Below are positions 1 to 34,208 of a stretch of 34,208 nucleotides of DNA, piece by piece. A program made the position numbers and the translations under genes. Within the stretch, counting starts at the first letter, position 1. Every line of letters starts with the position of its first letter. Location of the stretch: NCBI GenBank assembly GCA_927443345.1, contig CAKMKJ010000074.1, positions 1 through 34,208 of the forward strand. Direction: 5' to 3'. The DNA comes from an uncultured Anaerolineaceae bacterium. Its GTDB lineage: Bacteria; Chloroflexota; Anaerolineae; Anaerolineales; Anaerolineaceae. The notes below the pieces were generated by a model that was not told the origin of the DNA, did not search any database, and was given only the letters and a program-made list of their open reading frames with translations.

Positions 1-66
1 TTATTGACGCACTTACTCGAGCAAGCTGGTATTAATTTAGAAGAAACTTTTCCTTGGATATTACAA
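1..66 (+). pseudogene. Scrambled fragment of the 447-1424 gene
   Basis: Two pieces of the gene at 447-1424 are joined here in the opposite orientation to that gene. Bases 1-30 are identical to the reverse complement of 599-628, which encodes the IDALTRAS part. Bases 23 to about 65 match the reverse complement of the stretch near 735-777, which encodes AGINLEETFPWIL. The two pieces share the 8-base word AAGCTGGT at 23-30, so the join is at a microhomology. Their order is reversed relative to the intact gene and they lie in different reading frames. It encodes nothing functional. The fragment may continue beyond the left end of the window. Confidence 0.8.
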
Positions 67-166
67 CGCCCAAATTAGCATTTTGATGAGGGGCTAATAT
101 GATTAAGGTCACAACGGCAGTTTGTTAATTTCTGAACTAAATTGATTGAATTCTTTTACGTGGTTA

Positions 167-188
167 TTTTTTTTTTTTTTTTTTTTTT
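167..188. repeat. Homopolymeric T tract (T22)
   Basis: There are 22 consecutive T residues in non-coding AT-rich sequence. Such a run is prone to slippage and to sequencing or assembly error, so its exact length should not be trusted. The rest of 67-446 shows no gene I can support; it contains only this tract and the diverged repeat at about 222-292. Confidence 0.9.
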
Positions 189-221
189 GTGAGATACCAA
201 TGGTTGTGATAATCGGCGTTA

Positions 222-292
222 CTGAAACCTTTTTTTTATAGGCTGTTCACATGCGAGAGATAGTACAAGTCTTGCAGGTATACACTTTTATT
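222..292 (+). repeat. Diverged direct repeat, copy A
   Basis: This AT-rich segment shares an ordered set of short matches with 1568-1640. They are a T-rich run, then GGCTGTT, GCGAGA, ATAG, CTTG, AGGTA and CACTTTT. By eye about 70% of positions match when small gaps are allowed. The two copies are in the same orientation and bracket the gene at 447-1424, as would be expected for a duplicated junction or cassette boundary. No integron attC core could be recognised. Confidence 0.5.
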
Positions 293-446
293 GTGGAGGT
301 GTTTATTTTATTTGTATTCTACTCATTGGAATCAGATTTTCTATCAAGAAAGATTTTACACATGTTCCATTATTGAAATAATCCAGAAAGAAATGACAAA
401 AACCATACTTGTCCCTGGGGCATTTATGGTGGTATTGCGTGATGTT

Positions 447-1424
447 TTATGTAATAACTGATTCATTATCTTCGTACTTCCAAAACCCCATTTTTTCTAA
501 AAGCAACCTTCTTGCCAACCTCTGGACATTATTGACTTCATAATAGTTAAGTGAGCTTGCTAGTTCTCTTAACTTATGTGCTGATACTTTGCTTCTCAAC
601 CAGCTTGCTCGAGTAAGTGCGTCAATAACTTCTATCTCTCCGTCTCGAATTTTTCCAAATGCCCAATTTGCTTTAGATTTAATTCTGGGTTTCCTAACGC
701 GTTCTAATTTTGTCGGTGTATCCCGTAATATCCAAGGAAAAGTTTCTTCTAAATTAATACCAGCTTTTACTAATCTTCCCTCGAGTTCGTTCTTTACGAT
801 TGGATTCCATTTTCCATCAATGTAGCTTGGAGACTTTTCCGATGCGCGAGGTTCAAGAGAGAGTTCTTCGATAACAGAATAAGCTATCACAATAGCATAT
901 GCACATTTGACTCGGTAATCAATTGATAAAGACACATACTTTCCTGGTGTCCACTCTGATGGGTCAAAAACAATAGAATCACTTGAAATAAGTTCAAGGC
1001 TTGTTAAGTGCTTAAACAGGGCGTATTGATATTCTTTTCTATATGATGCCTTGGCAGCAATCATACAAATTACAGGAACGCCATTACAACTTTCGCCTAT
1101 AAGTGATTTTTGTTGGAAAGTATCAGATGTGTTAATCTGAAGCGTTACAGGCATTTGATGAAACAGCGATAATTCGCCCATGTAAAGGCACTTGGCAGCA
1201 AATAACAATTCAGTAACATACTTGGCTCGTTCTAGAGAATTGGCATTAATTATCACATTCTTTGTTGGATATTGAGTGCCGTTTATGATGGCTAATGAAC
1301 CATTTTTATTCAAATTATCCATTTTTTCAAAAATAATATTCCATCCCTTCCCATAAAATGGGGGCGGGCCATAAAAAATATAATCAAAAACTGAAAAACC
1401 CGAAAAATATTTTTGAAGGGCCAT
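447..1424 (-). CDS. Hypothetical protein of the accessory island
   Basis: This 325-residue protein is not one I recognise. It has no signal peptide, no clear membrane helix and no nucleotide-binding motif. The N-terminal half is mixed alpha/beta in character. The C-terminus (about residues 260-325) is basic and helical, with Arg-rich segments such as QRLARRLLLEK, and could bind nucleic acid; that is inference only. The ATG at 1424 has just a weak AGGT-like upstream sequence, so the start is uncertain. The gene is AT-rich like the rest of the island and lies between two diverged direct repeats. A scrambled fragment of it sits at 1-66, so this locus has rearranged before. Its strand matches the small genes up to 2891. 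Confidence 0.6.
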   Translation of the reverse strand: MALQKYFSGFSVFDYIFYGPPPFYGKGWNIIFEKMDNLNKNGSLAIINGTQYPTKNVIINANSLERAKYVTELLFAAKCLYMGELSLFHQMPVTLQINTSDTFQQKSLIGESCNGVPVICMIAAKASYRKEYQYALFKHLTSLELISSDSIVFDPSEWTPGKYVSLSIDYRVKCAYAIVIAYSVIEELSLEPRASEKSPSYIDGKWNPIVKNELEGRLVKAGINLEETFPWILRDTPTKLERVRKPRIKSKANWAFGKIRDGEIEVIDALTRASWLRSKVSAHKLRELASSLNYYEVNNVQRLARRLLLEKMGFWKYEDNESVIT

Positions 1425-1751
1425 TTATAACCTACAGAAAGCATCCAACTAATAGATAATAAGCATAACAAGATAATTTGAATGACAAACAATATTTATT
1501 TAGATAGAGGCTCTGGTTTCTGTAAATTTCTAAAAAAAGACTTTACGACTCATAGAAAATTAGTTTTTGAACCTTGTTTTTTTTACTGGCTGTTACCCTA
1601 GCGAGATAGCATTCATGCCTTGTAGGTACTCACTTTTTTATATGTGAGTAATTGTTACTAATGTAAAAATCAATTCGTAATTTCCACTAATAAAACAAAA
1701 TAATTGAAGACAATAAAAATGCTGAAATGGTTTGAAAAGTACATCGATAAT
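1425..1751. other. Intergenic stretch with direct repeat copy B
   Basis: No gene is visible in these 327 AT-rich bases. Positions 1568-1640 carry copy B of the diverged direct repeat also found at 222-292, in the same orientation. The rest presumably holds the promoter of the 447-1424 gene and the 3' end of the next transcript, but I saw no convincing promoter or terminator. Confidence 0.5.
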
Positions 1752-1958
1752 TTAGGTGCTTTTTTCTGATGATTTATTTAAAACACTTTCTATTGAATAG
1801 CCAACCTTAACTTCGAATTTCATTCCCTCAAGACCATCATAAGTAATATTGTTTATATAACAGTCATATTTTTGATTAGTTAGTTTTGAGAAGGAATCAG
1901 CAATAACCTCTTCAATTGTTTCAATACTTATTGATTTTATTTCAGTAAATTCTGACAT
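1752..1958 (-). CDS. Small hypothetical protein (68 aa)
   Basis: This short acidic soluble protein begins MSEFTEIKSISIETIEE. I chose the ATG at 1958 because an AGGAG Shine-Dalgarno sequence stands at good spacing before it (reverse strand AAAAGGAGTTGAAAAA). A longer frame runs upstream to 2021 but has no ribosome binding site. Predicted structure is an N-terminal helix followed by beta strands (YDCYINNITYDGLEGMKFEV). No family was recognised. It lies about 65 bases downstream of the membrane-anchored small protein at 2024-2527 on the same strand, so the two may be cotranscribed. Small size and AT-rich composition leave function open. Confidence 0.55.
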   Translation of the reverse strand: MSEFTEIKSISIETIEEVIADSFSKLTNQKYDCYINNITYDGLEGMKFEVKVGYSIESVLNKSSEKST

Positions 1959-2023
1959 TTTTTCAACTCCTTTTGTAAAATACTTCATATTATTACTGTT
2001 ATTGAAACCTACTTTTCTCATAA

Positions 2024-2527
2024 TTAATGTAATTTTATGCTAGCAAACATCAACGAATCATAACACTTCGTTACTTTTAAAGACAATTGGTTGAGTTCGT
2101 CACTTATTGTCTTGAATTTCCCAAAATCGACATCATCGTCATAATCTGGGTTTGGGATTCTATGCATTCCATGCCCATAATTATTGCTTTTTTTAGCTAA
2201 GGTATCGTTAAATACGTCTGCAGATTTTAGTAATTCAATTCTCTTTTTTTCTAAACCCTTATTGATAAACATAAAATCCGGGTTTTCATGACAGTAATAG
2301 GAAAACCTGTCCAAGTTTCTGATGACTTCTATGTCAAACGGCTCTCCAAAATGATGGTCTTTTAAATAAACATAAAGTCCGTTATCAATAAACAACGGTT
2401 TTAACCTAGTCAAAGTCTCTTTATCTCTAAGATTATTTTTATCTACTATGTTGATATATCGATTAAGTAATGTTCCCCCAAAAGCACCCAAAAAAGCTGC
2501 AATTAGCGAAATGAACCAATCAGGCAT
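2024..2527 (-). CDS. Small membrane-anchored hypothetical protein
   Basis: This protein of 167 residues has one N-terminal membrane helix (about residues 4-22, ISLIAAFLGAFGG), followed by a basic/polar stretch and a soluble domain of about 140 residues on the cytoplasmic side. The soluble part contains a His/Asn/Asp-rich segment (GHGMHRIPNPDYDDD near residue 118-132) but no catalytic signature I can name. A strong ribosome binding site, AGGGAGGAAC, precedes the ATG at 2527. The gene precedes the 68-aa gene on the same strand. No family was recognised. The layout of one helix plus a small cytosolic domain is common among accessory-island proteins, but that does not define a role. Confidence 0.6.
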   Translation of the reverse strand: MPDWFISLIAAFLGAFGGTLLNRYINIVDKNNLRDKETLTRLKPLFIDNGLYVYLKDHHFGEPFDIEVIRNLDRFSYYCHENPDFMFINKGLEKKRIELLKSADVFNDTLAKKSNNYGHGMHRIPNPDYDDDVDFGKFKTISDELNQLSLKVTKCYDSLMFASIKLH

Positions 2528-2618
2528 ATTTTGTTCCTCCCTTTGTTAGTTAATTATTTCCAATGATAATTATAAGTGCGGTTATCAAAAACTAATTGGA
2601 TAAGAAATTACAAAAAAT

Positions 2619-2891
2619 TCATCCAAAGTAATCAAAAGGTGCAGGGTGGCAATCAATCCGAAGAAATTCTTCATTTTCGATTTCATATATTTTTATTTTC
2701 AATTTTCTATAACAACCATCCTCGATGAAGAAAATATCTCCTGCCTTCGACATATCAATCACCTGTTTTCTAGAAAAATCCTGCGGAGGGAAGAAATTAT
2801 TATGGTTCCCGTCTGTTAAATAGCCAGTCATCTTTGTAATTTTCTTCTTTGATACTTCAAAGTGAATCCCATTAATATAATAATATGCCAT
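2619..2891 (-). CDS. DUF3892-like small protein
   Basis: This is a 90-residue soluble protein. Its layout resembles the DUF3892 family: an N-terminal beta strand (YYINGIHFEV), a middle section around VIDMSKAGDIFFI with a helix and a GD-turn, then KIKIYEIENEEFLRID and a C-terminal P.DYFG. The family is small, of unknown function, and often found in mobile or accessory contexts. An AAGGA sequence lies about 8 bases before the ATG. The neighbour upstream is the interrupted integrase, which is divergently oriented, so the space at 2892-3023 should hold both promoters. The family assignment comes from recalled pattern, not from a search. Confidence 0.55.
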   Translation of the reverse strand: MAYYYINGIHFEVSKKKITKMTGYLTDGNHNNFFPPQDFSRKQVIDMSKAGDIFFIEDGCYRKLKIKIYEIENEEFLRIDCHPAPFDYFG

Positions 2892-3023
2892 AGAAAATTT
2901 CCTTCGTACCGTCTTAGCACATAAGTTCTATTTTTTGATTAACAAGAACATTTTCTGCCGATACAAAAGGCATAAGTGTGTATATTATTGAATTACAAAA
3001 ATGATAGCGAAAAGGAGAAGGAA

Positions 3024-3956
3024 ATGGTTACCCCGTCTGCAACAAACAAAATTATGGATGCTTTCAATAACGACAATCTTCAATCTTGGATTGATGCATT
3101 TATGATGGACAGACGCGCTCAAAATATGGCGAAAGGAACTTTGCATTTTTATAAAGCAAAATTAAAAGACTTTTCAGCATATTGCGAATCAGTTAGCATT
3201 GACAGAGTCATGGAGATTGAGCCATCTCATATTCGTGCATTCTTATTGTTACTTCAGGAAAAAGGGCATAATCCCGGCGGAGTTCATACCTATTAAAGAG
3301 TAATTAAAGCATTTCTTCGCTGGTTTGAATTTGAATTTGAACCAGAAAATTGGAGAAACCCTATCAGGCAAATTAAGGCTCCAAAAAATCCCGTAATATT
3401 ATTAGACCCAGTGAATATCGATGTAGCCCAAGCAATGATAGATATATGTCCAAAAAATGATTTCTTTGGATTACGCGATAAAGCTATTTTTCTTTGTCTG
3501 CTAGACACTGGATTACGAGCCAGTGAACTGTTAGCTATGAATATCGAGGAGGTGAATTTTATAACCGGAGAAATTCATATATTGAAGGGTAAGGGTAGAA
3601 AAAGCCGTTATGTTTTTCTAGGGTCAAAATCACGGAAAGCACTTCGTTCATATCTAAAGTACAGACTCGATGACACAGAAGCTCTTTGGTTAACCAGAGG
3701 TCGAACAAGAATGGAATACTGGGGGTTGGAAGGAATGATTCATAGACGAGCAAAAGAAGCAAATGTCACTGCACCTTCTATGCATTCATTTAGGAGATGG
3801 TTTGCACTTACATGTCTTCGCGCAGGAATGGATGCTTTTTCATTACAAGAACTAATGGGACATTCTGATTTGCAAGTTCTTAAGAGATATATTAAACAAA
3901 CTTCTTTTGATTTGCAAAGCGCACATCAAAGAGCTAGTCCAGTTGATAATCTTTGA
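3024..3956 (+). pseudogene. Tyrosine recombinase/integrase with in-frame TAA
   Basis: One continuous frame of 311 codons encodes a XerC/D-like tyrosine recombinase, broken only by a TAA at 3294-3296. The N-terminal SAM-like core-binding domain occupies residues 10-90. The catalytic domain follows, with Arg in TGLRASELL, Lys in KGKGRKSR, HSFRR (HxxR), GHSDL and the nucleophile Tyr in RYIKQ. All catalytic residues are present, so the stop is the only visible lesion. The local sequence HTY-stop-RVIKAFLRW suggests a former Tyr or similar codon. The ATG at 3024 has an AGGAG site; a GTG lies further upstream at 2976. The unfinished protein would be only 90 residues and inactive, unless the stop is read through or the downstream part restarts. 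It probably mobilised the island originally. Confidence 0.85.
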
Positions 3957-4032
3957 AAGGACTAGCAAATTCAAAAAATTATTTTTTAATTCACTTCTTC
4001 ATATTTTGATGAATAATTCTGATGTTTTATAT

Positions 4033-4833
4033 TTATCGAAAGCAAGAAATTATAAACACAACAATACCAATAATTGCTGAAATTGCCGCAATGGTACTAA
4101 ATATCCAATTTTCTTTAAGGAATTCACCAATTGCAACAGGGTAAGCCCCATACAAATCTTTCCACGTTGAATTGGTTTTGAGTGTTTGATTGTCAATTCG
4201 CTCGATAATTCCTGCAAGAATATCCACCTTTCGTAGTGTTGACTGGTGAAGTTTTACATATTCTTTATTTTCAAATGAAATAGCTTCTTCAGCTCCACTC
4301 AAGAAATCCTTGGCACTGATATTGTTTTTCTCGACCAATTTTTCTAAGCGGGGATGCCCAATGTACCCCACTCCATAAATTGAAATAACTAATCGGGCAA
4401 GGTCAAATAAATTCGATTCATGGATTTCAACAGGTTGACCATTTAATACTCTATATCGATGAGCAATTGCTTGAAATCCATAATTAATATCTCTCATATT
4501 CCAATGTAGCCATTTATGTGTCAGATGACCAGCTACATATTCAAAAAAACCATCAAGCATTAATTTTTCGAGATTATCGTAATTTGCTTCAATTTCGGGA
4601 TTTGCAACCTTCTGTCTTTCTGCCATTTGATGGATAGAAAAAGAGGTTGTTTGTCCACTAGCTAAATTACGTACTGCGATTGAAGTTATGCGTGGGGAAG
4701 AACCGTCAACTCTGTTGTAAAAACTTTCACACGAATAATGGATTACCACTACCATTTCGGGATTTGACATTAAATCGGAAATTGAGTTTAGTGCTTTTTT
4801 ACGATGTTGTATTCTGCGAATGGCATTACCCAT
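4033..4833 (-). CDS. Tail-anchored protein with weak DnaQ-exonuclease likeness
   Basis: This 266-residue protein has a globular N-terminal region and one C-terminal membrane helix (about residues 242-264, ending in Arg), so it should be tail-anchored with the domain in the cytoplasm. The order of segments vaguely follows the RNase H-fold DEDD exonucleases: a strand with MVVVIHYSCESF where D-x-E is expected, then HWNMRDINYGF, then HQSTLRKVDILAGIIERI resembling the third motif. The first acidic residue is replaced by His/Ser, so catalysis is doubtful. GGAGGGG precedes the ATG at 4833. It is divergent from the membrane HerA-like ATPase at 5126, and the shared intergenic region suggests co-regulation. 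The fold assignment is a guess; existence of the gene is well supported. Confidence 0.65.
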   Translation of the reverse strand: MGNAIRRIQHRKKALNSISDLMSNPEMVVVIHYSCESFYNRVDGSSPRITSIAVRNLASGQTTSFSIHQMAERQKVANPEIEANYDNLEKLMLDGFFEYVAGHLTHKWLHWNMRDINYGFQAIAHRYRVLNGQPVEIHESNLFDLARLVISIYGVGYIGHPRLEKLVEKNNISAKDFLSGAEEAISFENKEYVKLHQSTLRKVDILAGIIERIDNQTLKTNSTWKDLYGAYPVAIGEFLKENWIFSTIAAISAIIGIVVFIISCFR

Positions 4834-5070
4834 TTATTCCCCTCCATTTGGTTTGAAAATAATAACCGTATTTATTTTACTCATATTTTTATAATTATGC
4901 TGATTGTGGTCATTTCTCGCTATAAACGGAAAAATCATACTATCAATCATATTACTGCACGAAATGCGAATAACAATAAAGCAATTAAGTTACAATAAAG
5001 AAGCGGGGTAACAACTACTTATTCAATTTTAGTGTTTTAGGAAAATTTGCTCCAATAATTCTTATAAGTT

Positions 5071-5099
5071 TTGAGTTCATCCAACTTGTCTTTTATATT
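5071..5099 (+). promoter_or_regulatory. Candidate promoter of the HerA-like gene
   Basis: TTGAGT (5071-5076) and TATATT (5094-5099) are separated by 17 bases, upstream of the ATG at 5126. The AGAGGG ribosome binding site lies in the short predicted leader. The remainder of 4834-5125 is AT-rich, with nothing else I can support. It must also hold the promoter of the divergent 4033-4833 gene. Confidence 0.4.
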
Positions 5100-5125
5100 G
5101 ATAAGATGAAATATTAGAGGGAAAA

Positions 5126-7084
5126 ATGAAACTACGTTATAGATTAGCTTTCTTAGTAATTTTTCTTATTTTATTAATCATTGTTGGGTACTTTGATACT
5201 CAAAATTTACAATTTATAACTAATGATTTTTGGTTCGCATCAGGCTTTCTTCTTCTAATTCTTATGAGTTTGATTGACCAACCTTTTTTCTCAACAGATG
5301 CAAATGTTTTTATGAATGGAACAGCAGGATTATCGCTCATATTAATTGAACGCTCCTCAAGAGATTTTTGGTGGTTTGGTTTTTTATTTTGGTGTCTTTG
5401 GTTATTAATAACAAGTTTTATTTTGATGTGGTTCAAAGCAAATAAACCAGATTCAATTAAAACCTTTAGAGGATTTATTGAAAAAATCAATCGAGAAATA
5501 GGAAAACCTGAAGCCCTGTTTTCATCATTTTTCTTGTGGGGAGCAATTCGACAATTTGGTTTGGGTTCTAAGCAAATTGAACCATTATTTGCTTTCTGGG
5601 CAGTTTTCATAATACTAAATATGCCTTCAATTGCAAGGGCAATAGACAAGTTTTTTGATAGAATACTAAATCCTGTAAACCAAAAACTGGATATTGGCTC
5701 TCTTTTCCGTGTTTCAGACCCCAGAGTCTTGGAGATTAAACTGAACAAAGAATGTCCAAACAAAATTGTTGGTCAATATTTTATTTTTCAAACAGGCAAA
5801 GAAGAATTAATTGGTGAGGGGATAGTAATCGACGATAGAATAATTGCAGGAAACAGGATTGCAAAAATTGCGTCAACAATAATTACAGATAGATGGAACT
5901 ATATTGCTCTAAATCCAGAAAAGATTTCTTTTTCTATTAAGAAAGATGTGGAAAATGTTAGCGACGTTGATATTCCTATTAGCGTTGTTGACATAGGTTC
6001 AACGATGTCCTCCATAAGTTTTGTTGTTCACCCTGATTTTCCATTACATAAGGGGGAAATTGTTTGGACATTAAATTCAGATAATGTGAGAGTTTATTTT
6101 CAAATTACCGTGGCAACAATAGTAGACCAGAATAGTATTGAAGGAAGTAATGTTAAATGTGTTTTAGTAACAGCTAACCAAATCGGAATTTGGCAAGAAA
6201 AAGAAATGAAATTTAAACAATATGCTTGGGTTCCCCCTGCTGGTTTTGTTATATATTTAGTGCGAACTGATTTGAACGCTGATAAAGAAATACCCGATGG
6301 AAAAACGCAGGTTGGCAACATCCCAAACTCTGGGTTTCCAATTCTAGCCGACGTTGGTGAATTAGTAACTCATAATACAGCAATTATTGGTGTTACCGGG
6401 AGTGGAAAATCTTATTTGGCATTTCACCTTATTGAATCCTATTTAGAAAAAAGAATAAAAGTTTTTATATTAGATGTGACAAGAGAATATTACTTATATC
6501 TTCACAAATACAATCCTACTCCATTAATATCAGTAAACGATGTTAAAACATGGTACGAAGGTGAATCACCATTAGGAATATATCAGTTCGCGACAAGTAC
6601 AAATTATCCAGACACAACAAGTCAATTTGTTGATGAAATATTTAAGATATTAAAAAAAGCGGTTTTAAAACCCGGAGTGACTATACCTGCAAGATTATGC
6701 GTTGTATTTGAAGAAGCCCATGCTCTAATTCCTGAATTTACTCAAGTGGCAAACAAAGGAGATTCAGATTTTGTAAATGCTACATCACGAACAATCCTTC
6801 AGGGCAGAAAATATGGTATGGGTAGTTTGATTGTTACTCAACGAACAGCAAATGTTACAAAAACAATTTTGAATCAATGCAATACAATTATCGCACTAAG
6901 GTCATTTGATAAGACCGGGCTTGATTTTTTAAGCAATTATATGGGAACTGAATATGCACACGCAATTTCAACTTTACCAACTTATGATGCAATAATAGTG
7001 GGTAAAGCATCGTCTTGCCAAACTCCAGTTATTTTTTCGATTCCTGATTTTTCAAACCGATGGAATAACGAGGAAGAAACGTAA
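5126..7084 (+). CDS. Membrane-anchored HerA-like ATPase
   Basis: This 652-residue protein belongs to the HerA/FtsK superfamily of DNA-translocating ATPases. Residues 1 to about 180 carry four or five hydrophobic helices, starting at 8-24. Residues 190-410 look like a beta-rich HAS-barrel and linker region. The RecA-like motor follows, with Walker A GVTGSGKS at 422-429, Walker B ending VVFEEAH at 526-532, and a downstream segment (SRTILQGRKYGMGSLIVTQ) typical of HerA sensor and arginine-finger regions. Classical HerA is soluble and pairs with the nuclease NurA; in defence systems HerA-type ATPases pair with SIR2 or other effectors. The N-terminal membrane domain is unusual and no NurA or SIR2 gene is adjacent. 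Its candidate partner is the divergent tail-anchored protein. An AGAGGG site precedes the ATG. Confidence 0.85.
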   Translation: MKLRYRLAFLVIFLILLIIVGYFDTQNLQFITNDFWFASGFLLLILMSLIDQPFFSTDANVFMNGTAGLSLILIERSSRDFWWFGFLFWCLWLLITSFILMWFKANKPDSIKTFRGFIEKINREIGKPEALFSSFFLWGAIRQFGLGSKQIEPLFAFWAVFIILNMPSIARAIDKFFDRILNPVNQKLDIGSLFRVSDPRVLEIKLNKECPNKIVGQYFIFQTGKEELIGEGIVIDDRIIAGNRIAKIASTIITDRWNYIALNPEKISFSIKKDVENVSDVDIPISVVDIGSTMSSISFVVHPDFPLHKGEIVWTLNSDNVRVYFQITVATIVDQNSIEGSNVKCVLVTANQIGIWQEKEMKFKQYAWVPPAGFVIYLVRTDLNADKEIPDGKTQVGNIPNSGFPILADVGELVTHNTAIIGVTGSGKSYLAFHLIESYLEKRIKVFILDVTREYYLYLHKYNPTPLISVNDVKTWYEGESPLGIYQFATSTNYPDTTSQFVDEIFKILKKAVLKPGVTIPARLCVVFEEAHALIPEFTQVANKGDSDFVNATSRTILQGRKYGMGSLIVTQRTANVTKTILNQCNTIIALRSFDKTGLDFLSNYMGTEYAHAISTLPTYDAIIVGKASSCQTPVIFSIPDFSNRWNNEEET

Positions 7085-7136
7085 CATATCAAAAATAATT
7101 ATTGATGTTAATTTCCAAATTTCTGCAGGAAAATAA

Positions 7137-7979
7137 TTAGCCGGGTTTGAAATTAATCCAATTTATGTCGGGAAAATTCAAAAACCGCTTTTCCATTGTC
7201 TCCATGGCTTCTACGTTATTATCAATTAATATGAAGTTCCTTTCTAAATGTAGGCAACTTTCACCAACAGTCCCGCTTCCTGCAAAGAAGTCCATAACAA
7301 CTTCTCCGGGATTTGAAGATGCTCTTATTATCCGATTAATAATCCCTAAAGGTTTTTGAGTTGGATAGCCATTTCGCTCTTTTGAATTTGTACCAACAAT
7401 TGTCCACCACCAAGTATCGGTGGGCAATTTTCCCCGTGCTGCTTTTTCCGGGCCACACAATCCGGGAGCCATATATGGTTCTCTGTCAATATCCTCAACA
7501 TTAAAAGTGTAATTCTTGGGGTCTTTCACATAATAAAGAATGTTGTCGTGTTTTGCAGGCCATTTACTTTTAGATTTAGCCCCATAATCATATGCCCAAA
7601 TAATCTCATTCAAAAAGGATTCACGTCCAAATATTTGGTCAAGCCAAATTTTGCAATAATGTACTTCCCGATAATCAATATGAAAATATAAGCTGCCATT
7701 AGGGGCAAGAATTCGGTATGCTTCTTCTAATCGCGGTCGAATGAAACCCTCGTAATCATCAAACGAATCACTATATTTTTTTGTACCTAATTCTTCTGTT
7801 TTATAGGACGTTCCCATAAACCCAATTCGGTCGCCATTTGGGTCTTTAGTCGTTTTTAATTGAGTTCTTGACTGTACTTTTTGTGAATTAAATGGCGGGT
7901 CTATGTATATTAAATTCACCGAACCATTTGGAATATCTTTTAGAATGAGTAAATTATCACCGAAGTAAATTTGATTCAT
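7137..7979 (-). CDS. Site-specific DNA methyltransferase, beta class (N4/N6)
   Basis: This 280-residue amino-methyltransferase would transfer a methyl group from SAM to adenine N6 or cytosine N4. The catalytic motif IV DPPF is at residues 27-30 and the SAM-binding FAGSGT at 232-237. This order (catalytic motif before SAM motif) defines the beta class. The segment between them should contain the target recognition region. I chose the ATG at 7979 because GGAAG lies just upstream; an alternative start at 7994 adds five residues. It is convergent with the HerA-like gene and no restriction endonuclease gene is recognisable nearby, so it looks solitary. Two decayed fragments of a related methyltransferase lie beyond its 5' side at 8412-8880. 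Composition is AT-rich like the island. Confidence 0.88.
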   Translation of the reverse strand: MNQIYFGDNLLILKDIPNGSVNLIYIDPPFNSQKVQSRTQLKTTKDPNGDRIGFMGTSYKTEELGTKKYSDSFDDYEGFIRPRLEEAYRILAPNGSLYFHIDYREVHYCKIWLDQIFGRESFLNEIIWAYDYGAKSKSKWPAKHDNILYYVKDPKNYTFNVEDIDREPYMAPGLCGPEKAARGKLPTDTWWWTIVGTNSKERNGYPTQKPLGIINRIIRASSNPGEVVMDFFAGSGTVGESCLHLERNFILIDNNVEAMETMEKRFLNFPDINWINFKPG

Positions 7980-8411
7980 GTATCTTCCAATCAACGTTTT
8001 TTGTTGGGTTTCAACAACAAGTTACTGTTCAAAGTCTATCATATTTGCAATCGCCTGATAATATCGGACATACTAAATTTGCATAAAACGTAAACAACCA
8101 TTGCTTTTAAACACTCGCTAAAATGCAAAATAAACTACATAAAAAAAGTGCTGAAATACCAAGAAAAATCGACATAAAACATGCACTTTTTTTGAAGTTT
8201 GCGTTGATAGTATTATCAAAATTGAATTTGTAGAATTAAAAGTATTAAGTACCTTATCATATGTGCTATTGGTTTATATTTAGACAATCTTATCTTGTTT
8301 TCTGCTCATATGCTACATAACCTGATGATTACCTTGTCACCTGTTATGAATAAAATGAATTATCTTCTTTCAAGTACAATAATTATCAACTCCAACATTC
8401 TTACCATACCA
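7980..8411. other. Non-coding AT-rich stretch with long inverted repeat
   Basis: No gene is supported here. AAAAAAAGTGC at 8141-8151 pairs perfectly with GCACTTTTTTT at 8183-8193, giving an 11-bp stem with a 31-base loop. It could be a weak bidirectional terminator or part of a small RNA. AT-rich composition ends near 8,400, where GC-richer methyltransferase remnants begin. Confidence 0.5.
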
Positions 8412-8669
8412 ACGAACGGCAAAGAGAAAACCGGCTATCCCACCCAGAAACCGCTGGGCATCATCCGCCGCATTGTGGCTGCTTCATCCAACCCGGGCGA
8501 CTTGGTGCTTGATTTCTTCGCAGGCAGCGGCACCACCGGTATGGTCTGCCACGAACTTGGCCGCGACTTCATCCTGGTCGACAGCAACCCGCAGGCGATT
8601 GAGACTATGAAACTCCGCTTTGATGGCCTGTATGGGATTGAGTGGGTTATTCCCGAGATTGATCAATAA
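8412..8669 (+). pseudogene. C-terminal remnant of a DNA methyltransferase
   Basis: An open frame ending at 8669 encodes the last 85 residues of a beta-class methyltransferase, including TGYPTQKPLGIIRRI and the SAM-binding motif DFFAGSGT. The catalytic DPPF region and target-recognition region are absent. The frame upstream of 8412 is AT-rich sequence unrelated to methyltransferases, without a ribosome binding site. The remnant is GC-richer than the intact methyltransferase at 7137-7979 and resembles the downstream chromosome, so it is probably a resident gene truncated at the island edge. It cannot be active alone. Confidence 0.8.
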
Positions 8670-8706
8670 AACATTCTTGTAAAAAGTAAAAGAAAAGACC
8701 TCAGCC

Positions 8707-8880
8707 TCATCCAACCCGGGCGACTTGGTGCTTGACTTCCGCGATCTTTGCGCGAGCAGCGGCACCATACGGAATGATCTGCCGCGAACTTGGCCGTGAC
8801 TGCATCCTGGTCGACAGCAACCCGCAGGCTATTGAGACTAAGAAATTCTGCTATAAGGGTGTGAATGACATTGAATGGAG
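8707..8880 (+). pseudogene. Second, decayed copy of the methyltransferase tail
   Basis: This is a partial tandem duplicate of 8484-8641 in the same orientation. A 29-base identical run starts at 8484 and at 8707, and another 27-base identical run covers the codons for ILVDSNPQ. Between them an insertion of about a dozen bases and small indels break the frame around the FAGSGT motif. The copy is too short and damaged to encode a protein. Confidence 0.8.
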
Positions 8881-8914
8881 AGTCTACTCAATGCGAGAAG
8901 CGGCAAACAAACTT

Positions 8915-9376
8915 TTACCTGAGACCTTTATCGATAAAGAACTCTTTATACGCCATGTCTTCTTGAAGGATATGATGAGTCCACCAATCGGTAAGAAAAC
9001 CATACAAAACTCCCGCCTGTTGCTCAGTATTCTTCCCCAATTCTTCATACAAGTCCATCGTTTTCACCTGAAAATCAAGATGTCTTTTTTTATGTTCTCT
9101 AATTTGAGGGAAATCATAAGTTTCCATCAGTTTCTCTTCGGTTTTAAAATGCACTTGCGCGTAAGTGGTCATTTCTTCCAAAATACTTTTGATTATTTCT
9201 GAGTGGATACTGTTCGTCTCAGAAACCTGGATCAACCGGTTAAGGAGGTTGATCAATTTTAGGTGCTGGATATCCAGCTCCTTAATCCCGACACTGAACC
9301 GACCAGACCATTGCAATGGCTCCCTTTTTATTACACTTTTTTGAAAATCCATAATTAATTTAGACTCCAGATCCAT
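8915..9376 (-). CDS. Bacteriohemerythrin
   Basis: This small protein has a four-helix bundle carrying a di-iron oxygen-binding site. The ligand pattern is readable: H38, H76, E80 (HFKTE), H95 and H99 (HKKRH), H135 and D140 (HILQED). Members bind or sense oxygen and are found in microaerophilic and anaerobic bacteria; some take part in signalling. I chose the ATG at 9376 because AGGAC lies just upstream, and the resulting 153 residues match the usual size. A longer frame to 9508 has no ribosome binding site. No membrane segment or extra domain is present. It stands alone, convergent with the methyltransferase remnants and divergent from metK. Confidence 0.9.
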   Translation of the reverse strand: MDLESKLIMDFQKSVIKREPLQWSGRFSVGIKELDIQHLKLINLLNRLIQVSETNSIHSEIIKSILEEMTTYAQVHFKTEEKLMETYDFPQIREHKKRHLDFQVKTMDLYEELGKNTEQQAGVLYGFLTDWWTHHILQEDMAYKEFFIDKGLR

Positions 9377-9750
9377 CTTAATGTCCTGCGGGAAAATTGA
9401 GTATCCATAGTAGTTTTTATTATCGAGCCTCACCAATACTGGTAAGCTTATGCAGTGAAGACTGTGAATGTTGACAAGCATCCTTCTATTACAAGCGTAG
9501 ATTATCAAAAGAGAAAAGCTCTGGTAATAAAGTTCGACTAAAAATGGGATAAATAATGTTAAGGATTAGCAATTACTCATAAATGGCAAAACCCCTTTAC
9601 TGGTTTTTTCAAGTCATTTGTTAATTATGTATCAATCTTGGCGCGGTTTACAAGTTCACCTGCTCGCGAATAGTAGAGGGGGCGGCAAGAAAAATAATAA
9701 GTTAGTAGTTCACTATGACGAATCACCGTATAAAATGTGACCTTGGTAAT
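9377..9750. other. Intergenic region upstream of metK
   Basis: No gene is supported. It should contain the promoter of the hemerythrin gene on the minus strand. A weak AAAACC/GGTTTT stem with a T run lies at 9588-9609 and might terminate transcription, but it is short and AU-rich. Confidence 0.4.
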
Positions 9751-9779
9751 TTGACACGCCCATTCAAACATGATAAACT
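9751..9779 (+). promoter_or_regulatory. Promoter of the SAM riboswitch-metK transcript
   Basis: A perfect -35 TTGACA at 9751-9756 and a -10 TAAACT at 9774-9779 are separated by 17 bases. Transcription would start about 9786, some 25 bases before the aptamer. Position and match to the sigma-70 consensus are both good. Confidence 0.7.
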
Positions 9780-9810
9780 GACGCTACAATTACATAGCCC
9801 CAAAACGGCA

Positions 9811-9917
9811 CTTCTATCCAGAGAGGCGGAGGGATCGGCCCGACGAAGCCTCGACAACCAGAATCACGAAAGTGGTTTATGGTGCTAATTCCGACAGAAT
9901 AAACTGGAAGATAGGAG
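9811..9917 (+). promoter_or_regulatory. SAM-I (S-box) riboswitch aptamer
   Basis: This is the conserved S-box element in the leader of metK. Visible signatures are CCAGAGAGGCGGAGGGA, GGCCCGACGAAGCC with CGACAACC, and the closing P1 stem formed by CTTCTATC (9811-9818) and GATAGGAG (9910-9917). It binds S-adenosylmethionine, the product of the downstream enzyme, giving feedback repression. The expression platform follows immediately. Confidence 0.93.
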
Positions 9918-9975
9918 GGCAGCCGCAAGAACGTTGCCCCTCGTGTTTTCTCCGATAGGGGCAATCTATTTTAAA
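9914..9975 (+). terminator. Riboswitch expression platform (alternative hairpins)
   Basis: Two mutually exclusive stems can form. In one, GAGGGCAGC just after the aptamer pairs with GTTGCCCCTC (9933-9942). In the other, GTTGCCCCT (9933-9941) pairs with AGGGGCAAT (9957-9965), followed by a weak T-rich run. The first stem begins inside P1, so SAM binding would prevent it and favour the downstream terminator hairpin. The T tract is poor. Effects on translation are possible, since the ribosome binding site starts only about eight bases later. Confidence 0.7.
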
Positions 9976-9988
9976 GGAGATTAACTCA

Positions 9989-11203
9989 ATGGCTTCAAGC
10001 ACTTTCATGGATTCACCCAGCTACAAATTCACCTCCGAGTCTGTGACCGAAGGTCACCCCGACAAACTGTGTGACCAGGTCTCAGACGCCGTATTGGATG
10101 CCTGCCTCGCGCAGGATCCACGCAGTCGTGTGGCTTGCGAAACTGCCACCAAAACCGGCTTTGTCATGGTGCTTGGTGAAATTACCACCACCGCTTTCGT
10201 CAACTTTGACGAACTGGTGCGCAAGGTGGTCAAAGGCATCGGCTACGATAATAGCGAAAAAGGCTTCGACGGCAACACCTGCGCCGTAATGAGCGCCATC
10301 GCCAGCCAATCGCCCGATATTGCCATGGGCGTGGATAAATCTTACGAGGTCAAAGGTGGTGAAGTAACCGAACAGGAACTCAACGAAATCGGCGCCGGCG
10401 ACCAGGGGATGATGTTTGGCTACGCCTGCAACGAAACCCCCACCCTGATGCCCATGCCCATTTACCTGGCACACAAGCTCTGCCGCCGTCTCTCTGAAGT
10501 GCGCAAAGATGGCACGCTGCCCTGGCTGCGCCCTGACGGCAAATCTCAGGTGACGGTTGAATACGCCTACGGCAAACCCGTGCGTGTGGATACGGTGCTC
10601 ATCTCTACCCAGCATGCCCCAGAAGTTGCTCAAGAAGAGATCACCAAGCGCATCATTGAACACGTGATCAATCCCGTCATCCCCGCGGAACTGCTCGACA
10701 AGCAGCCCAAAATCTATGTCAACCCCACTGGCCGCTTTGTCATCGGCGGACCGATGGGCGATGCCGGCGTTACTGGCCGCAAGATCATCGTCGACACCTA
10801 CGGCGGTATGGGCCGTCATGGCGGCGGCGCTTTCTCTGGCAAAGACCCCACGAAAGTGGATCGCTCTGCCGCGTATGCCTGCCGCTGGGTCGCCAAGAAC
10901 GTGGTGGCTGCCGGCCTGGCCGACCGCTGCGAAATTCAAGTGGCTTACGCCATCGGTGTGGCTCACCCCCTAAGCATCAACGTTGAGACCTTCGGCACCG
11001 GCAAGATCGGTGATGCAGAGATTGCCGACTTAATCGCCAAGACCTTCGACCTGCGTCCCGGCGCCATCATCCGCGACCTTGACCTGCGCAAACCCATCTA
11101 TCAGCAGACCGCTGCTTATGGCCACTTTGGCCGCGACGATGTTGACTTCACCTGGGAACGCACTGATAAGGCCGAAGCTTTGAAGAAAGCTGCCGGGTTG
11201 TAA
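9989..11203 (+). CDS. metK: S-adenosylmethionine synthetase (methionine adenosyltransferase)
   Basis: This enzyme makes SAM from methionine and ATP in the cytosol, releasing phosphate and diphosphate. The length of 404 residues is typical. Family motifs are in place: GHPDK at 22-26, the ATP-binding GAGDQG at 125-130, and the P-loop-like GGGAFSGKD at 268-276. An AGGAG site lies nine bases before the ATG at 9989. The gene is the sole member of its transcript, preceded by a SAM-I riboswitch and closed by a strong terminator at 11234. It has the GC-richer codon use of the main chromosome, unlike the island. Its antisense strand also has long open frames, which are only codon-composition shadows. 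Confidence 0.97.
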
Positions 11204-11233
11204 ACTTTTTCTTAACCACGAAAATTTCTTGTA

Positions 11234-11263
11234 GGGACACGGCGCGCCGTGTCCCATTTTTTT
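11234..11263 (+). terminator. metK terminator, member of a dispersed palindrome family
   Basis: A perfect 22-base palindrome (arm GGGACACGGCG) is followed by ATTTTTTT, a textbook intrinsic terminator about 30 bases after the metK stop. A second small hairpin, ACACCA-GCG-TGGTGT, lies at 11264-11278. The first palindrome and its flank TTTCTTGTAGGG resemble, in reverse orientation, the element at 27340-27372, so it is probably a copy of a dispersed intergenic repeat. Confidence 0.85.
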
Positions 11264-11334
11264 ACACCAGCGTGGTGTGTACGAGTAATGCGGTCACCAT
11301 TATATTTTTAAAACATAAAGTAAGTAAATTCGTT

Positions 11335-14300
11335 TTACTCCTCATCATCACTTGGGATGATCACGGTCATATCCTCATAGATACCACCGGTAACGGCATA
11401 GGTCACGGTTCCGCTGCATTCCTCTGTGTTCGTGGTCGTGTTGCCCTCAACGTCATCCACACTCACCTCAATAAAGAAATCAACCGTGTAATTCGCCGTC
11501 CCTTCTTTAAACACCCAGATCGGATTGCCATTCACAGGGCTGCCGAACGTCCAGTTTGCAGGGCCTGAACCGCCTGCATATTCAAATTTGGTGATCTTGA
11601 TATCCGCGTCAACCGAGCCATAAAAAGCAAGACCAAAACAACCCACAAGCGACATTAACATCGTACTTATCGCGATGGCGATCATAAGTCTTTGCCGCTT
11701 CTTGTTTAATGGAATTAAGCTCATGCCCACAACGGGCAGCAGCACCACAACCGCCAAGCCGACATTTTGTTGGCTACCAGCGGCCCTGGCTACTGGCGCC
11801 ATTTGGCGGGAAACAACGCCATCAGGGGTCAGCCCTGCAACATTTGTGTATATGCCAGGGATGAACCCCGAAGAATCAGCGGGTTTGGGAATATCCAACC
11901 TGCCCTGCAAGCGGACGCCATCCGTTTCAGTGATTGCCACCGATTCAAAGGTAAACTCGGATGTTGATATGTCTGCAGGCAGCCGCTCAGGCACCAGACG
12001 CCAATCAAGGGTTTGGCCGCTGCTGTCAGTGGTCATCTCGCCCATCGCGGCAAATAAATCAAAATAAATCGCCCCAAGCATTCCAAAATCGTTTGGGTCG
12101 GTTGCATCGTCACCCGCTTCGCCGCCTGTGCACTGCATGCTGCTGCTGATCAAATCGCCAGTCTCAAACACCCAGGTGCCATCCAGGTTCACCGTCTCAA
12201 TTTTTGCTTTGAAAGATTGTCCGCCGGTTTTACTGAAAGCCACCAGACGAATCGCGCCCACCCCGGTGCCAGCCTGAATCGGACCGATTTTAACCTCTTT
12301 GCTGCCATCACTGCTGATGGACTCCCCGCCATCCAGACGGTAAAAAAATGGCACACCTGGTTCCACCACCAGCATCAGCGGCAGACCGGTATATTTTCCG
12401 TCAGATCCGCTGGTGATCTGCAGTGGATAGGCGCCATCCGCTTCGAGGGCGGCATCAATGATCAGATTCGACCCTGTTTGTGTTTTTTCTTCCGTTATTT
12501 GCGGTTCCTTGCCATTGTGGATGTATTTAACCAGAGCATTATTGCCGCGCATCACTGTTATGATCTGTCCCCATTCATCCTGGTTCTGCACGGCAGCTAG
12601 TGAGATGCCGCTGTTGGCTGATAAGGGCGCTGCGCCCAACAAGTAGCGGGCGTAATCTTCAAGATTGGCGGTCAACTTTTCGCGTTCCCAACTTCCGTTG
12701 AATGGATATCTACCAGTGTTGATTGCGCGGATGAAATCATCCCGGGTGATCGGGCAGCCGAGATCGCACATGTTTACCTTGACCAACTGCGCATGCACAT
12801 AGAAATCCGCCGGCCATTGGTAAGGCGCGCTTTGAAAGGCAAGCATGACACCGTCATCTTTGGTGATCTTGCCGTATGTCGAAAGGTTGTCAGAAAGATA
12901 TTCGGGCATCACATCCATCACCATTAACTCGGCGGAGACATCCAGCCACCAGGCTCGTGCGCCGACCGCCTTGGCGATGGCCATCGAATATACCCGATTC
13001 TGGATCCAGTGGCCGACCTCATGCCAGATACCGGTTTTTTCAGCTGATAACTTCACCGGAATGTCGGGAGGAAGATAGATCACACCGTTCTTGAAGTTGT
13101 ATTCCGGGCTGGTGTAACTATCGCTCACAACCGCCAGGATTGGTGAAGCGGGATCAAGATATGAATTCGTATAACCCATTCCCAAATAAGTACTCACCGC
13201 GGCTTCTATTTCTTCGGCGGCGTGATAAGCATCAATATGCGTCATCTTATCATTCCAGGGATAAATAACCATCACCGACCCATTTTCGTTGGATTGGCAG
13301 CGCTGGAAGATGGTTATCGCTTTGAGGCTTATTGGAGAGCAAGATTTACCATAACTCTCATCAGCGATAGAGTTCGAGATCATTTGAATAGACGATACAG
13401 CCGCACTCGTTGGGATGCTTTCTTCTGAATATGCTGTTGAATCGAGCGGTGTGACAACCCCATACATGACATTGTGTGTTTGACCCACGCTGCCATCGGG
13501 ATAGAGCACACTCAAATCTGTTGGCCCTAGATGAGCATCAATGGTGAGCACACCCTCCTGCGGTTCCACAGCCAACAATATTGCAGCTTGCTTGTCAACG
13601 ATCATCAGAAGGCGAGAATCAGGGTTCGGTGCAGGGAATGATAAGCCAGCGTTTCCATTGCCATCATTGACCCCTTCCAGAGTGACTTCGTAAAATGGTG
13701 TTTCAAGATTATAAATCTTGCTCAACTCTTTTTCGAGTGGGCCGCTGGCAGTGTAACTGGTGAGATTCGTAACAGAGTCTTCAGCAGGCAATACTTCTGC
13801 AGCCACTTGCAGGGTTGTACCAAATTCATCCACAATCTGGCCTTCGCCAGGGTTTAGCGTCAGCGTGGATTGCTGATCAAAGTCATACGTTTTGACCTTA
13901 GAGGAAGAGCCTCCCGCCCCTTTGATCAAGGCGGAGATGCCAAACACTGCCAGCACTACCACCACCAGCCCGCCGCCTACAATGCCAATCACACCCCACG
14001 GCGATTTTTTCTTTGTCAGATTCATTGCAGGCGGATAACCCGTTTGCGAAAAAGCTGGCGGTTGAGGTGGGGCGATTACTGGGGGTGCGATTTTGCCAGG
14101 AGGAGTGGATACCACCCACTGACCCTGCCATAACACATGCCATGCACCAGTGCGCTCCTGCATCTGCCAGCGATTTTGGCTGTCATCAATGACTTCCAAT
14201 TGTGACAAAATAGTGCGGTAATACTCCATGGTGATCTGACCGGCTTGATATTGTGCCTCGAGCCCTGCGAATTGCTGCTCAGCCTGAATGAAAGATATTG

Positions 14301-14490
14301 GAGGTTGGTTGACAGATGTATCCATGGGCGGTTTGCCAGGCATCCATTGACCATTGTACAAGGTATACCATTGTCCCGTCAGTTCTTGAAGCTGCCATTG
14401 ACCGCCATGAGCATCAGTCACTCGAAGTTGAACCAGAGCCTCTAGATATTGATCATAAGAGACTTGGCCGGCTTTATATTGGGCATCCAA
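11335..14490 (-). CDS. Large membrane protein with HEVGH metallopeptidase-like domain
   Basis: The 1,051-residue protein starts with two modules of about 65 residues, each with a helical QYqaGqi...Y...L part and a W...TG.W..l..GQW part. A Pro-rich linker and a membrane helix (about 166-189) follow. The large outside domain contains WHEVGHW with HEVGH at 490-494 and a downstream WWLDVSAEL whose Glu could be the third zinc ligand, as in gluzincin peptidases. Beta-rich regions follow, then two hydrophobic segments near 911-956 and a C-terminal domain ending in acidic residues. Its role might be cell-surface proteolysis, but activity is not shown by sequence. The first codon of the open frame is TTG without a ribosome binding site; a better start lies upstream, separated by an in-frame TGA (14491-14526). 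This architecture is plausible for Anaerolineae. Confidence 0.8.
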   Translation of the reverse strand: MDAQYKAGQVSYDQYLEALVQLRVTDAHGGQWQLQELTGQWYTLYNGQWMPGKPPMDTSVNQPPISFIQAEQQFAGLEAQYQAGQITMEYYRTILSQLEVIDDSQNRWQMQERTGAWHVLWQGQWVVSTPPGKIAPPVIAPPQPPAFSQTGYPPAMNLTKKKSPWGVIGIVGGGLVVVVLAVFGISALIKGAGGSSSKVKTYDFDQQSTLTLNPGEGQIVDEFGTTLQVAAEVLPAEDSVTNLTSYTASGPLEKELSKIYNLETPFYEVTLEGVNDGNGNAGLSFPAPNPDSRLLMIVDKQAAILLAVEPQEGVLTIDAHLGPTDLSVLYPDGSVGQTHNVMYGVVTPLDSTAYSEESIPTSAAVSSIQMISNSIADESYGKSCSPISLKAITIFQRCQSNENGSVMVIYPWNDKMTHIDAYHAAEEIEAAVSTYLGMGYTNSYLDPASPILAVVSDSYTSPEYNFKNGVIYLPPDIPVKLSAEKTGIWHEVGHWIQNRVYSMAIAKAVGARAWWLDVSAELMVMDVMPEYLSDNLSTYGKITKDDGVMLAFQSAPYQWPADFYVHAQLVKVNMCDLGCPITRDDFIRAINTGRYPFNGSWEREKLTANLEDYARYLLGAAPLSANSGISLAAVQNQDEWGQIITVMRGNNALVKYIHNGKEPQITEEKTQTGSNLIIDAALEADGAYPLQITSGSDGKYTGLPLMLVVEPGVPFFYRLDGGESISSDGSKEVKIGPIQAGTGVGAIRLVAFSKTGGQSFKAKIETVNLDGTWVFETGDLISSSMQCTGGEAGDDATDPNDFGMLGAIYFDLFAAMGEMTTDSSGQTLDWRLVPERLPADISTSEFTFESVAITETDGVRLQGRLDIPKPADSSGFIPGIYTNVAGLTPDGVVSRQMAPVARAAGSQQNVGLAVVVLLPVVGMSLIPLNKKRQRLMIAIAISTMLMSLVGCFGLAFYGSVDADIKITKFEYAGGSGPANWTFGSPVNGNPIWVFKEGTANYTVDFFIEVSVDDVEGNTTTNTEECSGTVTYAVTGGIYEDMTVIIPSDDEE

Positions 14491-14526
14491 TTGTCAAAAA
14501 TGAGCTTCAGCTTGAAGAAAATCCAT
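14491..14526 (-). other. Upstream start and in-frame TGA of the metallopeptidase-like gene
   Basis: An ATG at 14526 follows a strong GGGAGGG ribosome binding site and opens the frame MDFLQAEAHF, which is stopped by TGA at 14496-14494 and then continues in the same frame as QLDAQYKAG. The second internal module of the protein reads FIQAEQQFAGLEAQYQAG, so the blocked segment is clearly the missing start of module 1. The stop most likely arose from TGG (Trp) by one base change, or it is a sequencing error or is read through. Confidence 0.8.
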
Positions 14527-14747
14527 ACAACCCTCCCTCTCACGACCTTCTACAAATAAGCGAATTTACTCCTTCAGTTGATGTCTTCATTATATAAACG
14601 GAATTGACCAAAATACCAGTTAAAAATATGAGAATAATGGCACAACAAAATTTAACAATAAAACTCCGCACATAATTGTCCGGAGCATAAAAGTTACAGA
14701 ATTGAATTACTAATAGTATTCTTTACTGAGTTTGTTAAAAAACAACT

Positions 14748-15218
14748 TCACTTATTGGGTTCAAAGACTTCCCGGTTAGGTATTACTACGTTATTGTCAC
14801 CATTTTCTTCATCTCTTCTGGCAATCTCGGCCAGCATCGCGGGCGTCAGAGTCTTGACCGACACTATGTGCCAAGTGACGCCAATGGCGATGCAGACCAG
14901 CAATCCGCGCAGCCACCAACTTTCGACGGCGAAAATCGCAGAGGCGCTGATGGTGAGCCACAAGAAAGACACAGAGACGATCTTGGTCTGCAGCGGCACG
15001 GCATGATACAGCCGATAATTGCGAATGAGACGTCCGATCAAGGGATGGTTCATTATCCAGTTGTAAAGCCGGTCTGAACTGCGGGCGAAGGCGGCCGCGG
15101 CCAGTAGATAGAAAATAGTTGTCGGCAAAACGGGCAGAAAAATACCCAGCGTGCCAAGTGCCACGCAGGCGATGCCGACGCTGATTAACAGAATTTGCTT
15201 GAGCTTAAACTTGTTCAT
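14748..15218 (-). CDS. DUF454 (YbaN-like) inner membrane protein
   Basis: This small membrane protein of 156 residues has the DUF454 signature. An N-terminal hydrophobic hairpin carries LGIFLPVLPTTIFYLLAAAAFARSS, followed by the conserved NHPLIGRLIRNY stretch and two more hydrophobic segments. The family is widespread and its function is unknown. I chose the ATG at 15218 because GGAGAGGG lies upstream; the open frame continues to 15263 but lacks a site. The C-terminal tail is charged and cytoplasmic. It stands between the metallopeptidase-like gene and the lipoprotein pair on the same strand, with no sign of a functional link. Confidence 0.88.
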   Translation of the reverse strand: MNKFKLKQILLISVGIACVALGTLGIFLPVLPTTIFYLLAAAAFARSSDRLYNWIMNHPLIGRLIRNYRLYHAVPLQTKIVSVSFLWLTISASAIFAVESWWLRGLLVCIAIGVTWHIVSVKTLTPAMLAEIARRDEENGDNNVVIPNREVFEPNK

Positions 15219-15328
15219 GCCACACCCTCTCCAACAAGGGTATTCTGCATTATAACGAATCAAGCATCAAAAAAGCAAATCTGTTTATGCAAGCTGGTCA
15301 TAGGTTGCTAAAGCAGACTTAGAGCGCA

Positions 15329-16294
15329 TCAGTTGCAGTAAAACTCATGCGCCTCGCCGCTGTTGATCGTGCCTGAATCCGTAGCGCCGCCGCAGCCCCA
15401 AGCTTTGTAGCTGTAACTGCCAGAACATACCTTGAGCGTTGTGATGCCGGTTGGCAGGTCAAAGCTATACGACATAGGCCCTGACAATTTAAGGGTCACA
15501 TAACCGCCGGTGGTGTTGTCAATTTCGATGGAGGAATTAATCTCACATGGAGGGTTTGTGGGTGCAAGCGTTGCTTTTGGGGTTTTAGTATAGGGCACTG
15601 CAGTGGGCCGGGGCGTTGGCGTAAGCGTCACCGTCGCGGTAGGTGTTGCAGTGGGCAGATCTGAAGGGGTGACGATGAAGGTATATAAAGTTTGATATCC
15701 AGCTTCGTATTCATACCAGCCATCATCAGTATCTGCAGTTAAAGTGTATCCAATTTCGACAGTGTGAGGCTGGTTGAGTTTCCAACCGCTTAGGCTGACA
15801 TCCAACCACATTCCTGGTCGCTCAATAGATGGATCATCCGAGTCCGGAATACCTCCTGGAGATAACATCCGGTCATTAAAATAATCCTGACCGTCAATTC
15901 GAAAAATCCACTTGATATGGGTGAGGTTTTCTTGCAAGGTAGCTTCATCTATGGCACTCCAGCCTGTCAGCATACGTTCAGACTGGTCATATGGAATCGA
16001 GAGCCGATAAATTTCACCAGAATAAACACTTTCCTCAATATAGCTATCAATCCATTCAGAGGTCCAGCATTGATCTACATCAAAACAAGGTTTTACCGAG
16101 AGCGGATTAGTAGGCGTGCTGGTAGCCGTCGGCGTGGATGTAGAAGTTGCAGTAGGTGTTGATGTATTGGTGGGTGTAGGGGTTTTACTGGCGAAAAGGT
16201 TCTGAATGCCCTGGGGTACCACGCTGCAGCTTAATCCCAAAACAAGCAGTAAAACCAACATAACGGTTAGCACAAGTTTTTTAGCGCGGTTCAT
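15329..16294 (-). CDS. Lipoprotein with Thr/Pro-rich linkers (paralogue 1)
   Basis: This predicted lipoprotein has 321 residues. A basic start and hydrophobic core lead to the lipobox LGLSC with the lipidated Cys at 23. A Thr/Pro/Ser linker (about 37-63) follows, then a globular domain with ENLTHIKWIFRIDGQDYF, a second TPTP linker (about 220-255), and a C-terminal beta domain containing LSGPMSYSF and several Cys. GGAGGGG precedes the ATG at 16294; the open frame extends upstream without support. The same domain order and many shared motifs occur in the neighbouring 16456-17421 gene, which makes them tandem paralogues. It is expected to be anchored on the outer face of the membrane. Function is unknown. 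Confidence 0.8.
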   Translation of the reverse strand: MNRAKKLVLTVMLVLLLVLGLSCSVVPQGIQNLFASKTPTPTNTSTPTATSTSTPTATSTPTNPLSVKPCFDVDQCWTSEWIDSYIEESVYSGEIYRLSIPYDQSERMLTGWSAIDEATLQENLTHIKWIFRIDGQDYFNDRMLSPGGIPDSDDPSIERPGMWLDVSLSGWKLNQPHTVEIGYTLTADTDDGWYEYEAGYQTLYTFIVTPSDLPTATPTATVTLTPTPRPTAVPYTKTPKATLAPTNPPCEINSSIEIDNTTGGYVTLKLSGPMSYSFDLPTGITTLKVCSGSYSYKAWGCGGATDSGTINSGEAHEFYCN

Positions 16295-16455
16295 GACCCC
16301 TCCACAACTACATATTCTGGTGTAATCAAATAGTGATGAACTCATTATAGTAATTAAATTACACATTACAACACTTACATTTTGCAACACATTACACAAC
16401 GGAAAACCGCAATGAGATTGCCATTGCCGGTAGAAACAGAGTAATCAAAAAGAAT

Positions 16456-17421
16456 TTATTGACACAACGTATACGTCCACCATCCCATCGAGGCGTCGAG
16501 TGTCTGCGGTCCGCCATCATATGCATTATCGATCTTCCATGTATAAGTGCCGGCTGCTGCCTGATATTCAACGGTTTGGCCAGGCGCAACAGAATATTTC
16601 AATCTCATTGGTCCAGAAAAAACCACGACATGAGCGTCTGAACACTTATTCTCGACCTTTAGCGTAATGTTCAAAACTAATGGTGCTCCCTGGGTGGCAG
16701 TGGGCAAGACAGGGGCCTTGGTCACTTCAGGTTTTGGTTGCGGTGTATTGGTGATCGTCGGCCCCGGGGTGATAGTAGGGATTTTCGCCGGTTTCACAAG
16801 GAGTGTATAGATTGAAGAATAATCAGCATCTGAGAGAGACCAACCGTCATCAATGGCTTCATCAAGGTAAAACCCATAGCGAATGTAGTACGGTTTGCCA
16901 ATTTCCCAATCTGATAATGTCACGGCAATCCACGTTCCGGGGTTCTTCAAGCCGACCTCTTCCTTATCATCCACCTCACCGCTCACAAGTAAATCTTCAG
17001 TGAAGAAATCTTGATCGTCGATGGTAAACACCCACTTGATATGCTCCATATTCTCATCCATATGCTGCTGATCTTTCGCTATCCAACCGGTAGACAATTT
17101 AATGGTTTGATCAAAAGGAAGGTTTATTTCATTCGTCGTATTCCTTTCAATACCATCAGGAAGGAAAGCAGCGAGGTTTACGGCTTCAGGGCAATCCACA
17201 TCATCCAGACAGGTAGAAATTTCGAGAGGAGCCTGCTTTACCTTTTTTGTGGCAGTAAGGGTTGGGGTGGTTGTAGAGGCCTGGGTTGGAAGTGGCGAAA
17301 TGGTGCTGGTCGGTGTGGCTAAGACCACCATATTTTTGAGCGCCTGCGGCATGAGACTGCAACTTGAAATAACCAAAAAAACAATAACAAATCCAATGAA
17401 AACAATACTTTTATCCTTCAT
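16456..17421 (-). CDS. Lipoprotein with Thr/Pro-rich linkers (paralogue 2)
   Basis: This is a second predicted lipoprotein, also 321 residues long. The lipobox is VISSC with Cys at 21, followed by a Ser/Thr/Pro linker, then the domain with ENMEHIKWVFTIDDQDFF and DDGW, a TPGPT-type linker, and a C-terminal beta domain with FSGPMRLKYS. I chose the ATG at 17421 because the GGGAGG site is better spaced for it than for the ATG at 17424. It aligns throughout with the 15329-16294 protein, though many positions differ, so the duplication is not recent. The 161 bases between them contain no clear terminator. The TPR protein starts divergently at 17621. Surface location is well supported; ligand and role are unknown. 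Confidence 0.8.
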   Translation of the reverse strand: MKDKSIVFIGFVIVFLVISSCSLMPQALKNMVVLATPTSTISPLPTQASTTTPTLTATKKVKQAPLEISTCLDDVDCPEAVNLAAFLPDGIERNTTNEINLPFDQTIKLSTGWIAKDQQHMDENMEHIKWVFTIDDQDFFTEDLLVSGEVDDKEEVGLKNPGTWIAVTLSDWEIGKPYYIRYGFYLDEAIDDGWSLSDADYSSIYTLLVKPAKIPTITPGPTITNTPQPKPEVTKAPVLPTATQGAPLVLNITLKVENKCSDAHVVVFSGPMRLKYSVAPGQTVEYQAAAGTYTWKIDNAYDGGPQTLDASMGWWTYTLCQ

Positions 17422-17620
17422 CATTCCTCCCTTGAGAATTTGTAATAAACGAAAATGTTTGGTTCGGTAAGTCTATTAAACCATAAATGACACAAAATGG
17501 ATTAGTAAAAATACCAATTGAATTTCAGAATTAAGGGTGCTATTATGTTTGTGGCGGGAATAAATAAACACTTCATTGAAAGCCAAACAATTAAATATTT
17601 CATTTATTTGGGAGGATAAA

Positions 17621-19642
17621 ATGAAAAAGTTTTGGTTAATGATGTTGGTTATTGCAGTCATAACGCTCATCATCCTCATATGGGGCTTTTACATCAATGC
17701 ATGGATAAAACCGGCTTCAATCAACGATAATTTTACAGCGACAACAATCCCCACTATTACATCCACATTAATAACCGGGATATCACTCTCAACAGATAAC
17801 ACTGCAGTCAATTGTGCTGTCGCCAAAGCATTTTTTGAGAATGGAGATTACGATCTTGCCAATAATGCCTATCAAGCCATCCTTGGTGAAGAACCGAAAT
17901 CAAAATGTGCTCTGGAGGGCATAACCCTGCTTAGCCTGTTACCTCTGAATTATCTAACCCAAACACCAGTTCCTACTACTGCCCCAACCGCGACGCCAAA
18001 CGCGGCAACGGTCGTTCCGGCTTTGGTGGCACTGGGCGATATCGACGGCGCCTGGGAGGCTGCAAAAACGGGTGTTAAAACAGATCCTGACATGATCAAG
18101 TCAGTGCCTTTATGGTATCGAATCTGGATGCACATCAATCATTTCATCATTAAAATCTTAATCCCGGTCATCGCTTTTCTGCTTGCTGCATGGATCTTGT
18201 GGATTATCGTCTCACGGCTCATCAGAGGGCGGTTCCACTATCAACTCGATATGACTGACTTCTCTAGTGGAACTTACACAGATGATGAAAAGAATATTCC
18301 ATCATTAGGAAAATCAATCACCTCAAGGGCAGAACTCATCCTAAATAGACATTTCAACAGTATCGAGAATGATAATAAAATTCAAATTTGCAACCCGATA
18401 AATCCGCCTCAATTGCCGGCTTTTGCTCCAACACAGATCAGCACTCTGTTAAAGTTTTTTACTGAACTGTTTCCAGCCACGATAATTGAAGTCAATGGCT
18501 TGCTTGAAAAAAACGCTCAAGAAGGTCTTGGTCTTTCAGTCAAAATGATACAGAAAGATACACAAAATTATCTTGATCAAACCATCATCTGGGAAAATGA
18601 AATAAACCCACCAGTCAAAACAGAAGAAACAAACAATAAACCAGAAACATTCTTTTTGCTGGTCGAAGTGGCATCTGCGTGGATTTTTTGGACGTATTGT
18701 TTACATCAAAAATTTAAACCACGAAAAATTTTCGGAACAGAAATTTTTGATTCTTATAAATGGCAATTTCTCTCAACCAAACGTGGAATCACTGACGACG
18801 AAGCAGAGAAATATTTACTCAATGCCATGAAATGTGACAAAGGAAACCTGGTTGCACTAACCAACCTGGGTGGTCTTTATTATAAAAAATTCATGCAGAT
18901 TGAATCTGTACCCAATGGAAAGAAAAAAAAGGCCAAAAATAAGAATCTTGAAAATAAAGAAAAAATGGTACACGATGATCAAATCAAACGCATTGACCAG
19001 ATCACTCAAAAATTGTTTAAAGTAATTCAGCTATCTGATCCTGATGATTTGCCTGCCGTCTATGCAAATTACAATCTGGGCTGTCTCAAAATGGATGTTG
19101 AAAATTTCAACAAATCAATCATGGCTGAAAATGTAAACCAGGAACATCAAAAAGAACTTCTCTACAATGAGAAACTTGAAAAAACAAAACCGATTAAGTT
19201 TTTTGAAAAAGCTTACTTTGGAGCCAAGAATACAAAATCAAATATGTCTCAAAAACTAAGATTCACAATGCAGCTTCCGTATATTGAGATGCAAATGCAG
19301 CAAAATGAGACAGAGGTCATTGGCGAACTGCTGAATATAGAAAAATTTAAAGACAAAGACGGCAATTTGGCCTTCAATCTGGCATGTTTATTCAGCCGGC
19401 TATCAGTGCCAGAGCAACAGATTCCAGAGGTTATCCACAGGCTAACCAAAATAGATGTCGACAAACTAAAAGATATGGAAGTTGTTGAGGCATTTCAAGA
19501 CAAGGCTGAAGAATATCTCGATTTGGCTTTCAGACTGGATGCCAATATGGCAACCCTTTTGAAGAATTCCATCGTTGATCCGTGCTTCAACAATGTGAAT
19601 TTAGAAATGTATAAGAAATTAATAGATCAATATTCAGACTGA
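17621..19642 (+). CDS. Two-helix membrane protein with TPR-like regions
   Basis: This protein has 673 residues from the ATG at 17621, which follows a good GGGAGGA site. An N-terminal membrane helix (about 4-25) is followed by an external segment with one TPR-like unit (about 64-105, CAVAKAFFENGDYDLANNAY) and a short PVPTTAPTATP linker. A second membrane helix lies at about 170-197. The remaining 475 residues are cytoplasmic, helical and charged, with TPR-like features such as AEKYLLNAMKCDKGNLVALTNLG and AVYANYNLGC. TPRs mediate protein contacts, so this may be a scaffold across the membrane. It is divergent from the lipoprotein pair and ends four bases from the convergent ftsK. Composition is intermediate. 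No enzyme motif is visible. Confidence 0.75.
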   Translation: MKKFWLMMLVIAVITLIILIWGFYINAWIKPASINDNFTATTIPTITSTLITGISLSTDNTAVNCAVAKAFFENGDYDLANNAYQAILGEEPKSKCALEGITLLSLLPLNYLTQTPVPTTAPTATPNAATVVPALVALGDIDGAWEAAKTGVKTDPDMIKSVPLWYRIWMHINHFIIKILIPVIAFLLAAWILWIIVSRLIRGRFHYQLDMTDFSSGTYTDDEKNIPSLGKSITSRAELILNRHFNSIENDNKIQICNPINPPQLPAFAPTQISTLLKFFTELFPATIIEVNGLLEKNAQEGLGLSVKMIQKDTQNYLDQTIIWENEINPPVKTEETNNKPETFFLLVEVASAWIFWTYCLHQKFKPRKIFGTEIFDSYKWQFLSTKRGITDDEAEKYLLNAMKCDKGNLVALTNLGGLYYKKFMQIESVPNGKKKKAKNKNLENKEKMVHDDQIKRIDQITQKLFKVIQLSDPDDLPAVYANYNLGCLKMDVENFNKSIMAENVNQEHQKELLYNEKLEKTKPIKFFEKAYFGAKNTKSNMSQKLRFTMQLPYIEMQMQQNETEVIGELLNIEKFKDKDGNLAFNLACLFSRLSVPEQQIPEVIHRLTKIDVDKLKDMEVVEAFQDKAEEYLDLAFRLDANMATLLKNSIVDPCFNNVNLEMYKKLIDQYSD

Positions 19643-19646
19643 AAGG

Positions 19647-22025
19647 TTAACCGGCTTCTTCTTCCGGTTCCGCTTCAGTCTCGGCTTCGCCGCCAAAGGT
19701 CAACACTTCGCGCACCTGAGACCCGTGCATCTGCGGACCGATGATGCCCTTTTCTTCGAGAGTGTCGATCAGACGGGCAGAGCGGGTGTAACCAATGCGC
19801 ATTTTTCGCTGCAGCATCGAAATGCTGGCCTTGTTCTCGCGACGTACGATTTCCATGGCGTCTTCAAGCAGCGGGTCGTTGGGGCGTGAGCCGTCGTCAA
19901 ACAATTCACCCTGCTTCAGGGGTGTGCCCGGTGTATACGGATCCATGATCATGCTGTCGGGTTCCTGTCCGCCTTCTGCCTTGTAATTCATGGCGATCAC
20001 GCGCCACGAATCCACCAGCCGCTGAATCTCGGGGTCAGAGACGTAGACGCCCTGCAAGCGCACTGCAGCCGGGGCATCTGGTGCCTGGTAGAGCATATCG
20101 CCCTTGCCCAGCAGCTTTTCGGCCCCAGGCTGATCAAGAATGACGCGACTATCCATGTTTGAGGCGACCATGAAGGCTACCCTGGCCGGGAAGTTGGCCT
20201 TGATCAAACCAGTCACCACATCCACGGAGGGGCGCTGGGTGGCCAGGATCAGGTGAATGCCAGTGGCGCGGGCAAGCTGTGCCAGACGGGTGATGCTGCG
20301 TTCGGTCTCATCCGGGGCGAGCATCATCAAGTCAGCCAGTTCATCAATCACAATCACCAAATAGGGGATGTGCTCCTCACCCTTTTTGTTGTAATCCACA
20401 ATATTACGCGCACCGACTTTGGCAAACTTCTTATAGCGCGTGTCCATCTCATGCAGACACCACTGCAAAGCGCCGACCACGCGGTCAGCTTCGACCACCA
20501 CCGGCCCCAGCAGATGCGGAATGCCGTTATAGCCGGTCAGCTCTACGCGTTTGGGGTCAACCAGCAGCAGGCGCAAATCACTGGGAGAATTATTGAGCAG
20601 CAAGCTGGTGAGAATGGCATTCACCAGCACAGATTTGCCAGAGTTGGTGGTACCCGCGACGAGCATATGCGGCATGGCAGTCAGGTCAGCACAGATGGGT
20701 TTGCCGGCTACATCCTTGCCTAGAGCAAAACGCAGCGAAGACTTAATCTTGCGGAAGGCCTCGTTTTCAAGCAGCTCGCGCAGCGAGACGAGGGTCAATT
20801 CAGTGTTCGGCACTTCAATGCCCACGTATGCCTTACCGGGTACTGGTGCTTGAATGCGGATGCTGGAAGCCGCCATCGCTAAAGCCAAATCATCTGAAAG
20901 GCTGACGATCTTTGAGACACGCACGCGGGTTCTGCCGGTGCGATTTTCGATGAAATCGGGTTCCACGCCAAATTGCGTGACGGCAGGTCCGCGGTGAATT
21001 TCTACAATATGCCCTGGTGCTCCAAAAGAAGCCAGTGTCTCTTCAATGATGCGCGCGCGATCTTTATCGTAATGTGATTGAATGCCAGCCGGGGTGGCAG
21101 GGTCAAGAATGTCGGAAATCGAAGGCATCGGCCAGGGTTTGGCATTCATGGCAGCCGTAACGCCGGTGCGTACTGTTGGCAATGAGCCGCCGGAATCTTC
21201 TCGGGCGTTAAACTTGGGTTGAGGCGTAACCTTAACCGGCGCGGGTGGTACAAAATCTTCACGCCGTGCACGAACTTTGTTTGCCAGTGTGTTCTCTCCG
21301 TTCAAGTTGAGCGAACGAAAACCATGCGGCAAAACAGCTTCTTCTTCGGGCATTTCTGGTTGAACATTCGTGGGCGGGGAGTAGGGCCGCATACGTTCTC
21401 GCGGATAGGGGATGGATTTTTGTTCAGCCGCCACCCTGCGAGGGCGACCGAAGATCCAACCAGCGAGCACAGGCATAGGCACATCCACGATGAACAAGGT
21501 CGAAACGATCACCCAGGCCACCAATACCACCGCTTCGCCAGCCGAACCCAGGCTGCCGCCGAGCAGAATGTCAATGCCAGCGCCGATGAAACCGCCGCCC
21601 AGGCCTTGACGGGCAGTGGTTAACCCGCCGCCCTTGATGTAATGCATCCAGCCCAACACATTGAGGTAAAGGAGAATGACACCCAGCGAACGTCCGCCAG
21701 ACAAACGCGGCAGCCGGTCAAAATTGCGAAAGACAAGGTAGATGCCGCCGATGGTCAATCCTACCGGGATGATGAATCCGCCCCAACCTGCAATTTGGGC
21801 CATGGTCATGGCGACCCACATGGTCAGGGGTCCGTTATTGCGTGCAAAGAAAGCCACCAGACTCAAGATGCCAATCACCGCCATCAACCCGCCGATGAAA
21901 TCAATTTTTTGATCAAGGGTCAGGTTGCCAATGTTTAAGCCCTTGCCAGATTTCTTGGATGCGCGGCGGGCAGGTGTTGTACTTTTCTTGGAATAGGTTG
22001 AACGGGAACTTGAAGTCTTGGGCAT
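19647..22025 (-). CDS. ftsK: DNA translocase FtsK/SpoIIIE
   Basis: This is a hexameric ATP-driven DNA pump that clears chromosome DNA at the division septum. The 792-residue protein has a basic Ser/Thr/Lys N-tail, about four membrane helices within residues 40-190, a linker, the alpha/beta motor with Walker A GTTNSGKS at 458-465 and Walker B YLVIVIDELADLM, and a C-terminal winged-helix gamma domain (ISMLQRKMRIGYTRSARLID) that reads oriented DNA motifs. The C-tail is Glu-rich. The linker is short compared with proteobacterial FtsK, as in SpoIIIE-type proteins. An AGAGA-like site lies before the ATG. The gene is transcribed in the same direction as the Nudix operon upstream, after a gap of 80 bases. 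An AACCGG/CCGGTT inverted repeat lies in its last codons. Confidence 0.95.
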   Translation of the reverse strand: MPKTSSSRSTYSKKSTTPARRASKKSGKGLNIGNLTLDQKIDFIGGLMAVIGILSLVAFFARNNGPLTMWVAMTMAQIAGWGGFIIPVGLTIGGIYLVFRNFDRLPRLSGGRSLGVILLYLNVLGWMHYIKGGGLTTARQGLGGGFIGAGIDILLGGSLGSAGEAVVLVAWVIVSTLFIVDVPMPVLAGWIFGRPRRVAAEQKSIPYPRERMRPYSPPTNVQPEMPEEEAVLPHGFRSLNLNGENTLANKVRARREDFVPPAPVKVTPQPKFNAREDSGGSLPTVRTGVTAAMNAKPWPMPSISDILDPATPAGIQSHYDKDRARIIEETLASFGAPGHIVEIHRGPAVTQFGVEPDFIENRTGRTRVRVSKIVSLSDDLALAMAASSIRIQAPVPGKAYVGIEVPNTELTLVSLRELLENEAFRKIKSSLRFALGKDVAGKPICADLTAMPHMLVAGTTNSGKSVLVNAILTSLLLNNSPSDLRLLLVDPKRVELTGYNGIPHLLGPVVVEADRVVGALQWCLHEMDTRYKKFAKVGARNIVDYNKKGEEHIPYLVIVIDELADLMMLAPDETERSITRLAQLARATGIHLILATQRPSVDVVTGLIKANFPARVAFMVASNMDSRVILDQPGAEKLLGKGDMLYQAPDAPAAVRLQGVYVSDPEIQRLVDSWRVIAMNYKAEGGQEPDSMIMDPYTPGTPLKQGELFDDGSRPNDPLLEDAMEIVRRENKASISMLQRKMRIGYTRSARLIDTLEEKGIIGPQMHGSQVREVLTFGGEAETEAEPEEEAG

Positions 22026-22105
22026 GAAGTCTCTCTTAAATATAAATAATCAATCCAACAAGGGTACTGTTGCAGTATTCATACCACTTTTTTGGATGTA
22101 TTGAT

Positions 22106-22618
22106 CTACTGGGATAGCTGGGATAATTTAGCGAAAATCTTGTGTGTGGTTTCAAAAGCCAGCGGAGGAAGTTGGTCGAGGGGGAACCAGACGGCTTGAT
22201 CGGCGTCATCCGCGGCGCTGAGCGTGCCGCTGATTACTTCGGCGCGATAGACCAAAAAGATGTCTGCACCGCGGGGATGCTCACGGCCGTAAAGCACATC
22301 GAATAGCGCTTCAATGCGTACTTCAAGACCTGTCTCTTCGCGGCATTCACGCACAGCTGCGGCCTGCGGGTCTTCGAAAGCATTGACAAATCCAGCAGGG
22401 ATGCTCCACTGACGAATGCAGGGTTCCATGGTGCGGCGTACGAGTAGCACTTCGCGTTCGCGCAGCACCAAAACGCCGGCCGCCACCTTTGGGTCTTCGT
22501 AATGCGCCCATCCGCAGTTGGGACAGGTGGGCCGTTCTTCAGACATCTGAAGCTTAAGCACCAGTTCACTGGCACATTGTGGACAAAATTTGAAAGGAGA
22601 ATGTAGATGCGAGGTCAT
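22106..22618 (-). CDS. Nudix hydrolase with N-terminal zinc ribbon
   Basis: This 170-residue hydrolase acts on nucleoside diphosphate derivatives. A four-Cys zinc ribbon uses C12, C15, C32 and C35. The Nudix box runs from G76 to L98 and keeps all catalytic positions (G76, E82, R90-E91, E94-E95). The combination of ribbon and Nudix domain resembles NudC-like or ADP-ribose-type enzymes, but the NudC substrate motif was not identified, so the substrate is open. The ATG overlaps the stop of the anti-sigma gene by four bases (22615-22618), which implies translational coupling in a sigma / anti-sigma / Nudix operon. Confidence 0.9.
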   Translation of the reverse strand: MTSHLHSPFKFCPQCASELVLKLQMSEERPTCPNCGWAHYEDPKVAAGVLVLREREVLLVRRTMEPCIRQWSIPAGFVNAFEDPQAAAVRECREETGLEVRIEALFDVLYGREHPRGADIFLVYRAEVISGTLSAADDADQAVWFPLDQLPPLAFETTHKIFAKLSQLSQ

Positions 22619-23406
22619 CGCTTACGCAAGAAGATGGCCAATAATGCAAAGACCAATGCCGCTGCCCCCAGTGTGATCATCCAGATGGTCGTGGGCTGCA
22701 TGCGGGGTGCATAAGAGCGAGCTTCAGTTGCATCGTATTGCAACGTTTCACCTTCAGTGCCCTGGTCGGGCAACCCAAGGATCAAAGTGGAAGGATCAGG
22801 TTTATCTGCCAACATTGAGGCGGCTTCAGGGTTTTCGGTAACCGCTGTAATGGCAGCGTTTTCCTGGATGACTTCCGGTGAACCCCCATCGTAACCTCCC
22901 AATCCGTCTGTGTGGTCAGCAGCAGCATCACCACCCCCACCGCCCTTGCCATATGCCTGCGGCTGACCCCAATAGATGATCATCGGCGCTTCAGAGGTTG
23001 CATCATCAGTGAGAGCGGCTGATTCCATGGCGGCTTCGGGCACGGCAGCCATCATGGGTTCTGGTGCTGCCATCCGGGTGGAGAAAGAGAACAAGTTCGA
23101 CCAGGCAAAGATCACTGTCAGCGCAACGGCTGAGGCTGCGGAGGCAAATCCGAAGAAACGGTTTAAGCCCCACCTAGGGGAACTTTTTTTTGCATACTCA
23201 GCAGAAAGGGTAAAGTTGCGCGGCGCACGTTTATGGGGCAGCGATTTTAACAACTTGCGGGTGTATTGAATTTCTTGAAAAGCAATTTTAAAGTCAGCGT
23301 CTGAACTTTGGCGTGATTCAAAGGTGGTATTTTCAGCATCAGTTAACCTGCCGTCGAGAAACGCGGAGATTAACAACCAGTCCTTTTGGGTAAGTATCAC
23401 ACTCAT
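22615..23406 (-). CDS. Membrane anti-sigma factor
   Basis: This protein of 263 residues has an N-terminal cytoplasmic region beginning LISAFLDGRLTDAE, which resembles anti-sigma N-domains but lacks the His/Cys zinc motif of ZAS proteins. A membrane helix is at about 88-108. An external Ala/Glu/Gly-rich segment of about 130 residues follows, with a GGGGGDAA stretch, and a second helix near 240-259 ends in RKR. The ATG overlaps the stop of the sigma gene by four bases, and that context is the main reason for the assignment. It would hold the sigma factor at the membrane until a signal arrives. The second helix is unusual for a classical anti-sigma factor. Confidence 0.75.
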   Translation of the reverse strand: MSVILTQKDWLLISAFLDGRLTDAENTTFESRQSSDADFKIAFQEIQYTRKLLKSLPHKRAPRNFTLSAEYAKKSSPRWGLNRFFGFASAASAVALTVIFAWSNLFSFSTRMAAPEPMMAAVPEAAMESAALTDDATSEAPMIIYWGQPQAYGKGGGGGDAAADHTDGLGGYDGGSPEVIQENAAITAVTENPEAASMLADKPDPSTLILGLPDQGTEGETLQYDATEARSYAPRMQPTTIWMITLGAAALVFALLAIFLRKR

Positions 23407-24014
23407 TCGCGCACCTCACCGTTTAGACGGTAACGGGAGGGTAATAGTTCCTGAAAGCCTTGCAGGCAGTCGCGCATTTTCAAACGTGCACGCGCCAGGC
23501 GGCTTTTCACGGTTCCTAACGGGGCTTTAGTGGATAGGGCAACTTCTTCATAATCCATGCCCTGCACATCAATCAGCACCACCACCGCGCGAAAATCCTG
23601 GGGCAGGTTTTCAAGGCAGTGTGCCAGTGCATGTTCAAGTTCGGCCTGCTCCATGGTGGTCTCAGGCTGGGGTTCGTCCGACGCCATCCACTGTGGAGAA
23701 TCCATTTCTTCACGATCTGCATTATTAAGCGGTTCGAGCGGGGTGGTAGGACGGCGTTTTTGGCGGCGTAGTTCATCGTAACAACCATTGGTGACCATGC
23801 GCATCACCCAGGCTTTGAAAGAACCACCGCGATAAGTTGAAAGGTTGCGCCAGGCAGAGATGAAAGCGTTCTGCACTGCATCCGCAGCCTGGTCTTCATC
23901 GTTGAGCATGCGACAGGCTACATTAAAAGCCATATCCTGATAGGCCAGGATCAGACGATTGAAAGCGTCCAGTTCACCTTTCATTGCGGATTGAATTAAT
24001 GATGTTTCATCCAT
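23403..24014 (-). CDS. ECF RNA polymerase sigma factor (RpoE-like)
   Basis: This sigma-70 family member of 203 residues has only regions 2 and 4. Region 2 spans about residues 10-85, with NVACRMLNDEDQAADAVQNAFISAWRN and FKAWVMRMVTNGCYDELRRQ binding core polymerase and the -10 element. Region 4 spans about 132-185, with LPQDFRAVVVLIDVQGMDY and APLGTVKSRLARARLKMR as the helix-turn-helix for the -35 element. A linker of about 40 residues separates them. It is the first gene of the operon with the anti-sigma and Nudix genes, and is probably autoregulated. No strong ribosome binding site is visible before the ATG at 24014. Confidence 0.93.
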   Translation of the reverse strand: MDETSLIQSAMKGELDAFNRLILAYQDMAFNVACRMLNDEDQAADAVQNAFISAWRNLSTYRGGSFKAWVMRMVTNGCYDELRRQKRRPTTPLEPLNNADREEMDSPQWMASDEPQPETTMEQAELEHALAHCLENLPQDFRAVVVLIDVQGMDYEEVALSTKAPLGTVKSRLARARLKMRDCLQGFQELLPSRYRLNGEVRE

Positions 24015-24063
24015 GGACTTAATTGTAATCGAGAATCACGCAACACATCTATCATCGTTTCGA

Positions 24064-24092
24064 TTGCGAAAATCAACCTTTTCCGGTAAACT
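24064..24092 (+). promoter_or_regulatory. Promoter of a possibly leaderless DUF429 mRNA
   Basis: TTGCGA at 24064-24069 and TAAACT at 24087-24092 are separated by 17 bases, using the same -10 hexamer as the metK promoter. Transcription would begin about 24099-24101, at or next to the ATG at 24101, and no ribosome binding site is present. This is what a leaderless mRNA would look like. Confidence 0.45.
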
Positions 24093-24100
24093 CAGTGCTT

Positions 24101-24862
24101 ATGGATCTCAGCCAGACACGCTTCATCGGAATAGACCTTGGCGGCACGCGCGGCAGTTTTACCTGTGCCATCCTGGACGAAAACCGCCGCATCCAGTTTC
24201 GGGGTGAAGTGACACAAGAAGATTGGCTGGCAAAACTGGGTGAATGTCCAATTGCCATTGCCGCGATTACCTCCCCCACTAACTTGAATGAAGGCGTGAT
24301 GGCTGACAAAGCCAAACGCTCTCAGCTTACTGTTCCCCCGCCCCCAAAAAAGTACTCCAGCATGCGACAATGCGAGTATGAATTGCTCACACGAGGTTTT
24401 TCAACTACGCGCATGGCTGACCGTTATGAATCTTGTTCCCCTGCCCTGCAGCGCGCCTTGCGTTTTGCCAGCAACCTGGCCGCTCAGGGTTTTCAACGCT
24501 GGCCAGCCCCCGGCGCTGAAAGACAATTGATGGAAGTCCATGCTGACGCTGCCTTCGGCCAATTGTTAGGCGCAAAACTGAACCCGGTGAAAACCCTTGA
24601 AGGACGCATCCAACGACAGCTCTTGCTGCAAGAAGAACACCTCAATGTGCGCGATCCGATGATTTTCTTTGAAGAGATTACCCGTCACAAAATGCTGATC
24701 GGACAAATGCCCGCAGGTATTCTGATTTCACCAGTTGAACTTAATGCCCTGATCGCTGCTTACACTGCATGGAGTGCCTACACCAATCCCACCGGCGTGA
24801 CCCGCCTTGGGGATGTAAATGAAGGACACATCATCTTGCCTTCACCAACACGCAGAATTTAA
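24101..24862 (+). CDS. DUF429 family protein (predicted RNase H-like fold)
   Basis: This protein of 253 residues carries DUF429 features: an N-terminal strand with GIDLGGTRG, a second strand with IAIAAITSP, and the conserved R.CEYELLTRGF segment at about 89-99. The family is predicted to adopt an RNase H-like fold and to act on nucleic acid, but experimental function is lacking. I chose the ATG at 24101; a GTG at 24095 is two codons upstream. It is divergent from the sigma operon with about 86 bases between, and convergent with the YibE/F gene, eight bases from its stop. Confidence 0.75.
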   Translation: MDLSQTRFIGIDLGGTRGSFTCAILDENRRIQFRGEVTQEDWLAKLGECPIAIAAITSPTNLNEGVMADKAKRSQLTVPPPPKKYSSMRQCEYELLTRGFSTTRMADRYESCSPALQRALRFASNLAAQGFQRWPAPGAERQLMEVHADAAFGQLLGAKLNPVKTLEGRIQRQLLLQEEHLNVRDPMIFFEEITRHKMLIGQMPAGILISPVELNALIAAYTAWSAYTNPTGVTRLGDVNEGHIILPSPTRRI

Positions 24863-24870
24863 TATAAAGA

Positions 24871-26082
24871 TTAATGGTGATGGCTTGCCTCGGAAATCTC
24901 AGAGGGATTCAATAATGGGCCAAAAATGGTGACCATTTTTGCCAACCGCTTGGGGTTATCCAAAGCCCAACATGCCAAAAATGTTGAAACAGGTACCGCC
25001 AGGAAGAGACCGATCGTTCCGACCAGGGTACGCACCACCTCCTCAGCCAAAATACTTTGGTTGAGCAAGGTTATGAAACTGGCATTTCCCAAAGTAAAGA
25101 GCAAAAAAAGCGGCAGAGAAGCACCCAAATAAGCAAAAACGAGCGTATTGACCGTTGAAGCTATATGATCGCGGCCAACATTCATGGCGCGAGAAAAGCG
25201 TTCACGCAAAGTCATGTTGGGGTTCGCCCTGAAAATCTCAATAACGACGGATGTCTGCCCGACGATCAAATCATCCATAATGCCCAGTGATCCGATAATT
25301 ATGCCTGCAATCAACAGATTCTTAATGTTGATTTGCCCCGGTAGTTGAAGTAAATAAATGGCGCTTTCATCTCCAGTGCCATTCAATTGAGAATAGTTAA
25401 CGAAGAATACAGCCATGATTCCCAAAATTATTATTGAAAACAATATTCCAGCCAACGTTAGGTGCGTTTTTAATGTCCAACCGTAGACCAGATAGAGAGA
25501 AAGCGTCAGAAACACAAACGATCCGATAAGGCTGATTAAGATCGGGTTTTTGCCAGCGTTAATTTGCGGAACAATGAAGAAAAGGATGATTAAAATGCTC
25601 AACCCGGTGGCCACCAGACTGCGAATGCCTTTCCAACCACTGACAACAATACAAGCCAGAAGAAATAATAATCCCAGGACAATTAATGATTCTGTTCGTA
25701 CATAATCTACAAAACTGGCATTTATGTCGCCATCAGGCATGGTTGTGATCATTACCATGATACGGTCATTTAGCGTCAATAATTTATCCGATGGCAGAAT
25801 AGATCTTTTACCATATTCGATGGTGAAAAAGTCGTTCGAATGCTCCCCTTCCACTACCTCCACTTTTACGATCTGGTACTTTTGCAAGACCTCGCCTAAT
25901 TGAATATCACCCACTTCTACTATTTGATTGACCCTGGCGATGACTGTATCAGATGAATACCCCATTGATGCATGCGAAGTTGCTGCATTGGCAGTAATCA
26001 TAATCCAGAGCAGAATTACTAATCCCAACCCCAATATTATCGATACCAGGTTGGAATGTTTGTTTATCTTTTCCCAAAACAT
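24871..26082 (-). CDS. YibE/F family membrane protein
   Basis: This 403-residue protein resembles the YibE/F family. It has an N-terminal membrane helix, an external domain of about 100 residues with GEHSNDFFTIEYG, and then about seven hydrophobic helices. The conserved SLGIMDDLIVGQTSVVIEI and NVGRDHIASTVNTLV motifs are present. The tail ends in SEASHHH. The family is often annotated as a permease, with no firm substrate. AAAGG stands upstream of the ATG at 26082. The gene is divergent from the UbiA-family gene, sharing an intergenic region of 130 bases. Confidence 0.9.
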   Translation of the reverse strand: MFWEKINKHSNLVSIILGLGLVILLWIMITANAATSHASMGYSSDTVIARVNQIVEVGDIQLGEVLQKYQIVKVEVVEGEHSNDFFTIEYGKRSILPSDKLLTLNDRIMVMITTMPDGDINASFVDYVRTESLIVLGLLFLLACIVVSGWKGIRSLVATGLSILIILFFIVPQINAGKNPILISLIGSFVFLTLSLYLVYGWTLKTHLTLAGILFSIIILGIMAVFFVNYSQLNGTGDESAIYLLQLPGQINIKNLLIAGIIIGSLGIMDDLIVGQTSVVIEIFRANPNMTLRERFSRAMNVGRDHIASTVNTLVFAYLGASLPLFLLFTLGNASFITLLNQSILAEEVVRTLVGTIGLFLAVPVSTFLACWALDNPKRLAKMVTIFGPLLNPSEISEASHHH

Positions 26083-26152
26083 GCGCGCCGCCTTTCAAAT
26101 AAGAAGCTTATCTGGATTTTACCAGTTTATAGATAATGCATATATTTTTAAA

Positions 26153-26182
26153 TTGACGCTAAGGTTAAGCATCCATTATAAT
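26153..26182 (+). promoter_or_regulatory. Promoter of the UbiA-family gene
   Basis: TTGACG at 26153-26158 and a perfect TATAAT at 26177-26182 are separated by 18 bases. Transcription would start near 26189, leaving a leader of about 24 bases with the AGGTGAT ribosome binding site. Confidence 0.6.
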
Positions 26183-26212
26183 TGGGAAAATAAGAGTATA
26201 TAGGTGATAATT

Positions 26213-27271
26213 ATGCAATATAAAATGTGGATCAAAGCGCTGCGAGTGATTCCGCGGATCAACAAAGCCGAATGGGATGAATTGGATATCGTCTCACGCT
26301 GGTTGGTCGCCACGCGCGCTGCTGTGCTGGTGATGACAATGACTTCAGCAATCGTCGCCGGCTTGCTGGCGGCCATCGGCGGCTACCCCAACGTGCAATT
26401 GTTCTCGTGGTGGCGCTTTGTGCTGGTAATCATCGGATTGGTGTTTGCGCATGCCACCAACAATCTGATCAATGACCTGACGGATTACCGTAAAGGCGTA
26501 GATAAGGGCAATTACTATCGCACACAATACGGTCCGCAGCCCCTCGAAAGTGGTCTTCTGACCATCAAGCAGCTTTACGGCTATATCGCAGTCACTGGCA
26601 GCATTGCCGCAGCGGCCGGGCTGGCATTGGTACTGACCCAGAAATTCAGTCCGCAGCCTGGCGATCCGCTGGTCACGCTGGGGCTGATGGCTGCCGGGGC
26701 ACTTTTCGTGCTCTTTTATACCTGGCCGCTGAAATATATCGCCCTGGGTGAACTTACTGTGCTGCTAGTATGGGGTCCGCTGATGATCGGCGGTGGATTC
26801 TATGCCATTACCGGCGCCTGGTCATGGGGAGCAGTCGCTGCCAGCCTGCCTTACGCACTGGCCACGATGACCGTGATTTTTGGCAAGCACATTGACAAAC
26901 GTAAAGAAGACAAAGAAAAGAAAATCTACACCCTGCCTGTGCTGCTGGGTGAAACGCTCAGCCGCAACCTGGTGATTATAATGATGGCCTTGCAATACAT
27001 TTTGCCGGTGGCAGCCGTATTCTTAATTCCGAAATACTACTCATGGATCATGCTGCTGGTGCTGCTTACCCCTCTACTGCTCAAGAAGCAAGAACGACAG
27101 ACCATTTTGCATGTCTTCACCCATCCGCGGCCGAGTGAAATGCCGGCAGAAGCCAAAGATTTTTGGCCGCTGTGGTACGTGGCCGCAGCCTTCATTCATA
27201 CGCGGGTTTATGGCGGCATGTTCGTGTTGGCAATGATCATCCAGACGGTGTTGTGGAAGGTGATTCACTAA
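26213..27271 (+). CDS. UbiA-family prenyltransferase (MenA-like)
   Basis: This membrane prenyltransferase of 352 residues probably attaches a polyprenyl chain to an aromatic acceptor in quinone synthesis. The first Asp-rich motif reads NNLINDLTDYRKGVD (about residues 83-97) and the second lies in GKHIDKRKEDKEKKIY. Eight or so hydrophobic helices are visible. MenA (1,4-dihydroxy-2-naphthoate prenyltransferase) is the likeliest member type, but other UbiA enzymes cannot be excluded because no other menaquinone gene is nearby. The ATG at 26213 follows AGGTGAT; a GTG at 26204 is also in frame but overlaps that site. The gene is monocistronic. Confidence 0.85.
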   Translation: MQYKMWIKALRVIPRINKAEWDELDIVSRWLVATRAAVLVMTMTSAIVAGLLAAIGGYPNVQLFSWWRFVLVIIGLVFAHATNNLINDLTDYRKGVDKGNYYRTQYGPQPLESGLLTIKQLYGYIAVTGSIAAAAGLALVLTQKFSPQPGDPLVTLGLMAAGALFVLFYTWPLKYIALGELTVLLVWGPLMIGGGFYAITGAWSWGAVAASLPYALATMTVIFGKHIDKRKEDKEKKIYTLPVLLGETLSRNLVIIMMALQYILPVAAVFLIPKYYSWIMLLVLLTPLLLKKQERQTILHVFTHPRPSEMPAEAKDFWPLWYVAAAFIHTRVYGGMFVLAMIIQTVLWKVIH

Positions 27272-27339
27272 TTGAAACAAAACAAATTTGTTGTTTCATG
27301 TTTTCAGCGTGAGAGAGAATTGGTGATCTATTCACATGA

Positions 27340-27372
27340 GGGCTTGGCACGCCAAGCCCCTACAAGAAAATT
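27340..27372 (-). repeat. Dispersed palindromic repeat
   Basis: A 9-bp stem (GGGCTTGGC with GCCAAGCCC, loop AC) is followed on the plus strand by CTACAAGAAAATT. Read on the minus strand, the flank and arm start TTTTCTTGTAGGGGC, very like the metK terminator at 11223-11255 (TTTCTTGTAGGGAC). Only the base pairs in the arms differ, and they differ in compensating fashion. There is no T tract on the plus strand, so it is not an ordinary terminator for the UbiA-family gene. Confidence 0.7.
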
Positions 27373-27453
27373 GCGTTTTGGTTTGTAGAGGAATGGGTTT
27401 TCTTTGCGAACTTGGCGACTTTACATGAGAAAAAACCAAGTTTTAGCTAATTC

Positions 27454-27481
27454 TTGACTTTGCCAATGGCTTGGGTATAAT
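27454..27481 (+). promoter_or_regulatory. Promoter of the T-box/serS transcript
   Basis: TTGACT at 27454-27459 and TATAAT at 27476-27481 are separated by 16 bases, preceding the T-box leader by about ten bases. Confidence 0.7.
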
Positions 27482-27490
27482 CTATGCAAC

Positions 27491-27700
27491 AGACCTACTC
27501 GAGGAAGACGGTCAAGACGCTTTTTCAGAGAGCCGGCGCAAGGTGCAAGCCGGTAAAGCCCAGAGACCTTTTCCGCCTCGATCACCCTTCAGGGTGGGTC
27601 GCCTTCGCAGGGATCAATGATGATCGTAAGAAGGCCGGAAGCACCGTTATCGCACTAATAAGGCTCTCGTCATTGAGGGTAAAAGCAGGTGGCACCACGA
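27491..27700 (+). promoter_or_regulatory. T-box riboswitch, predicted serine (UCC) specifier
   Basis: This leader senses uncharged tRNA-Ser. Stem I is readable: TCGAGG (27499-27504) pairs with CCTCGA (27576-27581), and GGTC (27510-27513) with GACC (27565-27568). The internal loop between them has AAGAC on the 5' side and TTTTCCG on the 3' side, so UCC at 27572-27574 followed by a purine is the likely specifier. AGAGAGCCGG and GGTGCAAGCCGG are typical upper stem I parts. The T-box sequence GCAGGTGGCACCACGAG is at about 27685-27701 and should pair with the tRNA acceptor end. Confidence 0.92.
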
Positions 27701-27701
27701 G

Positions 27702-27740
27702 CGCCCCTCGTCCTGCACAGGATTGGGGCGTATTCTTTTA
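27702..27740 (+). terminator. T-box terminator
   Basis: The CGCCCC (27702-27707) and GGGGCG (27725-27730) arms are followed by TATTCTTTTA. The T-box sequence just upstream would form the competing antiterminator when uncharged tRNA-Ser is bound. Confidence 0.85.
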
Positions 27741-27756
27741 ACTGGAGAGGTGCAAC

Positions 27757-29031
27757 ATGTTGGATCTAAATTTCATTCGTGAGAACCCCGAGGTCATCAA
27801 AAAAAGTCTGGCTGACCGCCAAATGGAGAACAGCATCGTGGATTCAGTCTTGACTCTGGATGTTGAGCGGCGCAACCTGCTGACCCAGGTGGAAAAGCTC
27901 AAAGCTGAACGCAATGTGGTCTCCAAGGAAATCAGCACTACCAAAGACCCCGCCGAACGTCAGAAGAAGATTGACGCCATGCGCGAGGTCGGCGACCAGA
28001 TCGCCGGTCTGGATGACACCGTCCGCGAGGTGGATGATAAGCTAAAATACCTGCTGGCGTCCATCCCCAACATCCCCGACCCGGCCACCCCTTACGGCAA
28101 AGACGACAGCGAGAACGTGGTGCTGCGCACCATCGGCACGCTGCCCAAGTTTGATTTTCAACCCCAGCCGCATTGGGAACTCGGCACAAAACTAGGCATT
28201 ATTGATTTTGACCGCGGCACCAAACTGACCGGTTCAAGATTCTACATCCTCAACGGACTCGGCGCCCGCTTGCAACGCGCAGTGATTGCCTACATGCTCG
28301 ATCTGCATACGCGCCAGGGCTATGATGAACGCTACACGCCGTTTATGGTCAAGGCTGAGACACTATATGCCTCAGGCCAACTTCCCAAATTCGCCGACAA
28401 TCTTTATCACGATATCGAAGAAGATTTCTGGATGGTGCCAACTGCGGAAGTGCCGCTCACCGGCATGTACCGCGATGAAGTGCTGGAGGAAGCCACGCTA
28501 CCCCAACGCTTTACGGCTTACACGCCCTGTTTCAGACGAGAAAAAATGAGCGCCGGCCGGGATGTACGCGGCATCAAGCGTGGACATCAATTTGACAAAG
28601 TGGAGATGTATACCTACTGCCAACCTGAAGAATCTGCGCAAGAGTTGGAAAAAATGCTGACAGATGCTGTAGCCACCTGCATCGGTTTAGGCTTGCCCTA
28701 CCGCATCAAACAGCTGTGCACCGGTGATATTGGGTTCAACTCAATGATTACCTATGATGTAGAAGTCTGGGCTGCTGGCTGCGACGAGTGGCTGGAAGTC
28801 TCATCCGTATCAAACGTGGGTGATTTTCAAGCCCGCCGCGCCAACATCAAATACAAACCAGCCGACGGCAGCAAGAACCGGCTGGTACACACACTTAACG
28901 GCTCAGGCTTGGGCATGCCGCGTACCATGATCGCCATCCTTGAAAACAATCAACAGGCAGACGGCTCCATCAAGATCCCTGAAGTGCTGCTGCCCTGGAT
29001 GGGCGGCGCAACAGAAATCAAAGCAGCCTGA
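27757..29031 (+). CDS. serS: Seryl-tRNA synthetase
   Basis: This class II synthetase charges tRNA-Ser with serine using ATP. The 424-residue length is normal. The N-terminal long coiled-coil arm (about residues 25-100, with many Lys, Glu and Leu) holds the tRNA. The catalytic core shows the segments [10 protein letters not shown], motif 2 [20 protein letters not shown] and motif 3 [25 protein letters not shown] precedes the ATG at 27757. The gene is monocistronic under T-box control and is closed by the hairpin at 29103. No sign of decay or transfer is seen. Confidence 0.97.
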
Positions 29032-29102
29032 TAAGACTAGGGATATCCAAGGTTGATTTGCGCTTAATTTAGGGTAAGTGATTGTAGGCACTATAACCCC
29101 AG

Positions 29103-29145
29103 ACACCGGGAATCGGAAAAAACCGAGAATCCCGGTGTTCTTTGT
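29103..29145 (+). terminator. serS terminator
   Basis: A long hairpin with ACACCGGG...CGG and CCG...CCCGGTGT arms around an A-rich loop (29103-29138) is followed by TCTTTGTT. It lies about 70 bases after the serS stop. The T tract is imperfect but the stem is strong. Confidence 0.75.
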
Positions 29146-29285
29146 TGGATTCAAGGTAGTGATCGATAATTGATTATTGCTTGTTTCCGAAATCTAAAAG
29201 CTTCTCAAACCGATTCCCATATCCTCGAGAGTCATAAACCCAGAGAATTAATTTAATTCTTATGTTATTGAGGTACAAATAGATA

Positions 29286-29789
29286 ATGGAAAACATTGCA
29301 AATTCATCCTGGTTCATCCCTGTCTTGATTGCGGTCATGGCCGCTGGTCTTTTCGGTTTGATGATATACATCATCCCTGGGCTGACCATCATCTGGCTGG
29401 CGATTCTGGCATACGGCATCGTCTATGGATTCAACCTCTGGTCTGGGATCCTGTTTGGCATTATCACCCTGTTGATGATCGGCGGCAACCTGATTGATAA
29501 CCTGCTGATGGGCACAGAAGCGCACAAGACCGGCGCTGGTTGGCCATCCATTCTGGTGGCATTGGTGGCCGGAATTATCGGCACCTTTGTGCTGCCCCCG
29601 TTTGGCGGTCTGCTTTTCGCGGCCGTGGCCATATTGATCTTTGAGTGGATCAGAAAAAAGGACTTCAAAGAAGGCTTGAAATCCACCGGAGGCCTCATGA
29701 AAGGCTGCGGATTATCTATCGTCATCCGTGTTTTGATTGGTCTGGTAATGATCGGGATTTGGGGCGCGTGGGCGTTGTGGATTAAGTAA
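29286..29789 (+). CDS. DUF456 family membrane protein
   Basis: This is a 167-residue very hydrophobic protein with about four to five helices. Features of DUF456 are IIPGLTIIWLAILAYGI near residues 29-45 and the LPPFGGLLFAAVAILIFEW stretch near 105. The family is of unknown function. The central loop with MGTEAHKTGAGW is probably on the cytoplasmic side. The ATG at 29286 has only a distant GAGG. The gene follows the serS terminator and is closed by a strong terminator at 29826, so it is probably transcribed on its own. Confidence 0.85.
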   Translation: MENIANSSWFIPVLIAVMAAGLFGLMIYIIPGLTIIWLAILAYGIVYGFNLWSGILFGIITLLMIGGNLIDNLLMGTEAHKTGAGWPSILVALVAGIIGTFVLPPFGGLLFAAVAILIFEWIRKKDFKEGLKSTGGLMKGCGLSIVIRVLIGLVMIGIWGAWALWIK

Positions 29790-29825
29790 CTATTTACGAA
29801 AAAGGTAATCACAAATTGTTATTTT

Positions 29826-29870
29826 AGAGGCTATCCCACAAGTAAGGGATAGCCTCTAATGATTTTTTTT
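29826..29870 (+). terminator. Terminator after the DUF456 gene
   Basis: A perfect 12-bp stem (AGAGGCTATCCC with GGGATAGCCTCT) around an 8-base loop is followed by AATGA and eight T residues. It lies between the convergent DUF456 and ferritin genes. The T run favours the plus strand. Confidence 0.85.
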
Positions 29871-30348
29871 AGTGAGAAAGATAGCCTTCAACCATGATCA
29901 GGTTCTTGTCGCCAGTTAACTGCACGACACCCAACAGGGTAGACATTGAAGAAACTTCTTCGAGTTGCTCAGCCACAAACCAGTTCAAAAATTCACGGCC
30001 GATGTAATCTTTTTCTTTCTCGGTGATTTCAACCAATTCGTATATATATTTAGTGACATCCGTCTCCCATTTGACGGCCATGCTGACCGCTTCTTCAGCA
30101 GTTGCATATGTGTTTTTAGGTGCAGCCAATGCCGGGATTTCAAGTTGGCCACCGGCTTCAAGAATGTAATGTACAAATTTGAGGGCGTGTTCGGTTTCTT
30201 CAGCAGCCTGTTTGAAAAAGAGTTCTGCCAATTTTTTGAGATGACGTCCGTCAAAATAAGCGGCGATACTCAGATATTGATTCGAGGCTTCCATCTCTCT
30301 GCCAATTTGTAAGTTGATTGCATGGTTAAATTCTTTGCTGATTAACAT
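29869..30348 (-). CDS. Ferritin (non-haem)
   Basis: This iron-storage protein of 159 residues forms a 24-subunit shell that oxidises and stores iron. Helix 1 carries E17 in the REMEASNQY stretch. Helix 2 has the ferroxidase signature AEETEHALKF with E50 and H53. A Glu near residue 94 in KWETD and the Gln in AEQLEEV complete the usual ligand set. Absence of a haem-ligating Met at the expected place and overall length favour FtnA over bacterioferritin. An AAGGAGAG site precedes the ATG at 30348. The gene stands alone on the minus strand. Confidence 0.93.
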   Translation of the reverse strand: MLISKEFNHAINLQIGREMEASNQYLSIAAYFDGRHLKKLAELFFKQAAEETEHALKFVHYILEAGGQLEIPALAAPKNTYATAEEAVSMAVKWETDVTKYIYELVEITEKEKDYIGREFLNWFVAEQLEEVSSMSTLLGVVQLTGDKNLIMVEGYLSH

Positions 30349-30450
30349 TGTTACTCTCCTTGATGTTTTTTATCATAATTATCTAAATTTATTTTACAAA
30401 CAAAAGATCGAAATTGCATTAGATTTGTGACTAATGATTAGGGATAATTT

Positions 30451-31188
30451 TTAATCTTTTTGACGTTCCAAAACAACTTGATAGAGCACGATTGAACCCG
30501 CCACGGCCGCGTTCAGAGATTCGATATTCCCCAGCATAGGCAGACTCAAAAGAAAATCGCAAGTTTCTTTGACCAATGGACGCATGCCTTCGCCTTCGTT
30601 GCCGACAATCAGCACGATGGGGCCCTTCAGCGGAACATCCTGAATGCGTTTGGAGCCTTCTCCGCCTTCGAGGCCAATCACCCAGGCGTTGTCTTTTTTC
30701 AACTCTTTGCAGATTTGCACCAGGTTACCCTGTGCGATCAAGAGATGTTCTGTTGCGCCAGCAGAAGCACTGACCACGGCTGGCGTTACCTCCGCGGCAC
30801 GGTGAGGCGGAATCAGCACACCGTGAACACCGGCAGCTTCAGCAGTTCGCAGCAAGGTGCCCAGATTTTGCGGGTTTTGAACCAAATCAAGCATTAAGAG
30901 AAAAAGGTCTTCTTGCTTGCGCTCGGCCAGGGTAGTAATATCAGAAATATCCACATAAGGATAGCGGCTCACTTCAAGGGCTACTCCCTGTGGATTCTCA
31001 CCCATGCTGGCCAGTTTTTCGCGCGCCACCCGTTCTACCGGGATTTTGCGCGCCCTCGCCATTTGGGTCATTTCTGCGACCCGTCCTTTTTCTTCTACAT
31101 TGGTGGCCAATAAGAGACGAAACACCTCACGGCGTTTGGTTACGAGCACTTCCATGACCGGGTTACGGCCAATGATCCATTCTTTCAA
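30451..31188 (-). CDS. rlmB: 23S rRNA 2'-O-methyltransferase RlmB (TrmH/SpoU family)
   Basis: This 245-residue SPOUT-fold methyltransferase has an N-terminal L30e-like substrate-binding domain (about 1-75) and a C-terminal trefoil-knot domain. The three family motifs are LDLVQNPQNLGTLLRTAEA, LIVGNEGEGMRPLV and LPMLGNIESLNAAVAGSI. The likely reaction is 2'-O-methylation of a guanosine in 23S rRNA using SAM; exact target within the TrmH family is an inference. The start at 31188 is three bases after the cysS stop, in the yacL-like / cysS / rlmB operon order, which is also seen in Gram-positive bacteria. A GGGAG lies within the end of cysS. Confidence 0.9.
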   Translation of the reverse strand: MKEWIIGRNPVMEVLVTKRREVFRLLLATNVEEKGRVAEMTQMARARKIPVERVAREKLASMGENPQGVALEVSRYPYVDISDITTLAERKQEDLFLLMLDLVQNPQNLGTLLRTAEAAGVHGVLIPPHRAAEVTPAVVSASAGATEHLLIAQGNLVQICKELKKDNAWVIGLEGGEGSKRIQDVPLKGPIVLIVGNEGEGMRPLVKETCDFLLSLPMLGNIESLNAAVAGSIVLYQVVLERQKD

Positions 31189-31191
31189 AGT

Positions 31192-32589
31192 CTACTCCCA
31201 GTGCCAGGAGGTGCCGTCCTTGCTGTCTTCAAGGATAACACCCAGCCCGGCCAATTGATCACGTACTTTATCGGATAACGCCCACATCTTGTTGGCGCGC
31301 AAGTCTTTTCTAATTTCGATCAGCAAGTCGACAAACCCATCCACTGCCTGGCTGCTGACGGTTTCTTTTTCAATGGATAATCCCAAAGCAGAAGTTAATT
31401 TGAGCAGCAGCGCCTGTGCAGGCGCTAATTCTTCACTCGAAGCACCATCGGCTCGAGTCTGGTTGATCACTCTCACCAACTCAAAGAGGTGAGAAAGCGC
31501 TCCGGCAGAATTGAAGTCGCTATCCATAGCTTCAACATAGCCAGCAGAGGTGGCATCCATTTGGGTTTGCAGTGTTTTGAGAAGATTTTCTGAGGCACCG
31601 GCTGAACCCCCTATGGCAGGTTTTAATGCAGATCGCAGGCGGTCGATGGCTTTTTCAGCCTGACCTAAAATTTCTTCTGAATAACTGAGCGGACTGCGAT
31701 AACCGGAATTCAGCACCATCATCCGCAGCGCATCTGCAGGGTGGGTATTCAGGAACTCTTCGATGGTCACCAGATTGCCAACCGACTTTGACATTTTTTC
31801 GCCACTCAATTGAAGCATGCCGTTATGAATCCAGTATGTAGCAAAAGCTTTGCCGGTAAAGCACTCACTCTGGGCAATTTCATTTTCGTGGTGCGGAAAG
31901 ACCAGGTCGTTGCCGCCGCCGTGGATATCAATCTGTTCGCCCAAATGATTCAGGTTCATGGCCGAGCATTCAATGTGCCAGCCGGGACGTCCATCGCCCC
32001 AGGGACTAGGCCATGATGGTTCGCCAGGTTTGGCAGATTTCCAAAGTGCGAAATCCATGGGATGTTCCTTGCGGAAATCCACATCAATACGAGAGCCTGC
32101 CTGCATATCATCCAGTTTGCGGCCCGAGAGTTTGCCATATTGGGGGTCTTTTGTCACTCTAAAGTAAACATCGCCTTCCACAGGATAGGCGAAACCCTTG
32201 TCGATCAAGCCCTGAATCATGGTGAGGATCTGATCCATTTCACGAGTGGCGCGGGGATTGATGGTGGCTGGCAAAATGTTGAAATCTCTGAGGTGTTCTT
32301 CAAATTCGTGGATGTACATCTCGCCTAACACGAAGGGGTCAATGCCTTGCTGGTTGGCTTTAATGATGATCTTGTCATCCACATCAGTGAAATTCATCAC
32401 ATGGGTGACCTTATAATTGCTATATTCCAGATAACGACGGATTATGTCAAAGACCAGTGCGGACATAGCGTGGCCGATGTGCGCTTTGGCGTAAACCGTG
32501 GGGCCGCAAACATACATAGAGACTTCGCCTGGTTTAAGGGGTGCAAATTCTTCTGTTTTTCTTGTCAGCGTATTATAGACTTTCAACAT
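31192..32589 (-). CDS. cysS: Cysteinyl-tRNA synthetase
   Basis: This class I synthetase charges tRNA-Cys. The 465-residue length is standard. The HIGH motif is exact at 37-40, KMSKS is at 265-269, and zinc ligands include C28 and the Cys of HIECSAMN, with the downstream HHENE stretch. The C-terminal DALR-like helical region and anticodon-binding tail are present. The AGGAG site overlaps the stop of the upstream gene (TAG followed by AGGAG), so translation is probably coupled. The gene is in an operon with the PIN/TRAM protein upstream and rlmB downstream. Confidence 0.97.
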   Translation of the reverse strand: MLKVYNTLTRKTEEFAPLKPGEVSMYVCGPTVYAKAHIGHAMSALVFDIIRRYLEYSNYKVTHVMNFTDVDDKIIIKANQQGIDPFVLGEMYIHEFEEHLRDFNILPATINPRATREMDQILTMIQGLIDKGFAYPVEGDVYFRVTKDPQYGKLSGRKLDDMQAGSRIDVDFRKEHPMDFALWKSAKPGEPSWPSPWGDGRPGWHIECSAMNLNHLGEQIDIHGGGNDLVFPHHENEIAQSECFTGKAFATYWIHNGMLQLSGEKMSKSVGNLVTIEEFLNTHPADALRMMVLNSGYRSPLSYSEEILGQAEKAIDRLRSALKPAIGGSAGASENLLKTLQTQMDATSAGYVEAMDSDFNSAGALSHLFELVRVINQTRADGASSEELAPAQALLLKLTSALGLSIEKETVSSQAVDGFVDLLIEIRKDLRANKMWALSDKVRDQLAGLGVILEDSKDGTSWHWE

Positions 32590-32601
32590 CTTCGTTCTCC
32601 T

Positions 32602-33699
32602 CTAGTGGTTTGCAGCGTTTGGTTCTTCAGGCCGACCAAAGATCATGCGTCCGGCTGCAGTCTGCAGCACTTTGGTCACCATGATCGTAATATCTTTATC
32701 CATGTATTCGCGTCCGTTTTCAACCACCACCATGGTGCCATCATCCAAATATGCCACGCCCTGGCCAGACTCGCGTCCTTCCTGGATGACACGGATATTC
32801 ATGATCTCGCCGGGCAGCAGCACGGATTTGACAGCGTTCGCCAATTCGTTGATGTTCAAAACTGTCACGCCTTGTAACTCGGCCACACGGTTGAGGTTGT
32901 AGTCATTGGTTAAGATCGGACAGCGCATCTGCCTGGCCAATACCACCAGTTTGTCATCCACTTCACGCATGCCCTCAACATCAATGTCGCTGATGCGCAC
33001 CTGCATGGCGGGTTCTTTTTGCAGTGTCGAAAGCACTTCCATGCCGCGGCGTCCGCGTTGGCGGCGCATGCTGTCGGGTGAATCGGCAATGTACTGCAGT
33101 TCGTTGAGCACGAAGCGAGGAATCAGCAGTGTGCCAGGAAGAAAACCGGTGCGGGTGATATCAGCAATACGTCCGTCGATGATGACACTGGTATCCAGCA
33201 AGATATTGCGGTTATCAGCCCAGCCGCCAGCGCCTTCTTTGGGAGCAGCAGCGCTGCCAGCACGCAAAGATGAAAAAATGGTAAAAATATCAGCCTGGCG
33301 CATCACGAACAATGAGATGCCTAAATAACCAAAAAGAAGAACCGCAATAAAGGGTAGAATTTTGCCAAAAGGCGGGGGCAGTAAAGAGATTGGGAACGAG
33401 AATAGGGCCGCCACGATTAAACCGGCGATCAATCCCACCAGGGCTGAGAGTAACGACTGAGCCGAGACGGTGGTTAACATTTTCTTTAACGCCCGCATAG
33501 GGCGCGTTGTAAAGTAGGGTGTCAAAATTAACCCTACAAGGGCGCCCACAGATCCGATCACAAATGCGTATTGATCCACTGACATGGTGGAAGCGGTGGC
33601 ATTAACATTGGCCGCAATCCCCCAACTTTTCCCCCAGAAAGCTCCCCCAATCGCAAAGCCAATCATACCTAATATACGAAAAATAAAATCAGCACTCAT
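32602..33699 (-). CDS. PIN/TRAM-domain membrane protein (YacL-like)
   Basis: This 365-residue protein has four N-terminal hydrophobic helices (within about residues 8-132), then a cytoplasmic PIN-like domain beginning LLDTSVIIDGR, with D169 as the first acidic residue, and a C-terminal TRAM domain (about 280-345, LLPGEIMNIRVIQEG). PIN domains are Mg-dependent ribonucleases and TRAM binds RNA; the YacL subgroup is membrane-attached and its substrate is unknown. An AGGAGC site precedes the ATG at 33699. It is the first gene of the operon with cysS and rlmB, with a gap of 12 bases to cysS. The tail is variable and Asn/Glu-rich. Confidence 0.92.
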   Translation of the reverse strand: MSADFIFRILGMIGFAIGGAFWGKSWGIAANVNATASTMSVDQYAFVIGSVGALVGLILTPYFTTRPMRALKKMLTTVSAQSLLSALVGLIAGLIVAALFSFPISLLPPPFGKILPFIAVLLFGYLGISLFVMRQADIFTIFSSLRAGSAAAPKEGAGGWADNRNILLDTSVIIDGRIADITRTGFLPGTLLIPRFVLNELQYIADSPDSMRRQRGRRGMEVLSTLQKEPAMQVRISDIDVEGMREVDDKLVVLARQMRCPILTNDYNLNRVAELQGVTVLNINELANAVKSVLLPGEIMNIRVIQEGRESGQGVAYLDDGTMVVVENGREYMDKDITIMVTKVLQTAAGRMIFGRPEEPNAANH

Positions 33700-34208
33700 A
33701 TAATTGCTCCTGAATAAATTTGTTAAGGTACCGAATAAAATATGAGAATGATTGCACTTTTATGATAGCATGCCGGGGTGAGTTCGTCAAACCCTAAAGT
33801 ATACAAAGCTTGTCGAATTTACAAAAGATTAATAAAACGCATTGATTGACAAGTAAGTTGCATCAAGGCCATCTTCCCAAATGCCAAGTGCAAAAGAATT
33901 CGGGAAGTAATATAACTTCATTTAGCGGGCGATGGGTTATTATCCCCGACAGGGGACACCTGTACCCCGCAGGGGTGTGAGTAGGAGCGAAGCGGAAATA
34001 CCAATAGGCAAACCCAGATAAGAACCAAAAACCTTAATGCAAAACCTTGAGAAGGTTTAAAGTAACCTTGTCAAGGTTGGGAAACAAAAATGTTATTTAA
34101 ACTTGAAAAGTGGACAATATAAAGCTCAAAAGTGGACTGACTGTTTTCTTAAGATTGGGGGGTTTAAATCTGAAAAGTGGACAGCTATGATGAAATAAAA
34201 AGAGAGGG
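33700..34208. other. Non-coding region with hairpins
   Basis: No gene is supported. GGGG/CCCC hairpins occur twice as CCCCGACAGGGG (33944-33955) and CCCCGCAGGGG (33965-33975). AACCTTGAGAAGGTT and AACCTTGTCAAGGTT are two short palindromes around 34042-34078. The promoter of the yacL-like operon should lie near 33710-33770. Confidence 0.5.
34106..34182 (+). repeat. Three copies of AAAAGTGGAC, possible insertion sequence end
   Basis: The 10-base word AAAAGTGGAC occurs at 34106-34115, 34128-34137 and 34173-34182, all in the same direction. Repeated motifs at the ends are a trait of IS21-type insertion sequences, but no transposase is inside the window, so this is a tentative call. Confidence 0.4.

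Follow-up and report, generated by a model that had tools for sequence, protein, structure and literature searches.

Scrambled gene pieces at a contig tip, probably joined by template switching in vitro

In overlap length and orientation, the joins reported here are similar to the chimeras that form when DNA is amplified. In one published set, 406 of 475 amplification chimeras were inverted and 69 direct, with 11 of the 475 being direct joins under 10 kb, and overlaps reached 21 bases; the same account argues against simple hairpin priming as the chief route (PMC1855051). A further account gives overlaps that peak at 7 bases, with over 95% at 3-13, and distances that lie mainly within 5 kb, with 80-280 bases being preferred (PMC5372508). 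Wrongly oriented read pairs have also been described as more frequent in amplified Illumina libraries (PMC4060946). For rearrangements in living cells, verified junctions in Salmonella led to deduced cut-offs that differ by type: duplications have one of 11 bases, inversions one of 12, and deletions one of 8 (PMC3411829).

The window, the whole stretch of DNA analysed here, is the entire contig C74 (34,208 bases) of a 3.67 Mb genome in 94 contigs. Its base 1 is the first base of that contig, so that no assembled sequence lies upstream. The following features of the window are needed below:

1-30, plus strand: piece A, identical to the reverse complement of 599-628 (30/30); truncated where the contig begins, so its extent is a minimum
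23-64, plus strand: piece B, exact reverse complement of 725-766 (42/42)
58-159, plus strand: piece C, also found at 88590-88691 of contig C11 (101/102 identical)
167-188, plus strand: run of 22 T adjoining the scrambled pieces, an outlier in length
447-1424, minus strand: uninterrupted open frame of 325 codons that contains the source sites of pieces A and B
599-628, plus strand: source site of piece A (30/30)
725-766, plus strand: source site of piece B (42/42)
1927-1980, minus strand: source-like site of piece D, which is the last 54 bases of C11, inverted (51/54, 3 mismatches)

Scrambled pieces on two facing contig tips

Each pair of neighbouring pieces meets in a short shared word. Pieces A and B overlap by 8 bases at window 23-30 (AAGCTGGT), B and C by 7 bases at 58-64 (ATATTAC), and C and D, on C11, by 6 bases (TTTTAC). 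The tip has the two gene pieces in the opposite order to the gene strand, where 766-725 comes before 628-599, and each of them is inverted with respect to the gene. A preliminary description of this DNA had claimed two exact, inverted gene pieces in swapped order around an 8-base word, and this is precisely what we found; it had placed the fragment at 1-66, of which the two-piece match stands and the gene match stops at base 64. It had missed that the window is a whole contig, that piece C is common to the end of C11, and that part of C74 is present on the C11 tip. The copy of piece C on C11 ends 48 bases before the contig end. Each of the two facing tips contains sequence of the other contig, with C11 sequence on the C74 tip and C74 sequence on the C11 tip. 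The A-B join is direct and spans 160 bases, the B-C join is inverted and spans about 660 bases, and the C-D join is inverted and, provided that C11 lies next to C74, spans about 1.8 kb; that the two contigs are adjacent in the genome is something the sequences suggest, short of proof.

Among 400,000 random joins drawn within window 1-2400, overlaps of at least 8, 7, and 6 bases arose by chance in 0.037%, 0.11%, and 0.32%, respectively, and each piece departs from its source immediately beyond the shared word. Overlaps beyond chance together with this immediate departure indicate that the joins were guided by microhomology. Two features expected of an amplification or library chimera are present, namely short shared words beyond chance (8, 7, and 6 bases) and joins that are mostly inverted and local, under 10 kb.

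The run of 22 T beside the pieces also counts for an artefact, as it is far outside the range of the genome: in the 2,322,785 bases scanned, homopolymers of 9 occur 27 times and those of 10 four times, no run has a length of 11-21, and a single one reaches 22. It is possibly a further artefact of the tip. Since the T run could itself be artificial, we regard it as no more than likely that piece C runs on unbroken into the rest of C74.

The source gene and its A+T-rich surroundings

Searches of PADLOC, PHROGs, and Pfam (E up to 0.1) gave no family for the frame at 447-1424, and a protein search of 201 genomes matched its own genome alone, the other 200 being without a relative. At the DNA level, window 1-1800 matched 4 of 61 genomes including its own, the remaining three over 30-44 bases only. 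A paralogue or second copy of the gene as the source of the pieces was ruled out, as DNA and protein searches of the own genome gave no other copy. A diverged short repeat flanks the gene (window 230-290 and 1588-1640); two further genomes from this genus have it too, at L030 156-187 and 1501-1543 and at L031 1501-1544, so that it is present twice within 1.4 kb in L030. In these two genomes it adjoins TTCGAACC or TCGAACC, which we read as resembling a tRNA T arm. When the flanking repeats were aligned, as possible sites at which a cassette might recombine, nothing clearly structured was seen.

Both contig ends are rich in A+T: the G+C content is 0.30-0.42 over the initial ten kb of C74 and 0.31-0.40 over the final nineteen kb of C11. 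These stretches are possibly one island split at the contig break, and the shared composition fits this, though it does not prove it. Together, window 1-10000 and the final 19 kb of C11 encode a HerA-like ATPase and a DNA methylase, with a type I modification gene on C11. The ATPase protein on C11 has matches in 31 of 151 genomes including its own, at 23-28% identity outside its own copy. A tyrosine integrase is apparently split into two frames, 2976-3296 with an N-terminal SAM-like domain and 3411-3956 with the catalytic domain, and the list of open reading frames has two short frames (8295-8669 and 8732-9202) that correspond again to the C-terminal portion of a DNA methylase similar to the one at 7137-7994. 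A SAM riboswitch (window 9811-9917, 75.2 bits) lies upstream of frame 9989-11203, which we take to be an S-adenosylmethionine synthetase. Near the end of C11 (L005 5060-5220) there is an imperfect tandem repeat with two units, each about 60 bases long, which end in GGGCAACAGAAAAA and GGACAACAGAAAAA, and at the right end of C74 (window 34090-34208) 119 bases are common to C62 and C76, a repeat where contigs break.

Other contig ends of the assembly

Of the 188 contig ends, 172 were examined (eight of those left out belong to four contigs that read N), and second matches of the ends were sought in 2.32 Mb of the genome. Counted from the first base, the longest second match was exactly 141 bases at 115 of the 172 ends and of another length at 28, and none of at least 18 bases was found at 29. 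Matches of one fixed length are what a k-mer assembler should leave if it breaks off contigs where its graph branches; to go by default settings, we guess that it was MEGAHIT. Local copies were counted when they had at least 20 bases, lay within 5 kb of the tip, and started in its first six bases. Inverted copies of this kind were found at seven of 172 tips versus one of 5000 interior cuts, that one being a self-overlapping palindrome, and direct copies at two tips (C82 and C85, right ends) versus one of 5000 interior cuts. The inverted copies at C47, C54, C66, and C94 either run on with mismatches or are found again elsewhere, and these tips are probably natural repeats; C17 and the left end of C11 are ambiguous, which leaves C74 as the sole clean case among the seven. 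Because four of the seven look like natural repeats, the excess of inverted copies at tips lends the artefact reading weak support. The more general idea that many tips are local fold-backs is weakened by the same counts, with four of the seven being probable natural repeats and two ambiguous.

We also looked for DNA of other origin on some tips. The right ends of C10, C61, C64, and C76 were chosen by eye from the dead ends for their G+C content, and the left end of C48 was also tested. G+C-rich, proteobacterial-like DNA was found on the right tips of C10 (L112 19751-20000), C61 (L073 13302-13551), and C76 (L087 16648-16898). The C10 tip matches radA in 3 records, from plasmids of Xanthomonas (74.7%) and Acinetobacter (87.2%). 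The C61 tip matched 24 plasmid records, 13 from Azospirillum and one from Hymenobacter, with 3 of the 24 in the 90-95% band; in the best 8 of the 24 records the match length is up to 78 bases, and the three annotated matches among these 8 are all RND genes (two of the MexW/MexI family and one RND permease). The C61 query also matches C4, over its inner 66 bases. For the C76 tip there was a match of about 94 bases, at 81.1%, to a single Pseudomonas mandelii plasmid. Elsewhere in their own genome, the foreign-like parts of these three tips had no match besides an inverted self-match of the C76 tip. A degenerate search pattern for the source of the C64 tip gave 0 matches, and this tip was not counted as foreign; the left tip of C48 gave repeats only. 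Thus, to judge from sequence similarity, loose ends seem to carry joined-on DNA of other origin at three of the five tips examined in this way.

Where a contig end is loose, its terminal 100 to 200 bases can therefore contain scrambled local DNA, and in the present assembly such ends probably contain foreign DNA too. Such tips are best excluded before repeats, pseudogenes, or rearrangements are inferred.

Probable template switching in vitro, its rivals, and known systems

We consider it very probable that the A-B-C tip is a template-switch chimera that formed in vitro and was retained as a contig tip, and that it is no genomic feature. Its chimeric part would be bases 1-57 and possibly more of 1-188. 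The preliminary description had offered an artefact of the window edge as its fallback, and this now appears to be the better reading, given the position at a contig end and a C11 tip scrambled from the same neighbourhood. The switching would have taken place during DNA amplification or library making, with copying in the following inferred direction and order. A leftward-reading 3' end that had passed through piece C and ended in GTAATAT would have annealed to the complement of this word in the gene at 725 and copied 725-766. The strand would then have detached at ACCAGCTT (766), moved back 160 bases to pair with the identical word at 599, and from there copied at least 599-628. Unable to bridge to C11, the assembler would have retained a read of this kind, which became the loose end of C74. 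The C11 tip, with pieces C and D, would have formed likewise; a strand with its end GTAAAA at 1980, priming on the TTTTAC of piece C, would suffice.

The 100% identity of pieces A and B with their source sites is consistent with very recent copying, and the mismatches in piece D (3/54) and piece C (1/102) are consistent with a thinly covered tip, although the single-base difference between the two contigs in piece C could equally come from strain variants. Among the points against a chimera made in vitro are the direct A-B join, the minority type among published amplification chimeras, and the distances of about 660 and 1800 bases, which exceed the preferred 80-280. A search for the tip junction gave 0 matches in genome_contigs and viral_contigs, from which the own or near records are possibly absent, and the 60 relatives compared are without this stretch and therefore uninformative on the junction.

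A real rearrangement, carried by the cell or by part of the population, would have arisen by microhomology-guided template switching in replication or repair, with strain variants breaking the assembly. Microhomology joins do arise in cells, as described for Salmonella, and that account treats longer microhomology as evidence against ligation chimeras (PMC3411829); variation is also plausible in an A+T-rich region with a split integrase and modification genes. However, the pieces stop at the contig end and both facing tips are scrambled, differently from each other, and the joins have 8 bases at the order swap and 7 and 6 at the inversions, compared with the deduced 11, 12, and 8 of the Salmonella account (PMC3411829). 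A genomic rearrangement should have genome on both sides of its junction, and here the junction lies at a contig end. We therefore regard this explanation as unlikely. The preliminary description had taken the join for the footprint of a rearrangement by microhomology or of a template switch; the mode of joining is well supported by overlaps beyond chance, whereas a rearrangement of the genome is not, with the pieces at a contig tip, the C11 tip likewise scrambled, and three other ends foreign-looking. A more specific proposal, that the C11/C74 boundary is a spot of in vivo template switching within an island of modification genes, where A-B-C and C-D are population forms beside a long T tract, seems to us quite unlikely.

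Joining by the assembler itself, with reads chained via short shared words and no single molecule holding A-B-C, might be thought of because the 141-base words shared at 115 of the 172 ends point to an assembly from overlapping k-mers. Overlaps of 6-8 bases are far under a word of 141, so the joins must already have been within the reads, and this explanation is highly improbable. Decay of an old duplicate of the gene, with the tip as its scrambled remnant, would agree with the pieces being gene fragments; all 72 of 72 aligned bases are identical, unlike old decay, and the genome is without another copy, which makes this idea barely credible.

The chimera formed in vitro, which we prefer, can be compared with three described systems. 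It is like the chimeras of multiple displacement amplification, as far as these are described in PMC1855051 and PMC5372508, in its inverted nearby joins, its overlaps of 6-8 bases, and its short distances, and amplification of this type may have been involved. It is unlike them in that one of the three joins is direct and the distances are above the preferred 80-280. The microhomology-induced chimeric reads of end repair, described for formalin-fixed samples (PMC8674242), offer a similar process, with single strands priming on nearby inverted microhomology; they fit less well, as the reach of piece D, about 1.8 kb, is long for a library fragment. Finally, the spontaneous rearrangements of Salmonella (PMC3411829) likewise have short repeats at their joins, but the verified inversions and duplications in that account have longer microhomology and lie inside chromosomes, whereas the joins described here lie at contig tips.
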